From Planctomycetales bacterium 10988 (GTDB lineage: Bacteria > Planctomycetota > Planctomycetia > Pirellulales > Pb10988): a stretch of DNA of 64,000 bases. The stretch covers positions 4,740,709 through 4,804,708 of the forward strand of contig CP043547.1 of assembly GCA_009664345.1 (NCBI GenBank), in the 5' to 3' direction. The position numbers were made by a program, and so were the translations under genes. Position 1 is the first letter of the stretch. The number at the start of each line of letters is the position of its first letter. Positions 1-64,000 of this stretch are shown one piece after another. The notes under the pieces are model-generated. The model did no database searches and was not told the DNA's origin. It worked only from the letters and a program-made list of their open reading frames with translations.

Positions 1-440
1 AGCTGTGATTGGCCACTGGCCTGCAATACCGTTTGTAAATAAGCGATAGATTGCCCCAAGGCGAGCAAGACGGTGGTATAACGCGTGTATTCTGTAATTT
101 TCTTCCGGCCGCTTTCGCCTTCTTTTTGCAGCTTTTCCAGCGGAGGCCAAACGGAGCCGAGCAGCTGGAAGATAATCGAGGCGGAAATATACGGCATAAT
201 CCCTAAGCCGAAGATCGTCACTTGGCTGAGGTTGGAAGCACTAAAGAGGGCGACCTGTTCCATCAATTGGCCGAAGGCACCTTGGCTGGAGCTTTCTGCC
301 CACGATTCCATGGCACGTTGATCGATGATCGGGAGGGGAATTTGCCAACCAATTCGATACACTGCCAGCAGGCCGAGGGTAATCAAAATCCGAGTACGCA
401 ACTCAGGGATCGTGAAAATAATTCTTAACTTCTCTAGCAT
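1..440 (-). CDS. secY: Protein translocase subunit SecY (N-terminal part, cut by window edge)
   Basis: This is the central channel subunit of the SecYEG translocon in the inner membrane. Reverse translation from the ATG at 440 gives MLEKLRIIFTIPELRTRI, followed by a first membrane segment, the plug region and the typical GIMPYISASIIFQLL segment of SecY. About 146 residues are present; the C-terminal two thirds lie beyond base 1. It is the last visible gene of the ribosomal protein cluster, downstream of rplO as in most bacteria, but separated from it by 268 bases with a hairpin. The start is preceded by AAGGAT about 12 bases upstream, a long spacing. Identity is secure from sequence and context. 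Confidence 0.97.
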   Translation of the reverse strand, partial: MLEKLRIIFTIPELRTRILITLGLLAVYRIGWQIPLPIIDQRAMESWAESSSQGAFGQLMEQVALFSASNLSQVTIFGLGIMPYISASIIFQLLGSVWPPLEKLQKEGESGRKKITEYTRYTTVLLALGQSIAYLQTVLQASGQSQ

Positions 441-708
441 AACTTGACCCATCCTTCCCTTGGGACCTGCTCATCTTGCAGGGATAGTCCTTCCGTGGAG
501 ATATAATGACAACCGGGACATACGTGGTTGCAGGTTAGAATTTTAAGCTTTTAGAAAGCCATCTCCTAGGGCAATCGTTGGCGATAGAAGAGGTTTTCAG
601 GACAGAATCGGTAAATTGAGCGATGAAAAACCAAGCAGGCCAGGGGAGCGAGTGAAAAGGGGAGGTTTGCATAATTTAGCGAACCTTCCCCTTGTTTGTA
701 CTTCGCAA
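441..708 (-). other. rplO-secY intergenic region with hairpin
   Basis: No gene is visible between rplO and secY. The rplO-proximal end carries the strong hairpin listed at 655-693. The rest shows no open frame with a usable start. rpmJ, often found near here, is not present on either strand. Confidence 0.6.
655..693 (-). terminator. Possible terminator or attenuator between rplO and secY
   Basis: On the minus strand AAGGGGAAGGTTCGC pairs with GCAAACCTCCCCTT across an 8-base loop, with about two imperfections. Four T residues follow, so intrinsic termination would be partial at best. It starts 16 bases after the rplO stop and could reduce secY transcription relative to the ribosomal genes. 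Confidence 0.4.
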
Positions 709-1194
709 TTAAGCCGAAGGGGCTTCTTCAGTTTTCTTGGCGGGACCGACTTCGATCACTTCGACTGATCCACCCGCTTTTTCAATCTTTTCTTGGGCGG
801 ATTTGCTGAAGCGATGAGCCTTGACCGTCAATTTCTTGGTGAGTTCCCCTTCGCCGAGGACCTTGAGCAGATCAAAGCGGCCTTTGACGACCCCTTTTTC
901 GCGGAGAGTTTCGACGCTGACAACTTCACCCGCTTCGAAGCGATCTTCCAAGAGGCTCAAGTTGATGGCTTTGACATCTTTGGCCCAGCGGTTGTTGAAG
1001 CCACGCTTGGGAATACGGCGAGCCACCGGCATGGTTCCCCCTTGGAAGCCAGGTTGGCGGGAGAAACCAGCACGAGAGCGTTGCCCTTTGTGACCACGTC
1101 CGGCGGTTTTACCTTGGCCGGAACCGGGACCACGGCCGATTCGCTTCCGTTTTTTGTTTTTGTGAATGCCTTCGTTGACATCATGCAGCATCAT
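709..1194 (-). CDS. rplO: 50S ribosomal protein L15 (uL15)
   Basis: Large-subunit ribosomal protein, late assembly. The N-terminus has the diagnostic basic glycine-rich stretch [21 protein letters not shown] and the following [17 protein letters not shown]; the length of 161 residues is slightly above the usual 145-150 because of a short charged tail. The start ATG overlaps the rpsE stop as ATGA, so the two are translationally coupled. Because rpsE and rplO overlap, there is no room for rpmD (L30), which usually sits between them. Confidence 0.97.
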
Positions 1195-1751
1195 GATAAC
1201 GTCACTCCTCGCAGACGTTCAATTTCTTGACGACTACGCAACTGATCAAAAGCTTGCAAGGTTGCCTTGACAAGGTTCGCCGGATTATTGGACCCGAAGC
1301 TTTTGGTAAGGATGTTTTCAATTCCGGCAGCGACACAGACTTTCCGCACGGTATCGCCGGCGATGACCCCGGTACCTGGACCGGCGGGGATCAAGATGAC
1401 TTTGGCAGCTCCAAAGCGGCCGAAAACGCGATGCGGGATGGTGCCGTCGACGACGGGAACATTCGACATATTCCGTTGGGCGTCTTTGATCCCTTTTTCC
1501 ACGCTGGGGGGAACTTCGTTGGCTTTCCCATAACCCCAGCCGACGCGACCTTTGCCGTCTCCGACAACAACGAGGGCATTGAAGCTAAAGCGACGACCCC
1601 CTTTGACCACTGCCGCACAACGGCGGACTTTGATCACGTCGTCGATCAGATCGCCACGCGACTTATCGCCACGGCCACCTTTGTCGCCACGACCTTTATC
1701 GCCCCGGGAGCGATCTCCTTTTTTGTCCGATCGATTTCTTTCATTTGCCAC
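1191..1751 (-). CDS. rpsE: 30S ribosomal protein S5 (uS5)
   Basis: Small-subunit protein at the mRNA entry site. The start is a GTG at 1751 with GGAG eleven bases upstream. Residues 1-35 form an unusual lysine, arginine, glycine and aspartate-rich extension (repeated GDK/RGDK units) before the classical S5 N-terminal domain [18 protein letters not shown] and the [18 protein letters not shown] motif. The C-terminal domain with [19 protein letters not shown] is complete. Total 186 residues against about 165 typical; the excess is the charged extension. It overlaps rplO by four bases. Confidence 0.97.
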
Positions 1752-1779
1752 GGTGATTGGTACTCCTCATCCAGGGCGA

Positions 1780-2145
1780 TTAAAATTTCAAACCGGCTTC
1801 ACGAGCCGCATCGGCCAGAGCGGCGACTCGGCCATGGTATTTGTATTCACGGCGATCAAACGCCACTTGGGTCACTCCGGCTTCTTGAGCCCGAGCGCCT
1901 AACAGCTTGCCAACGGCGGCGGCTGCTTCTTTGTTTCCACCCGACTTCAAGGAAGACAAGTCTTTCTCCTTGGAAGACGCGGAACAGAGCGTCTTGCTGG
2001 AGAAGTCATCGATGATTTGGGCATAGATATATTTATTGCTGCGATAGATACTCAAACGAGGGCGGTCTTGTTGCAGGCGAGCTTTGCTTCGCACATGCAT
2101 TTTGCGACGCCATCGGCTCATCGCGAGACGTTTTTGTTGATTCAC
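1780..2145 (-). CDS. rplR: 50S ribosomal protein L18 (uL18)
   Basis: L18 binds 5S rRNA together with L5. I chose the GTG at 2145 because AAGGA lies eight bases upstream and it gives 121 residues, the family norm; an open frame continues upstream to 2295, but that part has no L18 similarity. The core contains [20 protein letters not shown] and a C-terminal [24 protein letters not shown], both diagnostic. It sits between rplF and rpsE, the conserved order. Confidence 0.96.
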
Positions 2146-2328
2146 GGAACAGATCCTTACAAATAGTAATCGATTCGAATAGGGATTGTCTATGGTTGAC
2201 ACGAGTTGAGTGGCGAGGATTTGCCACTTCTCGAAACACAACGAACTTACCAGGGGGACAGAGAACAACCTTTGCAAAGCATCCAACAAACCCAACCGAT
2301 TGGAAAGCTTCGAAAAGACTGAACCCGA

Positions 2329-2874
2329 CTACTTGGCGGAAGCCTTTCCGTCTTTCTTACGGATTTGCTCGCCTTCGTAGCGAATCCCTTTCCCTTTGTA
2401 AGGTTCCGGCTTTCGTACAGAGCGTGCGGCGGCAGCGAACTGGCCGACCAATTGTTTATCAACGCCTTTGATCGAAACATGCGTTTGATCTGGGCAGGTA
2501 ACCGTCAAGCCTTCCGGAATGGGCATATGCACTTCGTTGGCAAATCCAACGCGAAGTTGCAACGTGTTTCCATCCACGGCGGCCAAATAACCGACGCCGA
2601 CAATTTCGAGGCGTTTTTCAAACCCTTTGGTGACGCCTTCGACCATGTTGCTGATGAGGGCTCGGGTGACCCCGTGCAGGGCTTTAGAAAGCCGTTCGTC
2701 ATCTTGGCGGGTTACTTTGATTTGCTTGGACTCGGCATCATATTCGACATCGATTTCGGGACGAAAGTTGAAATCGATCTTGCCAAGTTTTCCTTCCACG
2801 GCGATCGTTTTATCTTGGACGGTGACATTAACACCATCTTCCACCGGGACGGGCAATTTTCCAATACGAGACAT
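2329..2874 (-). CDS. rplF: 50S ribosomal protein L6 (uL6)
   Basis: Large-subunit protein near the factor-binding site. It starts MSRIGKLPVPVEDGVNVTV and ends with EPYKGKGIRYEGEQIRKKDGKA, the universal C-terminal L6 signature. The 181 residues comprise the two tandem alpha/beta folds in full. The ATG at 2874 has AAGG about ten bases upstream. It lies between rpsH and rplR, with gaps of 99 and 183 bases, wide for an spc operon. Confidence 0.97.
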   Translation of the reverse strand: MSRIGKLPVPVEDGVNVTVQDKTIAVEGKLGKIDFNFRPEIDVEYDAESKQIKVTRQDDERLSKALHGVTRALISNMVEGVTKGFEKRLEIVGVGYLAAVDGNTLQLRVGFANEVHMPIPEGLTVTCPDQTHVSIKGVDKQLVGQFAAAARSVRKPEPYKGKGIRYEGEQIRKKDGKASAK

Positions 2875-2973
2875 TTTGGAAGTACCTTTGTGTGTTCAGA
2901 TCAAAACGAATGAAGAAAGCGAGGAGCCACTTCGCTTCGTTTTGGCCTTAAAAAATGTAATACAGATAGGGGT

Positions 2974-3375
2974 TTACCAGAGTTCGCAGAGAACTTCTCC
3001 GCCGACTCCTTTTTGGCGTGCTTCGCGGTCGCTGAGCACTCCATGGCTACTGGTAATCACGGAAATGCCAAGGCCGTTCAGGATCGGCTTCAGTTCTTTG
3101 CAGTTACGATAAACGCGGCAACCGGGCTTGCTCACGCGGCGAATGTGGCGAATAACACGTTCCCCATTGGGGCCGTATTTGAGTTCCAGGGCAAGTTGCT
3201 TGCCGGGAATTCCTTCTTGTTCTTCTTCGCGCCAATCCCAGATATACCCTTCACGCTTGAGCACATCGGCCAAGCCTCGCTTCACTTTCGAAGAAGGCAT
3301 GGCGACTTGGGGATGCTCAATCATGACCGCATTGCGAATCCGAGTGAGCATATCAGCTACGGGGTCAGTCATCAT
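2974..3375 (-). CDS. rpsH: 30S ribosomal protein S8 (uS8)
   Basis: Primary 16S rRNA-binding protein and, in enterobacteria, the translational repressor of the spc operon. It begins MMTDPVADMLTRIRNAV and ends with GGEVLCELW, both classical for S8; length 133 is normal. Two adjacent ATG codons could start it; GAGG nine bases upstream favours the first. In most bacteria rpsN precedes it; here only 82 noncoding bases separate it from rplE, so rpsN is absent at this site. Confidence 0.97.
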   Translation of the reverse strand: MMTDPVADMLTRIRNAVMIEHPQVAMPSSKVKRGLADVLKREGYIWDWREEEQEGIPGKQLALELKYGPNGERVIRHIRRVSKPGCRVYRNCKELKPILNGLGISVITSSHGVLSDREARQKGVGGEVLCELW

Positions 3376-3457
3376 GGTCGAGTACCTCTATCCACAGCAG
3401 TTGTCATGATAGCTTGTGTTAATTGAATGTTTTGTCTTTGAATGATCACGGTCGAAC

Positions 3458-4021
3458 TTAGGCGACCTGGGCGGATTTTTGTGCTCGGAAGGGCATTCCA
3501 AACAGATCGAGCAAGAGCTTGGCTTCTTGATTCGAGGTCGTTCCGCTGGTGACCATGGTGATATTCATCCCTTGGACGCGGCTGTAATGATCGGGGTTCA
3601 GCTCGGGGAAGACCAATTGTTCTTGGAGGCCCATGTTGTAGTTTCCGCTGCCGTCAAAGCCTTTGGGATTGAGACCACGAAAGTCACGCACCCGCGGCAA
3701 GGCGAGGGAAATGAGCCGGTCGAGAAATTCATACATCCGGCGATCACGGAGAGTCACTTTGACCCCGATATCCATTCCTTCGCGGAGGCGGAAACTCGCG
3801 ACCGATTTGCGGGCTTTGCAGATAAGCGGTTTTTGGCCACTGATCTGGGTAAGGGCATTGATGGCCTCTTCCATGTGCTTCTTTTCGGTGATCGCACTTC
3901 CGACCCCCATGCTGATCACAATCTTCTCCAGCTTGGGAAGACTGTGCACATTTTTTCTCCCTAGTTTTTCTTGCAAGACAGGGATAAATTCTTGCTTATA
4001 GCGTTCCTGTAAGCGTGCCAT
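3458..4021 (-). CDS. rplE: 50S ribosomal protein L5 (uL5)
   Basis: L5 binds 5S rRNA and the P-site tRNA. Residues 1-60 contain MARLQERYKQEF and the family motif MGVGSAITEKKHMEEAINAL; the LREGMDIGVKVTLRDRRMYEFLDRL block and the FRGLNPKGFDGSGNYNMG block are complete. Length 187 is typical. The upstream neighbour is rplN rather than rplX, which is unusual. The ribosome-binding site is weak, and the start is 71 bases from the hairpin at the rplN end, which may matter for its translation. Confidence 0.97.
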   Translation of the reverse strand: MARLQERYKQEFIPVLQEKLGRKNVHSLPKLEKIVISMGVGSAITEKKHMEEAINALTQISGQKPLICKARKSVASFRLREGMDIGVKVTLRDRRMYEFLDRLISLALPRVRDFRGLNPKGFDGSGNYNMGLQEQLVFPELNPDHYSRVQGMNITMVTSGTTSNQEAKLLLDLFGMPFRAQKSAQVA

Positions 4022-4091
4022 TTCTTGAACCGTCTGATCTCAAGGAGGGAGTCGCAAGCTTGGCTTACGACGTGGCAAATTAGAATAACTC

Positions 4092-4129
4092 GTTTGATGG
4101 ACTGCAAAACATCCTTGCAGCGATCAAAC
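4092..4129 (-). promoter_or_regulatory. Hairpin spanning the rplN stop codon
   Basis: On the transcript strand GTTTGAT pairs with ATCAAAC and, inside it, CTGCAA with TTGCAG, leaving a 7-base loop and a small internal loop. The rplN stop codon (4124-4126) lies inside the outer stem. No T-run follows, so this is not an intrinsic terminator. It occupies the position where rplX is normally found. Confidence 0.5.
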
Positions 4130-4492
4130 GACTTCCGAAGCCAAACTGACAATCTTCATAAACTGACGATCACGAAGTTCGCGGGCAATCGCCCCGAAAA
4201 TCCGCGATCCGCGGGGGTTTTTGTCTTTGTCAATGAGCACAATGGCGTTACTGTCAAAGCGGACGTAACTTCCATCTTGGCGGCGAGTCGATTTTTTCGT
4301 GCGGACAATCACCCCACGAACGACACTCCCCTTTTGGATATTACTTCCTGCGATCGTACTTTTGACACTACAGACAATAATGTCCCCCAGGCCGGCGAAA
4401 CGACGACGGCTTCCCCCGAGGACTTTAATGCACATGACTTCCTTTGCCCCGGAATTGTCAGCGACATCGAGGCGCGTTTGCATCTGAATCAT
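4124..4492 (-). CDS. rplN: 50S ribosomal protein L14 (uL14)
   Basis: Large-subunit protein at the intersubunit bridge with S12/16S r[22 protein letters not shown] and the [34 protein letters not shown] block are diagnostic, and the length of 122 residues is exact for the family. It appears to be the first gene of the spc part: a 214-base gap with two strong stem-loops separates it from rpsQ. GAGG lies ten bases before the ATG. Confidence 0.98.
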
Positions 4493-4529
4493 TGATCGAG
4501 TCCCTCACATCGGTAAGATACGAGATAAT

Positions 4530-4592
4530 CAGTGAACGGGCGAAACTAGCGAGAGACCCCTGCTTATGTGGGTTAGCTAGTTTCGGTCACTG
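4530..4592 (-). ncRNA. Candidate structured leader upstream of rplN (long stem-loop)
   Basis: CAGTGA (4530-4535) pairs with TCACTG (4587-4592); GAAACTAGC (4542-4550) pairs exactly with GCTAGTTTC (4576-4584); a CCC/GGG step can extend the inner stem. The two halves therefore form a 63-base bulged stem-loop in the 5' leader of rplN, 38 bases before its start codon. This is the usual place for autoregulatory r-protein leaders, but I do not recognise a described class. Confidence 0.5.
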
Positions 4593-4631
4593 GTTCTAAG
4601 GTAGGTTGGATTGAAAGCGAATCGTTTCCCG

Positions 4632-4651
4632 CTTGAGAGAAAGATCTCAAG
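4632..4651 (-). promoter_or_regulatory. Second stem-loop in the rpsQ-rplN gap
   Basis: CTTGAGA and TCTCAAG form a perfect 7-bp stem with a 6-base purine loop. It lies 40 bases from the larger stem-loop and may belong to the same leader structure. Confidence 0.4.
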
Positions 4652-4674
4652 TTAGGAGAACGAACGATGAATGC

Positions 4675-4697
4675 AAAAACCACTCTTTACAAGTGGA
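4675..4697 (-). terminator. Weak terminator after rpsQ
   Basis: On the minus strand CCACT pairs with AGTGG across a 7-base loop and is followed at once by TTTTTG, ten bases past the rpsQ stop codon. The stem is short. If active it would end the S10 operon at rpsQ and make rplN the start of a separate spc operon. Confidence 0.35.
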
Positions 4698-4706
4698 GAG
4701 CGAGGC

Positions 4707-5021
4707 TTATTGACCGGCGGCCTTTTCGGCACGGGCCTTGGCTCGGGCTTCCGCACGCATGGCGGCCACGTCGACCAATTGGCTCTTGGCGAGCACTTTG
4801 ATCAATTCCCATCGCTTCGATTTCGAGCGAGGGCTGCATTCGATAATTTCAACCTTATCACCGACACCGGACTCGTTGTTTTCGTCGTGGACATGGCAGA
4901 CGGTACGACGACGAATGTACTTTTTGTACAAAGGATGTTTCACCAGGCGTTGAACTTCGACACGGCGTGTCTTTTCCATTTTGTCGCTGGTGACCGTCCC
5001 CACCAAAACTTTTTTAGGCAT
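4707..5021 (-). CDS. rpsQ: 30S ribosomal protein S17 (uS17)
   Basis: Primary 16S rRNA-binding OB-fold protein. I start it at the ATG at 5021 ([19 protein letters not shown]), which fits the family and has AAGAG about seven bases upstream; the frame stays open to 5129, but that part is not conserved. [18 protein letters not shown] and the [18 protein letters not shown] block are classical S17. A C-terminal alanine, arginine and lysine-rich tail takes it to 104 residues, longer than the usual 80-90. It is preceded by rpmC. Confidence 0.96.
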
Positions 5022-5171
5022 AGTCAGCTCTTTTCTTAGAAAATAAAAGAGTCTCGGGGTTAGAAGCTTACGATCAGGGGGCTGGGGACCGAACCCCGTC
5101 CTGAGTAAAGCCTCTCCTGCGAAACCCATGCTTTATTTGGACGTCTTGTTGTTTGTTGTACCGTTTCTTAA

Positions 5172-5375
5172 TTAAGAAGCGGCAGTCGTTTGTTTGCGTT
5201 CGGTTTGCACCGTTTTGATACGGGCGATGAGGCGGCGATTCTTTTTGACTTCGCTAGGAGCACTTAAGTTCTCCGTCGCGGCTTGCAATCGCAATCGGAA
5301 CAAATCTTGACGAGCTTCGTTGAGCGTCGCGTCGAGTTGTTCATCGCTCATTTCCCGGAGTTCTTTCGCCTTCAT
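5172..5375 (-). CDS. rpmC: 50S ribosomal protein L29 (uL29)
   Basis: Small two-helix protein at the peptide exit tunnel, a docking site for SRP and trigger factor. MKAKELREMSDEQLDATLNEARQ and LFRLRLQAATENL are typical, and 67 residues is the usual size. Position between rplP and rpsQ is conserved. Confidence 0.96.
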   Translation of the reverse strand: MKAKELREMSDEQLDATLNEARQDLFRLRLQAATENLSAPSEVKKNRRLIARIKTVQTERKQTTAAS

Positions 5376-5468
5376 GGGAAACGTTCCTTCTAGTGGAAGC
5401 TTGGCCAGAAACTCTGGCGAGACGAAGAGAGGGAAGCGTTCGGCACTTCCCCACCTCTACGAAATTCA

Positions 5469-5885
5469 TTACATCGGGGTTCGCTTGACCATCCGGACGC
5501 GAACCGGCATTTTATGAGCCATACGCTTGAAGGTTGTACGAGCCAAGGCTTCGGACGTTCCTCCAATTTCATACAACACTTGACCGGGGCGAATCACAGC
5601 AGCCCAATATTCCGGCTCCCCTTTCCCCTTACCCATCCGAGTTTCGAGCGGGATCGAGGTAATCGGTTTGTGTGGGAAGATACGGATGTAAAGCTTCCCT
5701 TCGTTCCGAATATATTGTTGGGCGGCAATACGACCGGCTTCGATAGTAGCGGCACTGATATAACCGCCTTCGGTCGCTTGCAGGCCGAAATCGCCGTAAT
5801 CGACGCGATTGCCTTGACCGGCATCGCCTTTGATCCGACCGCGTTGGACTTTACGGTGTTTAACCCTCTTTGGCATTTGAGCCAT
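5469..5885 (-). CDS. rplP: 50S ribosomal protein L16 (uL16)
   Basis: Protein near the peptidyl-transferase centre that helps position A-site tRNA. The conserved start [17 protein letters not shown] is preceded by three extra residues; the ATG at 5885 is preferred because AAGGAG lies seven bases upstream. [21 protein letters not shown] and the [25 protein letters not shown] block are complete. It overlaps the end of rpsC by 26 bases, suggesting translational coupling. Confidence 0.97.
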
Positions 5886-6525
5886 TGCTCGACTCCTTCA
5901 TTTCCTTGAGGCCTTGGTTGATCCAAACTTGGACGCCGATATGGCCTTGGGCGGTCTTCGCTTCGGTAAATCCGTAGTCGATTTTGGCACGCAAGGTCGA
6001 AAGTGGCATCGATCCTAGAATTTGTTTTTCACGGCGAGCCATTTCTGCCCCACCCAGACGACCGGAAAGCTGGACCTTAATGCCTTTGGCTCCAGATTCC
6101 ATCGTTTGTTCCATCGATCGCTTCATGGTTCGGCGGAAGCTAGCCCGGCGAGCCAGTTGCTCGGCGATATCTTCCGCGACCAATTGAGCACGAACGTTAG
6201 GATTGTTGACTTCTTCGATTTTGATATTGATCCGGCGGCCGACGAGGTTTTGCAGTTCGTCTTGCAACTCTTCGATCTTGGAGCCTTTTCGCCCAATCAC
6301 GATCCCAGGACGGGCGGTGTGCATGACCACTTTGACTTCGTCGCGAGTCCGCTCGATTTCAATGGTCGGAATGCCTGCGTATTTATATTTGGCTTTAATA
6401 TATTTACGAATTTGAAAATCTTCGACCAACAGGTCACTGTAATCAGATTTCGTGGCATACCATTTACTTTTCCAGCCGTAAATGACTCCGGTTCGATATT
6501 CGATTGGATTAACTTTTTGACCCAT
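5860..6525 (-). CDS. rpsC: 30S ribosomal protein S3 (uS3)
   Basis: S3 lines the mRNA entry channel. MGQKVNPIEYRTGVIYGWKSKW, the KH-domain loop ARPGIVIGRKGSKIEELQ and the C-terminal ISGRLGG-type segment (VQLSGRLGGAEMARREKQ) are all present. Length 221 is normal. Its 3' end overlaps rplP, which starts inside it. Confidence 0.98.
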   Translation of the reverse strand: MGQKVNPIEYRTGVIYGWKSKWYATKSDYSDLLVEDFQIRKYIKAKYKYAGIPTIEIERTRDEVKVVMHTARPGIVIGRKGSKIEELQDELQNLVGRRINIKIEEVNNPNVRAQLVAEDIAEQLARRASFRRTMKRSMEQTMESGAKGIKVQLSGRLGGAEMARREKQILGSMPLSTLRAKIDYGFTEAKTAQGHIGVQVWINQGLKEMKESSNGSNAKEG

Positions 6526-6617
6526 TGCAGGATTCCGTTTTGAAGGTAATTTCCATTTCCGAGTGATTTTATTGGCGAAGGCTTTGTTGCATTCTTTCGC
6601 GAAAGCCTCTTCGCACG

Positions 6618-6971
6618 TTAGCCGGCTGCGGGAACTCGGGAAGGCACATCCACGGAGACGTGAATATGAGCAGTCCGCTTTTTGATGGAATAGGCCATCC
6701 CACGAGCACGCGGCTGAAGACGACGGAACATCGGTCCGCCATCGACACGGGCTTCCGTAACCGTTAATTGACGCATATCCAAGGCACGTTGATCGCTCGC
6801 ATTGGCAATAGCACTACGCAGCACCTTCTCGAGCATACGTGCTCCACGTTGACTTTGATAACGGAGCAGATTCAACGCTTCTTCCGCATTCATTCCACGA
6901 ATCATATCCGCAATAGGGCGAACCTTGCGGGCACTGATTCGAGCATGTAAATGCGATGCTTTGTAGGCCAT
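6618..6971 (-). CDS. rplV: 50S ribosomal protein L22 (uL22)
   Basis: L22 lines the exit tunnel; its beta-hairpin is the site of macrolide-resistance changes in other bacteria. HLHARISARKVRPIADMIRGM and the hairpin region RVDGGPMFRRLQPRARGMAYSIKKRT are diagnostic. Length 117 is typical. GAGG precedes the ATG by eight bases. Lies between rpsS and rpsC as expected. Confidence 0.97.
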   Translation of the reverse strand: MAYKASHLHARISARKVRPIADMIRGMNAEEALNLLRYQSQRGARMLEKVLRSAIANASDQRALDMRQLTVTEARVDGGPMFRRLQPRARGMAYSIKKRTAHIHVSVDVPSRVPAAG

Positions 6972-7068
6972 CGCGATTCCTCAACTTCCTTACAAGCCCT
7001 GCCGACAAGCAAGGCAACGAATATTCAATGTTTTAAACGAAGCAAAGAGCAACTTGCGAAGAAGCAGC

Positions 7069-7338
7069 TTATCGCTTTCCTTTACCACCATGTCCACGGA
7101 AGGTTCGCGTCGGAGCGAATTCACCCAACTTGTGGCCGACCATATCTTCCGTGACATAAACCTTTTGATGCATCCGACCATTGTGGACCATAAAGGTATG
7201 TCCAATAAATTCAGGCACAATCGTGCAGGCTCGGGCCCAAGTCTTGATCGGTTCTTGCCGGCCCGCGGCTTCCAGTTTCTCGACCTTGCCATAGAGCTTG
7301 GGGTCGACAAAAGGTCCTTTTTTGAGTGAACGTCCCAT
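7069..7338 (-). CDS. rpsS: 30S ribosomal protein S19 (uS19)
   Basis: Small-subunit head protein that forms a complex with S13. [19 protein letters not shown], the [19 protein letters not shown] segment and [19 protein letters not shown] are nearly invariant in the family. Length 89 is typical. AGGA lies nine bases before the ATG. Confidence 0.98.
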
Positions 7339-7422
7339 CGAACTTTATCCTAACGATTCTTTACAAATGAACGAGGTTACCTAAAAGCCGGAGAAAAGAG
7401 TAAGTCGATTCTCCCAGGGCAT

Positions 7423-8283
7423 CTAGCGAATCAATTTCAATTGGCCGTAACGTTTCGAACGACGACGTCGAACAATCGCGGCATTGGACGGTTTGCGGAG
7501 TTGTCGTGTGGCTCCACCTTTGGCACTCTTCCCCGTGGGGCTCACCGGGTGACGACCACCCTTGGTACGACCTTCACCACCACCGTGCGGGTGATCGATC
7601 GGGTTCATCGCAGTACCACGGACATGTGGGCGACGACCAAGCCATCGTTTCCGACCGGCTTTTCCAAGTCGAATGTTCATGTGATCCGAGTTGCCGACTT
7701 CTCCGAGGGTGGCTCGACAAGCGACCGGAACACGGCGAATTTCACCACTGGGCAAGTTAATCTGTGCCCAACCGGCTTCCTTAGCGGCCAGAACCGCACT
7801 GGTGCCGGCGGAACGACAAAGTTGACCGCCGCGACCTGGTTGCAATTCAATATTGTGAATGACCGAACCGAGCGGAATATTTCGCATCGGCAAGCAGTTG
7901 CCAACCGAAGGAGGTGCATCAGGACCGCTGAGGACCGTCGTGCCGACTTCCAAATTTTTCGGTGCCAAGATGTATCGCTTTTCACCATCAGCGTAATTCA
8001 ACAGGGCGATACGGGCACTTCGATTCGGATCGTACTGAATGCCAGCCACGCGGGCAGGGACATTGTCTTTGGTACGACGGAAATCGATCATACGAAAACG
8101 ACGCTTGTGACCACCACCACGATGCCGGGAGGTAATCTTTCCTTGATTGTTACGTCCACCTGTCTTGGTCAGCTTTCGCATCAAGGACTTTTCGGGTTGC
8201 GCATCGCCTTTTAAATCCGCAAAGTCACTGACCGAGGCAAAGCGGCGACCCGGTGAGGTTGGACGATATTTTCTAATCCCCAT
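7423..8283 (-). CDS. rplB: 50S ribosomal protein L2 (uL2)
   Basis: Core 23S-binding protein needed for subunit association and peptidyl transfer. It opens [20 protein letters not shown]; the rRNA-binding OB/SH3 region and the C-terminal [17 protein letters not shown] motif with the conserved histidine are intact. Length 286 is within the normal 270-290. It is followed by rpsS, the conserved order. Confidence 0.98.
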
Positions 8284-8374
8284 GACTATTTCTTCCCGTT
8301 TCCCTCAGCGAGAGAAGCGTAAACGTGTTCGATTGACTGCTGAATGAACAAACAAGACCAAGCCGCGAATCCGC

Positions 8375-8698
8375 TTAAAAGAAGTCGATTCGGTGTTCTT
8401 GATCCAGGGTAATAATGGCTTTCTTCCAGTTCCGGGTTTTTCCCATGCGGAACTTAACGCGACGCGATTTCCCGCGACGGTTTTGAGTCGCAATCTTGGC
8501 GACTTTGACCTCAAACATGGATTCGACCGCACCGCGGATATCATCCTTGGTCGCCAAGGAGCTGACCTCGAAGGTATAAGCATTATCGCGTTGCGAGCGA
8601 TGCATTGTTTTTTCAGTGATGATGGGCCGCAAAATAATTTGATGCGGGTCCAACGTCATCTTGGTCTTTTTTCCTTCTGCCTTTGCTTTGACAGCCAT
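8375..8698 (-). CDS. rplW: 50S ribosomal protein L23 (uL23)
   Basis: Exit-tunnel protein and main docking site for trigger factor and SRP. LDPHQIILRPIITEKTMHRSQ is the conserved start of the fold, after a 13-residue lysine-rich extension. RGKSRRVKFRMGKTRNWKKAIITL is the conserved C-terminal half. 107 residues; AGGA precedes the ATG by seven bases. Confidence 0.96.
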   Translation of the reverse strand: MAVKAKAEGKKTKMTLDPHQIILRPIITEKTMHRSQRDNAYTFEVSSLATKDDIRGAVESMFEVKVAKIATQNRRGKSRRVKFRMGKTRNWKKAIITLDQEHRIDFF

Positions 8699-8766
8699 CG
8701 TTAAATTCCTATGCGTTGTTGTGGGTTGTTGGCGTTAGTGAACGGTTTTCCTCTCGAAGATCATCC

Positions 8767-9429
8767 TTAAGAAGAGGCTACTTCTTCTTTCGAAGCGGAT
8801 GCGGAGGCTTTCCAACCTTCAAGCAACGATTTTGTAATCACTAAATAACGTGGTTTTAACACTCGGTAGGCGTTCAGTTCTTGAGAAGGAAGTATTTCAA
8901 CTCCTTCCAGATTTCGGCCTGAGAGATAGACATTCGGTTGCAAACCATCGGTGGCGACCATCGCCGTTTGACCGGCAATACCCATCGCTTTGAGCACAGT
9001 CAAAAGGTCTTTGGTCTTGGGGGCTTCAAAGGAAAGGTTTTCCGAAAGGACGCGAATTTGATCGTCGGTCACTTTCGAGGCAATCGCCATGCGGGTTGCG
9101 ATTTGCAGGGCCTTTCGAGGGAGGCGGTACGAGAAATCGCGGGGTTTCTTGGCAAAGATATGCCCCCCACCTTTTCGCGTCCCAGAGCGTCGCGAACCAG
9201 CACGAGCCCGCCCGGTTCCTTTTTGCCGATAGAGCTTGGCCGTCGAGCCCGCCACTTCACTTCGCGACTTGGTCGCAAAGGTCCCTTGGCGGAGATTGGC
9301 CTGATACATGACAACCGCATCATGCAACAATTGTTTATTGATTGAGGAAGCGATCTCCGTTGGATCAAAGTCCCAATCTTCTACTTTATTTCCGGCTTTG
9401 TCATATACCGGTAAAGACATACTAGCCAT
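8767..9429 (-). CDS. rplD: 50S ribosomal protein L4 (uL4)
   Basis: L4 lines the exit tunnel and in E. coli also represses its own S10 operon. The tunnel-loop segment QKGTGRARAGSRRSGTRKGG is unmistakable, followed by AKKPRDFSYRLPRKA. Length 220 is normal. Two ATG codons (9429 and 9420) are possible and neither has a good ribosome-binding site; I give the longer form. Confidence 0.97.
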   Translation of the reverse strand: MASMSLPVYDKAGNKVEDWDFDPTEIASSINKQLLHDAVVMYQANLRQGTFATKSRSEVAGSTAKLYRQKGTGRARAGSRRSGTRKGGGHIFAKKPRDFSYRLPRKALQIATRMAIASKVTDDQIRVLSENLSFEAPKTKDLLTVLKAMGIAGQTAMVATDGLQPNVYLSGRNLEGVEILPSQELNAYRVLKPRYLVITKSLLEGWKASASASKEEVASS

Positions 9430-9589
9430 CTTAGGGTCCGATCACAAAGAGACGTTGGACTACTTGGTCAAGGAAGCCGAGGGGGCCACTTTAAGAAGCG
9501 ACAGTCCACTCGGCTTTGAATTGACCTTATTTTCTTTGACAGACCAGAACCCAAATCTCAGCAAGAGGCCCTGGTTGAATACGATACTT

Positions 9590-10279
9590 CTATTTCGCCT
9601 TGTTGGTGGGCTTCAAGACAACATAACCGCCATTAGGTCCAGGAATGGCCCCTTTGACGAGCACCAATTGATTTTCTTCATCAACGCGAACCACTTTCAG
9701 GTTTCGCACGGTGCAGTTGGCATTTCCGTATTGCCCGGCCATTTTACGGCCTTTCGGAACGCGGCTCGGCGTGGCCGCTTGACCGATCGAACCAGGATAA
9801 CGATGGCATTTCTTAACACCATGGCTAGCCCGTTGACCGGCAAAGTTGTGTCGTTTCATGACGCCGGCGAAACCACGACCTTTCGAGATTCCCGAAACAT
9901 CGACGGCTTTGACCCCTTCGAAGACTGGAACCGTCAAGGCTTGGCCGACCGAATAATCGCCACTGGAAACACGAAATTCGCGAACCACTCGGGGCGGTTC
10001 ACAGTCCGGTTTCTCGGCGACTTCAACGCCCGCTAATTTTCGTTGACGCGAACGGTTGCTATCCAAAGCGGCGACGTGACCACGTTCACTACGGGAGGCC
10101 AAACGTCGTGGCTTCTCTCCATAGCCGACTTGCACCGCTTCATAGCCATCTTTTTCTACCGTTCGGATTTGCAATACCGTGCAAGGTCCGGCTTGAATCA
10201 CCGTCACGGGGACCGCAGTGCCATCTTCTTGATAGACCTGCGTCATGCCGACCTTCCGGCCGATTAATCCAATGGACAT
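9590..10279 (-). CDS. rplC: 50S ribosomal protein L3 (uL3)
   Basis: Early-assembly 23S-binding protein near the peptidyl-transferase centre. The start is set at 10279 (MSIGLIGRKVGMTQVYQEDG), which matches the family; 39 upstream codons stay open without similarity. GFAGVMKRHNFAGQRASHG, HRYPGSIGQAATPSRVPKGRK and MAGQYGNANCTVRNLKV are conserved blocks. Length 229. Confidence 0.97.
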   Translation of the reverse strand: MSIGLIGRKVGMTQVYQEDGTAVPVTVIQAGPCTVLQIRTVEKDGYEAVQVGYGEKPRRLASRSERGHVAALDSNRSRQRKLAGVEVAEKPDCEPPRVVREFRVSSGDYSVGQALTVPVFEGVKAVDVSGISKGRGFAGVMKRHNFAGQRASHGVKKCHRYPGSIGQAATPSRVPKGRKMAGQYGNANCTVRNLKVVRVDEENQLVLVKGAIPGPNGGYVVLKPTNKAK

Positions 10280-10606
10280 GGCCTTAACTTTCGTTTTGCA
10301 TTTCGTGAGAACTTCACAATTCCGACCACGAAACGATCTTGAATGAATAAAAGGGATACGCCCCCTAACACGCAAGCAGAGAACCACTCCGTGCAAGGAA
10401 ACGAAAAATCACCGCTGACTTCTTAACCAAAAGGGATAAGAAGGTAGAAAGATCCTGCAAGAGCGAATCGCTAAAGATAGCAAAACGCCTCACTTTGACA
10501 ACCCAGAGGCTTAGGAAAAGGTGACAAATACCCCAGAGCGAGCAAAAACTCACTTTTGGAAGGATATGGACGCCTGATCTTGGAGACTTCAACAGACCAG
10601 AAGGTC
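10280..10606 (-). other. rpsJ-rplC intergenic region, no gene seen
   Basis: 327 bases separate rpsJ from rplC, where most bacteria have a few dozen. I see no open frame with a ribosome-binding site and no clear terminator on the minus strand. It may hold leader or processing structure, but nothing definite. Confidence 0.5.
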
Positions 10607-10939
10607 TTAGGCAGGTCCCGCGGAAGCCTTAATCTTGATATCCACCCCTGCTGGGAGGCTCAATTTATTTAACGCTTCAATCGTTTTTGCAGTCGATTGA
10701 ACGATGTCGATGAGCCGCTTATGAGTACGGATCTCAAATTGTTGACGCGATTTCTTGTCAACGTGGGGGCCTCGGAGAACGGTATAACGTTCAATGCGGG
10801 TCGGCAAAGGGATCGGCCCATGTACGAGCGAACCGGTACGCTTTGCCGTATCTACGATTTCCGAAGCACTTTGATCCAACACCGAATGGTCGTAGGATTC
10901 CATCCGAATGCGGATGATTTCACTTGTTTGTCCAGCCAC
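10607..10939 (-). CDS. rpsJ: 30S ribosomal protein S10 (uS10)
   Basis: Small-subunit head protein, also NusE in transcription antitermination in other bacteria. The conserved stretch [21 protein letters not shown] and the block [26 protein letters not shown] identify it. It starts with a GTG at 10939, with AGGAG about ten bases upstream. 110 residues; the usual family length is about 102 and the extra residues are at both ends. It is the first gene of the cluster and is preceded by a plausible promoter at 11030-11058. Confidence 0.97.
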
Positions 10940-11029
10940 AGAACACTTACTCCTGATGAATCCTCTCGACCGATCGAAGGCCGTTTTTGACCGTATATTG
11001 CTAACGTTCCCAAGGGGTGAAAGCGTTCC

Positions 11030-11058
11030 AATCTAAGCCTTTGCCGTAAAACTGTCAA
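11030..11058 (-). promoter_or_regulatory. Candidate sigma-70 promoter of the ribosomal cluster
   Basis: TTGACA (11058-11053), a 17-base spacer and TAGATT (11035-11030). It would start transcription about 85 bases before the rpsJ GTG. The -35 is perfect, the -10 matches 4 of 6. Confidence 0.4.
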
Positions 11059-11128
11059 CGGGCTTCGATTGTTTTCTTTCCAAAAATTCTTTGATTTCCC
11101 TTGGCTCGGTCGTTTGTTCTAATAAATA

Positions 11129-11147
11129 GCCCCTAACAACCAGGGGC
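11129..11147 (-). terminator. Hairpin upstream of the rpsJ promoter
   Basis: GCCCCT and AGGGGC form a perfect 6-bp GC-rich stem with a 7-base loop; TATTTATTAG follows on the minus strand. It could stop read-through from upstream into the ribosomal cluster, but the U-tract is interrupted. Confidence 0.3.
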
Positions 11148-11778
11148 CTCCCAATTCGTCAAGGTGTTATTATTGCAACTTTTTTGAGGAATAAAAGGGT
11201 TTTGCTTTTTGAAAATATATTTATTTTGCTACAATGGTCCCCAAGAGTCTTATAAGGAAGCTTTGCCTTGAACTCGATTCACAATCCATGTTGATCCCGT
11301 GATCGGTTCCCTTCCTTGTGCGATACTCTCTTCGTCTCTGTTGATTGTAGGAACCGGAAGCCTCGATCAACACTTCCACGAGACGCCCTCCCTTCCCGAT
11401 GCCTGGCAGAAAGGAACCTGCCTTTTCCATGAACATCCACGTACGATCTTCTCTCCTTATATATAAGACCTCTCCTGAGAAGCCTTCTTTGTTGGCTTGC
11501 TCCCTCCCTGCCAGTCGTTCCTTCCAGAGATATGACGCACGCTGAGCTTGCAACGAATGCTTGCGGTTCTGAGCGATTCCTCTGTCAACTGAGCCGAAGA
11601 CGAGAATAGATTATAAGGATTTCAGCGATTTGAAGAATTTTCAAAAAACTTCGTACACGCTGACCGCACGTGTCATGAGGTGCTTTTATTCTTGTTCTTA
11701 GTCCACTTGGGACAGGTAATCACCACCTAAACGAACGAACTACTTTGCGACAATTTCCCACAGGAAGGGGGACCTTCA

Positions 11779-12909
11779 ATGGTCAATGAAGTTTTTCAAC
11801 AAGTAGCGATGGAAGCTCGACCTTATCAGCATCGCATCGTGACCAAAGCCGTCCAAATGCTCTCGGGTGATTGGATCAACCGTTTCGGTCAACAAGAATC
11901 CGCCGCGAAGAGTGTCATGATCGAAAGCCCTACCGGCAGCGGAAAGACGGTCATGGGGCTGACGGTTGCCAAAGTGATGCAAGAACGCTTCGGTTGGAAA
12001 ATTGGCTGGGTCGCCATGCGACGTAACTTGTTGCAACAAGCCCAAGCCGAAAATCTCAGTCGCGGTTTCGGTGTGGAGATGGAGACAATCTCCATGTTTG
12101 AAAAAGACCCGCCGCAAGTGGATATGCTCATTGTCGATGAAGCGCAACATGATGCCGCGATGAGCATGGCAAATTTACACAGTATCATTCATCCCAAGCG
12201 TATCCTCGGGTTGACCGCCACGCCGTTTCGCACGGATCGCATGAAGCTTTGCTTTGAAAAAGTCATCACCGATGCCGGTATCCAAACGTTGATCGATGAA
12301 GGTTATTTAAGCCGCTATCATCATTACACCATTCCAGCTTATACCCCACAGATGGTTGCGGAGACCTTTGCCAAGGAGCCGGAACATTGGGGGAAAACAT
12401 TGATGTTCTTCTATCGCCATGTGGATTGTTTAACTTGTCAGCATGAATTGAAACAACATGGCTTTGAATCGGAAGTCGTGACAGGAAAAACCAATCGCGA
12501 AAAACAACTGGAAGATTTTCACAACGACCGCTTCCAAGTGTTAATCAATATGTCGATCTTAACGGAAGGTTTTGATTGCCCTTCTTTAAAAACGGTTTTC
12601 TGTCGGCCATCCGGCAAAGGTTGCACCGTGCAAATGGGAGGCCGCGTTTTTCGTAAACATGCGGACTTTCCCATGAAACAAATTGTACAGTGTCAGAAAA
12701 CAAAACATCCGTTTGTTAAAACCGCTCGACCGGAAGAACAATATGTTTGGTCCGATAGCGGATGGAAGACTTTAAAAGTCAATAAACATCTCAATCAAAT
12801 TACACAACGTTCTTTACAGCTTATTGCTCGTAGCCAAGTAGAACTTCCAAAGCAAGTCGCGATGCACCGGGTGCGATTGCCGTCTTGGTTGGAGTCACGA
12901 GCTTCTTAA
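11779..12909 (+). CDS. DEAD/DEAH-type superfamily 2 helicase, phage/UvsW-like
   Basis: ATP-dependent nucleic acid helicase or translocase; substrate unknown. Over 376 residues the SF2 motifs are in order: Q-like RPYQHRIV (14-21), Walker A SPTGSGKT (50-57), DEAQ box (120-123), LTATP (145-149), motif V around TEGFDCPS (262-269) and motif VI QMGGRVFRK (285-293). No extra N-terminal domain; the C-terminal 75 residues are lysine- and glutamine-rich and unassigned. GGGGG lies seven bases before the ATG. The DUF932 gene follows 103 bases downstream on the same strand, ending at a strong terminator, so the two are probably cotranscribed. It resembles compact phage helicases more than RecG or UvrB. 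The role could be replication or repair, or a mobile-element function. Confidence 0.85.
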   Translation: MVNEVFQQVAMEARPYQHRIVTKAVQMLSGDWINRFGQQESAAKSVMIESPTGSGKTVMGLTVAKVMQERFGWKIGWVAMRRNLLQQAQAENLSRGFGVEMETISMFEKDPPQVDMLIVDEAQHDAAMSMANLHSIIHPKRILGLTATPFRTDRMKLCFEKVITDAGIQTLIDEGYLSRYHHYTIPAYTPQMVAETFAKEPEHWGKTLMFFYRHVDCLTCQHELKQHGFESEVVTGKTNREKQLEDFHNDRFQVLINMSILTEGFDCPSLKTVFCRPSGKGCTVQMGGRVFRKHADFPMKQIVQCQKTKHPFVKTARPEEQYVWSDSGWKTLKVNKHLNQITQRSLQLIARSQVELPKQVAMHRVRLPSWLESRAS

Positions 12910-13012
12910 TTATTTATATATAAAGAACGTTGCTAATAAAATAAACTTACCTGAGCTTTTAACCTTTAATGGGAATCCTTTTCCACAGCCACTTATTTTA
13001 AGGATCACCACT

Positions 13013-14098
13013 ATGAACTCCGCTGTTCAATTTGACTACCAACTTGCCCGCGTCAATGACTTCCGTGTTTATACGGAACAAACGGAAGATCGACGAACCC
13101 CTGCACGTGCAACCTATTTAGAATATGAAGGACAAAAGTTAAAACCGACGAGCCGTTTTTGGCGTTCGTTCTTCATGCGGTTTGGGATTTCTGACAGTAT
13201 CTTTCGTTACTTTGGATATGAAGAAGTTTTTGATCGCATTTCCGAACGAGCCCCAAGTGATTTAATTCGCCTTTGTGTTGAAACAAATAATAAAGGAAAG
13301 AAACGCTTACTCGCGGTCAGTAATCCCAAACGAGCGGTCATCAACTATGAAGAAACAATGGCCTTAGTCAATCGCTTTGATGGGCAAAATGTTCAATATA
13401 ATAATGGGGTCATCCGCAGCACGCATACTCCACGCTCTGGCTTTGGAACGGTAACGATTGGTACGGATGATTTTCAACACCGTTATGTGTTAGATACGCC
13501 GATTGATGGTTTTAGTCAGCCAAAGATTCATCTTTCCTTTTTGCGTTTACTTTGCACGAATGGAATGATCGGTTACACCCGGGCGTTTCGTAGTGAATTG
13601 AATGTCGGAAAAGATGTCGGTTATTGTATCGCTCGGGCACTTGATAGTTATGATAATGATGATGGTTATGGAGCGATGCGACAACGATTTTTAAGTGCTC
13701 AAACTTCTTGGGCTTCGATTTATGAGTGTGAACAACTTTATCGCATGTTAAAGCGTTTGCAACATAGTCAAGACATTACAAACAACGGGGTCTTAGCAGA
13801 CTTTCAAAAAGTGTCAGGAAATTTAAATGAGCTTTATGGTTTGGCAAATATTGATGCTTTAAGTGTCAAACGCCAACGTGTGTTGCCTTCACGGTGCCGA
13901 GTTTATGATCTTTTGAACTTCGCCAGTGAAGTTGCAACCCATCATGCGACTCCTAGCGGTAATCAATCTCTGCAATCATTTATTGGTCAACTAATCGCAG
14001 ATGAATATGATATGGAAGGTACCGCGGAAAAGGCTTCCGAATTTGAAGATTTCTTTTTAACCGGAGATGAAGGCCAGCTTCCACTATCTAGAAATTAG
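13013..14098 (+). CDS. DUF932 family protein (phage/plasmid-like)
   Basis: 361-residue protein of unknown biochemical role. The central block IHLSFLRLLCTNGMIGYT is the signature seen in DUF932 proteins, which occur in phages, plasmids and many chromosomes, often beside helicases or recombination genes. The N-terminus contains RATYLEYEGQKLKPTSRFWRS; the C-terminus is acidic. No catalytic motif is recognisable. AAGGA is eight bases before the ATG. Base composition is visibly lower in G+C than in the ribosomal genes. With the upstream helicase it forms a two-gene unit. Confidence 0.75.
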   Translation: MNSAVQFDYQLARVNDFRVYTEQTEDRRTPARATYLEYEGQKLKPTSRFWRSFFMRFGISDSIFRYFGYEEVFDRISERAPSDLIRLCVETNNKGKKRLLAVSNPKRAVINYEETMALVNRFDGQNVQYNNGVIRSTHTPRSGFGTVTIGTDDFQHRYVLDTPIDGFSQPKIHLSFLRLLCTNGMIGYTRAFRSELNVGKDVGYCIARALDSYDNDDGYGAMRQRFLSAQTSWASIYECEQLYRMLKRLQHSQDITNNGVLADFQKVSGNLNELYGLANIDALSVKRQRVLPSRCRVYDLLNFASEVATHHATPSGNQSLQSFIGQLIADEYDMEGTAEKASEFEDFFLTGDEGQLPLSRN

Positions 14099-14140
14099 AC
14101 GTAGAGGGCATTCCTGCTATTGAATCTGTAACGGATGAGA

Positions 14141-14179
14141 AAGGCCTCTGAAGATTTTTTTCTTCAGAGGCCTTTTTTT
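14141..14179 (+). terminator. Rho-independent terminator after the DUF932 gene
   Basis: AAGGCCTCTGAAGA (14141-14154) pairs perfectly with TCTTCAGAGGCCTT (14161-14174) across a six-T loop, followed by more T residues. A 14-bp perfect stem makes this the strongest terminator in the window. Confidence 0.9.
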
Positions 14180-14238
14180 ATATTTATTTTGACGACAAAA
14201 AATAACCGGGAAAGTTAATTATACAGATGGTTCTATTG

Positions 14239-14267
14239 TTGACATGACAATATCACCTAGTTTAAAT
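14239..14267 (+). promoter_or_regulatory. Candidate sigma-70 promoter
   Basis: TTGACA, 17-base spacer, TTAAAT. It sits in the noncoding region with no gene for 450 bases downstream. Confidence 0.4.
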
Positions 14268-14507
14268 ACACCTATTAAGGGAAAGGATTGGTTCTCCTCC
14301 ATCCAAGCAATTTTCGTGGATGCTATTGGCTTAAAACATTGGGGGTACGTAGGTTGGAGCCTTTGCTTCAGCTTCCGAATTATTCCGCAGGTGTCGTAAT
14401 ACTTATAGATATATTTAGATGTTTAATGGCTTTTTGTACTCTCTAAATCTGTCTTTGTCTATTTTGTACATTCCACATTTAATATAGCATTAAAATGGAT
14501 TGTAATG

Positions 14508-14536
14508 TTGACATCTAGTTTTCCCAAAGTTTTAAT
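14508..14536 (+). promoter_or_regulatory. Candidate sigma-70 promoter of the FG-GAP gene
   Basis: TTGACA, 17-base spacer, TTTAAT. It would give a 5' leader of about 175 bases to the ATG at 14720. Confidence 0.4.
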
Positions 14537-14719
14537 GTTTTATGCGATCCTCAGAAGCCCGCCATTTTACCCAGCGACTTTGTCATCCCTAGTTTAACGG
14601 CGACTAACAGACATGAGTACAAGTGAAATCTCTCTGGATGAGGAGGTTTTCATAAGTCTACGAACGTCTTCCTACCTACTTTTTTCGACCTCCTACCAAA
14701 AACTCTACAGGGGCAATCT

Positions 14720-17494
14720 ATGAAACGACGTACCGACCACCGGCGTTTTAACCAGAGCAAGTATCAAAATTCCACCTCTAGCTTGAAGCATTGGTTCTCT
14801 TTAAACCAGCCAAGTTCCATGGATGAACAAGAGCAACTCAAGCTTGAAACTTTGGAACAACGCAATCTGCTGACGACCTATGCAGATGACATGTTTACGA
14901 TTACTAATAACCAAGGTGATGGCGGTCTCGATGCTGGCGACGAAGTGACCTTTGCCGAAGGCGAGACTGGGGAAGTCACCGGATTGATCTTCGGTACGGA
15001 TGCCTTTTCCACCATTCAAGAAGCCGTCGATGCTGCCGATCCCGAAGAGACCGTCATGGTTGGGACCGGAACTTTTGTTGAAAACGTCACGATCAATAAA
15101 AATATCACCCTGCTCTCGACTCAAGGTCGTGAGATGACGACGATTGAGGGGATTACTGGAGACCCAGAGTTTGGTGCAATCTTTGTGACCAACAATACAA
15201 CCGGGGTTCAAATCGGGGGTGTAGATCAAGGGTTCACGATCATCGGGATTGATAATGCCAATCCTGGCCTTGAAAAGGCTGCGATTTACTTCCAAGGAAG
15301 TCATTCCGATGCGGAAATCTATGATAATGAAATTCAAGCCAATGGCGATTCGGGAATGACCACCGAATATGCTGCCACGATCACCGGCTTTATCATCGAC
15401 GGCAATGAATTTAGCGGAAAGACTTTCGTTGGCGAGGAACCTGCCGGTACGGGCTTTAGCCAACAGTTCAGCCTCTTCAATGTGCCCCGGCAGTTATTAG
15501 TGATGGGTGGGGGAACCGGTGGTGGAAATACCTCCAACATCACCTTTACCAATAACGAGCTTACCGGAATCGTCGGCGGATCGAACATCGATGGGGAACA
15601 AGGCAACACCATGATCACCCTTGATTCCGTCGGAGCGACCATCACGGGGAACACTTTCGCGGGAACCACGACCCGCTTCGGTTCCGCTTTGCGTGCCCGT
15701 GGTCCGAACACGGAGATTTCCGGCAATAGCTTTGATAATACCAACATGAGCGAGACGACCAACTTCGTCTTTTTGGGCGCTCCCACACTGCTGACGGTTA
15801 CCACGCTGGATGTCTTCCTCGATAATACTTTCACGAACCGCGTTCTGTTCAATGTAAGTGGAGATACCGTCTTCCACTTTGATGATCTCCAAACGTTGAT
15901 CGATAATGCTTCGCCGGGAGATACCATCGGAGCGGGTGGAGATTTCACCGGGGATGCCGATGTCAATCAAGCGGATATGACGCTTCTCGGGAACTTTGAC
16001 CTTGAAGGAACGCTCACCATGAGCGGGATGGGTTCCATCTTGGCCGCCACCGCGACACTCGATGGCCTGGTCCTCGGGGCCGATTCAATCACTCGTATGG
16101 AAATCTCCGATCCCTTCGCTCCCAATGACATTCAACAAATTATCGTCGACGGGACCATCTCGATTGATCCCGCTGCCGAGTTGGAATTGATTTTCGATGC
16201 CGTGCCGCCCATTGGTCCGAGCTTCATTCTCTTTGTCAACGATAGCGATGATGCCATCACGGGGGCTTTTGCTGATCTTGCCCAAGGCGTGACCTTCACC
16301 GTCACGACCACCGGCTTGGATGATTTCGAGTTGGAAATCGACTACACCGGGAACAATGGCAATGACCTTGTTGTTCATACTGCTCAAGCTTTCTTCGTCG
16401 TCGGTGCCGATGCAGGTGGTGGCCCGCACGTGCGGATTCTTGATAAAGATGGCAACGAGACTTTCAGCTTCTTCGCTTATAATCCCGCCTTCGTGGGTGG
16501 GGTTCGCGTCGCGACGGGCGATGTGAATGGTGATGGCGTGCTGGATATCATCACTGCTCCTGGTGCCAGTGGCGGACCGCATGTGAAGGTCTTCGATGGT
16601 ACCGATTTCTCGGTGATCAGCGAGTTCTTTGCGTATGACCCGGCTTTCGTCGGTGGTGTCTTTATCGCTTCCGGCGATGTGAACGGCGATGGCTTCGATG
16701 ACATTATCACTTCCCCAGGTGCCAGCGGGGGACCGCATGTCAAGGTCTTCAGTGGGGAAGATCTCTCGGTGATCACTGAATTCTTTGCCTATAATCCGGC
16801 CTTCACCGGGGGTGTCTTTGTTGCTGCGGGCGATGTAGATGGCGATGACATGGCCGAAATCGTTACCGCTCCGGGCGCTGGCGGCGGGCCGCATATTCGT
16901 ATCTTTGATGAAAACGGCACCCAAGCACCGGGCAATGAGTTCTACGCTTATGCCTCGAATGTCCTGACCGGGGTTCATATTGCGGTGGGCGATGTGAATG
17001 GCGACGGCTTTGACGATATCATCACCGGACCTGGTGCCGGAGGCGGGCCGCATGTGCGAGCCTTCGATGCAACGGATTTCTCGCTCTTGCAAGATTTCTT
17101 TGCCTATAATCCTGCCTTCACCGGTGGGGTTCGCGTGGGCTCGGCGGATATCAACCGCGATGGCTTTGCCGATATCATCACCACGACTGGTCCTGGCGGT
17201 GGTCCGCATACGCAGGCTTTCAGTGGCGTCGATCTGGAAATTCTGTCGAACTACTTCGCTTACAACCCTGCCTTCTCGGGTGGGGTCTTTGTCGGCGGTG
17301 GCTTGACCGCCCTGGATGCCCCGGAAGAGATGAGTGCTCCTTTCACTGAAGAGACCAGCGAAGACCCTGTTGGTGATTCCTATCTCTATCAAGAAGAACT
17401 GAAAGCGAAGAAGTCCTGGATCGAGGAACTCGACGAAATGTACTCCGAAGCCGAAAAAGTGGATGACTTGTTCAGCGGACTCGGCATTAAATAA
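14720..17494 (+). CDS. Large surface protein: LEPR-like motif, beta-helix and six FG-GAP-type repeats
   Basis: 924 residues, probably exported to the cell surface. Residues about 40-55 contain LETLEQRNLL, like the LEPRxLL motif near the N-terminus of many planctomycete surface proteins; no ordinary signal peptide is visible. Residues about 95-400 are rich in N/T/G strands typical of right-handed parallel beta-helices (pectin-lyase fold). Six repeats of about 52 residues follow (about 560-870) with GGGPHV, FFAYNPAF, GGV and DVNGDGxxDIIT cores; the DxNxDG loops resemble calcium-binding FG-GAP/VCBS repeats. The tail (880-924) is charged. A good GGGG ribosome-binding site precedes the ATG, and a terminator follows at 17532. 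It stands alone as a single transcription unit. Ligand unknown. Confidence 0.85.
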   Translation: MKRRTDHRRFNQSKYQNSTSSLKHWFSLNQPSSMDEQEQLKLETLEQRNLLTTYADDMFTITNNQGDGGLDAGDEVTFAEGETGEVTGLIFGTDAFSTIQEAVDAADPEETVMVGTGTFVENVTINKNITLLSTQGREMTTIEGITGDPEFGAIFVTNNTTGVQIGGVDQGFTIIGIDNANPGLEKAAIYFQGSHSDAEIYDNEIQANGDSGMTTEYAATITGFIIDGNEFSGKTFVGEEPAGTGFSQQFSLFNVPRQLLVMGGGTGGGNTSNITFTNNELTGIVGGSNIDGEQGNTMITLDSVGATITGNTFAGTTTRFGSALRARGPNTEISGNSFDNTNMSETTNFVFLGAPTLLTVTTLDVFLDNTFTNRVLFNVSGDTVFHFDDLQTLIDNASPGDTIGAGGDFTGDADVNQADMTLLGNFDLEGTLTMSGMGSILAATATLDGLVLGADSITRMEISDPFAPNDIQQIIVDGTISIDPAAELELIFDAVPPIGPSFILFVNDSDDAITGAFADLAQGVTFTVTTTGLDDFELEIDYTGNNGNDLVVHTAQAFFVVGADAGGGPHVRILDKDGNETFSFFAYNPAFVGGVRVATGDVNGDGVLDIITAPGASGGPHVKVFDGTDFSVISEFFAYDPAFVGGVFIASGDVNGDGFDDIITSPGASGGPHVKVFSGEDLSVITEFFAYNPAFTGGVFVAAGDVDGDDMAEIVTAPGAGGGPHIRIFDENGTQAPGNEFYAYASNVLTGVHIAVGDVNGDGFDDIITGPGAGGGPHVRAFDATDFSLLQDFFAYNPAFTGGVRVGSADINRDGFADIITTTGPGGGPHTQAFSGVDLEILSNYFAYNPAFSGGVFVGGGLTALDAPEEMSAPFTEETSEDPVGDSYLYQEELKAKKSWIEELDEMYSEAEKVDDLFSGLGIK

Positions 17495-17531
17495 CGTGTG
17501 AACCTGAACGGACTCAACAAAGTTTTTCCAG

Positions 17532-17569
17532 CGAGGGTTGTCTTTTCCAAGGCAGCCCTCGTTTTTTTT
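17532..17569 (+). terminator. Rho-independent terminator after the FG-GAP gene
   Basis: CGAGGGTTG and its near complement GCAGCCCTCG form the stem around an 11-base loop, followed by eight T residues. Confidence 0.85.
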
Positions 17570-17636
17570 GTTTTTTTCGGGATAATAGAGATTGGTCCAA
17601 CAAGGAGTGCTTTCCATTCTTCAAGGCGAAAAACCG

Positions 17637-18959
17637 ATGATTGAGCGAAGCCGCATCAATTTTCTCTGGCTATTGAAACTCCGGTGGGCAGCCGCGGTCG
17701 GGCAATTGATCACCGTGCTTTTTGTCTGGTACGGGTTGCAGGTGCATTTGCATGGCCGCGAACTGCTGGTCATTATCGGAATAGAATTGATGATGAGCGT
17801 CGCCCTTCAGGCTTGGTATGCCTGGACGGTGCGGCATGGGGGATGGCCAAGTTGGGCCGATGGGAACGATTGGCTCATGGGAAGTGTCATGGCCATCGAT
17901 ATCCTTTTGTTAAGTTGTTTGCTTTATGTAACGGGTGGGCCAAGTAATCCTTTTAGTGTTTTTTATTTAGTCAATCTGACACTCGCGGCCGTCGTTTTAA
18001 AAGATCGTTCGGCTTGGTTGCTGCATGGCTTGGCAGTTTCTTGTTACGTCTTTTTGTTTTTCTTTCATTTACCGCTACCTGGATTGACCTCACTCCATCC
18101 GTTTCTGGGAGAGGCGTATTTATACAGTTGGGGGATGTTAACCGCGTTCACGGTGGCGGCGACGATCATTGTTTCCTTTACAACGAGAGTAACCAAGGCC
18201 CTTTCGGAACGTGAAAGCCAATTAGCGATTGTAGAAAAAAGAAAGGCAGACGCGGAGAAAATCGAAGCCTTGGCAACGCTCGCCGCCGGAGCAGCGCACG
18301 AGTTGGCGACTCCACTTTCGACGATTGCCGTGATCGCTCGGGAACTTGAAATCCATCTCGAAGCCCAAGCGGAATCGGAGGAAACCGTGGCCGATGCCCG
18401 CTTGATCCGCCGAGAAGTGAACCGCTGTCGGGCCATTTTGGACCTGATGGCCGCCGACGCCGGGGAAAGTTCCGGGGAAGAAATCGTCCGCATGACCGTA
18501 CAGGATTTATTAAAGAAAATCGCGCTCGGCACCTGCGATCCGCAACGAGTTCAATTATCGATACCGGAAGTTATTCAACAACTAGAAGTACAGATCCCCA
18601 AACATGCCCTCACCCAATCTTTGCGGGGCCTGGTACAAAATGGGCTTGATGCTTCGGCGGAACCGGTAGTGATCGAGGCTTCCATTCATGCCAAGAAACA
18701 GCAACTAGAAATTTTGATCCAAGATCGTGGCACCGGCATGCCACCGGAGGTGCTAGCCCGTGCGATGGACCCTTTTTTCACAACGAAAGAACCCGGTCAA
18801 GGGATGGGCCTGGGACTGTTTTTAGCCAACAAAGTGATCGAACGCTTAGAGGGAAAACTACGGATCGATTCGGAGCCGGAAGAAGGAACAAGCGTCAAGG
18901 TTTCGCTTCCCCTCGCGATTCCACAACCTCAGCCTGAATTAGTAAAAAGCACTTTTTAA
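17637..18959 (+). CDS. RegB/PrrB-like redox-sensing histidine kinase
   Basis: Membrane histidine kinase of the RegB/PrrB type, which in proteobacteria senses quinone redox state and controls respiratory and photosynthesis genes. I start at the ATG at 17637 (AAGGCG seven bases upstream); 440 residues. Residues 15-185 hold about six membrane segments. GGPSNPF (100-106) equals the quinone-binding motif of RegB. The H-box is AAHELATPLSTI with His221; RCRAIL places Cys264 about 43 residues after it, where RegB has its redox-active cysteine. N-box VQNGLDAS and G-box DRGTGMP/GMGLGLFLA are complete. No RegA-like regulator is adjacent; rlmN follows 53 bases downstream. Confidence 0.88.
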   Translation: MIERSRINFLWLLKLRWAAAVGQLITVLFVWYGLQVHLHGRELLVIIGIELMMSVALQAWYAWTVRHGGWPSWADGNDWLMGSVMAIDILLLSCLLYVTGGPSNPFSVFYLVNLTLAAVVLKDRSAWLLHGLAVSCYVFLFFFHLPLPGLTSLHPFLGEAYLYSWGMLTAFTVAATIIVSFTTRVTKALSERESQLAIVEKRKADAEKIEALATLAAGAAHELATPLSTIAVIARELEIHLEAQAESEETVADARLIRREVNRCRAILDLMAADAGESSGEEIVRMTVQDLLKKIALGTCDPQRVQLSIPEVIQQLEVQIPKHALTQSLRGLVQNGLDASAEPVVIEASIHAKKQQLEILIQDRGTGMPPEVLARAMDPFFTTKEPGQGMGLGLFLANKVIERLEGKLRIDSEPEEGTSVKVSLPLAIPQPQPELVKSTF

Positions 18960-19012
18960 TATTTTTGTAAGGCCATCCACCACGTTTTAACGAACCATCA
19001 ATCGAGCAAACG

Positions 19013-20074
19013 ATGCAACCTATCTTAAATTTAAACACCAGCGAGATCGCTACTTGGTTGACCGAACATGGTCAGCCGAAGTATCGAGCCAAACAGATCG
19101 AACGATGGATCTATCAACGTCGTGTTCAATCGTTCGAGGAAATGACGGACCTCCCGCAAGCCCTGCGTTCGGAACTGGCGGCTCATTTTGAGTTGTGGAC
19201 GACCAAGATCATCCATGACCCTGAGGCAACCGACGGCACGCAAAAACTTTTACTTCAACTCCACGATGGGCAATCGATTGAATGTGTGTTGATCAAAGAG
19301 GGGGCTCGCCGAACGGTCTGCATGAGTACGCAGGTCGGTTGTGGCATGGGTTGCGTTTTTTGTGCGAGTGGGCTGGATGGCGTTGCCCGCAATCTGACGA
19401 CCGGAGAGATGTTCGAACAACTACTTTGTTTACAGCACAAGCTTGCCGAAGACGAACGCTTAACCCACGTGGTCGTGATGGGCATGGGAGAACCTTTGGC
19501 GAATTTAAATCAACTCCTCCCGGTGTTGAATCGTGTCAGTTCTCCGGAAGGTTTTGGTATCTCCGCTCGACGCATTACCGTTTCTACAGTCGGGCTGCCG
19601 AAAGCAATTCATCGACTTGCCGATCTGCAAGTGCCCTATCATTTGGCGATTTCTTTACATGCCCCTAACGATGAACTCCGCGATGAGTTAGTGAAGATGA
19701 ACCAGCGGACCGGCATGGATGCGATTCTCGACGCCGCCGATCATTTTTTCGAAGTGACCGGCAGAAGGGTCACGTTTGAATATGTTCTGCTCGCTGGAAA
19801 GAACGATCGTCCTGAACATGCCCAAGAGTTAGCCAAGCGACTGCGTGGAAAAAATATTCTTGTTAATTTAATTCCTTACAATCCCGTGGCAGGGCTCCCC
19901 TATCAAACACCTCGGGTGGATGACACCGAACGATTTCAAAATGTACTGACACAATATGGTGTTCAAGTGCAGGTTCGCAAACGAAAGGGAGATCGCATTG
20001 ATGCCGCTTGCGGACAACTTCGACGGAACCGCGAACAACAAATAGTCACACTTTCAAAACCAAAACGCGTTTAA
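19013..20074 (+). CDS. rlmN: 23S rRNA (A2503-C2)/tRNA (A37-C2) methyltransferase RlmN
   Basis: Radical SAM enzyme that methylates A2503 of 23S rRNA and A37 of some tRNAs in the cytoplasm. The cluster motif CGMGCVFC (CxxxCxxC) follows MSTQVG; GMGEPLAN, ISLHAPNDELRD and the C-terminal DIDAACGQL-type segment (DRIDAACGQLR) with the second catalytic cysteine are present. 353 residues is typical. The N-terminal helical domain (KYRAKQIERWIYQR) is intact. It is 53 bases downstream of the RegB-like gene. Confidence 0.97.
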   Translation: MQPILNLNTSEIATWLTEHGQPKYRAKQIERWIYQRRVQSFEEMTDLPQALRSELAAHFELWTTKIIHDPEATDGTQKLLLQLHDGQSIECVLIKEGARRTVCMSTQVGCGMGCVFCASGLDGVARNLTTGEMFEQLLCLQHKLAEDERLTHVVVMGMGEPLANLNQLLPVLNRVSSPEGFGISARRITVSTVGLPKAIHRLADLQVPYHLAISLHAPNDELRDELVKMNQRTGMDAILDAADHFFEVTGRRVTFEYVLLAGKNDRPEHAQELAKRLRGKNILVNLIPYNPVAGLPYQTPRVDDTERFQNVLTQYGVQVQVRKRKGDRIDAACGQLRRNREQQIVTLSKPKRV

Positions 20075-20171
20075 TTTTTCTACTGGTTGTTAATACTTGT
20101 GCTCTTTTGCGGTCTGATAGAAAACAAAAATTTATTTCAAGTTCTATTCTCAATAAGAAAGTGAAAATAAA

Positions 20172-20537
20172 ATGCGTTTTCTACCGGAAGAAATTGAGCT
20201 TGCTCGAAAACTAAACACGGCGGAACTTCCTTGGGAGCCAGGAACGGGGCAATATGTTTGGGATGAAACAGGATTGATCGCGGATTGTCCCTCTCCCTTC
20301 CATGATCATATTTATTATATTTTAGACATTAAACATTTCTTGCGGAGAGCCGGAACGATCGAGCATTTAAAAGCGTCTATGTTTTGGTTACCGACATGGT
20401 ATGATTGCAGACGCTTGTTAATAGAGATGAATGTTCCCACCGAACTCATCTGTCAGAAACTCGACTCTCAAATCATCAAGACTGGGAAAGAACGCCTCGC
20501 CCTCTATCAACTTTTAGAAGAGAAATTAAAAAGTTAA
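20172..20537 (+). CDS. Hypothetical protein, 121 residues
   Basis: Not recognised. A soluble mixed alpha/beta protein with WEPGTGQYVWDE and FWLPTWYDCRRLL, rich in tryptophan and tyrosine, and a helical C-terminus. No signal peptide, membrane segment or known motif. The pattern WEPGxGxYVWD followed by a conserved-looking FWLPTW resembles small planctomycete proteins of unknown role, but I cannot name a family. It starts about 97 bases after rlmN and ends convergent with the Rdx-family gene. Confidence 0.6.
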   Translation: MRFLPEEIELARKLNTAELPWEPGTGQYVWDETGLIADCPSPFHDHIYYILDIKHFLRRAGTIEHLKASMFWLPTWYDCRRLLIEMNVPTELICQKLDSQIIKTGKERLALYQLLEEKLKS

Positions 20538-20554
20538 GTTTTTGATGTTTTTAT

Positions 20555-20872
20555 TTATTGATCAGTCAATTTACGATCAGTATGCCCTAAACTTTTCTCA
20601 GACGCGATTTGGTCCCGCACTAAACTTTTCAATTCTTTAATTTCTGGAAAACCTTGCTTTTCTTCACGGGACCAGATTTTTACTTCTTCGACATAAATGT
20701 CAAACCTGCCACCTTGACTTGGATGTAAGGACACGCCGCCTAGCTCTTGTTCAAACGTTGTTAACAACTCTTGGGCCATCCAAGCACTTCGCAACAGCCA
20801 ACGACAGCCGGTGCAATAATAAATCGCGATGTGTGGTTTGGTTAGCTCTTCGGTCGCATATGCGCTTTCCAT
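20555..20872 (-). CDS. SelT/SelW/SelH (Rdx) family protein
   Basis: Small thioredoxin-like redox protein, 105 residues. The motif YYCTGCRWLLRSAWMAQELL is the bacterial Rdx signature, with the CxxC pair (Cys20 and Cys23) in place of the CxxU of selenoproteins. GGRFDIYVEEVKIWSREEKQGFPEIKELK matches the conserved second half (strand, W-SR--GGFPE-like). The substrate is unknown for the bacterial family. AAAGG is seven bases before the ATG. It stands alone on the minus strand. Confidence 0.85.
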   Translation of the reverse strand: MESAYATEELTKPHIAIYYCTGCRWLLRSAWMAQELLTTFEQELGGVSLHPSQGGRFDIYVEEVKIWSREEKQGFPEIKELKSLVRDQIASEKSLGHTDRKLTDQ

Positions 20873-20984
20873 ACTACAGCCTTTCCATGAGGTGTGATCT
20901 TGTGTTGAGAAAGCGTTCTTCCCGCCAATCTCCTCTCATGATAGGCTAGTTCTCGCGGAAGGAAACCTTGACACATTATTAAGT

Positions 20985-21070
20985 GGCTCGGACAAAACCC
21001 CTTGATTTGAAGCATGAGCACTTGCGTTTGAGTGTTTTTGGCATGCTCAAGTCAATTTTGTCAGAGCTTT
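20985..21070 (+). repeat. ~80-nt hairpin-forming repeat, copy A
   Basis: Left arm GCTCGGACAAAACC and right arm TTTTGTCAGAGC are complementary; inside them GATTTGA and GCATG pair with matching segments before a central TTGCGTTT. The same arrangement occurs at 38760-38840. The copy ends about ten bases before the ribosome-binding site of the gene at 21090. Confidence 0.75.
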
Positions 21071-21089
21071 TAAAAGATGGAGCGAGAAG

Positions 21090-21719
21090 ATGCGTTGGCG
21101 TTTGACATTGAGTTTAATCGGAAGTTTGTTTTTGGGTTGGATGCTAGGAACAGGAGTCCTTGGCCAGCCGCCGGTTCCAGGTGCCGCCCCGTTGCCGCAA
21201 CCGGAGCAAGTCAGACCGCATCCGGCTTTGACGGAAGATATCGAAGCGGACTGGAGACAGCATCAAATCGCTTATGCGGAGGCCCGGTTGCGTTTGGCGG
21301 AAGCTCGGCTGCGAATTACCGAAGAAACGAATGAGCGTTTGAAAAATTTGGTGACCCAGCGGAAGGTCATTAAATATAAACGGCTTGCCGATGGAGCCCG
21401 CTGGCGTTTGGAGCAAGTCAAAGCCGGCAACGACGAGCATTCCGCCGCGTTGATGGAACATGCCGTGGCCAATGCGGAGATTGCCAGAGACGATTATCGT
21501 TCGGCGATGGAAGCGAATCAACTTTCTCCGCGAACCGTTCCGGTGGCCCAAATCACTTTATTACGGAATGAATTGGAATTGGCCGAGGCCCGTTTGGCGA
21601 TGGTCCGGCAGTTGCCGAATCTTCCCCAAGCGAAACAACAATGCTGGTATCTCGATCAGGTCCTCGATAGCCTTCAAGATTTGCGGTTGGAGACTTCCCG
21701 CCTTCGCCGCCGAGAATAA
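21090..21719 (+). CDS. Secreted coiled-coil protein, unknown
   Basis: 209 residues. Residues 1-25 form a signal peptide with cleavage around VLGQP. Residues 50-130 and 160-205 are long charged helices with heptad-like ARLRLAEARLRITEE repeats, predicted coiled coil. A proline-rich linker (PVPGAAPLPQPEQ) follows the signal peptide. It has GGAG seven bases before the ATG, directly after hairpin repeat A. It may be periplasmic; no enzymatic motif is present. Confidence 0.7.
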   Translation: MRWRLTLSLIGSLFLGWMLGTGVLGQPPVPGAAPLPQPEQVRPHPALTEDIEADWRQHQIAYAEARLRLAEARLRITEETNERLKNLVTQRKVIKYKRLADGARWRLEQVKAGNDEHSAALMEHAVANAEIARDDYRSAMEANQLSPRTVPVAQITLLRNELELAEARLAMVRQLPNLPQAKQQCWYLDQVLDSLQDLRLETSRLRRRE

Positions 21720-21723
21720 CGGG

Positions 21724-24700
21724 TTACTCTACTTCCGGTGGATCGGCGGGCGGAGGGAAGTTCGACAAGAGCCTGCCCGACTCGGCATCAAAAAAGTAGA
21801 GAATACTGCTCTGTCCCCCGGTGACAATTTGATTTCCTTCCCGAGTGGCGGCGATCGCGTTGAGGTAATCTTGGCGATTTCGCAGCACGCGATAGTTTTG
21901 ATAGTTTCGTCCATTGTTGGTTTGGATGAATCGAATCGTGGTATCGTCACTACTGACGACGATATTTTCACTTCCATTCAAGTAGGTAATTCCGGTGACT
22001 TGGTTCTCTGGCACTTTGATGGTTCGTGTTTGAGCCCCGGTTTCGGTGTCCCAGATTTTGATCTCGTTATCCGCCCCGGCAGTCGCGAGCATCGTCCCAT
22101 CTTGTTGCCAAGCGATGCCCAGCACATGATGCGTATGCCCCTCTAGGGAAAGCAACTTTTCGCCGGTGGCTAGATCGAAGACCTTGGCGAATTTATCCGC
22201 GGAACCGCTGGCGAGACGTGTGCCGAAGGGTGAAAATTCCAAATCAAAAACGGTATCGGTATGCGGGTCCGCAATCGAAAGTTGTCGCGAACCTGTTTCG
22301 GCATCGAACAGAATGATCTCTCCACTGCGGGAGGGTTCGCCGCCGCCAGTGGCTAGCAACGTTCCTTCAGGGTTAAAGTCCAAGGCGAGCACGCGATGGG
22401 CAAACGGACTTTCCCCTTGCGGACTCCCGACTGTTTGTTCAAGTTTCCATTCGGGAAAGACCTCCCACCGAGCGACTCGGCCATCCGGTGAAAGCCCCAT
22501 GATTTTCCCGGACGCATCGATCGTCACTGCGGTCATTGTTCCTTCGGGAAGCGAATAGGTCTCTAATAAATTCCCCTCCGGCAGGCTCCAGCTTTGTAAC
22601 AATCCAGCCACATCGAGGGTGAGCAGAAGTTGGCCGTCTTTTGCCAAAACCGTCGCGGCGAGCGGCTGCTGATTGGCTTGGGCCTCGCTTTCGACTTTCG
22701 CGATTTTGGCATTGATCGCTTCCAACGAAGCCCGGAAGGCGGCGAGGGATGCCTCAATTTCACTCCCTTTGCCATCGCGTTGTTCGATCATCTCTTGCGA
22801 TAATTCGACTTCCCGTTGGAGGGTTTTGACCTCACGCTGGGCAGTTTGAAAAGTCTTCGAAGCCTCCTCCAAGGCCTTGGAGGCTTGCTGCTGTTTCTTG
22901 GTTGCTGCAGGAAGTTGCTTGTTCGCCTCGGCCAATTGTTGCTTGAGTTTTTCGAGGTCTTCCTCGATGAGGTCGGTGTTCATCTTCGCGGCTTGGGCGG
23001 CTTGCTGAGCGGATTCGTAAGCCCGCAAGAGGGCCTGATTTTCCGGTTGGGCCTTGGCTGATTTCGCTGCCTCGTCGGCAATGGTTCGAGTTGAACGGAC
23101 TTCTTGAATGGTCGCTTTGAGGCGTTGCTCGGTCTCTTGAAGTCCCTCTTTCACTTGAGCAATCGATTCATTCAGCTTCGCCACGGCGGCGATTTCCGTC
23201 TCGCTCGCTTCCTGCAACGGAGTGATCTTCTTGGTCTCTTCCGCCAATTTCGTTTCGGCGGTTGCCAGCTTCTTTTGGTTTTCTTCCAGAGACTGTTTTG
23301 ACTCGGCCAACTGCTTGACGGTCGCTTGCTTGGCCCGCTCCAATTGCTTGATCTTTTGAGAAAGAAGCCGCTGCTGAAAGCGAAGATCAGAAAGCTTTTG
23401 TTGAAAGCGCCCATCGCCGGAAACCGTGCCTAACTTTTTTCCGCTACGAAGTTCGAATAGGGTGGTCGTCCCTTGTTCATCGCCGAGGGCAATCGTTTTC
23501 GCACTTGGATCGATAGCCACGGAGGTCGACTTGCTTCCAGAGGAATAGGTCTGCAGTGGCTGTTCCTCGTTACGATTCCAGAGCTTGGCGACTTTTTCGT
23601 TTTCCCCAAGGGAGAGAAATTGCGTTTTATTCTCAGGCAAATAGACCAGTTGCCGAACCGCTTGAGGGTGGGCTTTCCAAGAACGGACCTCTCGCCATGT
23701 CGAGGAGGCAGCCGAATCTGGTTCTTCCGAGGCGTTGCGTGAAGGAATCTTTTGCCACACGGTGACCTGTCCGGTGGCGTCTCCTAGAGAAAGATAGTCG
23801 CCGTCCTTCGACCAGGCAAAGGCCGTTGGTTTGGCCGTGGTCGGCAAGGTTTGCAGAAGTTCACCGGTGGGAATGTCCCAGAGAAAGGCTTGTTGTTCGG
23901 TTCCAATACCGGCGAGGAGATGGCCTTCGTAACTGAAAAAGAGGGCGGAAAGAGGTTGCTCGGGGAGGCTGATTTCGCGGCGTTGTTCGGGATCGGTCGC
24001 ATCGCGAAGTTCAATAGATTGCGATTCGGTCACCCAAGCGACTTGCGTTCCAGCCGGAGAGAGGGCGGCAGGTCGTTCGGTGGTCGGCGGAAATTCCCAG
24101 ACAATCGCTGGCTGTGGGGCCTGCTTTTTCCACAGCTTGACATTGCGATAACCCCCGGATGCGAGGCGTTCCCCTTGCGGATCAAAGGCCAGCGATTGCA
24201 CGAAATCCAAATGGGCGATGCCGGGGCGGGGATTTTGTGCGGTTTGCATCGCCGGGTCCGTCAGCCGAGTGACGAGGGATCGCGTCGGCAGATGATAGAT
24301 AAAGATTTGGTTCGCCCGACCTGCCGCCAGATAGTCACCACGTGGGGTCACATCCAAAGCCAGAATGGCATTCAAACCTGGCGGCAGCGGTTGCCAATCG
24401 ATGCGGGCCGCTTGTGCGGAAACACTCCCTTTCGCCCCTTGATCGATCCAACGCTTGAGCAAGCCAAGGTCTTGCGGAGAGAGATTCCTCGCCCCGACTT
24501 CGTTCTCCTTCGGCGGCATGATCGGCTCGGCTCGATGGGCGGCGACTTGCAAAACCAAGCTCTGATCACTACGCCCCGCATACAGGGCCGGGCCGCGGTA
24601 TCCCCCTTTCTTTATCGCTTCGGGGGTTTCCAAATTCAGATCACTCTGTTTATTGGAGCTATTGTGGCAGGCGATGCAACTTTTTCGCAGCAGGGGGAGA

Positions 24701-24906
24701 ACTTCGGTCGCGAACTGAATCGGCCGATCGTCGTTCGGTTCAACGATGTCCAAGAAGGGGCCTTCCGCCGGCTCGATATAAGTGTCGAACTCCTCCGGCT
24801 CCTGGGCTGCTGTATAAGTGCAAAACCCGAGCATCAGCAAGATCGTCAACAAGGTGCGAGCGATCCGCGAAAGGTGCGAAACAGGTTGGCAAAAGGCTGA
24901 AGTCAT
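21724..24906 (-). CDS. Planctomycete cytochrome-c domain protein with WD40 repeats and a coiled coil
   Basis: 1060 residues from the ATG at 24906, chosen because GAGGA lies five bases upstream and it begins a clean signal peptide ending TAAQE. The N-terminal domain has a heme motif CIACH (Cys77, Cys80, His81) and a later IMPPKEN likely to give the methionine ligand: a PSCyt1-like cytochrome. WD40 repeats follow (about 160-500), then a long glutamine-, lysine- and glutamate-rich coiled coil (about 510-740), then further WD40 repeats to the end. An alternative start at 24939 overlaps the preceding stop. It is the last gene of a three-gene operon. Likely periplasmic or membrane-linked; the electron partner is unknown. 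Confidence 0.88.
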   Translation of the reverse strand: MTSAFCQPVSHLSRIARTLLTILLMLGFCTYTAAQEPEEFDTYIEPAEGPFLDIVEPNDDRPIQFATEVLPLLRKSCIACHNSSNKQSDLNLETPEAIKKGGYRGPALYAGRSDQSLVLQVAAHRAEPIMPPKENEVGARNLSPQDLGLLKRWIDQGAKGSVSAQAARIDWQPLPPGLNAILALDVTPRGDYLAAGRANQIFIYHLPTRSLVTRLTDPAMQTAQNPRPGIAHLDFVQSLAFDPQGERLASGGYRNVKLWKKQAPQPAIVWEFPPTTERPAALSPAGTQVAWVTESQSIELRDATDPEQRREISLPEQPLSALFFSYEGHLLAGIGTEQQAFLWDIPTGELLQTLPTTAKPTAFAWSKDGDYLSLGDATGQVTVWQKIPSRNASEEPDSAASSTWREVRSWKAHPQAVRQLVYLPENKTQFLSLGENEKVAKLWNRNEEQPLQTYSSGSKSTSVAIDPSAKTIALGDEQGTTTLFELRSGKKLGTVSGDGRFQQKLSDLRFQQRLLSQKIKQLERAKQATVKQLAESKQSLEENQKKLATAETKLAEETKKITPLQEASETEIAAVAKLNESIAQVKEGLQETEQRLKATIQEVRSTRTIADEAAKSAKAQPENQALLRAYESAQQAAQAAKMNTDLIEEDLEKLKQQLAEANKQLPAATKKQQQASKALEEASKTFQTAQREVKTLQREVELSQEMIEQRDGKGSEIEASLAAFRASLEAINAKIAKVESEAQANQQPLAATVLAKDGQLLLTLDVAGLLQSWSLPEGNLLETYSLPEGTMTAVTIDASGKIMGLSPDGRVARWEVFPEWKLEQTVGSPQGESPFAHRVLALDFNPEGTLLATGGGEPSRSGEIILFDAETGSRQLSIADPHTDTVFDLEFSPFGTRLASGSADKFAKVFDLATGEKLLSLEGHTHHVLGIAWQQDGTMLATAGADNEIKIWDTETGAQTRTIKVPENQVTGITYLNGSENIVVSSDDTTIRFIQTNNGRNYQNYRVLRNRQDYLNAIAATREGNQIVTGGQSSILYFFDAESGRLLSNFPPPADPPEVE

Positions 24907-24935
24907 GGCGTTCCGTTCCTCATTCCTTCTCAGCA

Positions 24936-27914
24936 TCATTCGGCGGTGGTGATCTCGGTGGGAGCCGAAACCTGGAGGGTAAGCGGGTATTCGTGCTTTA
25001 ACGTTTGATTGCGATAGCGGACTTCAAGTTCGATCGTCGAATCATAGGAGTCGGCGGGAACTTCGGCACCCACTTGAATGTCGAGCGTTTGTTCTTGTTG
25101 ATCTTTTTCCAGAGTGGCCCGTTGCACATTCGTACCGGGAATGTTTTCTAAAGGTCGCCACGTCAGCTCAATTTTCTCATCAAATCCAAAGCGGCGTTCG
25201 CAGCGAACTTGAACGGATTTAGTTCCGCCGGGGGTTAATTCAAGCGTTTGGGGCTGGATCGTGACTTTGAGAGGAAGGGGCAGCACTTCGAGAACCACTG
25301 AGGCCACCGGATAGATAACATTGGCGATCTTGCGGGGTTTCGAGCGTTGTTCAATTCGATCGAGTATCTTTTTCAAGTCTTGCTGAGCTTTGATGGCCTT
25401 GCTGAACCCTTGCTCGGCAATTTTGAGCTCGGCACGGAGTTTCTCTTGTTCTGCCTTCGTGGTTGCAAGCTGTTCGCGTTCCTTGTTCAGCTCAGCTTTG
25501 GCTTCTGCGAGCTTCGGATTCTCAGGGGGGAGATTTTTGACGCGATTTTCTTTTTGTCGAACGGCGTTTTGTTGCTGTCGGAGGTCTTTGTCGAGCTGAT
25601 CCAACTTTGCTTGGATCTCTTGCCGCGGTTTTTCGTGTTTAGAAGTCAGTTCCAAGGAGCGTTTGTAGGCCTCGCGATAACGGACTAAGGTCTCTTGATT
25701 TCCTTGATATTGCACCGTCGAGGTCGCCCAGAGATAGAACGAAGTTCGTCCCACCGGGGTATTATGGCGAAGATTGACCGTGAGCTTCGCCTCCTCTTTG
25801 CCAGGCGGAACCGTCACTTGGGCCACTTGAATTGATTTATCGAGATTCGGCATCGGCTGCAAGGTCAACTTTTCCTTGAGGCCATCATGACGGGTAATCT
25901 TGAGAGGGATTTCTAACGAACCGGCTCGCGGGGCGATGAGCTTCGTTTCTTCTGCGACTTCTACTCGGAAAGCCGCCGATTCTCCGTCCACGGAAAGCAT
26001 TAAATCATGAGCAAGTCGCGTTCCGCCGGTGATTTGATTGGGAAAAGTCGGCCAAATAATGGTGGCATAGCGGGCCTCTCTCGTAACAAACTGGCGACTG
26101 CCCTCTGGTTGCTGAAGGACGGCCTTACCGAGAATCCGAATCTTACCCGCCCAAGGCTTGGTGTCGCTGGTCGCTTCCAATAGCAAATGATTGTAATCTT
26201 GTTCGCCGCCGATCACGCAAGGCAAGGCACGCACCCCCGCGGGCAAGCCATCCGCGACGATTTCAATCTCCCCCTGAAAGCCATCTTCCCGTAACCCGAC
26301 GACCTGAATGGCGGTCGTTCCCCCTGGCGAAAGATGAGAGCTGGCCCGATCGGCTTGATTCTGATTCGGCTGCGTCGTGGTAGGAAAAGCGGCAAGTTGA
26401 AAATCCGGCTCTGCCTGATGAATTTGCAGGCGATAGACAAAGCGAGGGTCTCCCCGCAAGCCGTGGTAAAGATCGCGAATCAACAGGCGATAGGCACCGT
26501 CTTGCGGGATTTCGAGGCGATAGCCAGGGTCATCCGATCGCGTATCGAAGGCGAGATTGCCGCGGTTGATCCCTAAATCATCCACCTCTTTGAGGTCCTT
26601 GATTTGCTCTTCGCCCTGCTCGTTCACTTCGACTTGTTGAATCAGCAAATACGGATCGGTCGGCAAATGCAGCCGTTGGGAGATCACCTCGATCCAATAC
26701 ACTTCCCCTTTTTTCGCCTCGAAAGTGTACCAGTCTTCGTCGCCAATCGGGAAAAATTGGCCGACGATTTCACAAGGTGGCGAGATAGGCTGGGCCTTTT
26801 CCGGCTGTTCGTTGTCGGAATGATCGAAGGTGATCGGAGCGGCGGCGACTCCCAACAGGACCGGATTCGAACGGCCTGCTTTGTTGGAAAGATGAAACTC
26901 CATCGCCCTAAGGTTCAGCTCCGGGGCATTCAACCGTAGCTCGGCGGAATGGAGATCAGCGGTGTTCCGCTCCGGCCAACGGATGGTCATCGCCTGTTTT
27001 ACCAAAGGCCGGTCGAGCGAAGCGAACTCCGTGGCAGGCTCCCCACTGGGCAAATTGTATCCGAAAATCGTGGCCTGACTCTCGGTTCCCGGCAGACCAC
27101 TGGGAGGAAAAATCCACTCAATCGCCGGTTTGCGACTGATCTCCAGACGGTAAAAATATTCTTCATTTCCCTGAAAGAGAAAGTCTTGCAGCCGCAGCAC
27201 GTATTCCCCAGCCACCGGAGTACGAAAAACAAGCAAAGGATCGCGGGAGAAAAAGTCATTATTCCGCGTGATCTCTTTTCCATCCGAGCTCAACAAACTC
27301 AGCACCGGATCAAGCCGCGAATCGATCTGTTCGGCCCAACAGCGGACAATCAGCTTCTCCCCTTCTTCGGCGGTGAAGCGAAAGAATTGCCGTTCTCCTT
27401 GTTTGATTTGACCATTCACAATCGTCCCAATCGGCAGAACTTGGGCCGTTTGCAGGGTCGTATTCTCTGGCGATCGAAGGATTTCCGGCTGCTGGCTGAC
27501 CACAAAGCGGCGAGGATTGGAAAGCCCGCATTCGGTCAAGACACGGACTTCATAGATACCTGGCGGAACCCCTGGATCAATCGCCACCGTGAAGGCTCCG
27601 ATTTCTTCGGTTCCCTGTGGCCAAATTTCATCGGGAGGGAGCCGCTTGGGTTGGGCAGTAATTCCTTCATGGGAAAAGAGGAGTGATTCCGCCCCTTCGA
27701 GACAACTGCCATCAGCTCGAACTTCCACGGTTGTTCCTTGCTTTCCGCCGGCGGGAAAAACCGCATCAAGCTCCGCTCGCGGAAGTTGCCCTCTGCTGGC
27801 ATTCGTCACCAAGCAAAGCAACCCCATCAACAGCGAAATGCGAACCACTCGCAGCGGGCAAGAAGTGGAAGGAAGGCAAAGAAGGGAATTTGAAATCGAA
27901 CCAATAGAGACCAT
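24936..27914 (-). CDS. PPC-domain secreted protein (pre-peptidase C-terminal type domains)
   Basis: About 992 residues from the ATG at 27914 (AAAGG six bases upstream). A long basic n-region precedes a hydrophobic segment RISLLMGLLCLVT ending near NASRG, a signal peptide. Two regions, about 175-265 and 370-510, contain PPC-type beta-sandwich patterns (FFRFTAEEGEKLIVRCWAEQ; WYTFEAKKGEVYWIEV). Residues about 730-830 are a lysine- and glutamate-rich coiled coil, and the end has Ig-like strands. It ends as the next gene begins. In planctomycetes such proteins are commonly encoded between a DUF1549/DUF1553 gene and a cytochrome/WD40 gene. Probable role in extracellular or periplasmic binding; not known. 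Confidence 0.8.
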   Translation of the reverse strand: MVSIGSISNSLLCLPSTSCPLRVVRISLLMGLLCLVTNASRGQLPRAELDAVFPAGGKQGTTVEVRADGSCLEGAESLLFSHEGITAQPKRLPPDEIWPQGTEEIGAFTVAIDPGVPPGIYEVRVLTECGLSNPRRFVVSQQPEILRSPENTTLQTAQVLPIGTIVNGQIKQGERQFFRFTAEEGEKLIVRCWAEQIDSRLDPVLSLLSSDGKEITRNNDFFSRDPLLVFRTPVAGEYVLRLQDFLFQGNEEYFYRLEISRKPAIEWIFPPSGLPGTESQATIFGYNLPSGEPATEFASLDRPLVKQAMTIRWPERNTADLHSAELRLNAPELNLRAMEFHLSNKAGRSNPVLLGVAAAPITFDHSDNEQPEKAQPISPPCEIVGQFFPIGDEDWYTFEAKKGEVYWIEVISQRLHLPTDPYLLIQQVEVNEQGEEQIKDLKEVDDLGINRGNLAFDTRSDDPGYRLEIPQDGAYRLLIRDLYHGLRGDPRFVYRLQIHQAEPDFQLAAFPTTTQPNQNQADRASSHLSPGGTTAIQVVGLREDGFQGEIEIVADGLPAGVRALPCVIGGEQDYNHLLLEATSDTKPWAGKIRILGKAVLQQPEGSRQFVTREARYATIIWPTFPNQITGGTRLAHDLMLSVDGESAAFRVEVAEETKLIAPRAGSLEIPLKITRHDGLKEKLTLQPMPNLDKSIQVAQVTVPPGKEEAKLTVNLRHNTPVGRTSFYLWATSTVQYQGNQETLVRYREAYKRSLELTSKHEKPRQEIQAKLDQLDKDLRQQQNAVRQKENRVKNLPPENPKLAEAKAELNKEREQLATTKAEQEKLRAELKIAEQGFSKAIKAQQDLKKILDRIEQRSKPRKIANVIYPVASVVLEVLPLPLKVTIQPQTLELTPGGTKSVQVRCERRFGFDEKIELTWRPLENIPGTNVQRATLEKDQQEQTLDIQVGAEVPADSYDSTIELEVRYRNQTLKHEYPLTLQVSAPTEITTAE

Positions 27915-28069
27915 GGAAAGCCTTTCCAATGGCAGCAAACGGATGGAATAGGAAGGTAGCGATCGGTGAGAGTTCTTCAAGTTACAAACAGTTTAGGAAA
28001 GAAAAGGCCTTCTCCAACCCGGTCGAGCAAGAGAAAGCCTCTTCTTTTCCATCAAGTTATTCGCGGCAA

Positions 28070-30595
28070 TTAGTGATTGAACAGAAACTCTTTTGTATTA
28101 ATCAAAGCCCAGACTAAGTCTTCAAATGCCGAGCGAGAGGTATCTTTTTGCTCTAAATAACGCAAGGCAATTTCCAATTCCTCGTCCGTTGCTGCCCGCG
28201 AGAACGCGGCAAGGTACAGCTCATCGACGCGTTCCTCCAGGGGCAAATCGCCTTCCCGGCTGAGTGAGGCAGCGCGACCTTGATTATTGGCAATCAAGTT
28301 TTGAATTTCTTGCGAGTTTAAAAGGTGTAAACTTTGAGCAAGGTTCGCTTCGGAACTCCGCTCGCATTCACAAGCCGTTTGCGATTCCGGACGGCCAAAG
28401 ACGGTGAGGAAATACGAATTCACACTGTTATCCGGCAACTGTACCGCCCGCAATCCTTCGGGATAGCCTTGGAACTTCGGCAATTGCGAAGAGACTTGAT
28501 AGAGGGCATCGTACAGCACTTCGGCATTGAGACGCTTCGGATAATACCGCGAGAAGTTCTGTTTATCTTTTCCGTTGTACGCATTCGGGACCGAGGAAAG
28601 TTGATAAGTTTGGGAACGACAAATGGTGCGGATCAACTCTTTCAAATCGAAATCACTTCGCACGAAATGTTCCGACAGGGCATGGAGCAATTCTGGATTA
28701 CTGGCCGGATTCGTTACCCGCATATCATCTTCCGGATCGACCAAACCGCGACTGAAGAAGTGTTTCCAATAACGGTTGACTAAGGCCGGTCCAAAGAACG
28801 GATTCGTCGGATCGCTCATCCAATCGACCAACGCCAAGCGAGGGTCCTCTCCAGCATCAATCGAGAGCGGTTGTCCCGCCAAGCCGGTCGGTTTGAGAAC
28901 TTCGCCGGTCTTCGGATGCTTCGCCGTGGCGGTTCCGCGTTTGTGATAGATACGAGCTTCATCCCGCACATTCAAACCGTTGACGCCTTCTTTCCTTCCC
29001 ACTTGAGAGAAAAACGCGGAAAAACTGTAATAGTCCTTTTGGCTCCAGCGTTCAAACGGATGATGGTGACAACGGGCACATTGAATCCGCAGGCCCAAAA
29101 AGAGCTGCGCGGTATCTTCAACTTGTTCTTCGATCGTATCGACTTCGCGATACCAAACCACCGGAGGATGTTGATTGACTTCGCCGGAGGCCGCCACGAC
29201 TTGGCGAACCATGTCGTCGTAAGGCATATTTTCTTGTAGGCGGGCTCGCAACCAACCATGAAACGCAAAGGTTCCCCGGGCGTCTTCGTTGCGATCGCGG
29301 TAGTTTCGCAGAATGGCCGACCACTTATTCGCAAAGTAATCCGCATAGTCTCCGCTGTCCAACAGGCGATCGATGACACGATCCCGCTTGTCCGGAGATT
29401 GATCCTGGAGAAACGCTTCGGTTTCCTGAGTGGAAGGCAGGCGACCGGCAAGATCAAGCGTCACTCTGCGTAAAAACGTTGGATCGTCGGCACCCTGCGA
29501 AGGCGGAATCCCTAACGTTTTGAGCTTCGCGAAGACATGTTCATCGACCAAGTTTCGCGCTGGCGGCAGATCATTGACTTCCAACCCTAGCGGAATACTC
29601 GCTCGAAACGTATCGACATGCCCTTGATAACGGGCCATGATGGCGACTTCGCCGGTGAGATCACGCGTCGAAACCAACCCGGTTTCCGTCGAATCCGCCA
29701 GTTCAGGGTCATTCGCTTCGAACTGCGTCATCCGCGTGACATCCTCCGTGATCCCATTATTAAAATGAGCAACGACGCGAACTTGCTGAGAAGCCTCGCG
29801 GTCCATCGTCCGTTCGTGCGGAATCACTTCGATGCGAACGACTTCCGGATCGTTGGCACTTCCATAAGGCATCCCTTGAGCAATCCAACGGCGGAGCAAA
29901 CGATATTCGTGGCTATCCGCTTGCAGGCGTTCCCCGCCTCCGTGCGGCAGTTCATTGATCGCTTTTTTCAGCAGCAAACTTTCATCAGGAGCCGCGGGAA
30001 AAACCCGACGACCGCGACCTTCTTTGACTAAATAATCGTAATCCTCGGTGGGATAGAAACCCAACAAGGACAGTTTAAAGCCGTTCTGTCCGCTCGCCTT
30101 TCCATGACAACCGCCACTATTACAAGCCAGTTTGGTGAAGATCGGCACGATTTGATTGGGAAAGTTGATGACCGGCTCATGGGTGGTTTGCACCACCTCC
30201 ACAGTGTTTTGCCCGATGATGCCTTCGGGAGAATGGGCCTGAATGGTCACTTTTCCATCTGTCAAAGGGCGAACCATTCCATCGGCATCGACATGGACAA
30301 TCCCGCCGGGTTGAGCTTCCCACCGGACTTGATGCGTGAGGTCGCGGACCTGGCCCGAAGAATAACGCCCGGAAGCCAGTAATTGCAGACGTGCATCCGG
30401 CCCACGCAGGACCAAACCGCCAGCATCTTCAATGACGACCTGTTCCAGATTTCCGGGGTCTCCCAAACCAGGGATCTCCGGGCTTTGCGTCTCGACAGGA
30501 CGCTTCGTTTCCGCCTGCAAAGAGGGCAAGCTCAGACCGAATCCCATCAGGAAGACAGAAAGGATGATCGTTGATTTATGATGGATGTTTAACAT
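28070..30595 (-). CDS. DUF1549/DUF1553 planctomycete cytochrome-type protein with Ig-like domain
   Basis: 841 residues from the ATG at 30595 (signal peptide to SLQAE). Residues about 55-135 are an Ig-like group 2 domain; 150-245 hold a heme-type motif CNSGGCH (158-164); DUF1549 follows with VDEHVFAKLKTLGIPPS, CARCHHHPFERWSQ and its second CxxCH; DUF1553 ends the protein with LVNRYWKHFFSRGLVDPEDDMR and SSEANLAQSLHLLNS. Family members are planctomycete hallmarks, exported and often paired with sulfatase or DUF1501 genes. AAGGAG precedes the start by about eleven bases. It is the first gene of the three-gene operon. Confidence 0.9.
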   Translation of the reverse strand: MLNIHHKSTIILSVFLMGFGLSLPSLQAETKRPVETQSPEIPGLGDPGNLEQVVIEDAGGLVLRGPDARLQLLASGRYSSGQVRDLTHQVRWEAQPGGIVHVDADGMVRPLTDGKVTIQAHSPEGIIGQNTVEVVQTTHEPVINFPNQIVPIFTKLACNSGGCHGKASGQNGFKLSLLGFYPTEDYDYLVKEGRGRRVFPAAPDESLLLKKAINELPHGGGERLQADSHEYRLLRRWIAQGMPYGSANDPEVVRIEVIPHERTMDREASQQVRVVAHFNNGITEDVTRMTQFEANDPELADSTETGLVSTRDLTGEVAIMARYQGHVDTFRASIPLGLEVNDLPPARNLVDEHVFAKLKTLGIPPSQGADDPTFLRRVTLDLAGRLPSTQETEAFLQDQSPDKRDRVIDRLLDSGDYADYFANKWSAILRNYRDRNEDARGTFAFHGWLRARLQENMPYDDMVRQVVAASGEVNQHPPVVWYREVDTIEEQVEDTAQLFLGLRIQCARCHHHPFERWSQKDYYSFSAFFSQVGRKEGVNGLNVRDEARIYHKRGTATAKHPKTGEVLKPTGLAGQPLSIDAGEDPRLALVDWMSDPTNPFFGPALVNRYWKHFFSRGLVDPEDDMRVTNPASNPELLHALSEHFVRSDFDLKELIRTICRSQTYQLSSVPNAYNGKDKQNFSRYYPKRLNAEVLYDALYQVSSQLPKFQGYPEGLRAVQLPDNSVNSYFLTVFGRPESQTACECERSSEANLAQSLHLLNSQEIQNLIANNQGRAASLSREGDLPLEERVDELYLAAFSRAATDEELEIALRYLEQKDTSRSAFEDLVWALINTKEFLFNH

Positions 30596-31234
30596 TGTTG
30601 ACAACTCTCCTTGAATCCCCCAATGGCCAGAACACAATCCTTGATGACCAAGCGGAACCATTCTGAGCGGTGATTGCACAAAATAATTCGAGGGGTTTTT
30701 GCCTATCAAATAGAATTGAAGAGATCCACAACCGAGAAAAGTGCGTTCCTACACAAGAAGAACAACTTCCCATTTCCCCAGCTTCTTCAAAGCGGACCTT
30801 CTCCTCGATAGAAATCTACACTTTTACTGCGTATTCAACGCCCGAAAAGTTCGCTTATTCTCGCATCTCCCCCAAACAAATGCAAGAATTTTTATGTGTT
30901 GTTCGAGGTCATTTCTGACGAAAGATAAGAAATTTTAAAGGCGAGATGCTCGGTGTTTGAGCCAATTGTTGGAGCGGTCGTTTCGTGACTATCTAAAAAG
31001 TAGATCGATCAACCAAATGCTAAACTGACTTCAAAACGATCACTTCTGTAGTCAATTTGAATACGGTTTTGAAGGTGGGTGATTTTTTGAATAGTGATTA
31101 AAATATTATCGCAAGTAATTGATATAAAATAACTTGGGTTGTGTTTTCTGGTGGAATTTCAAAGCTTGGCACGGGATTCGTATAGTACTAATCGTTGTGT
31201 TAACTTTGACCGACTTTCAACCAGGAGTAACATC
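30596..31234. other. Divergent intergenic region
   Basis: 639 bases between the DUF1553 operon and the small secreted protein gene. It contains the candidate -10 at 31181 and a TGGCACG segment at 31167. No credible gene; the upstream open frames on both strands lack ribosome-binding sites. Confidence 0.5.
31157..31186 (+). promoter_or_regulatory. Candidate promoter of the small secreted protein gene
   Basis: TATAGT (31181-31186) with TTTCAA 18 bases upstream, 49 bases before the ATG. A TGGCACG at 31167-31173 overlaps and recalls a sigma-54 -24 element, but the expected GC at -12 is replaced by GT. Confidence 0.3.
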
Positions 31235-31573
31235 ATGAAGAAATATGCCCCCAAAGCAATCGCTGCTGTCTGTGTCTTAGCCTTAGCCGGTTTTGCCTTC
31301 AGCCCGTCTGAAGCCCAAGCTGGTGGACCGCATGGCTACCACCACGGAGGTGGTCACTATGACTATCATCCGGGCTATGTAGTGCCTCACGGCAACCATT
31401 ACGATTATGTCCCTGGACATTATCACTATCACAATGGTCCACACTACAACTATTCGAACCGATATAGTAGCCGCTACGGAAGTCGTTACGGCAGTGGATT
31501 CTCTTACAGTCGTCCCGGTTTTTCGATCTCGATCGGAAGCCCGTACCGGTCTTACAGTCGATATCGTTGGTAA
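31235..31573 (+). CDS. Small secreted His/Tyr-rich protein
   Basis: 112 residues from the ATG at 31235 with AGGAG eight bases upstream. Residues 1-28 form a signal peptide ending SEAQA. The mature part is dominated by histidine, tyrosine, glycine, serine and arginine (HYDYHPGYVVPHGNHYDYV and SRYGSRYGSG), lacks lysine, and resembles metal-binding or extracellular matrix proteins; histidine clusters suggest metal binding, which is inference. A strong terminator at 31715 follows. Confidence 0.7.
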   Translation: MKKYAPKAIAAVCVLALAGFAFSPSEAQAGGPHGYHHGGGHYDYHPGYVVPHGNHYDYVPGHYHYHNGPHYNYSNRYSSRYGSRYGSGFSYSRPGFSISIGSPYRSYSRYRW

Positions 31574-31959
31574 TAAACGACTTACGTCAAAGACCAATCT
31601 TTAAACACATTCCTAACGACAACACAACAATCTGACGTTTTGCGTGAGACCGCGCGACGAAGCTTATCGAAGAGCAGCCCCGATAGCCCGTCGCGTGGTC
31701 CTCGCCTAAAAAGGTCGCTGGCGGAGAGCTACTCTTCGCCGGCGATTTTTTATTTTAACGCTCAGCTCCCTTTCTGAAAGCATTTTCTCGCAAAAATCCA
31801 AGGACTTTCTCTTTCGGAACTGGTTTCCCCATTTGGAGATAGCCCTTGTCGTTGATATAGTTAGAGGGTGAACGTTCTCCCCTTTCCCACTGTCTTGCCT
31901 CTCATCCACCAGTCGCACGAATGGTTCTGCATGGAGTCGCAGGAAAAGGCCAAAAATCG
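31574..31959 (+). other. Intergenic region before mtaB
   Basis: 386 bases with the terminator of the secreted-protein gene and no other clear element. The frame of mtaB is open from an ATG at 31921, but the later ATG is preferred. Confidence 0.5.
31715..31751 (+). terminator. Rho-independent terminator
   Basis: TCGCTGGCG and AGAG on the left pair with CTCT and CGCCGGCGA on the right around a 3-base loop, followed by six T residues. Confidence 0.8.
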
Positions 31960-33300
31960 ATGACTCACGAGACTACCCCACTCACAGACCTTTCAGAAAA
32001 TTCCCCGCGAGCGACGCTGAAAACGCTCACGTTGGGTTGCAAAGTCAATCAATACGAAACGGAATATGTCCGTCAGGGGCTAACTCAAATTGGCTACCGT
32101 GATGCGGAAGAAAAAGAAGTCGCTGATCTCTGCGTGGTCAATACCTGCACGGTCACGAATGAAGCCGATTCGAAAAGTCGCCAAGTCATCCGCCAACTGG
32201 CTCGCCGGAATCCTGGCACGCGGATTGTCGTGATGGGGTGTTATGCCACGCGGGCCGCCGAAGAAGTCGCGCAACTTCCGAATGTCATTGAAGTTGTGAA
32301 AGACAAGCGAGAACTCCCCGACCTTTTGGGACGTTTTGGCGTTCGCGATATTCCGCTAGGAATCAATCAATTCGGTAGTCGGCATCGGGCCTATGTCAAA
32401 ATCCAAGATGGCTGTTTACTCAAATGCAGTTACTGCATCATTCCTAAAGTCCGGCCTCAAATGTACAGCCGACCGCTGAAGGAAATCGTGGCGGAAGTCC
32501 GGCAGTTGATCGACCATGGTTATCGTGAAATCGTCCTCACCGGCATTCATTTAGGGCATTACGGCGTCGATTTCAATCATGGAAAGCCAAAATCCGAATG
32601 GACCCGACTTGCTCATTTAGTCCAACAACTCGCCGAATTGCCAGGGAGTTTCCGCCTCCGGCTCAGTAGCATCGAAGCCACCGAAGTCACCAGAGAACTC
32701 CTGGACGTGATGACTCGCTATCAAGATCGCGTCTGCCCGCACCTTCATATTTGTTTGCAAAGCGGTTCCGATACGATCTTGCGAAAAATGAAGCGTCGTT
32801 GGGGAACGCGGCGGTTTCTTGATCGCTGCCGCTTAGTCCGTGAAACCTTGGATACCCCCGCGATCACGACGGACGTGATTGTTGGATTTCCTGGCGAAAC
32901 CGAAGAACATTTTGCCCAAACCCTTGCCACCTGTGAGGCTTCCGGTTTCTCCAAAATTCACCACTTTCCTTTCAGCCCTCGGAAAACAACCCCGGCGGCC
33001 GAGATGCCCGATCAAGTCCCCGGAGACATCAAAAAAGCCCGAGGCAAAAGGCTCCTGGAACTCGAAACGCAGTTGAAAGTCCAATACTATCAACAACTTG
33101 TGGGAAAAACACTAGAAGTGTTGATCGAAGGAAGTGATCCGCAACGACCCGGCTGGCAACAAGGAACGACCTGCCGCTATGCTCCGATTTCCTTTTATGC
33201 TCCCGACTCCGCACCGGGTGATTTAGTCAAAGTCCAAGCAACAAAGCTCGCTGGAGAGACTTTAGAAGGAACCTTCACTTCGCCGGTCGAAGCTTGTTAA
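31960..33300 (+). CDS. mtaB: tRNA (t6A37) methylthiotransferase MtaB
   Basis: Radical SAM methylthiotransferase converting t6A to ms2t6A at position 37 of tRNAs. The N-terminal MTTase domain has TLGCKVNQYETE and VNTCTVTNEAD with two cluster cysteines, then VVMGCYA with the third. The radical SAM motif is CLLKCSYC. LTGIHLGHYG, LHICLQSGSD and VGFPGETEEHF are typical. A C-terminal TRAM-like segment ends the protein. About 446 residues. I place the start at 31960; an ATG at 31921 has no ribosome-binding site. The LGCKVNQYE signature separates it from MiaB and RimO. Confidence 0.94.
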   Translation: MTHETTPLTDLSENSPRATLKTLTLGCKVNQYETEYVRQGLTQIGYRDAEEKEVADLCVVNTCTVTNEADSKSRQVIRQLARRNPGTRIVVMGCYATRAAEEVAQLPNVIEVVKDKRELPDLLGRFGVRDIPLGINQFGSRHRAYVKIQDGCLLKCSYCIIPKVRPQMYSRPLKEIVAEVRQLIDHGYREIVLTGIHLGHYGVDFNHGKPKSEWTRLAHLVQQLAELPGSFRLRLSSIEATEVTRELLDVMTRYQDRVCPHLHICLQSGSDTILRKMKRRWGTRRFLDRCRLVRETLDTPAITTDVIVGFPGETEEHFAQTLATCEASGFSKIHHFPFSPRKTTPAAEMPDQVPGDIKKARGKRLLELETQLKVQYYQQLVGKTLEVLIEGSDPQRPGWQQGTTCRYAPISFYAPDSAPGDLVKVQATKLAGETLEGTFTSPVEAC

Positions 33301-33339
33301 CACGCACATTAACTGTACTTCCTCTTGGAGACTGCCTGC

Positions 33340-33699
33340 ATGTCGTTCACTCACCTTCACCTTGAAACGGTACAAGGATTCCCACTGATCTCGTTTGAAC
33401 TCCCCAACTTAATCGATCAAGAAAAAGTGCAAGAAGTCGGCGATGAGCTTTTCGCTTGGCAAGAAGAGAATACCGGGAAGAATCTGATTCTTTCCTTCCA
33501 AGAGATTTCCGGGCTTTCTAGTGCTATGGTAGGAAAGCTAATTACCCTTCATCGCCGCACACAAAGTGAAGGTTCTCAGGTCGTTCTTTGTGACATGGGA
33601 CCAACCGTGTGGGAAGTCTTTAAAAGTAGCCGACTCGATGATTGGTTTTCCATCACCTCCGATTCCGAGTCGGCTGTAGAATTTTTAAAACAAAAATAG
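33340..33699 (+). CDS. STAS-domain protein (anti-sigma factor antagonist-like)
   Basis: 119 residues from the ATG at 33340 with GGAG ten bases upstream. The fold pattern fits STAS: strand, FSFQEISGLSSAMVGKLITLH, then GSQVVLCDMGPTVWEVFKSSRLDDWF. The Ser60-Ser61 pair aligns with the phospho-acceptor serine of SpoIIAA-type antagonists. No kinase or sigma factor gene is adjacent. It lies 39 bases after mtaB, so cotranscription is possible. Confidence 0.8.
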   Translation: MSFTHLHLETVQGFPLISFELPNLIDQEKVQEVGDELFAWQEENTGKNLILSFQEISGLSSAMVGKLITLHRRTQSEGSQVVLCDMGPTVWEVFKSSRLDDWFSITSDSESAVEFLKQK

Positions 33700-33726
33700 A
33701 GATTGATAGTTTTTGTTTAATAGAAT

Positions 33727-34842
33727 TTATAGTCCTTCATTGAGTGGTTTTAAATCTTCGGGTAAGAAAAAGCCATCCTTCCGAATCAATTCATCATCAA
33801 ACCAAATCTCTCCGCCCCCTTTTTCCTCGGTTTGAATCAACACCATATCCCAATGGACTTGGCTACGGTTTCCATTATCCGCTTCGTCATAAGCATTCCC
33901 TGGTGTGAAGTGGAACGAACCGCCGATCTTTTCATCAAATAAAATATCAAGCATTGGCTCACGAATAAAATTATTGACGCCGATCGCCCACTCACCAATA
34001 TAGCGGGCCCCATCGTCGGAATCTAAAATTTCATTCAGTTGCTCCGTTTTCTCTCCAGCGGTTGCTTCAATAATTTTTCCATCTTTAAAGTTGAGAAAAA
34101 TATTTTGAAAGACAATGCCGCGATAAAGGGTAGCCGTGTTAAATTGAATGGTTCCTTGCACACTCTCTTTAACAGGGGCGGTAAACACTTCACCATCAGG
34201 AATATTACACTGTCCATTGCACGGAATGATGGGGATATTTTTAATAGAAAATTTTAAATCCGTGCCAGGGCCTTTGATATGAATTTGATCAGCAGTTTCC
34301 ATCCGATTGACAAGTGGCTCTTGGTTTTTCGCCATTTGTTGATAGTCGGTGGTACAAACATCAAAGTAGAAATCGGTAAAGGCTTCAAAACTCATCTTCG
34401 CCGATTGTGCCATCGAAGGAGTCGGATAACGCAAGACCACCCACTTCGTTTTGGGGACACGAATTTCAAAATGAACTGGCTTACCCCAACGCTCTTGAAC
34501 AATCTTCATGCGATCTGCGGGAACGTCAGAAAATTCACTTGAATTGAACGACCCGCGAATCCCGATGTACGCATCCATTTGCTTCATGGTGTGCGTTTCT
34601 TCCTCAGCAACCAGATCAAAACTTTTCTCACTTGCATCCCGATAAAGTGCCCGCAAAATCGCATTGTTTTTCCAATGAACAACCGCATGGGCACCCCGTT
34701 CTGACACAAGACGAATCAGATCGGTAATCAATTGCGGTTCCGGTAAATCAAACGCTTCAATGAGAACTTTTTCGCCTTCTGACAAACGGCAACTATGATC
34801 AATTAAAACTTTTGCCAGGTCTGTAATCCGTGAATCTTTCAT
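33727..34842 (-). CDS. M29-family metallo-aminopeptidase
   Basis: 371 residues, cytosolic. M29 (thermophilic aminopeptidase) proteins use two metal ions. The motif IPDGEVFTAPV, GEWAIGVN, GSFHFTPGNAYDEADNGNRSQVHWDM place the glutamate, histidine and aspartate ligands in family order. Typical M29 proteins are about 400 residues. Ribosome-binding site is weak. It is convergent with the STAS gene and precedes nothing obvious; rsmG ends 58 bases upstream on the same strand. Confidence 0.92.
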   Translation of the reverse strand: MKDSRITDLAKVLIDHSCRLSEGEKVLIEAFDLPEPQLITDLIRLVSERGAHAVVHWKNNAILRALYRDASEKSFDLVAEEETHTMKQMDAYIGIRGSFNSSEFSDVPADRMKIVQERWGKPVHFEIRVPKTKWVVLRYPTPSMAQSAKMSFEAFTDFYFDVCTTDYQQMAKNQEPLVNRMETADQIHIKGPGTDLKFSIKNIPIIPCNGQCNIPDGEVFTAPVKESVQGTIQFNTATLYRGIVFQNIFLNFKDGKIIEATAGEKTEQLNEILDSDDGARYIGEWAIGVNNFIREPMLDILFDEKIGGSFHFTPGNAYDEADNGNRSQVHWDMVLIQTEEKGGGEIWFDDELIRKDGFFLPEDLKPLNEGL

Positions 34843-34900
34843 CTGTTTACTTTCTCTATTTATTGAATACTTTTTATAGTCAAAAAGAGATATTCATTCC

Positions 34901-35578
34901 TTAACCGCGATGGCTCGGCTTCATTTCTAAAATAACACTTTGAAATTCCGTATTGGGGACATCAAATTCTTTGACACGTTGAATGATCAAACGCTTCGTT
35001 AAATTTAAATCTTTCGCTTCATCACATTCTTTTTGCCAATTCGACCCTTTCATAATCAAGAGCCGATTAAACTTTCCCCATTGTCCTGTCGTCCAGCGAA
35101 GAACTTTAGGAATCGGAGCCACGGCGCGAAATGTAAGAGTGTTATAAGAAAGTCCCTGACACTCTGGCAAAAAATCTTGCAATCGTGCCCGTTCCACTTT
35201 CATTGCAAGTTTCATCTCTTTGATAATTTTACTCAGCACTTGGATCTTTTTTTCAGTTTGATCAAGGACTGTGACGCGTAGATCAGACCGCATAATTTTT
35301 AATAAAATGCCAGGCACTCCCCCTCCGGAACCTACATCCAAGACCGTCTCATCCATCCCTAAACAATCGGCAAATTGAAGGCTATCTAAAATGTCTCTGC
35401 CGACAAATTTATCCATCGTGGTATGGCGTGTTAAGTTGATTTTTTCATTCCAACTCCAGAGCAATTTGCGATACTCATCCATCGCATCTATCATCTCTGG
35501 CGAAAGCTGAATGGAATACCGATCAAGCGCGTCCACCAAGGTTTCATCGGGAGGAGGGGAACTAGCTTCGTCTGACAT
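34901..35578 (-). CDS. rsmG: 16S rRNA (G527-N7) methyltransferase RsmG
   Basis: SAM-dependent methyltransferase acting on G527 of 16S rRNA. The SAM motif VLDVGSGGGVPGILLKI and the INLTRHTTMDKFVGRDILDSL segment are family signatures; FRAVAPIPKVLRW follows the usual RAV motif. 225 residues is typical, with a short charged extension at the N-terminus. It is not next to mnmG or a parAB locus here, unlike in many bacteria. The next gene downstream on this strand is the M29 aminopeptidase. Confidence 0.95.
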   Translation of the reverse strand: MSDEASSPPPDETLVDALDRYSIQLSPEMIDAMDEYRKLLWSWNEKINLTRHTTMDKFVGRDILDSLQFADCLGMDETVLDVGSGGGVPGILLKIMRSDLRVTVLDQTEKKIQVLSKIIKEMKLAMKVERARLQDFLPECQGLSYNTLTFRAVAPIPKVLRWTTGQWGKFNRLLIMKGSNWQKECDEAKDLNLTKRLIIQRVKEFDVPNTEFQSVILEMKPSHRG

Positions 35579-35645
35579 TGCTTTACTTTCTATAATTTAA
35601 AATTGAACGGTTGATTGTAAGTGAATTTTTTTCTTGTTGTAAAGT

Positions 35646-36986
35646 TTAGTGTCGGGCAAGATTTTCTCGCGGCCTTGCATTCAACCAAAACGTTTCGGTT
35701 GCCGCTTCGAGTTGCTGACTTCCCTCCAACCATTTGCTGGTACGTGCTGCCGTCCAGCGATTCGCTTGCGTCCTCACTTCCACTCGGATTGAGTCCTCGA
35801 GGTCAAATCGTTTTGCTAGCCCTAAGCATACCCCAATTTGAAACCGATTTTGAGGGTAGAGCGGCACCGACAAATCTTGAAAAGACCAAGCATCAAGTTG
35901 AAAGATCAAGTAATTCTCCTTTGAGGAAGGGCGAAGGAAACGCTGCCATCGCAAAGGAATTTTCTCTTTTTCATCTTCAGGTAGATAGCAAATTAAATAC
36001 TCGTTTCGTGAAACATAAAGCCCCCAGCTCAGCCAATTGTCCCAAATTCCCCAGGACTCTGTCAGAGGGAGTAGTATTACACCAGCAAGTAAAACGCTTG
36101 CCAGGGTCTTTTTCCCTTGGACAGGGAGCGGCTTCTGACCGGAGATCGGAATGGGAAAGTCTTCCTCCGACTCCCAGAGGTAAGGACCGAATAGTACAAA
36201 ATTTTGGCCTAATAAATACAAATTCCAAAGTAGAACTCCATGATGGTGATTTAGCCCCCAACTCCCTAATAAAAAGAGGTTGAAGATATGGAGTAAACAG
36301 CTCAACGGTACGGCAATCGGATAGAGCGGACGCCAGCAAAGTCCGACGACCAAGAACAGCTCCCCCAACGGGAAAATGACGGAGCCGATTGAAAGCCAAA
36401 GGGGGGACCACTCTTCCAGAGTTAGACCTACCAAACTCCCACAACCAATAAACAATTTTGGACCTAACTCCTGAAAAAAACTTGCATCTACCTTTGCCCA
36501 GGCGGAATACAGATAGATACTAATCATTAGCAGTCGAGCATTGGAAATCCAATAATGATAGGGACTTAAAGCAATAATAAGAGTTAGTATACAGAACAGA
36601 TAGGCCCAAGGTTGGAGTCGATGTTGATCAAGAAGAAAGGCAAAGCACCAAGTCATCCCCCACCAGGCTGCCAGTATTTTGGGGGGAGTTTTCGCGATCG
36701 ATTGCAAGAAAAAAGCCAGCGAAGTCCCCCACAAGCAGAGACAAACCAGCAGGTCGATTCCCTGAGAAAGGGGGATTGCGAAGCTAAGCAAAGGCACCTG
36801 AGGATAGAGCGTTTGCGGGCTCCACAAAGGCCAGGTCCCTATCAAAAGGAGTAGGCTCATGAAGCCCATCCAAATGGTCAACAGCCTCGCCTGCCACGGC
36901 TTCGTTGGGTATCCTCCTGGTGATTGCAGCAGGAATTGATGTCCTTTTAGAACCAAAATCAATCCAGGGTTAATCAGTTTGCTCAC
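35646..36986 (-). CDS. Integral membrane protein, HTTM/DoxX-like
   Basis: 446 residues. The first 330 residues contain about nine hydrophobic segments, beginning RLLTIWMGFMSLLLLIG, including the charged loop LLDQHRLQPWAYLF, which resembles loops in HTTM and MauE/DoxX-type proteins. The last 120 residues are soluble and predicted outside the membrane. No catalytic residue can be assigned. It lies just upstream of rsmG on the same strand with 67 bases between them, and about 230 bases from the divergent rpsR. Confidence 0.65.
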   Translation of the reverse strand: MSKLINPGLILVLKGHQFLLQSPGGYPTKPWQARLLTIWMGFMSLLLLIGTWPLWSPQTLYPQVPLLSFAIPLSQGIDLLVCLCLWGTSLAFFLQSIAKTPPKILAAWWGMTWCFAFLLDQHRLQPWAYLFCILTLIIALSPYHYWISNARLLMISIYLYSAWAKVDASFFQELGPKLFIGCGSLVGLTLEEWSPLWLSIGSVIFPLGELFLVVGLCWRPLYPIAVPLSCLLHIFNLFLLGSWGLNHHHGVLLWNLYLLGQNFVLFGPYLWESEEDFPIPISGQKPLPVQGKKTLASVLLAGVILLPLTESWGIWDNWLSWGLYVSRNEYLICYLPEDEKEKIPLRWQRFLRPSSKENYLIFQLDAWSFQDLSVPLYPQNRFQIGVCLGLAKRFDLEDSIRVEVRTQANRWTAARTSKWLEGSQQLEAATETFWLNARPRENLARH

Positions 36987-37217
36987 ATTGATTTGATCCG
37001 TTTATTGAAAGGAAATTCGCACGCAAGGTTTCGTTTCCATAAATCTCTGGCGAAATCTAAACTTTACTGGTTGTCAAAGGGGAGCGAACTTTTTAAAATG
37101 GCTGTTTATCTCAAAATTTCTTAGGGAAATCAAAGCATTCCCTTAGTGGATGTTTTTTCTCTAAGTCGTTAATATCAATGAACTTTTGATTTCTCGTACT
37201 TTGATCTAGGATGCACG

Positions 37218-37448
37218 ATGGCAAGGCCTGGCCGAAAGAAAAAAGACCCGATTTTTGTTGATGGCGTTCGTCCCCGCCCGATGTACATCGATTACCGCGA
37301 TGTTGATCTTCTTGGGAAATTTATCAGCCGTCAAGGACGTATGATTGGCCGCCGCAAGACGGGTTGTTCGGCTGTCAGCCAACACGCTGTCACCCAAGCG
37401 ATCAAACGAGCCCGCTTCATGGGACTTTTACCGTATGTCGGTGAATAA
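37218..37448 (+). CDS. rpsR: 30S ribosomal protein S18 (bS18), orphan locus
   Basis: 76 residues. [20 protein letters not shown] is the conserved S18 core, and [20 protein letters not shown] the conserved end. AGGA lies six bases before the ATG. It is not in the usual rpsF-ssb-rpsR-rplI context: its neighbours are a membrane protein and a CHAD gene. A terminator follows at 37504, so it is a single-gene unit. Whether a second copy exists elsewhere cannot be seen. Confidence 0.96.
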
Positions 37449-37503
37449 CAAAAGCTTACATCGATAAGAAGTGACTCTTTTGTCGCCCTCAGGATTGAAA
37501 CCC

Positions 37504-37535
37504 AAAACGCCTTCTCTTGCGAAGGCGTTTTTTTA
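37504..37535 (+). terminator. Rho-independent terminator after rpsR
   Basis: AAAACGCCTTC pairs with GAAGGCGTTTT around a 6-base loop, continuing into a T-run. Confidence 0.85.
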
Positions 37536-37640
37536 TGCGCGGAGAGTTCGCCAGCATCTGAAAACGGCCCGATTTTTTGCAGACATGCAGAATTTCTGTC
37601 AGTGGTACACAATTCGCACATTTTATGAGGTCAAGTTCGT

Positions 37641-37646
37641 TATAAT
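37641..37646 (+). promoter_or_regulatory. Candidate -10 element of the CHAD gene
   Basis: A perfect TATAAT 26 bases before the ATG at 37672; no convincing -35 is seen 16-18 bases upstream. Confidence 0.35.
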
Positions 37647-37671
37647 ACTGTGTGAAATTGAATGAGGATTT

Positions 37672-38742
37672 ATGAAGATCTTTCGATTTTTTTCTAATAA
37701 ATCTACAGAAACAAGTGAGGTACTTATGACTGAATATGCTTTTCAACCGGGAGAATCGGTTGCCAAAGGGGCAAAGCGAGTCGCGACCGAACAAGTTCGA
37801 GCCGCCCAAAGCGAATGCACCCAAACATCGCTCGATCCGCATGAAGCCGTTCATGAAATGCGGAAACGCTTCAAAAAGGTGCGTGCCTTGATCCGGCTTC
37901 TCAAGGACGAGTTCGGCAAGAAATTTTCTCAGGAGAATCATCTCTATCGCGATTTTGGTCGAGAACTCTCCGAATATCGGGACGCCGGGGCTTACATGGA
38001 AGCCTTTGAAATGCTGCGTGAGAAGTATCCGGATATCGTGGCTTCTCAAGAAATCTCACCTATTCAAGAGCAATTGCACGAGCAACGCGGAACGCTCGAG
38101 CTTACCGAATCGATTCACCGCAAACGCAATGAACTCTTGCCGAAACTTGAGCAAGCCGAAGCTCGAATTGCCGACTGGCCTTTGAAAAAGAAAAGTTTTA
38201 AAGCGATAAAGCCAGGTATCAAAAAGATTTACGAAGATGGTAGAGATGCCATGAAACTTTGCGAGAAAAAGTCTACCACGGAAAATTTCCACGAATGGCG
38301 GAAGCGAGTGAAGGATCATCGGTACCATCTTGAGTTGTTGGAGGATGTCTGTGCCGGGGTGATTGAAGATCGACGCGATGCCTTCAAGGACCTGTCGGAC
38401 TACCTCGGTGATGATCACGATCTGGCCAATTTAACGGATAAATTGGATGAGCTTGCTGCAGCAAATGCGATTTCGACCGAAACGGAAACAAAATTCCGCC
38501 AGCTGCTGGAACTTGCAAGAAGCGAATTGCAAACCAAAGCATTGCAGCTAGGAAATGTTTACTATGTTGAATCGCCCAAGAAATTTGCAAAGAGAATGGA
38601 AGGACTTTGGGAAGCGGCTCAAAAACGGCCAACATTTGAGAAGCAGCTGAAAAAATGCAAATCGAATCTCGACCGATTAAAAGTCGAGGTTTCTCCGCGG
38701 GAAAGCTTTTCAGAATTGAAGTCCGGTCTAGAACTAAAATAG
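37672..38742 (+). CDS. CHAD-domain protein
   Basis: 356 residues. CHAD domains are helical, bind polyphosphate granules and often accompany CYTH phosphatases. Both halves carry the conserved histidine/arginine repeats: EAVHEMRKRFKKVRALIRLL (about 60-80) and NFHEWRKRVKDHRYHLELLE (about 205-225), with DDHDLANL nearby. No CYTH domain is fused or adjacent. The start at 37672 and a later ATG at 37726 both have GAGG upstream; the longer form is given. The following intergenic DNA holds hairpin repeat B. Confidence 0.92.
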   Translation: MKIFRFFSNKSTETSEVLMTEYAFQPGESVAKGAKRVATEQVRAAQSECTQTSLDPHEAVHEMRKRFKKVRALIRLLKDEFGKKFSQENHLYRDFGRELSEYRDAGAYMEAFEMLREKYPDIVASQEISPIQEQLHEQRGTLELTESIHRKRNELLPKLEQAEARIADWPLKKKSFKAIKPGIKKIYEDGRDAMKLCEKKSTTENFHEWRKRVKDHRYHLELLEDVCAGVIEDRRDAFKDLSDYLGDDHDLANLTDKLDELAAANAISTETETKFRQLLELARSELQTKALQLGNVYYVESPKKFAKRMEGLWEAAQKRPTFEKQLKKCKSNLDRLKVEVSPRESFSELKSGLELK

Positions 38743-38759
38743 AGGAACGATTTCTTTGC

Positions 38760-38840
38760 GGCTCGGACAAAACCCGCTGATTAGAGCAAACGCTCTTGCG
38801 TTTAGTTTTTGTCATGCTCGAATCAGCTTTGTCAGAGCTA
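38760..38840 (+). repeat. ~80-nt hairpin-forming repeat, copy B
   Basis: Same arrangement as the copy at 20985-21070: GCTCGGACAAAACC at the left, GTCATGCTC and TTTGTCAGAGC at the right, with TTGCGTTT in the centre. It ends about 15 bases before the ribosome-binding site of the gene at 38867. Confidence 0.75.
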
Positions 38841-38866
38841 CTTAGCTACTTAAGAAAGGTTGACTC

Positions 38867-39229
38867 ATGGAAATCTTAGAACTAATCCTCGTGAGCTGTT
38901 CGTTTTTGCTTTTTGGCTTCGCGGCCTATGACAAACGAATTACGCCTACTCGGGCGAGTCAACGCTTCACGGGAACAATCGTGGCGATTAGTGAGGATAA
39001 GTTATCGCTTCATTCACCTGACAGCGATGAAGAAAAGACATTCGCCATCGGAGCCGATACGACAATCAAACTCGATGGAAAAAGTGTACCTCTTAATATG
39101 CTGAGATTGGAAAATGGTGCCGCTGTCTCTTGGGAAGATCAAGTCGGTCGCCCCGTGGCGGTAGTTGTAGAAGCGAGCACTGTGTCAGATTTGGCAATGG
39201 AACGAGACGAAAAATTTCTCGGTCACTAA
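38867..39229 (+). CDS. Small membrane-anchored or secreted protein, unknown
   Basis: 120 residues. Residues 1-25 form a hydrophobic segment (ILELILVSCSFLLFGFAAY) that serves as a signal anchor or signal peptide. The remainder reads as a beta-rich domain: TGTIVAISEDKLSLHSP, TFAIGADTTIKLDGK and DQVGRPVAVVVEA, like an OB or beta-barrel fold. No family recognised. AAAGG is eight bases before the ATG, directly after hairpin repeat B. A terminator follows. Confidence 0.65.
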   Translation: MEILELILVSCSFLLFGFAAYDKRITPTRASQRFTGTIVAISEDKLSLHSPDSDEEKTFAIGADTTIKLDGKSVPLNMLRLENGAAVSWEDQVGRPVAVVVEASTVSDLAMERDEKFLGH

Positions 39230-39270
39230 GTCACCATTCCCATCAATACAAAAAACGTTTTTCGATAGTT

Positions 39271-39305
39271 GGTCGAGATGGATAACTTCCTCTCGACCTT
39301 TTTTA
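39271..39305 (+). terminator. Rho-independent terminator
   Basis: GGTCGAG and CTCGACC form the stem around a 14-base loop, followed by six T residues. Confidence 0.75.
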
Positions 39306-39365
39306 TTTTAAGAGTGTGTGATTATGTGAACGCACGAGACAGGAGCAACTTGTAAGAAATTTCCT

Positions 39366-39980
39366 ATGACGCTAAAAGCAATTCTCTTTGATCTTTATGG
39401 AACGTTGCTCTTTTTGAAAAGCAATCGAAGACCTTATTTACAACTCTGCAAGACGCTTCGGGTGAGTGATCGATTGCGAGAATCCTTGTTGGTTGATGCT
39501 CATTCGTTGCTCGATTTCTGTACGCATCTCGATCTCGCCCCACCTCCAGGTCTTTCCATGCTTCAACAAATTTTAGAGGAAGACCTACACTCGGCGACTT
39601 TGTATTCCGAATCGCTGTCCACGTTGGAAAGTTTAAAAGTCCGGGGGTATCGACTGGGTTTAATTTCTAATCTTGCATCGCCCTATAAACAGCCGTTCTA
39701 TCGTTTAGGGCTGGAGGAATATTTTTCAGAGATTCTCTTTTCTTGCGAAATTGGAATGGCGAAACCCAATCCACAAGTCTACCGACTTGCGTTACAAAAA
39801 CTCCATCTTGCTCCTGAAGAAGCCTTGATGGTAGGTGATCGACAAAGGCCGGATGTGATCGCTCCTAGAGAACTCGGAATGCAATCTCTCTGGTTGAATC
39901 GACAAGGTGAGCCGAGTCAGAAAGGACATATTCAAAGCCTTTCCGAAGTCGAGGAGTGGGTACTTCGAGAGGACTTTTAA
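39366..39980 (+). CDS. HAD-superfamily hydrolase
   Basis: 204 residues, cytosolic phosphatase or dehalogenase-like enzyme. Motif I is FDLYGTLL with the nucleophile Asp, motif II LISNLA, motif III the lysine in EIGMAKPNPQ, and motif IV the GDRQRPD acidic loop, so all catalytic elements are present. Cap domain between about residues 20 and 85. Substrate unknown. Ribosome-binding site weak. Confidence 0.9.
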   Translation: MTLKAILFDLYGTLLFLKSNRRPYLQLCKTLRVSDRLRESLLVDAHSLLDFCTHLDLAPPPGLSMLQQILEEDLHSATLYSESLSTLESLKVRGYRLGLISNLASPYKQPFYRLGLEEYFSEILFSCEIGMAKPNPQVYRLALQKLHLAPEEALMVGDRQRPDVIAPRELGMQSLWLNRQGEPSQKGHIQSLSEVEEWVLREDF

Positions 39981-39996
39981 TCTAATAGAAAATAGA

Positions 39997-40413
39997 TTAT
40001 TGGCCCGAGGTGGGGTTGGGGTCGTTGTGGCCGTAGCGGCCGCGGATTTCTTGGATGGGATATTTTTGGCGGTTTTTGATCATTTTCTTTCGTATGATGG
40101 GGCCGACTTCTAAGCCGAGTTCATTAGCAAGGGCGAAAGCATAACAGAGGACATCGGCCAACTCTTCGCCGACGGCAGCGAGCTTTTCAGGGTCGTTGCC
40201 GATTTCTCGGGAAGGCTCCCCTTCGAGCCATTGAAAATGTTCCATCAACTCGGCGACTTCGATCGCCATAGCCATCGAGATATTCTTCGGTGTATGAAAG
40301 CGGTGCCAATCCCGTTCGCCGACGAACTGACCGACCATTTCTCTTAACTCACCGACAGTGGTTTCCTGGTCGGTTTTTTCAAGCGGTTCTTCGTTGGAGA
40401 CTGAGTCCGACAT
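39997..40413 (-). CDS. MazG-like nucleotide pyrophosphohydrolase
   Basis: 138 residues. All-alpha NTP pyrophosphohydrolase of the MazG/DCTPP type, cleaving (d)NTPs to NMP and PPi for nucleotide-pool cleaning. The metal-binding motif is EVAELMEHFQW followed by EELADVLCYAFALAN, both EExxD-type. RDWHRFHTPKNISMAMAIE matches the DCTPP1-like start. ATG at 40413 rather than the TTG at 40416. It is convergent with the HAD gene. Confidence 0.9.
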   Translation of the reverse strand: MSDSVSNEEPLEKTDQETTVGELREMVGQFVGERDWHRFHTPKNISMAMAIEVAELMEHFQWLEGEPSREIGNDPEKLAAVGEELADVLCYAFALANELGLEVGPIIRKKMIKNRQKYPIQEIRGRYGHNDPNPTSGQ

Positions 40414-40474
40414 CAATCCAAAAACCTCTTTTTGAGTTCTTCCCTAAAAGTACTTTTTATATTCTTGCAGTGAC

Positions 40475-41446
40475 CTAAGAAGCAAGGCGAGTCGTATTCT
40501 CACCCGATCCCGGCACTTCCAGCGATGGTTCAAAGCCAGGGAGCCAGCCTTGTTTGAGGGGGGGCGAAACTTGCGGCTGTTGGGAGCGATAGGCTTCACT
40601 GAGTTCAATCAGAAGTTGCATCGCCAGGAGATCGGCTCGGGCAACCATGTGACGACTACTGCGGCTGCCCAAACCTTTGACAAGTTGTTGCAAGGCGGTA
40701 AGGTGCAAAATCAAGGCTTGTCCGGTCTCCACTTTGGACGCCGCGAGCCAGGCCGCGAGTTTGCGAATCTCTTGCGTCAGGTTGCCGGAACCCATCAAAA
40801 GATGCGTTCGTAACAAATCCCGGTAGATTCCCAACAAGGTCTCCAAGCAATCGGAGAGCGGGCAGTTTGGGTCATCGACGGAGGCCAAGGCGAGTTCGCG
40901 TTGTTGATTGAAAAGGCGGCGGACTTCCTCTTGTTCCTTTTGGCCACGCTGTTTGAGATCGCCGTGGTGGCGTTGGTTCTCTTCCAAAAGTTGACGTCGT
41001 TCCAGGGCTTGTGCAACTTTCCAAAAGAGCATCCCTGGAGAAGTCGTATGGATCGAGAGATAACCCTCCGCCCCGGCGAAGCAGCACTCCTCCAAACACT
41101 CCTGTTCGGTCTCGGCTCCGACGATCAGCACCGGAACGTAAGCCCCGGCGACCCGTAGACTCTCTACGAATTCCAAGGCATCTACCTGTTCATAATCGTG
41201 AGCGACCAGCAAAAGATCGAAGGCCTCCTCGCGGAGTCGTCGCATGGCCGCGTTCGTCCCTTGCACTTCTTCCATCAACACTTCAAGCTGCGGATCGGCC
41301 TGGAGTTGCTCGATGAACTCCGCCCCGAGCCGCTGGCGATTGGTAATCAGAAGAATACGAAGACGGTCCGGGAGTTGCTCTGGCCGATGCTTGATCGGTT
41401 GCGAACGCGGAGTTGCCAAGGAATGCGAGGTTGTTGGTTCCAACAT
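40475..41446 (-). CDS. Pseudo-receiver domain protein
   Basis: 323 residues. Residues 28-145 follow the receiver fold (RILLITNRQ, FDLLLVAHDY, VPVLIVGAE, GAEGYLSI) but the phospho-acceptor aspartate position falls on A or H in LLLVAHDY, the N-terminal acidic pair reads TN, and the conserved Lys is replaced. It is thus a pseudo-receiver. Residues 150-200 are a coiled-coil linker, and the rest is helical. No output domain is recognisable. GAGG lies seven bases before the ATG. It may act as a phosphorylation-independent scaffold. Confidence 0.7.
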   Translation of the reverse strand: MLEPTTSHSLATPRSQPIKHRPEQLPDRLRILLITNRQRLGAEFIEQLQADPQLEVLMEEVQGTNAAMRRLREEAFDLLLVAHDYEQVDALEFVESLRVAGAYVPVLIVGAETEQECLEECCFAGAEGYLSIHTTSPGMLFWKVAQALERRQLLEENQRHHGDLKQRGQKEQEEVRRLFNQQRELALASVDDPNCPLSDCLETLLGIYRDLLRTHLLMGSGNLTQEIRKLAAWLAASKVETGQALILHLTALQQLVKGLGSRSSRHMVARADLLAMQLLIELSEAYRSQQPQVSPPLKQGWLPGFEPSLEVPGSGENTTRLAS

Positions 41447-42063
41447 GAATGGGCCTCATCGAAAAGATCGCTGACGGAACCGAGAGGAGAAGAACGCCCC
41501 AAGCAGCAAAGGTCGAAGGCTCGATTTCTTTGCCGTAGAGTGGGGGGTACTTTAGCCCAGGGGCCAAAATGGGTCAAGTTGGGTCTTGTGCAAGATACTT
41601 GCAATGGGGGAAAGTGTCCCTTTTTTTGAGAATTCAAAATTTTTCGTCTTGTTCGGCGATTTTGCCTGATTAATCCGCACCGGGACCGTTTTCACCTTGT
41701 TGTGAAAATGGTATCCTAGACAAATGCGGAGGAAGTCCTATGAAATGTTTGGTGAAGAAGTGATTTGATTGGGAAAATGACGTCTCCCTCTCGGGCCCGT
41801 TTCCCAGTGTGAAAATAGTACTTCCAACCGAATTGAATTGAAAATCCGAACCGTAAGCATTACGATGATGTTTTCTCTGATTGGAATTCGAAAGAGCGAC
41901 CTGGCGAAAACGACGGAACCTTCGCCTCGGTCCACGGTTGGTCCCGAAGAGAAAGAAAAGACAGTTCACTGCTTACGAATGACGGAGAGTAGCTGTCTGA
42001 ATCGTATTGTTGTTTGCTGATCCCCTTTTAAAAAGATTCGCTGATCTGGAGGAGTTCCGGTCT
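41447..42063. other. Intergenic region between the pseudo-receiver and hpf
   Basis: 617 bases between the divergent pseudo-receiver gene and hpf. The open frames on both strands are short and none has a convincing start. One TTTTCAC/GTGAAAA hairpin lies near 41690. No tRNA or terminator was seen. Confidence 0.5.
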
Positions 42064-42366
42064 GTGCAAATAAAAATCTCTTCCCGCCACGGTTCCTTGA
42101 GCGAAGATGCCCAAGCGAACATTCGTGGAAAGGTCGAAAAGCTGCTCAACCATTTTGATCGGCTGATGGAAATTGAAGTAACGGTTGATCTGGAACATGA
42201 TCGCCAACCGGAAGTGACCATCCATGTCGATGCTGAACATAAACGCGATTTGGTCGCCTCCGCGAAAGCGGAAACGGTCCTTACCGCGGTTGATCAAGCT
42301 GTTTCGAAACAAGATGCCTTGATTCGCAAATATAAAGAAAAACTTCAGAATCATCATCCTCGTTGA
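42064..42366 (+). CDS. hpf: Ribosome hibernation promoting factor (short HPF/RaiA type)
   Basis: 100 residues from a GTG at 42064 with GGAGGAG nine bases upstream; the frame is open from 42007 but the upstream part is not conserved. VQIKISSRHGSLSEDAQANIRGKVEKL is the conserved start of the HPF fold and LVASAKAETVLTAVDQAVSKQDALIRKYKEKL its end. It binds the decoding region of 30S subunits in starved cells. As in E. coli, it lies in front of ptsN and other PTS genes, but rpoN is missing. Confidence 0.9.
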   Translation: MQIKISSRHGSLSEDAQANIRGKVEKLLNHFDRLMEIEVTVDLEHDRQPEVTIHVDAEHKRDLVASAKAETVLTAVDQAVSKQDALIRKYKEKLQNHHPR

Positions 42367-43211
42367 GAAATTCGACCTAGACGATTGAAAACCGATCCAA
42401 GGGTGGCGAGGGATCAAACCGTCCCTTCCACCCTCTTTCTTCTCTAAGGTCGCGGCGAAGGACTTCGAACGTTCACTTTCGCCGATTCCCATTTCCTTTG
42501 GTGGTGAATTTGCGGTCTGGAAGAAGTGATAAACTATTGATAAAAAATGACTTACGTTTCGTGGAGTGTTCGGCAATTCCTGGCAGCCTTCCGAAGGCTT
42601 TCCCAAATGGCATTGGTATTCTCCAGGGGCTCTTTGAAAAATGGAGTATTTTGACGCCCTTGCGTTCTTCCCTTTCCTGCATGGATTCGTATGATCTGTG
42701 TACTGACCCCTGCATAAGTTGTTGCCAGACCGCGCGATGTGAGGCACGAAGAAACGATGCCTGCGGTCATACTTTTTAACGATCGACCGTTCGTGGATGC
42801 GAGGAAGTTAATTCACGGCTTAGAATAAGTTGATAAGTTCGCAACAATGATCGCAGGTGGATTGATTTCGATCTGGAAGGAAACGAAGAGCCAGTGGTCA
42901 ACAACCGACAATAAGAGATTGCCACATGGAACATGTGACTCTCAAGTAACTTATGACCACGAACTCGAAGAAGCTCAGACCAAACAGGGGTTTGTCCGAG
43001 TTTCGAAAAGCACCCAGTTTGAATGTCCGAGAAGCATGGAAGTCGTATCCGTTGAGTCTTCGGTCCTGGGTCGTGCATCGGTTCCCAACTTTCAACGATG
43101 AGAAAGAGTAGGAAACATGCAGAAAACATTTGATCAACAGTCCCTAGGTAAGGGGCCTTGGGAATACACCGGGGCAATCCAATCAAGGCGGGTTAGAAAA
43201 GGAGAGAGGGC
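42367..43211 (+). other. Intergenic region between hpf and ptsN
   Basis: 845 bases without a gene I can support. Candidate short frames (42498-42779 and 42847-43101, plus strand) lack ribosome-binding sites and similarity. A terminator-like hairpin lies just after hpf. The region is unusually long for a conserved operon and may contain regulatory RNA, but I saw no clear structure. Confidence 0.5.
42400..42444 (+). terminator. Terminator-like hairpin after hpf
   Basis: AGGGTGG and AGGGA pair with TCCCT and CCACCCT around an 8-base loop; the tail CTTTCTTCTC is U-rich but broken. Confidence 0.5.
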
Positions 43212-43685
43212 ATGAAATTTGCTGACTTTATATGCCCCGAGGCAGTCAAAGCGAATTTGACTTCGAGTTCCAAAGAAGATGTCATCCGTGAGATGGCGAC
43301 TTCCCTTCTCGAAGCAGGACAAATCGACGAAGACCAGTTTGAAAGTATCGTTTCGGCGATCCTGGCTCGGGAAGAATTAGGAAGTACCGGAATCGGGCGA
43401 GGTGTCGCCGTTCCGCATACAAAACACGCAAGCGTTGACCGTTTGGTTGGCACCTGTGCGGTTAGTCACGAAGGAATCGATTTCGCCGCCCTGGACGGAG
43501 AAACGGTTCATCTTTTCTTTTTGTTAATCTCGCATCCCGATCGCTCGGTCGATCACTTGCGAGCCCTAGAAAGTATTACGCGTCAATTGCGTAATGAGAC
43601 CTTTTGTCGATTCCTGAAGCAAGCCAAAACGGAAGACGAAATCCGTCAGCTCCTTGAGGAAAGCGACGCTAATCAACTGGGGTAA
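43212..43685 (+). CDS. ptsN: PTS fructose/nitrogen-type EIIA (PtsN-like)
   Basis: 157-residue EIIA domain of the PTS IIA-fructose/IIA-Ntr family. The phosphorylated histidine is in GRGVAVPHTKH (His69), preceded by the typical AREELGSTGIG segment. No EIIB or EIIC gene is near, so it is more likely a regulatory phospho-acceptor than a transporter part. A strong GGAGAGAGG site precedes the ATG. It lies 180 bases before the HPr gene. Confidence 0.92.
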   Translation: MKFADFICPEAVKANLTSSSKEDVIREMATSLLEAGQIDEDQFESIVSAILAREELGSTGIGRGVAVPHTKHASVDRLVGTCAVSHEGIDFAALDGETVHLFFLLISHPDRSVDHLRALESITRQLRNETFCRFLKQAKTEDEIRQLLEESDANQLG

Positions 43686-43864
43686 TCCCCCAGGCGAGCC
43701 CTCTTTTCTTTCGAGAGGAACTACTTCCACAGAGGATTCTCCTTTGTGTTCGTTTGAGATCGATTCGGACAGAAAGCGGCGTTCCGCTGAACGCTTGGCT
43801 TGAGGTGGTTGATTGTGAAGGAGAAAAGGTGGCGGGGTTCGTCCTTCCACTAGGTGGAACTACC

Positions 43865-44212
43865 ATGAGTTCAATCAAAGTAACTCGACATGTTCAAGTA
43901 GTTAATAAAGTCGGTCTTCACGTCCGTGCTGGTGGTAAATTTGTCCAAGTCGCAAAGCCATTTGACGCGGAAATCGAAGTCAAAGCCAATGGGATGACCG
44001 CCAACGGGCTGAGCATCCTCGACTTGCTCTCTTTGGGAGCCCAGCAAGGGACCGATCTGACGATCGAGGCCTCGGGTCCCGATGCGGAAGCCGCTGCCGA
44101 TGCCTTGGTCCAATTAGTTGCCGATGGCTTTCACGAGGATGACGCTTCCAAAAGTGCGATTCTCACCGAGTCTCCAACGAGCATCCAGCAAGACGGCAAA
44201 GCTCAAGAATAA
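43865..44212 (+). CDS. HPr-family phosphocarrier (NPr/HPr-like)
   Basis: 115 residues from the ATG at 43865 with AGGTGG seven bases upstream; the frame is open from 43754, but that part is not conserved. GLHVRAGGKFVQVA holds the phosphohistidine (His19) and the conserved arginine (Arg21); the canonical proline of the HARPA motif is alanine here. NGLSILDLLSLGA contains Ser50, at the position of the regulatory Ser46 of Gram-positive HPr, without the usual preceding lysine. A C-terminal extension of about 25 residues (ILTESPTSIQQDGKAQE) is unusual. It takes phosphate from enzyme I, downstream. Confidence 0.9.
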   Translation: MSSIKVTRHVQVVNKVGLHVRAGGKFVQVAKPFDAEIEVKANGMTANGLSILDLLSLGAQQGTDLTIEASGPDAEAAADALVQLVADGFHEDDASKSAILTESPTSIQQDGKAQE

Positions 44213-44357
44213 CGAAGGCATCCCTTCGGAAAGCTTTGATCGACTCAATGGTGAAGCTGAGATGGTCGTCTCTGATCGGTAGGCGGACTGTGTTCGGTTC
44301 GTTCTTTGGGCTTGCGGGATTACACTTTGGGCAAATTAGGTTCGCAAGAAAGATTGC

Positions 44358-46124
44358 ATGTTTGTCAAAACCGGTATCACGGTCTCTCCTGGCGTCGCGT
44401 TCGGCGAAGCGGTGATTCTTGACAATCGCGGCTTTCATGTTCCTCGCCGAATCGTGCCTAAGGCATTTCAAGAAGAGAACTTAGAACGGTTCCGGCAAGC
44501 TCTGGATCAAACCGCTCAGGAAATTCAACAAAGCCGGGAAGTCATCTCGCAGCAACTTGGCGAAAGCTATGGGGCCATCTTTGAAGCGCATCTGGAAATG
44601 CTCCAAGATGTCCAGCTCAAAAACAAAATCGAAAAGCTGATCAATCAACAATATGCTGCCGAATCGGCGGTCAGCGAGGTCTTGCAACAATATCAAGAAG
44701 CCTTTGCCAATCTGGGAAATGCCTATCTTGCCCAGCGGGCTCATGATATTGAAGACATCGAAAAGCGAATCTTGCGGCAACTCATGGGAGATCGCTCGTG
44801 GCGAAGTCGCTTGGAAACTCTCCTGGAAAGTACCGAGAACCCGATTATTCTCGCCCATAATCTCACCCCTAGTGAGACGGCCTATCTCGATCAAACCAAA
44901 GTTGCCGGCCTCGCGACGGAAAGCGGAGGCTCCGGTTCGCATACCGCGATTGTTGCCAGTGCCCTAGGTATCCCCGGCATTGTCGGCATTGGGCCTTTTC
45001 TTTCGCACGTCAATTACGGCGATCCGGTGATTCTAGATGGAAACGCCGGCCGGATCATTCTCAATCCGGATGAAAAGAATCAAGAGTATTACCGTGGAGA
45101 AGTCGAACGGGATCAGTCCCGCAAGGCTCACCTGCAAGAAGCGGTCGATCTGCCGGCCCAGACCAAGGATGGCGTTCGTATCCAGCTTTTGACCAATATT
45201 GAATTCCCTCACGAAGCCGAGCAAGGCCCAGCCATTCATAGCGATGGCGTCGGGCTTTATCGCACGGAATTTCTCTACCTCGGGGCCGATGAAATCCCCA
45301 GCGAAGAGGATCATTTTCAGTCTTATTGCAAAGTGCTCGATGCCATGGGCGACAAGCCGGTGGTGATCCGCACGCTTGATCTTGGGGCGGATAAACTTTC
45401 GACGCTGGCCGATGCCCCTTGCCCGGAAGATGAAAAAAATCCCTTCCTAGGGCTGCGGAGTATACGCCTCTCTTTGCGAAATCTTTCCCATTTTCATACC
45501 CAACTCAAGGCGATTTTGCGAGCGAGCGTCCGAGGGCAAGTGCGGATCATGTTTCCTTTGATCTCAACCTTGACCGAGTGGAGACATGCCAAGGCAGCCT
45601 TGAATAATGTGAAAGAAGACCTCGACGAGCAGGGAATTGCCTACTCACCTGATGTTCGAGTGGGGATGATGGTCGAAGTCCCTTCCGCCGTCTTGATGAT
45701 CGATCAGTTCTGTCGCGAGGTCGATTTCTTCAGCATCGGCACCAACGACCTGATTCAATATTGCTTGGCGGTGGATCGCGGAAACAAAGATGTTGCCTAT
45801 CTCTATAATAATAGTGATCCGGCCGTTTTGCGATTGATGAAACAGGTGGTCGAAGCGGGCCGCAAAGCGGAGGTTCCGGTTAGTGTCTGCGGCCAAATGT
45901 GTAGCAATCCGGTCTACACCATGGCTTTGGTTGGCTTAGGCTTCCGCAGTTTGAGCGTTCCGCCCTCTGCACTTTCGCAGATCAAGACGGTCCTTCGAGA
46001 GCTGGAAGTCGATCACTGCCGCGAAGTTGCCGACAAAATTCTACAAATGGACAATGCCAAACAGGTGAATACGTTCCTTCGCAAGGAACTTTCCCAGGCG
46101 ATGTCCTCGTTTGAATTTTGGTAA
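44358..46124 (+). CDS. ptsI: Phosphoenolpyruvate-protein phosphotransferase (PTS enzyme I)
   Basis: 588 residues, cytosolic enzyme passing phosphate from PEP to HPr. The N-terminal HPr-binding helices are followed by the phosphohistidine motif GGSGSHTAIVASALGIP (His195), then the PEP-binding TIM barrel with GVGLYRTEFL, DKPVVIRTLDLGADK, the VPSAVLMIDQFCREVDFFSIGTNDLIQY motif and SVCGQMC (active-site cysteine). No GAF domain, so it is not the PtsP form. It completes the hpf-ptsN-HPr-EI cluster. Confidence 0.95.
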   Translation: MFVKTGITVSPGVAFGEAVILDNRGFHVPRRIVPKAFQEENLERFRQALDQTAQEIQQSREVISQQLGESYGAIFEAHLEMLQDVQLKNKIEKLINQQYAAESAVSEVLQQYQEAFANLGNAYLAQRAHDIEDIEKRILRQLMGDRSWRSRLETLLESTENPIILAHNLTPSETAYLDQTKVAGLATESGGSGSHTAIVASALGIPGIVGIGPFLSHVNYGDPVILDGNAGRIILNPDEKNQEYYRGEVERDQSRKAHLQEAVDLPAQTKDGVRIQLLTNIEFPHEAEQGPAIHSDGVGLYRTEFLYLGADEIPSEEDHFQSYCKVLDAMGDKPVVIRTLDLGADKLSTLADAPCPEDEKNPFLGLRSIRLSLRNLSHFHTQLKAILRASVRGQVRIMFPLISTLTEWRHAKAALNNVKEDLDEQGIAYSPDVRVGMMVEVPSAVLMIDQFCREVDFFSIGTNDLIQYCLAVDRGNKDVAYLYNNSDPAVLRLMKQVVEAGRKAEVPVSVCGQMCSNPVYTMALVGLGFRSLSVPPSALSQIKTVLRELEVDHCREVADKILQMDNAKQVNTFLRKELSQAMSSFEFW

Positions 46125-46183
46125 ATCGCCTGCGATCTTCTCTTGGAAACCGTTTTCTTTCTTGCTCGTATCTCTGACAAAGT

Positions 46184-47386
46184 ATGTCGCAAACTGCCGA
46201 CTTTATCGAAGCGATCCATCAAGCCCCCTGGCAATATGTACTGACCTGCACCGGGGGCGGATCGCTGGCGATCAGCGAACTTTTGCGGTATCCAGGTGCC
46301 TCTCGATCGGTCCTCGAAGCCAGCGTTCCTTATGCCTCAGGTGCCTTGGCAAGTTGGCTTCGCTCCCATCCTGAGCAGGCCTGTTCCGCCGAAACGGCTC
46401 GAAAAATGGCCATGGCTGCCTATCAAAGGGCACGCAATTGGCAGGCAGCTCACCCGCAAAACAGGGCTGCTTTCCATGTTGAACCTTCCTCGATAGCTGG
46501 AGTGGCTGCCACATGTAGTCTTGCCAGCAACCGCCCCAAACGCGGATCGCACCGCTTTCATCTTGCCTGGCAATCGGCGGATCGGACGGCGGTTGAGACC
46601 GTTACCTTACAAAAAGGGGTACGCAGTCGAGAGGAGGAGGAAAAGCATGTAGGCAAATGGATTCTCAATTTTCTAGCGAAACAAAGCGGAGTTTCTTCAC
46701 AACTCCCGGTTGAAATCTTTCCCGACGAAGTCATTCAGCCAGAGTTTCAACAGGCTCCGTCTGCCTGGCAATCGCTTCTTGCCGGGACCGCCCAGCTTGC
46801 CTGGACTCGCCGAGGTCTGACCGGCACCCTCTCGCGAGGTCCCGTTCGCTCCACGAATCGGGCGATTCTTTCCGGCTCTTTCAATCCTCTGCACGATGGC
46901 CATCGCGAAATGGCCCAGTTGGGCGAAGAGTGGCTCGGCCTCCCGGTTGAATACGAACTCACCATCTGCAATGCCGAAAAACCCCCGCTCGATTTTCTTG
47001 ATCTTGCCCAGCGGGTGGCGACTCCTTCGGCGGAACGAACCTTGTGGCTCACCAGGGCAGCGACCTTTGTGGAAAAGGCCCGCTACTTCCCCGGAGTGAC
47101 TTTTCTTGTCGGGGCAGATACCATCAAACGCATTGGCCAACCGAGATTTTATCACGATCAACCATTATTGCGCGATGAAGCTCTGGACAAAATCGCCACG
47201 TTGGGTTGTCGCTTTCTGGTCTTTGGACGGCTGGATGATCGAAGCTTCATCACCATCGAATCCCTCTCCCTTCCCCCCAAGCTCGCTGCACTCTGCGACC
47301 AAGTCCCCGAATCCGCCTTCCGCAACGATCTTTCCTCAACCAAGATTCGCCGCTCAGAACGGGAATCTGAGCAGAACTTGCAATAA
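46184..47386 (+). CDS. Fusion of CinA-C-like domain and NMNAT-like nucleotidyltransferase
   Basis: 400 residues. Residues 1-165 resemble the CinA C-terminal (PncC, NMN amidohydrolase) domain: TCTGGGSLAISELLRYPGAS and a GVRSREEEEKHVGKWILNFLA end. Residues 225-395 are a nucleotidyltransferase of the NadD/NMNAT type: ILSGSFNPLHDGH with the HxGH motif (His237, His240), FLVGADTIKRIG and the C-terminal SSTKIRRS, which equals the ISSTxIR motif. Known family knowledge links both activities to NAD metabolism (NMN deamidation and NaMN adenylylation), but several residues of the CinA domain differ and activity is uncertain. The ribosome-binding site is weak. It lies 59 bases after enzyme I. Confidence 0.8.
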   Translation: MSQTADFIEAIHQAPWQYVLTCTGGGSLAISELLRYPGASRSVLEASVPYASGALASWLRSHPEQACSAETARKMAMAAYQRARNWQAAHPQNRAAFHVEPSSIAGVAATCSLASNRPKRGSHRFHLAWQSADRTAVETVTLQKGVRSREEEEKHVGKWILNFLAKQSGVSSQLPVEIFPDEVIQPEFQQAPSAWQSLLAGTAQLAWTRRGLTGTLSRGPVRSTNRAILSGSFNPLHDGHREMAQLGEEWLGLPVEYELTICNAEKPPLDFLDLAQRVATPSAERTLWLTRAATFVEKARYFPGVTFLVGADTIKRIGQPRFYHDQPLLRDEALDKIATLGCRFLVFGRLDDRSFITIESLSLPPKLAALCDQVPESAFRNDLSSTKIRRSERESEQNLQ

Positions 47387-47456
47387 ATCCATCTTATCGC
47401 TTTCATTACTTGCATATCTATAAATCACCAGGTATTTTACCTAGGACACGATAGAT

Positions 47457-47472
47457 AATTGTCTAGTCAATT
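47457..47472 (+). promoter_or_regulatory. 16-bp palindrome before the ParA-like gene
   Basis: AATTGTCTAGTCAATT: AATTG and CAATT are perfect inverted arms, CTAG the centre, with mismatching T/A positions on either side of it. It lies 95 bases before the ParA ATG, where an autoregulatory operator would be. Confidence 0.45.
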
Positions 47473-47566
47473 GAACCCCGATGGTGTCAAACTCTAAAAA
47501 GCATCTCGAAGTTTGAATGCAACCTCGCCTTTTCATCACTTATGCAAATATTTATTCGAGGGATTC

Positions 47567-48457
47567 ATGCCGCCTACCATTATCAGTTTAATCAACCTTA
47601 AAGGGGGCGTGGGCAAGACCACGACAACCATTCAACTCGCAGAATGCCTCGCTTCTGTCTTTGACAAGACGGTTCTTGTTGTCGACCTCGATCCGCAGAC
47701 GAATACCACGATTTCACTGATTTCGGAAGAAAAATGGCTTTCACTCAATAAATCAGGAAGGACCCTTTACCATCTGTTCAACGACCGACTTCGGGGAAGT
47801 GAAACCTTTGAAATGGAGCGAGCAATCCAGCGGGGCGTCTCCAATCTCTCGCTCCCAAGCTTGCATTTGCTTTCCTCAAGCATTGATTTAATTCGTATCC
47901 AGGATGGGTTAAAAGATATCTATGACACTACCGATGGGGCGATGCTACCTCAGGAAGTTTTACATAAAGCGCTTCTCCCATTTTATGAACGCTACGATTA
48001 CATCCTGATTGACTGTCCTCCCAACTTGGGATATATCACAAGAAACGGAATCGAAATCTCCGACTATTATCTCATTCCTTGCATTCCAGACACCCTATCA
48101 ACCTACGGCCTTTCTCAAGTAATTTGGCAGATACAAAAATATAAAGTTGCCCGAAATCTGCGAATTCGATGCATGGGGCTTGTGATGACGAAGGTCTATT
48201 CAAGCTCAACCTCTCATAAAAAAGGAATGCTCTCACTCCCCTATCGCTTCGCTGATATTTTCTCCCAGCTAAATCTTGAACCAGCTCCTATATTTAAAAC
48301 ACATATGCCGCTGGCAAACTCGTTCGCCGATTTAGCTACCCCCGTCAATAATCCAAGAACATTTAAACAAAAGTATGGTTATAACACCTCCGGCGGGCAG
48401 CAGTTACATGCCTATGTTACCGAACTAACAGAGGAATTTATTAAACATGCTCGATAA
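47567..48457 (+). CDS. ParA/Soj-like ATPase
   Basis: 296 residues from the ATG at 47567 (GAGGG four bases upstream). The deviant Walker A motif KGGVGKTTT (12-20) and the DLDPQTN box (40-46), with YDYILIDCPPNLG as Walker B, identify a ParA/MinD-type ATPase. There is no N-terminal helix-turn-helix domain. No ParB is next to it; instead it overlaps by 11 bases a small unknown gene, which suggests a dedicated partner. Base composition is lower in G+C than in neighbours, in keeping with acquisition. Could be a plasmid- or island-type partition or positioning system. Confidence 0.88.
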   Translation: MPPTIISLINLKGGVGKTTTTIQLAECLASVFDKTVLVVDLDPQTNTTISLISEEKWLSLNKSGRTLYHLFNDRLRGSETFEMERAIQRGVSNLSLPSLHLLSSSIDLIRIQDGLKDIYDTTDGAMLPQEVLHKALLPFYERYDYILIDCPPNLGYITRNGIEISDYYLIPCIPDTLSTYGLSQVIWQIQKYKVARNLRIRCMGLVMTKVYSSSTSHKKGMLSLPYRFADIFSQLNLEPAPIFKTHMPLANSFADLATPVNNPRTFKQKYGYNTSGGQQLHAYVTELTEEFIKHAR

Positions 48458-48890
48458 GGAACAACTGAGATCAATCAAAAAACTCCGAAAACCAGAACTT
48501 CTAGAGTTCACCATCTCGGTATTAAAATTCATTGACGATAATGCAAAACTTGACACATCCTTTACGAAGAAATATCAACAAACGATGCCTTCCCTTTTAA
48601 AAAGTGCCCAACAACCCAGTGCAAGTAAACAGAAGGACAAGCCGAAATCTATCCTTAATCCAATCATGTATCTTCGTGAGTGCAATCGGGATGGAGAGCT
48701 CCTGAAGCAAAAGCTCGAAGACCAATCGGATGCTGAGCTGATCGCTATCGCGAAGGACTTTACGACCATCAAGGTAAGTAAAGCCAAATTAGACCGGTCC
48801 AAGCTGATTGAGGAAGTAGTACAACAAGCAAGTAATGTACTCAATCAGGGGGGAGCTTTCATCGGAGACTCTATCGAGGATGAGAGCTAG
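48447..48890 (+). CDS. Small partner of the ParA-like ATPase, unknown
   Basis: 147 residues, lysine- and glutamate-rich, predicted all-helical. It starts inside the last codons of the ParA gene (ATG at 48447, parA stop at 48457), so translation is probably coupled. The C-terminal part SDAELIAIAKDFTTIKVSKAKLDRSKLIEEVVQQA is helical with regular hydrophobic spacing. No ParB-type helix-turn-helix, CTP-binding GERRx motif or ribbon-helix-helix pattern is visible. Not recognised. Confidence 0.7.
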   Translation: MLDKEQLRSIKKLRKPELLEFTISVLKFIDDNAKLDTSFTKKYQQTMPSLLKSAQQPSASKQKDKPKSILNPIMYLRECNRDGELLKQKLEDQSDAELIAIAKDFTTIKVSKAKLDRSKLIEEVVQQASNVLNQGGAFIGDSIEDES

Positions 48891-49165
48891 CTAGGCAAAA
48901 GGTCTCAATTTCTTGTTTTCTTCCTCAAAAATCTTCCCATTGACAGGAAGTTCAACTTTACGGTACACCATGTGTCGCGTCAGAGAGTGGCGGATTCCAA
49001 GTGGTATACTCACTTTGGAATCACGCTGGAGTTCTCAACAAAAATCAAGCAAAGCACCGATCGCCAACCGGGACAGGAAGCCCCTCTGGCAACCGTTTCC
49101 CTTGAGAAACGGGCCATGTTTTCGATGCTTTGGAGATCACGCGAATCAGCAAGGAAGCAAACAGC

Positions 49166-50038
49166 ATGAATACGCCGATTTTATTGAGCCTGAAAGAAAC
49201 GGCTGAAGAGGGATTCGATGACCGCTTGCAAGCGGGTTTGGATGCTTGGAAGACCGTCAAATCCTGGGTGGAACCTCGCCCACAAAACTTACAACAAGAA
49301 ATTGTCGCTCACCTCACCGGGGAACTGCATGCCGTGCGTGAAGAGCTGGCTTACCAAAATCGTCAGAGCGAGCTAGGCTTGATGGTGGGGCAGGTCGCCC
49401 ATGAAATGCGAAAACATTTGCTCCCACTTGGCTTGCAACTTCATCATCTTCGTCAGCAGGTCATTCCGACCGATGCCGCCAAACGTTCCCTGCAACAATT
49501 GGCAGCCGGCCTGCAAGCCCTCGAAACGCTGGGCAGCGACTTGATTTATTATCTCCGTCAGCCGGAACCTCGCATCCATAGCCAACGCCTCTTGGCCGCG
49601 ATCGAACCGGCATTGCAAAAGCTAAAGCCGGAGCTGGAAGAACACGGCATTCACGTGGAACTCGATATCGCCTCGCATCTTTATGCTTCGATCGATGCCG
49701 AGATGATCGGTCGTGCGATCTCGAACTTGGCTCGAAATGCGATTGATGCCATGCCCGAAGGAGGCGAGCTTGTCATCACCGCCTATGATCAAGGGGATGC
49801 CATCGAGTTGGAAATTGCCGACAACGGGCCTGGGCTTGAACTCGAAATTCGCCCGCAAGTTTTCGATCCTTTCTTTACGACCAAAGGGCAAGGGCTGGGG
49901 CTCGGACTGTCAGTCGTCGCGCAGATTGCGGAAGCACATCAAGGCAGTATCAACGTGATGAATTGCCCAGAGGGTGGAGCTGCCTTCACGCTTCGCTTCC
50001 CTCAGGCTGTTCCATCCATTCATCGTCACGCTGCCTAA
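49166..50038 (+). CDS. Soluble histidine kinase, FlgS/NtrB-like
   Basis: 290 residues from the ATG at 49166, no membrane segments. A coiled region (40-70) precedes LGLMVGQVAHEMRKHLLPL with His79; the canonical HE(I/F)RNPL is altered to HEMRKHL. N-box ARNAIDAMPEGG, G1 DNGPGL, F-box DPFFTTK and G2 GLGLGLSVV are complete. It precedes fliF by 127 bases on the same strand. In other bacteria a cytosolic kinase next to flagellar genes (FlgS, FleS) controls sigma-54-dependent flagellar transcription; a cognate NtrC-type regulator is not in this window. Confidence 0.85.
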   Translation: MNTPILLSLKETAEEGFDDRLQAGLDAWKTVKSWVEPRPQNLQQEIVAHLTGELHAVREELAYQNRQSELGLMVGQVAHEMRKHLLPLGLQLHHLRQQVIPTDAAKRSLQQLAAGLQALETLGSDLIYYLRQPEPRIHSQRLLAAIEPALQKLKPELEEHGIHVELDIASHLYASIDAEMIGRAISNLARNAIDAMPEGGELVITAYDQGDAIELEIADNGPGLELEIRPQVFDPFFTTKGQGLGLGLSVVAQIAEAHQGSINVMNCPEGGAAFTLRFPQAVPSIHRHAA

Positions 50039-50165
50039 AAAAATTCCTGCGTGCTGGCGAGAATGCTTCGATTCCGCTCAGAACTAAAAAGTACTATTTG
50101 AATGATTGCAGAAGCGATTCAAAAAAGTGCTTTTTGTGATCACTCACCCCTTGGTGACGAACCGT

Positions 50166-51857
50166 ATGCCGAACTATCGCACTCTCTTGAACTTGATCTC
50201 CGCTCGATGGTCGGCTGCTTCGCCTTGGGCTCGTGGAGGAATGTTAGCCGTCGTGGTGATCGGACTAGGATTCGGCATGCTTTCGCTGAGAGATTCCACC
50301 CAAACGAAAAGCGATTATCTTTTCCAAGGGCATCAGTTCAGCCAAAGCGAATTGCTCTCGATTCAAGCTGCCTTCGCCAAGGCACAACTCTCCGAATACA
50401 AAATCGAAAGTGGAAAGATACTCGTTCCGCATGCACTCGTGGGGAAATATGTCGAGGCACTTTCGGAAACAGGTCGCTTGCCATGGGAATCGCAAGAGGT
50501 AATGCCCCCTTCAACGGGGTTCTTTGAAAGCCACGAATGGACCTCCCATAAGTTTCGCATCTCCAAACAAAATCGCCTGGCGGAAATCCTGTGCCAGATA
50601 CCGGCCATCGACCGTGCTTGGGTGGTCCTCGATCAACAGAAAAACCCTCGCTTAGGTGGAACGCCGCTCGTTACGGCTTCGGTGAGTGTGCAGGGCCGCG
50701 CCGCGCAGCCGCTTGCCTCGGAACAGTTGCAGCAGGTCCGTGATTTGATTGCCCATGCCGTGGCAGGTCTTGAAGCGAAGCAAGTCGCCGTGGTAGACCT
50801 CAACGCCGGCCCTGGTTCCACCGCTTCGACTAGTCAACCGAATGCTGATGCTTCCGGCGATCCGACCTGGCAAAGGATGAAAGCCTATCAACAACATTAT
50901 CAAGAGTTGATCACCTCCGCATTGCAGCATATCCCTGGTCTTTCCGTTGTTGTTTCGGTGAACATTCCCCAAGTGCCATCCTCGACAACGACGAAAGTTT
51001 CGCCCCCTCAAACGCCGACCATCTCCCCCCACGCGCGATCGATGCAACCGCTCTCGACCGAGAGGAATGCTGTGGCTCAGGATGGGACGGGGCTCGCGTC
51101 TCAAGCAAACGCACCGATCACCCTTTCCTCTCCAACAACGAGTGCGGCCGCTGTCAACTCCGCCGAGTCATCGAGTGAGAGAGAGAAGATCGCATCCAAA
51201 CCGCATGCCGACCCGGATGTAAAAGTTGCCCTGAGTGTTCCTTTGCCTTACTTCGAGCAACTTTGGCAACAAACAGTCAAAAATCAAAAAGCACTTTTGG
51301 AAAGTAGAGAAACTAACCAGACTTCGCATAGCCCGGCACAAGCGGAATGGGAAGCTTTTTTAAAGCGAGAAACAAATTCATTGCGGCAAATGGTTGCCGC
51401 TCTCATTCCCGTTCAGGGGCACAGCCTTCCGCTGGAACAACAAATTTGTATCTCGACATTTCATCCACAGACACCCGATGCCGCCGTGGTGAAAGCGGAG
51501 CCTTCAACAAATCCGTGGGAACTTTACCGGCAGATCACGGAGATTCCCCCAGCGGTCGCGGGTATCGGCCTGGCAGGGCTTGGGCTACTTGCTTGGTTGG
51601 CCATAAGCTATTTCGCTTCGAAAAGATCCTCGTCGCTTCCGCCGTCTCACGACGGTACCCACGAAGCTAGGGCGAGAGAAGCGGCAGTCCCCAACCTTCA
51701 TCATCGTGTTGACCCGACAAGCGAAGAAGTCCCCGCTCCGACACACGCGGAGCCACCGTCGTCCATGGCGATGCGGAAGAAAGTGTTGGAAACGGTTAAG
51801 CAAAACCCACAGGCGGCCGCCCAAATCCTCAAAGGTTGGCTCGGCCCGTCCTCGTAA
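50166..51857 (+). CDS. fliF: Flagellar M-ring protein FliF
   Basis: 563 residues from the ATG at 50166. FliF forms the MS-ring in the inner membrane and anchors the rotor. A first membrane segment (GGMLAVVVIGLGFGML, about 24-40), the YscJ/FliF ring-building region (YLFQGHQFSQSELLSIQAAF; AEILCQIPAIDRAWVVLDQQ), a low-complexity loop, a second membrane segment near the end (VAGIGLAGLGLLAWLAISYF) and a C-terminal VLETVKQNPQAAAQILKGWL, the FliG-binding tail. The central part is more divergent and shorter on motifs than in enterics. The upstream kinase and downstream fliG support the call. Confidence 0.85.
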   Translation: MPNYRTLLNLISARWSAASPWARGGMLAVVVIGLGFGMLSLRDSTQTKSDYLFQGHQFSQSELLSIQAAFAKAQLSEYKIESGKILVPHALVGKYVEALSETGRLPWESQEVMPPSTGFFESHEWTSHKFRISKQNRLAEILCQIPAIDRAWVVLDQQKNPRLGGTPLVTASVSVQGRAAQPLASEQLQQVRDLIAHAVAGLEAKQVAVVDLNAGPGSTASTSQPNADASGDPTWQRMKAYQQHYQELITSALQHIPGLSVVVSVNIPQVPSSTTTKVSPPQTPTISPHARSMQPLSTERNAVAQDGTGLASQANAPITLSSPTTSAAAVNSAESSSEREKIASKPHADPDVKVALSVPLPYFEQLWQQTVKNQKALLESRETNQTSHSPAQAEWEAFLKRETNSLRQMVAALIPVQGHSLPLEQQICISTFHPQTPDAAVVKAEPSTNPWELYRQITEIPPAVAGIGLAGLGLLAWLAISYFASKRSSSLPPSHDGTHEARAREAAVPNLHHRVDPTSEEVPAPTHAEPPSSMAMRKKVLETVKQNPQAAAQILKGWLGPSS

Positions 51858-51879
51858 CGCGAGCAGGGAGGAGTAGGTC

Positions 51880-52875
51880 ATGAGCAAGACAACTTCCCTC
51901 CGCCGGGCTGCACTCTTGGTGCAAAGTCTCGACGAGGAGACCGCTGCCGCGCTGCTACAATGCCTCACCCCTCAAGAACAGACCGAGATCCAGCAGGCGG
52001 TCGATGGCCTCTCATCCATGGATGCCGATGAACAGGCCGCGATCTGGAGCGACTTCTTAGCACAAGCCTCGGCTCCAGAACAGGATGCCGGGGCGAAATC
52101 AGATGCAAATAGCACTTTTTGGAATTCCTTGGACGATACGACCTGGCTGCGGCTATTAAAAGGGGAGAAGTATTCCTCGATCGCTCTGGTGCTCTATCAT
52201 GTGCCCTCCGAACAATCGTGTCGGGTGCTTGATCAACTGCCCACCGAACAGCAAACAGCGGTCTTGCAGCATCTTCCCAACGCCGCAAAAGTCCACGCGG
52301 ACATCGTGCTTGACTTTATCGAAATGCTGCGTGAGCGGTTGGCACAATTGCCGCCACTATCGAACTCCCCGGCAACTGAAAGTACGGTGCCCGACGCTTC
52401 AACCTCTTCGCAACCATCGCGCGAAGTCAGGCAAAAACCGTTTGTGGGTCAACAGGGCATTCATTCCGCAATGGAATCATCGACGACGGAAAACCCTGTT
52501 GTCGTCACTGCCTCGAAAGCCAAACTCCAGTCGGCAACACGGCTTGAAGAGCTTAGCGATGGCGTCTTGCGTGAAACACTTGATCAAGCGGACCCGCAAA
52601 TGGTTGTCTTGGCCCTTAGCGGTTCGAGCCAGGAACTGACACGTCGGGTCATGCGGCTGCTTCCGCATCGAGAGGCTCGATCGCTACGCCGTGCGATGGC
52701 GAACCTCGGCACCGTGCGGATGTCGGACTTGCTCGTTTCCCAAGAGGCCCTTCTGAAACTTGCCATGCAGCGCGCAGCGGGCACGAACACACCTAGCCCG
52801 TTCGCCACGATGCCCGGCGTTGGCTCGTTCCTCGCATCCCCCTCACCATTGAAGGAGCCCACATGGCGGAAGTGA
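51880..52875 (+). CDS. fliG: Flagellar switch protein FliG
   Basis: 331 residues. FliG couples rotor and stator. The N-terminus LRRAALLVQSLDEETAAALLQCLTPQ fits the FliG_N helix pair; the C-terminal region LEELSDGVLRETLDQADPQMVVLALSGSS and REARSLRRAMANLGTVRMSDLLVSQEALLKLA matches FliG_C with the charged rotor helix. A variable serine- and glutamate-rich middle region replaces part of FliG_M. GGGAGGAG precedes the ATG. It overlaps fliH by 13 bases. Confidence 0.87.
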   Translation: MSKTTSLRRAALLVQSLDEETAAALLQCLTPQEQTEIQQAVDGLSSMDADEQAAIWSDFLAQASAPEQDAGAKSDANSTFWNSLDDTTWLRLLKGEKYSSIALVLYHVPSEQSCRVLDQLPTEQQTAVLQHLPNAAKVHADIVLDFIEMLRERLAQLPPLSNSPATESTVPDASTSSQPSREVRQKPFVGQQGIHSAMESSTTENPVVVTASKAKLQSATRLEELSDGVLRETLDQADPQMVVLALSGSSQELTRRVMRLLPHREARSLRRAMANLGTVRMSDLLVSQEALLKLAMQRAAGTNTPSPFATMPGVGSFLASPSPLKEPTWRK

Positions 52876-53570
52876 TTAAATCATCGACTCTCCCCGCGAA
52901 CGAGGTTCAGCTCATAAAGTTGACGGATTTTCGTGAGGAAGCCCAGGAGCTATTGATCAAGGCTCAGCAAGAGGCCGCCGCGATCAAAGAGAAAGCCTAC
53001 CAAGAAGCGGAGGAAATCCGTGAAGCTGCCTATTTAGAAGGGATGGCTCGCGCGGAGGCAGAGAATGAATCGCGAGTTCAGGCGGAAGTGGCACAGCAAA
53101 ATCAACACTTCACTTTAAACCTAAAAAACATCCGACAACAGCTTGACCAAGCCGAAGAGTTGTGGCGGGCAGGATCCGAAAACCGCTTTTTGCAATTGAT
53201 TCTAGAGGCCGCTACGTTACTCACGAGGAAAGAAATGGGTAGCGACCGATCAATTTCTCAACAATGGTTGCAAGAAGCCCTCGACCTCGCCAGAGGTAGC
53301 ACTCGCTTTGAGGTGCATGTCCCTCCGGCAGAACTTCGCCATTATGAATTCATGCAAAAAGCACTTTTGAATAATGACGAGATGGAATCGATACAATTTC
53401 TTGCGGATGATCAGATTTCCCCAGGAGGCTGCAAACTTTGCTTAGCTAATGGGGAGATTGACCAACAGCTTGAAGCTCAAGTCGCCCGATTATGGGAAGA
53501 GTTGTTCGGAAGGCCACTTGAATGCAAAAATCGCTTTTCGAAAATCATTCGTAATCAAGAGGCCGTTTAG
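52863..53570 (+). CDS. fliH: Flagellar assembly protein FliH (SctL family)
   Basis: 235 residues. FliH is the regulator of the FliI ATPase. Residues 30-95 are a highly charged coiled coil (AQQEAAAIKEKAYQEAEEIREAA), followed by a C-terminal domain with LEAATLLTRKEMGSD and ISPGGCKLCLANGEID, the family's VSPGGCxIET pattern. It overlaps fliG and is three bases from fliI, so translational coupling on both sides is likely. Confidence 0.87.
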   Translation: MAEVIKSSTLPANEVQLIKLTDFREEAQELLIKAQQEAAAIKEKAYQEAEEIREAAYLEGMARAEAENESRVQAEVAQQNQHFTLNLKNIRQQLDQAEELWRAGSENRFLQLILEAATLLTRKEMGSDRSISQQWLQEALDLARGSTRFEVHVPPAELRHYEFMQKALLNNDEMESIQFLADDQISPGGCKLCLANGEIDQQLEAQVARLWEELFGRPLECKNRFSKIIRNQEAV

Positions 53571-53573
53571 CCA

Positions 53574-54890
53574 ATGCTTACAAGTCTCAAGGAACAACTC
53601 GAACACGTCACGTTAAGCCGCATTGTAGGTCGAATTGATCAGACCTGCGGGAACACCCTCGCGGCGATTGATCTCCCGGTGCCCTTGGGGTCACTCGTTC
53701 AGATCGATCGACCGCAGGCATCCCCGTTGAAGGCCGAGGTCATCGGTTTTCGCGATTGCTGGACGCTGCTTCTGCCGCTAGGGAGTACGGAGGGAATTCG
53801 CCGCTATCAACCGGTTTCTCTTTTGCAAAGCACACGCACCTTTCCTATTGGTGACAATCTTTTGGGAAGGATTTTGGACGGAAATGGAAAGACGCTCGAA
53901 GGGCCGCCGCTCTCGGTGATGACTTCGCGAGCAAACTTGTGCCTCAAGCCGATCGATGCCTTGACGCGTCCCCCGATTACACAACCGTTTTCTACAGGGA
54001 TTCGAGCGATCGATGGCTTTCTCACCTGTGGATATGGTCAACGCCTAGGGATTCATGCGACCGCCGGGGTGGGCAAGAGTACGTTGCTTAGCATGTTCGC
54101 TCGACACGCCGAGGTCGATGTGATCGTGGTCGCTTTGATCGGCGAACGCGGTCGTGAAGTCCGAGAGTTTCTCGATCATGCGCTTTCGACAGAGTCGAGA
54201 AAGCGAACTGTGATCGTCGTGGCAACCAGCGACGAACCGGCACCACTTCGAATCCGAGCGGTATGGGGGTCGGCCTGCGTGGCGGAACATTTCCGCAACC
54301 AAGGGAAGAAGGTACTTTGGTTGATCGATTCCATGACAAGGGTCGCCCATGCCCAACGAGAAATCGGTTTGGCCGCCGGAGAACCACCGGTGACGCGGGG
54401 CTATCCGCCTTCGGTCTTCTCGCTTTTACCCCGGATTGTCGAACGAGCTGGCACGACCGAGCGGGGAAGTATTACCGCGTTTGCCACCATTTTATTAGAA
54501 GATGAAGCTGAGGAAGCCAATGATCCTTGCGCGGAGGCATTGCACGGCCACCTTGATGGGCATATTCGTCTCACGCGAAAGTTGGCCGCCGCGGGTCACT
54601 ATCCCGCGATTGATTTGGCCCAAAGCCTTAGTCGCTTAATGCCCTCGCTGATCAACGACCAACATCGAGGTGCCGTTGACCGCTTGCGGGCTGCCTTTGC
54701 TCTTTGCAAAGAGAATGAGCTTCTGCGTAAAAGCGGGCTTCTGCGACCAGGACAAAATCCCGAATTCGATCGTGCTTGGAATGTCTGTCAGGACACCATG
54801 GCATTTTTGCGGCAGGGCGGCAACGACCCTTCTCCCGTTCACGAAACGATAGACAAGCTCGAACGCCTGGCAACAAGGCTTTCGGAGTAA
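53574..54890 (+). CDS. fliI: Flagellum-specific ATPase FliI
   Basis: 438 residues. The type III export ATPase, homologous to F1-beta. Walker A is HATAGVGKST, with ATAG where most FliI proteins have AGSG; Walker B KVLWLIDSMTRVA and the ALIGERGREVREF motif are present. The FliI signature PVTRGYPPSVFSLLPRIVERAG and the arginine-finger region are complete. Overall length and domain order are normal. It is flanked by fliH and fliJ. Confidence 0.95.
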   Translation: MLTSLKEQLEHVTLSRIVGRIDQTCGNTLAAIDLPVPLGSLVQIDRPQASPLKAEVIGFRDCWTLLLPLGSTEGIRRYQPVSLLQSTRTFPIGDNLLGRILDGNGKTLEGPPLSVMTSRANLCLKPIDALTRPPITQPFSTGIRAIDGFLTCGYGQRLGIHATAGVGKSTLLSMFARHAEVDVIVVALIGERGREVREFLDHALSTESRKRTVIVVATSDEPAPLRIRAVWGSACVAEHFRNQGKKVLWLIDSMTRVAHAQREIGLAAGEPPVTRGYPPSVFSLLPRIVERAGTTERGSITAFATILLEDEAEEANDPCAEALHGHLDGHIRLTRKLAAAGHYPAIDLAQSLSRLMPSLINDQHRGAVDRLRAAFALCKENELLRKSGLLRPGQNPEFDRAWNVCQDTMAFLRQGGNDPSPVHETIDKLERLATRLSE

Positions 54891-54939
54891 TCATTTTCCG
54901 CTCGAAGTAGGAAACTTCTCTTTTTCACGGAGGTCCGAA

Positions 54940-55395
54940 ATGGAAAACTTCAGTCAAGTCATTGCCTCGCAAAAACTCCTTTGGCAACAAGCCCAACAGG
55001 CATTGCAACAGCTTCAATTAGAAGAAGCAAAGTATCAACAACAGCGTCAGGATTTACATCAACGTCAAAAAGCACTTTTGGAAAGTCGCAAAGATTTGCT
55101 CGGCAGTTGCCAATTCGCTATCGCTGACTGGAACGATCATCATTCCTCGAATCGCTACTTTCGTGAAGAGGCTCAGTCCATCAATCATGACCTGTTGATG
55201 CTTCGGCAACGAATCTCCGAACAGGCGGCGGCAGTCTTTTCCTTGCGACAAACGTACGATTCTTTATTAACCCAGGCGAAGCGGGAGGCTTCTCTCTTGC
55301 AGCAACGGGAACAAGCGAAGCAGGATCAGGCCTTTCTTGATCAGCAACCATCACGCAGCACATCCGCTTGGTCGGGAATCTCGAAAGCGTCCTAA
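54940..55395 (+). CDS. fliJ: Flagellar protein FliJ
   Basis: 151 residues, nearly all coiled coil, lysine-, glutamine- and glutamate-rich (QQALQQLQLEEAKYQQQRQDLHQRQKALLESR). FliJ binds the FliI ring and FlhA and resembles the gamma subunit of F1. Family sequence is poorly conserved, so the call rests mainly on position directly after fliI, helical character and length near 147. GGAGG lies five bases before the ATG. Confidence 0.75.
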   Translation: MENFSQVIASQKLLWQQAQQALQQLQLEEAKYQQQRQDLHQRQKALLESRKDLLGSCQFAIADWNDHHSSNRYFREEAQSINHDLLMLRQRISEQAAAVFSLRQTYDSLLTQAKREASLLQQREQAKQDQAFLDQQPSRSTSAWSGISKAS

Positions 55396-55422
55396 CTCAT
55401 AAAAAGCATTTTTTGAATACGA

Positions 55423-55884
55423 ATGAGTATCGGTATGAATCAAGCCGGAAATTTTCTTGGGGTCTTCTGTAGCGTTTTGGTAGGAATCCAAATATTACTT
55501 TTGGGATTTTTCTCTATGACCGGCTGGTGGCACGAGCAGCCATTGGCCCATGTCGCCGACTTATGGGATACGATTGAAGGAGAAGACGAGCAAGCGATTC
55601 CTTACGAACAGGCGGAAGAACTACTTGCTACCCTTCCGGAAGAACCGCAACATTCGCGGAAGCTTACTCCTGCTTCTCAAAAGTTCCTGGCCGCGATCGA
55701 GGGGAATCGTTTCGAGGAAATGCGAGCGAGCTATCTCTCAATGAATGGGCAAGAGCAACAAGAACTGTGGCAACTTTTGGGAGAGGAAGAGTTTCACTCG
55801 GCGCGGGAACGACTTATGCAACACCTCTTTTCCCGAGATGAAGTGCGTGTTGTGCAAGAGCCAGCAGCGACGATCACCAAGTAA
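55423..55884 (+). CDS. Membrane-anchored protein after fliJ, unknown
   Basis: 153 residues. A single membrane segment (NFLGVFCSVLVGIQILLLGFFSMTGWW) is followed by an acidic helical region. In many bacteria a MotE-like stator or chaperone gene occupies this position, but I see no family motif. Two ATG codons (55423 and 55435) are possible. It is convergent with mnmA and the last gene of the flagellar block. Confidence 0.6.
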   Translation: MSIGMNQAGNFLGVFCSVLVGIQILLLGFFSMTGWWHEQPLAHVADLWDTIEGEDEQAIPYEQAEELLATLPEEPQHSRKLTPASQKFLAAIEGNRFEEMRASYLSMNGQEQQELWQLLGEEEFHSARERLMQHLFSRDEVRVVQEPAATITK

Positions 55885-55903
55885 TTCGCTTAGCGACAGC
55901 CTC

Positions 55904-57058
55904 TTAATTATCGATCCAGCCTCCACCGAGGACCTGATCGCCGCGATAGCAGACGACCGCTTGACCGGGGGCAACGCCATGCTTCGGCTCGGCCATCTCG
56001 ACCGACATCCGATTCTCTGGAAGAATCTGCACGGTCGCCGGGACGGGGACGCTGAGGTAACGAATTTTGACATCGCATTCGATTTTGCAATCCGGATCAC
56101 CCGGGGCGGCAGGCAGGTCGATGAGCCAATTCGTATTCGACGCAGTCAACGAAGTGCAGGCGAGGTCGTCCTTTCTGCCTAGAACAACCTGCTTGGAGTC
56201 GGCATCGATTCGCACTACATAACGAGGCTCTCCGAAGGCAATCCCCAGCCCTTTTCGTTGGCCGATGGTAAAGCGTTCGATGCCGGCATGTTGGCCAAGC
56301 ACTTCGCCTTCGACGCTTACGAAATCCCCGGCAGTATCAAGCTCGCCCTGGCGACGGCGAACGAAGTTGGCATAATTTCCGTCCGGCACAAAACAAATTT
56401 CTTGACTATCTTTCTTATCGGCCACCCGCATTCCTATCTCGGCGGCGATGCGACGGATCTCGGTCTTGCGATAATTCCCGACAGGAAAACGGAGACGCGG
56501 GAACAACTCGCGATCGATTCCCGCCAGGACATACGACTGATCCTTGTCTTGATCCAAGCCGCGAAAGAGACCCAACTCTCCATCCTCATCCTCTTCGATG
56601 CGGGCATAATGTCCCGTAGCAATCATCTCCGCCCCGATGCCCCTGGCGTAATCCCACAGCTTCCCGAACTTCAACCAATTGTTGCACATCACGCACGGAT
56701 TCGGAGTGCGGGCTTGCAGATATTCTTCGACAAAGTAATCCATGATGCGGCCGAATTCTTGCTGAAAGTCCACCGCATAGAAAGAAATATCCAACCGATC
56801 GGCCATCCGGCGAGCGTCCTCGGCATCGCTGGCACTACAACAACCCTGCTTATGCCCCGGCTTGAGAATCGGCAAAGCGGCTGGTTGCGTCTTGCCCGCG
56901 GTTTGCCCTGGCGCGGCCTCGACCGAACACGCCGTTTGCGGGGAATGTTCTCCATGTCGCATGAAGAGGCCGATCACTTCGTGGCCTGCTTGCTGCAATA
57001 AATAGGCGGCAACGCTGCTATCGACACCGCCGGACATGGCCAACACGACACGGGACAT
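55904..57058 (-). CDS. mnmA: tRNA-uridine 2-sulfurtransferase MnmA
   Basis: 384 residues. MnmA makes s2U34 in tRNA(Lys/Glu/Gln). The PP-loop motif VLAMSGGVDSSVAAYLL opens the protein; TPNPCVMCNNWLKFG and QEICFVPDG supply the two catalytic cysteines. GRKDDL and the C-terminal barrel segment are conserved. A ~40-residue insertion at 35-75, with CSVEAAPGQTAGKTQ and a GCCSASDAEDARRMAD helix, is longer than in E. coli. AAAGGAA lies ten bases before the ATG. Confidence 0.95.
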   Translation of the reverse strand: MSRVVLAMSGGVDSSVAAYLLQQAGHEVIGLFMRHGEHSPQTACSVEAAPGQTAGKTQPAALPILKPGHKQGCCSASDAEDARRMADRLDISFYAVDFQQEFGRIMDYFVEEYLQARTPNPCVMCNNWLKFGKLWDYARGIGAEMIATGHYARIEEDEDGELGLFRGLDQDKDQSYVLAGIDRELFPRLRFPVGNYRKTEIRRIAAEIGMRVADKKDSQEICFVPDGNYANFVRRRQGELDTAGDFVSVEGEVLGQHAGIERFTIGQRKGLGIAFGEPRYVVRIDADSKQVVLGRKDDLACTSLTASNTNWLIDLPAAPGDPDCKIECDVKIRYLSVPVPATVQILPENRMSVEMAEPKHGVAPGQAVVCYRGDQVLGGGWIDN

Positions 57059-57133
57059 GGAAATTTTCCTTTGAAAAAGAGGGTTGGGTATTAGGTTAGG
57101 ATCGGGAAATCAAAAAGAGGGAATTAAGGAATC

Positions 57134-57168
57134 GTGTTCGGTGTTCGGTGTTCGGTGTTCGGTGTTCG
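57134..57168 (+). repeat. Five tandem GTGTTCG heptamers (left arm)
   Basis: Exact units GTGTTCG from 57134 to 57168, followed by GG. The arm is matched in inverted orientation at 57294-57321. Confidence 0.9.
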
Positions 57169-57293
57169 GGAAGTTGGATAGAATTTAAAAAGTGCTTTTT
57201 AGTTTGCTTAGTTTAATAATTTTCAAAAAGTAGTTTTTTTATTTGATCGTTCGCATTCGGCATCTATTGCCAGTGCAGGTTCACTTCAAGAAC

Positions 57294-57321
57294 CGAACAC
57301 CGAACACTGAAAACCGAACAC
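57294..57321 (-). repeat. Inverted GTGTTCG heptamers (right arm)
   Basis: Units CGAACAC (the complement of GTGTTCG) at 57294-57300, 57301-57307 and 57315-57321. Together with the left arm they can fold into a hairpin that encloses about 125 bases. Confidence 0.85.
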
Positions 57322-57377
57322 GATCCGTCACCCTGGTGCCAGTTCTACGCCGCCAAGGCCAGGTTTTCTTCGAAAAC

Positions 57378-58592
57378 CTATTCCTTAATTTCGATTCCTT
57401 TTGGAATGACGACGATTCCGCCTTCGCTGACGGTGAAGCCGCGGGAGCGGTCGAGTTCTTCATTGTAACCGATTTCCACGCCGGGCGGGATGTGGACGCC
57501 TTTGTCGATGATGGCCCGGCGGATTTTTGCCTTTCGACCGATATCGACGCCATCGAAGAGGATCGAATCTTCGACCGAGGCATAACTGTTGATTCGCGTG
57601 GCCGGTCCGACGATGCTTCGCTTGACCATGCCACCGGAAAGGATCGCTCCAGGGCAAACAATACTATCGAGGGCCTCGCCACGTCGCGCTTCTCCTGCAA
57701 AGACAAATTTTGCCGGGGGAAGGCTCGGGAGGTACGTTCGAAGCGGCCAATGTTCGTCATAAGTGTTGAGCAGAGGATCGACCGAAACGAGGTCCATATT
57801 CGCCTCGTAGTAAGCATCCAAGGTGCCGACATCTCGCCAATACGCTTCCGTCTTTCGATTTTCATCGAGAAAGGGATAAGCGAACACCCGCTGTTGATCG
57901 ATGATCGAAGGGATAATGTCCTTGCCGAAATCGTGCTGGCTATTCTCGGTAGTTGCGTCGAGGCAGAGCTGCTCAAACAGGAACCGAGCGTTGAAGACAT
58001 ACAGTCCCATCGAGGCCAGGCAGCGGTCCTCGCCAGGGATCGTCTTCGGGGAATCGGGCTTCTCCTCAAAGCCGACAATCCGCTGCTCTGCGTTCACTTC
58101 CATCACGCCGAACTCGCGGGCTTCCTTCATCGTGACAGGCAAGGCGGCGATCGTCAAATCCGCGCTCCGCTCCTGATGCGAGGCAATTAACTTCGCATAG
58201 TCCATCTTATAAATATGGTCGCCGGCCAGGATCAGGACGTAATCAGGGCGGTATTTTTCGATCGAATAGATATTTTGATACACCGCGTCCGCCGTGCCGG
58301 AGTACCAGTTTTCATCGATCCGTTGTTGCGGAGGAACGACATCCACGAACTCGCCGAGTTCACGCGGAAGGAACCGCCAAGCGAGATTGATATGTCGGTC
58401 CAAGCTCATCGCTTTGTATTGCGTGAGGACAAGGATGTGACGCAGGCCACTATTCACACAATTGGACAAAGCAAAGTCGATAATCCGATACGATCCCCCA
58501 AAAGGAACCGCCGGCTTGGCACGATCTCTGGTCAAAGGCTCCAGTCGCGAACCTTTTCCACCCGCTAATATCACGGCCAATACCCGAGGCAT
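57378..58592 (-). CDS. glgC: Glucose-1-phosphate adenylyltransferase (ADP-glucose pyrophosphorylase)
   Basis: 404 residues from the ATG at 58592, which has AAGGA at a spacing of six. First enzyme of bacterial glycogen synthesis, allosterically regulated in relatives. AVILAGGKGSRLEPLTRDRAKPAVPFGG, FALSNCVNSGLRHILVLTQYK and WYSGTADAVYQNI are GlgC signatures; DHIYKMDY holds a catalytic aspartate and the C-terminal left-handed helix (AILSGGMVKRSIVGPATRI) is complete. No other glycogen genes are nearby. Confidence 0.95.
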   Translation of the reverse strand: MPRVLAVILAGGKGSRLEPLTRDRAKPAVPFGGSYRIIDFALSNCVNSGLRHILVLTQYKAMSLDRHINLAWRFLPRELGEFVDVVPPQQRIDENWYSGTADAVYQNIYSIEKYRPDYVLILAGDHIYKMDYAKLIASHQERSADLTIAALPVTMKEAREFGVMEVNAEQRIVGFEEKPDSPKTIPGEDRCLASMGLYVFNARFLFEQLCLDATTENSQHDFGKDIIPSIIDQQRVFAYPFLDENRKTEAYWRDVGTLDAYYEANMDLVSVDPLLNTYDEHWPLRTYLPSLPPAKFVFAGEARRGEALDSIVCPGAILSGGMVKRSIVGPATRINSYASVEDSILFDGVDIGRKAKIRRAIIDKGVHIPPGVEIGYNEELDRSRGFTVSEGGIVVIPKGIEIKE

Positions 58593-58932
58593 ACTCATTC
58601 CTTTTTCCGTAAGAGGTCCCATTCCTCACGCTACGCTGAATAAAACGAAGCCGTTTTGTGTTCCTAACAGTTTATCGGAGTGGCATTATTTTCCAAGGAA
58701 GCGAAGCGCCTTTCTTGGAGTGTGTGGTCAAAAGTAAATTGGGAGTTACCTATTCCAGGTGTTCACCTGATTCTGAAGGGTTTTGACCACTGGCTCTTGG
58801 TTCTACGTAACGAGAAGGGGAAAGTCGGTAAAATTTTTTTGCGGTTTGGTCAAAAAGGGATACCCTAAAGAGGGCTGGTACGCGTTCCCAAAGAAAGGAA
58901 CCTTTGCACCTCTTATGATCGGGCATGGAGTG
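58593..58932. other. Intergenic region between glgC and the first caspase gene
   Basis: 340 bases with divergent genes on both sides. Several TTGACC or GGTCAAA segments occur (near 58726, 58780, 58850). No promoter consensus is convincing; the ATG at 58933 has only weak Shine-Dalgarno sequence. Confidence 0.4.
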
Positions 58933-60699
58933 ATGAGTAGACTTTTCTCAATACTGTGGGTTTGCACCTTCTATTATAGTTGTCTTCCGGCTACCTCGGC
59001 GATCGCCCAAGAACCCGCCGAAGGCCAGAAGTACGCGCTCTTGATCGGGGTGGATGATTATACGCATCTCAATCCGTTGAAATTCTGTGGATCGGATATG
59101 CGGGGCTTGCGGGATCAGCTGCTACGAAGTGGCTTTGCGGAAGATCATATCTATACGATGCACGATCGGGCCGAAGAAAATCGCTACCGCCCGAACACCT
59201 TTGCTTTCAAGCAGCAGCTCAAAGTCGTGCTCAGCTTGGTTGAGGCCGAAGATACCCTCTTTATTGCGTTTAGTGGGCATGGTTTGCATTTAGAGGGGAA
59301 GAGCTATCTTTGTCCACTCGATGCGAATCCGAACTATCTGGAATCGTTGATCTCCGTGGAGTCGATTTTCGAGCAATTAGCAGAGTGTCCGGCCCGTCAG
59401 AAGCTATTCTTGGTTGATGCTTGCCGCAATGAGGTGGACCCGCCGGGGCGAAGATCGGTCTCTCTTTCGCATAATTCCCGTAGTTTAACGCAATCGCTTC
59501 AGCACCCTCCCAGTGGTTTGGTGGTGCTGACGAGTTGCGATGTCGGCGAATATGCCCTCGAAGATGAAAATCTCGACCACGGGATCTTCACGCATTTTCT
59601 GATGGAAGGCTTGCAAGGGAAGGCGGATTTCAACCAAGACGGCCTGGTGAAAATCTTCGAGCTTTTTGAATTTGTGAATCAGCAGACGAAAGATTACGTC
59701 GCCCGGAATTTCACCGAAGTTCAGCGGCCCACGCTCAAGGGGGAACTGAATGGCAATTTTATCGTGGCGACTTTGGAAAAGACCTCGCCCGATCCAAGCC
59801 CGTCCAGACCCTCGAAGCCTGCCGAGATGCGGCCATCCCCTTCCTCAACCGAACGCCCGAGCATCGATCCTGCCCGCGAGACCGGGCGGAAAGAACTTGT
59901 GGAACTCGTGAACACCTTGAAACAGGTGGAAAGCTATCTCGCTCAGAACGAGATCGAGCGAGCACTCATAGTCTGTGAAAAATTCCGCTCACAAAACATC
60001 GGCGAAGTTCGCCTTCTAGGGCAAATCTCCGCGAAACTTGCGGAAGTGCAAATCCCCAACGATTATTATGCCCTGGGGCCAGATCATGCCGTGCAACTCC
60101 TGAGAGCGGTGGGAGATCGTTACTATATCCAATTTTATGACAGAAAAACTCCGCAACGAGGTTGGATTCAGCAGGCGGATTTGGACCCGAAACGCGTTGT
60201 TGCCAAGGCGATCCCGAAAAGGAGCAAGGCCCTGAACGCAACGCCTTTTGAGCTGTTGAACATTCCCAGTTTGGCGGTGATTCGTGAACCTCCCTACTCT
60301 CGAAAACCGCCACGCGAGGCCTACGAACAACGCAAGAGGGCGATGCTTGCCATTCGCGAAATCGTGCCGGTCGTCGAGAGATATCTCAAAGAAGAGAACT
60401 TTGAATACGCTCTAGGAACCATCGAAAAATTCAACGGTCAGCAGGAGGTAACGGCGAAACTTCATCTGCAAGCCACGACTCAACGCGAAGTGGAACTGAA
60501 AATCGGAACCAAGGTCGTCGCGACTCTCCGGCCAAGCCAAGAAGTCGAAATCACGAAAATCTCAGACGATTGGCTTTGGGTAGAAGCCCTCAATCCGAGC
60601 GCCGATACTGATTTCAACCGGACTTCTCAGACCTTGCAAGGCTGGGCACCGCGGAGTGAATTTTATCGGCTTCGCGTGACGACGAAGTATGCAAATTAA
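58933..60699 (+). CDS. Secreted caspase-like (peptidase C14) protein 1
   Basis: 588 residues from the ATG at 58933, chosen because it begins a signal peptide (FSILWVCTFYYSCLPATSAIA); ATGs at 58915 and earlier are less likely. The catalytic p20-like domain has IAFSGHGLHLEGKSYLCPLD with His116 and FLVDACRNEVDPPGRRS with Cys164. DFNQDGLVKIFE is a perfect EF-hand loop. The last 200 residues include SH3-like segments ending GWAPRSEF. Secretion suggests an extracellular or periplasmic role. Its paralogs follow in tandem. Confidence 0.85.
   Translation: MSRLFSILWVCTFYYSCLPATSAIAQEPAEGQKYALLIGVDDYTHLNPLKFCGSDMRGLRDQLLRSGFAEDHIYTMHDRAEENRYRPNTFAFKQQLKVVLSLVEAEDTLFIAFSGHGLHLEGKSYLCPLDANPNYLESLISVESIFEQLAECPARQKLFLVDACRNEVDPPGRRSVSLSHNSRSLTQSLQHPPSGLVVLTSCDVGEYALEDENLDHGIFTHFLMEGLQGKADFNQDGLVKIFELFEFVNQQTKDYVARNFTEVQRPTLKGELNGNFIVATLEKTSPDPSPSRPSKPAEMRPSPSSTERPSIDPARETGRKELVELVNTLKQVESYLAQNEIERALIVCEKFRSQNIGEVRLLGQISAKLAEVQIPNDYYALGPDHAVQLLRAVGDRYYIQFYDRKTPQRGWIQQADLDPKRVVAKAIPKRSKALNATPFELLNIPSLAVIREPPYSRKPPREAYEQRKRAMLAIREIVPVVERYLKEENFEYALGTIEKFNGQQEVTAKLHLQATTQREVELKIGTKVVATLRPSQEVEITKISDDWLWVEALNPSADTDFNRTSQTLQGWAPRSEFYRLRVTTKYAN
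59626..59661 (+). other. EF-hand-like calcium loop in caspase-like protein 1
   Basis: DFNQDGLVKIFE has Asp1, Asn3, Asp5, Gly6, hydrophobic residue 8 and Glu12, the canonical 12-residue EF-hand loop. Confidence 0.6.
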
Positions 60700-60886
60700 A
60701 GGGATTCGATTTCCTCAATTTAACGAAAAACTCCTACAGTTTCTGCGAGGGGATGATTATAACTAAAGATGTCATATCTCTATTCAGCGATTTATCGACC
60801 TCGGCATCTATACTTTAAACCAAAATGGGAAGTAACCCGTTCATCGTACAGAAGCTTTATTGGAACTTTACAACCTGGGGGGACCG

Positions 60887-62875
60887 GTGAAAGTTACACC
60901 ACTGCGAGCGATTGGAATTTTGAGCGTCTTTGCGGGCCTCTTGATCGGGGCTATCTCAAGCAATGCGGCGGAACGCGAAGGGCAGAAGTACGCCCTCTTG
61001 ATCGGGGTTGATGATTATACGTATCTATCGCAGCTCAATTATTGTGGTTCTGATATTCGTGGCTTGCGGGATCAGTTGCAGAAGTGTGGCTTTGCCGAAA
61101 ATCGAATCGTCACCATGCACGATCAGGCGGAAGAAAATCGCTATCGCCCCAATAAACTTGCCCTGGAGGCACAACTCAACCTCCGGCTCAAACTCTTGGA
61201 CGAAGAAGATACGCTCTTGATTGCCTTCAGCGGGCATGGCTTACATTTAGATGGGAAAAGTTATCTTTGCCCCTTGGACGCGGACCCACGGAACCCGGAT
61301 TCCTTGATCGCAGTTGATTATGCGTTTGAGCAACTTGCCGATTGCAAAGCTCATCAAAAGATTATGCTGGTCGATGCCTGCCGAAATGTGGTTGATCCGC
61401 CGGGTCGCCGTTCGGTTTCCCTTGCACATAATTCCCGTAGTCTAACGCAATCGCTTCAACATCCCCCTCGGGGTTTGGTGGTGATCACCAGTTGTGATGT
61501 CGGGGAATTTGCTTTGGAAGACGCCAGCCTCGGCCATGGCATTTTCACGCATTTCCTGATGCAAGGTCTCCGCGGCGAGGCGGATTTCAACAAAGATGGC
61601 CTCGTTAAAATCTTTGAACTTTACGAATACGTGAATGATAAGACCAAACTCTACGCGGCCAACAAATTCACCGAAGCCCAACGCCCAACCCTCAAAGGGG
61701 AATTCACCGGAAGCATGGTCGTCGCTTCCTTGGAACGAACGATTCCAGAACTCCAGCCAGAACTCCAGCCAGAACTCCAACCGCCCCCAACGCCGAGCAT
61801 GGAATCATCTTCGAGTGATGAAGAAGAGACCTTTAAACGACAAGCCTCGTTGGGACTGGCCCTCGAACGCGTTAATTCCCTTCTTACTCAACACGAAATG
61901 ATGAAAGCGATGCAGGCAGTTGCCGACTATCATCGACGCGGGGAAGGCAAAATCAGAATCCTTGGACAAACGGAATGGAAAAAGCTGGAAGTCCCTGAAA
62001 TCGAGGGGTATTTGTTCAACCATCCTGTAGAAATTGTCAATTACGGGAAGGGAGTGCTAGACATCAAACTCTATGAAAGCAAAGACTCCTCTTTCATCGT
62101 TAAGCTTTCGGAATATCGCCTCCAAGCAAAAATCGTGGCGAAGGGATTTTTAAACGGGGAGGAAGGGATCGATGAAACTCCGGCGAAGCTCATGGGTGAG
62201 CCTGAACTCTTTGTTGTTCGTAAAAAAACGAACTCTCCAGGGAGCTCGGAACAAGAGTATATCCTCAAACCGGAATACGAAACCAATGGAAAGCCCTTTG
62301 TTTCCGCCGAGGTTCCCTGGGAAAGTACTACCTCGGATGATCCTCGCCCCAAGCAACCTGCAAAGCCAGAACCTCCGGTGGTTTTTCCTTCCAATCCAGC
62401 TAAGAACCCTTACTCTATCTATGAAGAAACGGCAATCGAGGAGGAAGAGAAGTGGGAGTATTTCCCTCCAGTCCCCAGTATCATCCGAGAGACCACTGAT
62501 CCATTTAATAATGACACTAAGATCGAAGCGATGGTGAAAAAGGAGTTGACTTCTGGAAATTACGAAACAGCCTTTAACCTCGTAGAGAATTACATCAACA
62601 TCGCCCCGGTAGTCATTGTTATCACTGCTTCTTCCACCGTGAAGACAGAGCTTAAGGTTGGCAAGAAGATCATTAAAGATTTACCAGAAAGAGCTTACCT
62701 CATAATTAGCAAGTCCTCAGGGGACTGGCTCTGGGCTTCGTATTTAGACCCGGGAGTGTTTCGAAACTATGAGGGTTGGATAAAGGCTTCTGAGTTATCT
62801 GACTTTAGCGTGAGCATGCGCCCAAAGCTAGATTCTCATGAGCCCGATCGTCCCCCTAATATGTTAGGTGATTAG
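60887..62875 (+). CDS. Secreted caspase-like (peptidase C14) protein 2
   Basis: 662 residues from the GTG at 60887, which has GGGGGG four bases before it and starts a signal peptide (GILSVFAGLLIGAISSNA). The catalytic His is in AFSGHGLHLDGKSYLCPLD (His117) and Cys in LVDACRNVVDPPGRR (Cys165). DFNKDGLVKIFE repeats the EF-hand loop. A PELQ-type repeat (61745-61780) leads into a longer C-terminal region of unknown fold. About 60% identical by eye to its neighbours in the first 250 residues and different after it. Confidence 0.85.
   Translation: MKVTPLRAIGILSVFAGLLIGAISSNAAEREGQKYALLIGVDDYTYLSQLNYCGSDIRGLRDQLQKCGFAENRIVTMHDQAEENRYRPNKLALEAQLNLRLKLLDEEDTLLIAFSGHGLHLDGKSYLCPLDADPRNPDSLIAVDYAFEQLADCKAHQKIMLVDACRNVVDPPGRRSVSLAHNSRSLTQSLQHPPRGLVVITSCDVGEFALEDASLGHGIFTHFLMQGLRGEADFNKDGLVKIFELYEYVNDKTKLYAANKFTEAQRPTLKGEFTGSMVVASLERTIPELQPELQPELQPPPTPSMESSSSDEEETFKRQASLGLALERVNSLLTQHEMMKAMQAVADYHRRGEGKIRILGQTEWKKLEVPEIEGYLFNHPVEIVNYGKGVLDIKLYESKDSSFIVKLSEYRLQAKIVAKGFLNGEEGIDETPAKLMGEPELFVVRKKTNSPGSSEQEYILKPEYETNGKPFVSAEVPWESTTSDDPRPKQPAKPEPPVVFPSNPAKNPYSIYEETAIEEEEKWEYFPPVPSIIRETTDPFNNDTKIEAMVKKELTSGNYETAFNLVENYINIAPVVIVITASSTVKTELKVGKKIIKDLPERAYLIISKSSGDWLWASYLDPGVFRNYEGWIKASELSDFSVSMRPKLDSHEPDRPPNMLGD
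61583..61618 (+). other. EF-hand-like calcium loop in caspase-like protein 2
   Basis: DFNKDGLVKIFE keeps every loop ligand position of the first copy. Confidence 0.6.
61745..61780 (+). repeat. Three 12-bp tandem units encoding PELQ
   Basis: CCAGAACTCCAG occurs three times (the last with one change), encoding three PELQ units just after the caspase core. Confidence 0.8.
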
Positions 62876-62969
62876 CTCTTGGAGTAGTCTCAATAGAGAG
62901 TCAACTTGATAACAATGCCGTCTTTTTGATTACATGTCGGTTTGAAGCTTCTAGCTCCCTAAAAATCCC

Positions 62970-63004
62970 AAACTCCCTGGAAAGCCTTGTTCTAGGGAGT
63001 TTTT
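62970..63004 (+). terminator. Rho-independent terminator after caspase gene 2
   Basis: AAACTCCCT pairs with AGGGAGTTT around a 15-base loop, then continues in T residues. Confidence 0.7.
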
Positions 63005-63030
63005 GCATTGTGACAGAAATAATTTTCGTT

Positions 63031-63054
63031 TTGGCACGATATTGGATATATAAA
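63031..63054 (+). promoter_or_regulatory. Possible promoter of caspase gene 3
   Basis: TTGGCACGATATTGGA and a following TATATAAA lie 75-98 bases before the ATG. The first part recalls a sigma-54 element with GA instead of GC at -12; the second recalls a -10. Confidence 0.25.
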
Positions 63055-63128
63055 GGTGGAACGCAAAACAATCGATTCGCTCGAAGGCTGCTCACCAAAC
63101 ATTCGGGCATGAATAAAAGGGGGAAATC

Positions 63129-64000
63129 ATGAAAACTTTATCATTCTTACAGTCAGGGTGCTTGGGCCTGCTTGTCCTCTGGGGGGCTTGGACGAACACG
63201 GCTCAAGCACGTGACCCGGACCCAGAGGGTGAAAAATATGCTCTCTTGATCGGGGTCGATGATTATACCCATCTCAATCCGCTTGATTTCTGCGGGGCCG
63301 ATATCCGGGCCTTACGCGAGCAACTGCTGAATTGTGGTTTCGCCGAAAGCCGTCTTTATACAATGCACGATCAGGCGGAAGAGAATCGCTTTCGTCCTAA
63401 CACGAATGCCATTAAGCAGCAACTCGATGTGATCATGAATTTGGCGGAAGAGGAAGATACTGTCTTAATCGCCTTTGCCGGGCATGGGCTGCACATGGAT
63501 GGCAAGAGTTTTCTTTGCCCGCTCGATGCCCACCCGCGATACAAGGAATCGCTGATTTCGTTGGATTTCGTCTTCGACAAGTTGGACGAATGCAAGGCAC
63601 GCCAGAAGTTGTTCTTGGTCGATGCTTGCCGCAATGAAATCGATCCGCCGGGTCGCCGTTCGGTCTCTTTGACGAACGATGCGAATAACTTCACCGAATC
63701 GTTGCAACATCCGCCGCGAGGTTTGGTGGTGCTGACCAGTTGCGATGTTGGGGAATTCGCCATCGAAGACGCCAGCCTCGATCACGGCATCTTCACTCAC
63801 TTCTTGCTTGAAGGACTCAAAGGCGAAGCCGATTACAACCGCGATGGACTGGTCAAAATCTTCGAACTGTTCGACTTCGTGAATCAGCAAACGAAAGATT
63901 ATGTGGCGAAGAAGTTCACCGACACCCAGCGTCCGACCTTGAAAGGGGAGTTGAATGGCAACTTTGTCGTCGCGAAGTTGAACAAGAAACCAGACTTGCC
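63129..64000 (+). CDS. Secreted caspase-like (peptidase C14) protein 3, cut by the window end
   Basis: 290 codons are visible from the ATG at 63129 (GGGGG five bases upstream). A signal peptide (FLQSGCLGLLVLWGAWTNTAQA) precedes the caspase core with FAGHGLHMDGKSFLCPLD (His119) and FLVDACRNEIDPPGRR (Cys167), and the loop DYNRDGLVKIFE. The 3' end is missing, so its C-terminal domain is unknown. Confidence 0.85.
   Translation, partial: MKTLSFLQSGCLGLLVLWGAWTNTAQARDPDPEGEKYALLIGVDDYTHLNPLDFCGADIRALREQLLNCGFAESRLYTMHDQAEENRFRPNTNAIKQQLDVIMNLAEEEDTVLIAFAGHGLHMDGKSFLCPLDAHPRYKESLISLDFVFDKLDECKARQKLFLVDACRNEIDPPGRRSVSLTNDANNFTESLQHPPRGLVVLTSCDVGEFAIEDASLDHGIFTHFLLEGLKGEADYNRDGLVKIFELFDFVNQQTKDYVAKKFTDTQRPTLKGELNGNFVVAKLNKKPDL
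63831..63866 (+). other. EF-hand-like calcium loop in caspase-like protein 3
   Basis: DYNRDGLVKIFE, same ligand pattern as the two other copies. Confidence 0.6.

What the first reader, a model, noticed from the sequence alone, without database searches (positions are those of the whole stretch)
58933..64000. Three tandem secreted caspase-like proteases with different C-terminal regions
Three adjacent genes share signal peptides and an intact His-Cys C14 core but diverge after it: one ends in SH3-like segments, one has a PELQ-repeat linker and a long unknown region, the third is cut. The arrangement suggests repeated duplication with changing targeting modules. Secreted bacterial metacaspase-like proteins of this kind have few studied members.
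Basis: partly seen in the sequence, partly recalled or inferred. Interest (0 to 1): 0.68.

Follow-up and report, generated by a model that had tools for sequence, protein, structure and literature searches.

The report
Tandem exported bacterial caspase-like proteases
A planctomycete bacterium carries three neighbouring, intact genes for exported caspase-like proteases, made by gene duplication; all three have the same kind of tail, and together with a built-in calcium-binding-type loop they are a clear but not unprecedented example of a large, little-studied bacterial protease family.

Summary
Three intact genes (58933-60699, 60887-62875, 63129 to about 64481, the third complete outside the window, 450 aa) encode exported caspase-fold proteases with intact His-Cys dyads. 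AlphaFold models plus Foldseek put the first two cores closest to MALT1 paracaspase and metacaspases. The three copies do not carry different targeting modules: all end in the same SH3-like barrel; copies 1 and 2 look like core + 2 x (helical hairpin + barrel), copy 3 like core + 1 module. They form one clade; four caspase-Sel1 paralogs elsewhere in the genome form its sister. Module shuffling is real in the wider family: adjacent genes in other planctomycetes carry different tails, and a 44% identical TPR-SH3 tail sits on only 28% identical cores. The substrate-pocket aspartates are invariant (82/82), predicting cleavage after Arg/Lys, and a textbook EF-hand loop lies in the core (29 of 82 homologs by a strict motif, 0.005 expected). 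Best reading: exported, probably calcium-bound, Arg/Lys-specific envelope proteases whose helical/SH3-like tails bind partners. A new variant of a known kind; moderate interest.

The parts
58933..60699 (+). Copy 1: exported caspase-like protease, (hairpin + SH3-like) x2 tail (possible earlier start ATG 58915)
58933..59007 (+). Copy 1 signal-peptide-like N-terminus (MSRLFSILWVCTFYYSCLPATSAIA)
   Evidence: sequence; hydrophobic segment test
59023..59796 (+). Copy 1 caspase-fold core; His 59278-59280, Cys 59422-59424; S1-pocket CxxD 59086-59097 and Asp 59416-59418
59626..59661 (+). Copy 1 EF-hand-type loop DFNQDGLVKIFE between two core helices
59869..60201 (+). Copy 1 first module: helical hairpin (59869-59991) and weak SH3-like segment (about 60031-60201)
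   Evidence: (borderline)
60313..60690 (+). Copy 1 second module: helical hairpin (60313-60438) and SH3-like barrel (60454-60690, pLDDT about 90 for most of it)
60887..62875 (+). Copy 2: exported caspase-like protease, same module order as copy 1, long acidic/proline-rich linker
60980..61759 (+). Copy 2 caspase-fold core; His 61235-61237, Cys 61379-61381; EF-hand-type loop 61583-61618
61745..61780 (+). PELQPELQPELQ linker repeat of copy 2, at the end of the core
61811..62311 (+). Copy 2 first helical hairpin (61811-61936) followed by low-confidence beta-rich region
   Evidence: 30% identity to copy 1 over 274 aa of tail
62501..62824 (+). Copy 2 second helical hairpin (62501-62596) and SH3-like barrel (62609-62824, pLDDT about 90)
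62970..63002 (+). Terminator-like hairpin with T run between copy 2 and copy 3
   Evidence: RNA fold -18 kcal/mol, z -3.8
63129..64000 (+). Copy 3: exported caspase-like protease, cut by window end; complete gene is 450 aa (to about 64481) with one SH3-like domain. His 63483-63485, Cys 63627-63629, EF-hand-type loop 63831-63866

Best explanation
Three paralogous, Sec-exported cysteine proteases of the caspase fold (bacterial orthocaspase/metacaspase-like, Peptidase_C14), produced by local duplication in a planctomycete of the order that contains Lacipirellula. Shown by sequence: intact gene structure, dyad, Asp-lined S1 pocket, EF-hand-type loop in the core, shared SH3-like C-terminal module, purifying selection. 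Supported by models: caspase fold and helix-loop-helix around the EF loop (copies 1 and 2), hairpin + barrel modules. Inferred: after export the core binds calcium, which is plentiful outside the cytoplasm, through the EF-hand loop in its C-terminal (p10-like) part and becomes active or stable there; it cleaves substrates after Arg or Lys; the flexible linker and hairpin/SH3-like modules dock it to a partner or envelope component, each paralog having diverged in its tail to meet a different partner. The physiological role (envelope protein processing or quality control, rather than classical cell death) is a guess.
For: Peptidase_C14 matches; Foldseek of models to MALT1, metacaspases and caspases at E down to 6e-14, TM-score 0.76 normalised to the MALT1 caspase domain 3v4o; core pLDDT mostly above 90. 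S1 Asp residues 82/82, His 78/82, Cys 78/82 in relatives, equivalent to TbMCA2 Asp95 and Asp211, which accommodate basic residues (PMC6426788). Strict EF-hand loop in 29/82 cores against 0.005 expected after shuffling; in the copy 1 and 2 models the loop has helix - short strand - helix around it. Hydrophobic segment upstream of the core in 76/89 relatives against 11/410 control stretches. Shared SH3-like module by leave-one-out profiles, also found in exported-looking planctomycete proteins that have no caspase. Monophyly of the array and of all seven close paralogs. Low dN against saturated dS.
Against: No activity, localisation or calcium-binding data. SignalP was not available; the hydrophobic segment of copy 1 is the weakest of the own-genome copies. 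Not all homologs keep the EF loop (35 of 82 with a relaxed motif), so it cannot be essential to the whole family. The SH3-like assignment rests on models and on weak Pfam hints (SH3_2 E 0.07, SH3_6 E 0.2); no PDB sequence match is significant, and the barrel itself was not run separately in Foldseek. Copy 3 was not modelled. The first barrel of each two-module tail is uncertain.
Confidence: 0.6

Rival explanations
1. They are cell-death or fratricide effectors: exported caspase homologs that kill the cell itself or neighbours, as proposed in general for extracellular bacterial metacaspases.
For: PMC3501461 raises fratricidal or surface action for extracellular metacaspases. PADLOC lists a 'caspase' model that matches these cores at E 1e-12 to 1e-17.
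Against: The PADLOC match covers only the caspase core (positions up to about 180 of 453). No gasdermin-like or immunity-like small gene was seen next to the array (by inspection only). Old (dS near saturation), strongly constrained copies look like maintained functions rather than a fast-turning toxin-immunity cassette.
Confidence: 0.15
2. They are extracellular nutrient-scavenging or digestive proteases; the SH3-like tails bind cell-wall or polysaccharide material.
For: Export signals; bacterial SH3 domains often bind cell wall (own knowledge); family tails elsewhere include FGE-sulfatase and a DUF1080-like tail (named by eye).
Against: Caspase-fold enzymes with an Asp-lined S1 pocket are known as limited-cleavage, sequence-specific proteases (own knowledge); no peptidoglycan-binding Pfam family was matched.
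Confidence: 0.12
3. The array is a rapidly diversifying set in which the tails are swapped to give new targets.
For: Adjacent caspase genes carry different tails in L081 and L094; L066 and L140 share a 44% identical tail but 28% identical cores.
Against: In this window the tails are homologous; what differs is module number, linker and sequence divergence.
Confidence: 0.13

Closest known systems
Bacterial orthocaspases / prokaryotic metacaspases (Peptidase_C14, Pfam PF00656; surveyed in PMC3501461 and PMC6426788)
   Same: Caspase p20 core, His-Cys dyad, Asp-lined basic S1 pocket; N-terminal helix likely to be a signal peptide; TPR, Sel1 and FGE-sulfatase tails are all described.
   Different: SH3-like tails are not mentioned in the two surveys searched (0 occurrences of 'SH3'); an EF-hand loop built into the core of bacterial members was not found described there (EF-hand motifs are noted in 7 archaeal proteins).
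MALT1 paracaspase
   Same: Closest solved structure by sequence of copy 1 and by fold of copies 1 and 2; Asp two residues before the Cys (alignment).
   Different: Human, cytosolic, Ig and death domains instead of signal peptide and hairpin/SH3-like tails (own knowledge); about 20% identity.
Caspase-TPR-SH3-like proteins of Lacipirellula limnantheis (L066) and other planctomycetes (L069, L072, L140-L142)
   Same: Signal-like N-terminus, caspase core, TPR-like helices, one SH3-like domain.
   Different: One module instead of two, low-complexity tail after the barrel; no adjacent caspase gene listed in L066, L069 or L072; cores 36-44% identical to the window's (27-34% for L140 and L141).

Membership tests
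Peptidase_C14 / prokaryotic caspase homologs | Significant match to the caspase domain profile | tested here: met
   PF00656 61-71 bits against cut-off 21.4
Peptidase_C14 / prokaryotic caspase homologs | His-Cys catalytic dyad | tested here: met
   All three copies; 78 of 82 relatives at each site
Peptidase_C14 / prokaryotic caspase homologs | Caspase fold | tested here: met
   AlphaFold + Foldseek for copies 1 and 2; copy 3 core is 68-74% identical to them but was not modelled
Orthocaspase/metacaspase-type specificity | Acidic S1 pocket (TbMCA2 Asp95 and Asp211 equivalents) | tested here: met
   82/82 Asp at both sites; reference residues from PMC6426788
Orthocaspase/metacaspase-type specificity | Proteolysis after Arg/Lys | not testable with these tools
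   needs an enzyme assay
EF-hand proteins | 12-residue loop D.[DN].[DNS]G.[IVL]...E between two helices | tested here: met
   Sequence of all three copies and helix boundaries in the models of copies 1 and 2
EF-hand proteins | Calcium binding; usually paired EF-hands | tested here: inconclusive
   Only one loop per core was noticed, and Pfam EF-hand models did not match the window copies; binding not testable here
EACC1-associated caspases (NCBIfam NF047832) | Score over the curated cut-off | tested here: not met
   69-72 bits against 140
Bacterial SH3 (SH3b) domains | Significant match to an SH3 family | tested here: inconclusive
   Pfam SH3_2 E 0.07, SH3_6 E 0.2; barrel topology in models only

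The most novel reading that the evidence does not exclude
A planctomycete-centred class of export-activated caspases in which a single EF-hand inside the catalytic domain acts as an environmental calcium switch, keeping the protease off in the cytoplasm and on in the envelope, with exchangeable tails selecting targets.
Probability: 0.2. Interest if true: 0.65.

Novelty: new variant of a known kind. Interest (0 to 1): 0.4.

Why it matters
Discussion of bacterial caspase homologs has centred on cell death. These proteins suggest that a large part of the family in planctomycetes is exported, keeps a basic-specific active site, and is diversified by duplication and tail exchange. The EF-hand loop gives a simple, testable idea for how such an enzyme could be silent until it leaves the cytoplasm.

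Tried and rejected
Single-protein search of genome contigs with copy 1 found nothing; the core alignment did. Searching for the copy 1 tail alone in 197 genomes of the order gave almost no relatives, which at first suggested a genome-unique tail; the profile of the last module then matched 33 of 398 genomes of the class, with the strongest outside matches mostly in caspase genes. A link to gasdermin or EACC1 systems was considered and dropped. Synteny of the array could not be tested: the genus and family each hold only this genome. No sigma-70 promoter signal above chance. No Rfam family in the window. The idea that the long region of copy 2 is a new domain was dropped after the model and profiles.

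Full report
What is there. The window is bases 4740709-4804708 of a 6.65 Mb single-contig genome. Three same-strand ORFs lie at its end. The third runs over the edge and is a complete 450-aa gene in the genome, followed by a terminator-like hairpin, a Ser/Thr kinase-WD40 gene, ilvN and ilvC; there is no fourth caspase gene directly downstream. Each has a Sec-type N-terminus by inspection, an intact His and Cys, and a Peptidase_C14 match. No frameshift or stop breaks them. Core dN is 0.17-0.22 with near-saturated dS, so the copies are old and kept under purifying selection.

Fold and active site. AlphaFold models of copies 1 and 2 have cores with pLDDT mostly above 90. Foldseek places them on MALT1, then metacaspases and caspases; profile searches of PDB sequences agree. 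Copy 3 was not modelled, but its core is 68-74% identical to the others. The Cys-x-x-Asp motif and the Asp two residues before the catalytic Cys match the Trypanosoma brucei MCA2 residues that hold basic substrates (PMC6426788). Both Asp are present in 82 of 82 relatives, the catalytic His and Cys in 78 of 82 each. I infer cleavage after Arg or Lys, not Asp.

A calcium-type loop in the core. All three copies carry D-x-N-x-D-G-L-V-K-I-F-E. A strict EF-hand motif occurs in 29 of 82 cores, against 0.005 expected in shuffled sequence, and a relaxed one in 35, at about the same place in each core. In the models of copies 1 and 2 it sits between two helices with a short strand in the loop, as in EF-hands. 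Calcium binding itself is inferred. EF-hand motifs were reported in seven archaeal orthocaspases (PMC6426788); I found no description for bacterial members in the papers searched.

The C-terminal regions. A profile from any five of six terminal modules recovers the sixth, including those of copies 1, 2 and 3. The models show, for copies 1 and 2, helical hairpin - weak beta region - helical hairpin - confident beta barrel; the two tails align over 274 residues at 30%. Copy 3 has one such terminal domain by sequence. The fold name SH3-like rests on the models and weak Pfam hints; the barrel was not searched alone by Foldseek. The first barrel in copies 1 and 2 is uncertain.

Origin and wider setting. 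The genome has four more close paralogs: three in a tandem cluster with Sel1 repeats at 5.93 Mb and one at 1.68 Mb whose tail looks like Sel1 repeats by eye. In an 82-sequence tree all seven form one clade (100/99), the array one clade (100/98) and the Sel1 set its sister (100/99). Of 77 fetched loci, 20 hold two or more caspase ORFs, some on opposite strands or as fragments. L081 holds three adjacent genes with different tails, L094 seven. Caspase + TPR-like helices + SH3-like domain recurs in L066 (Lacipirellula limnantheis), L069, L072 and L140-L142. L066 and L140 share tails at 44% over 219 aa but cores at only 28% over 133 aa, which points to exchange between core and tail. The same SH3-like profile also hits exported-looking planctomycete proteins without a caspase.

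How it probably works. Shown: gene intactness, dyad, pocket, loop motif, shared tail, constraint. Inferred: export through Sec (a hydrophobic segment precedes the core in 76 of 89 relatives against 11 of 410 controls), calcium loading outside the cytoplasm, limited proteolysis after Arg/Lys, and docking through hairpin and SH3-like modules. The role is unknown; I favour envelope protein processing over death or defence, without direct evidence.

Novelty. Exported bacterial caspase homologs with interaction tails were surveyed in 2012 (PMC3501461). What is added here is the SH3-like tail class, the embedded EF-hand loop, and a clear case of local duplication. That is a new variant of a known kind.

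Noticed in passing
G000:C1:5930000-5936600 (L007:6206-14566, - strand): Second tandem cluster in the same genome: three exported-looking caspase proteins with 11-15 Sel1 repeats each, sister to the window's array; next to two genes whose products end in a CxxCHGxYR motif.
   Followed up: partly
L094:2249-16333: Seven adjacent caspase ORFs in a Planctomicrobium piriforme MAG, several with one or two FGE-sulfatase-like tails, others with unrelated tails (tails named by eye).
   Followed up: partly
L081:6568-11677: Three adjacent caspase genes with three different tails (DUF1080-like, Sel1-like, FGE-sulfatase-like; by eye): a real case of tail change within one array.
   Followed up: partly
G000:C1:5406929-5407435 (L015): Very long ORF (1824 aa) with a caspase-like stretch in which both catalytic residues appear replaced: likely a pseudo-caspase; two further distant long ORFs at 3.74 and 2.50 Mb.
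   Followed up: no
L143-L153: The same SH3-like module occurs in other exported-looking planctomycete proteins, with TPR-like repeats, or thioredoxin-like plus WD40-like regions (by eye).
   Followed up: partly
window 53574-55395: Flagellar export ATPase FliI-like gene and a FliJ-like gene upstream (named by eye, not searched).
   Followed up: no
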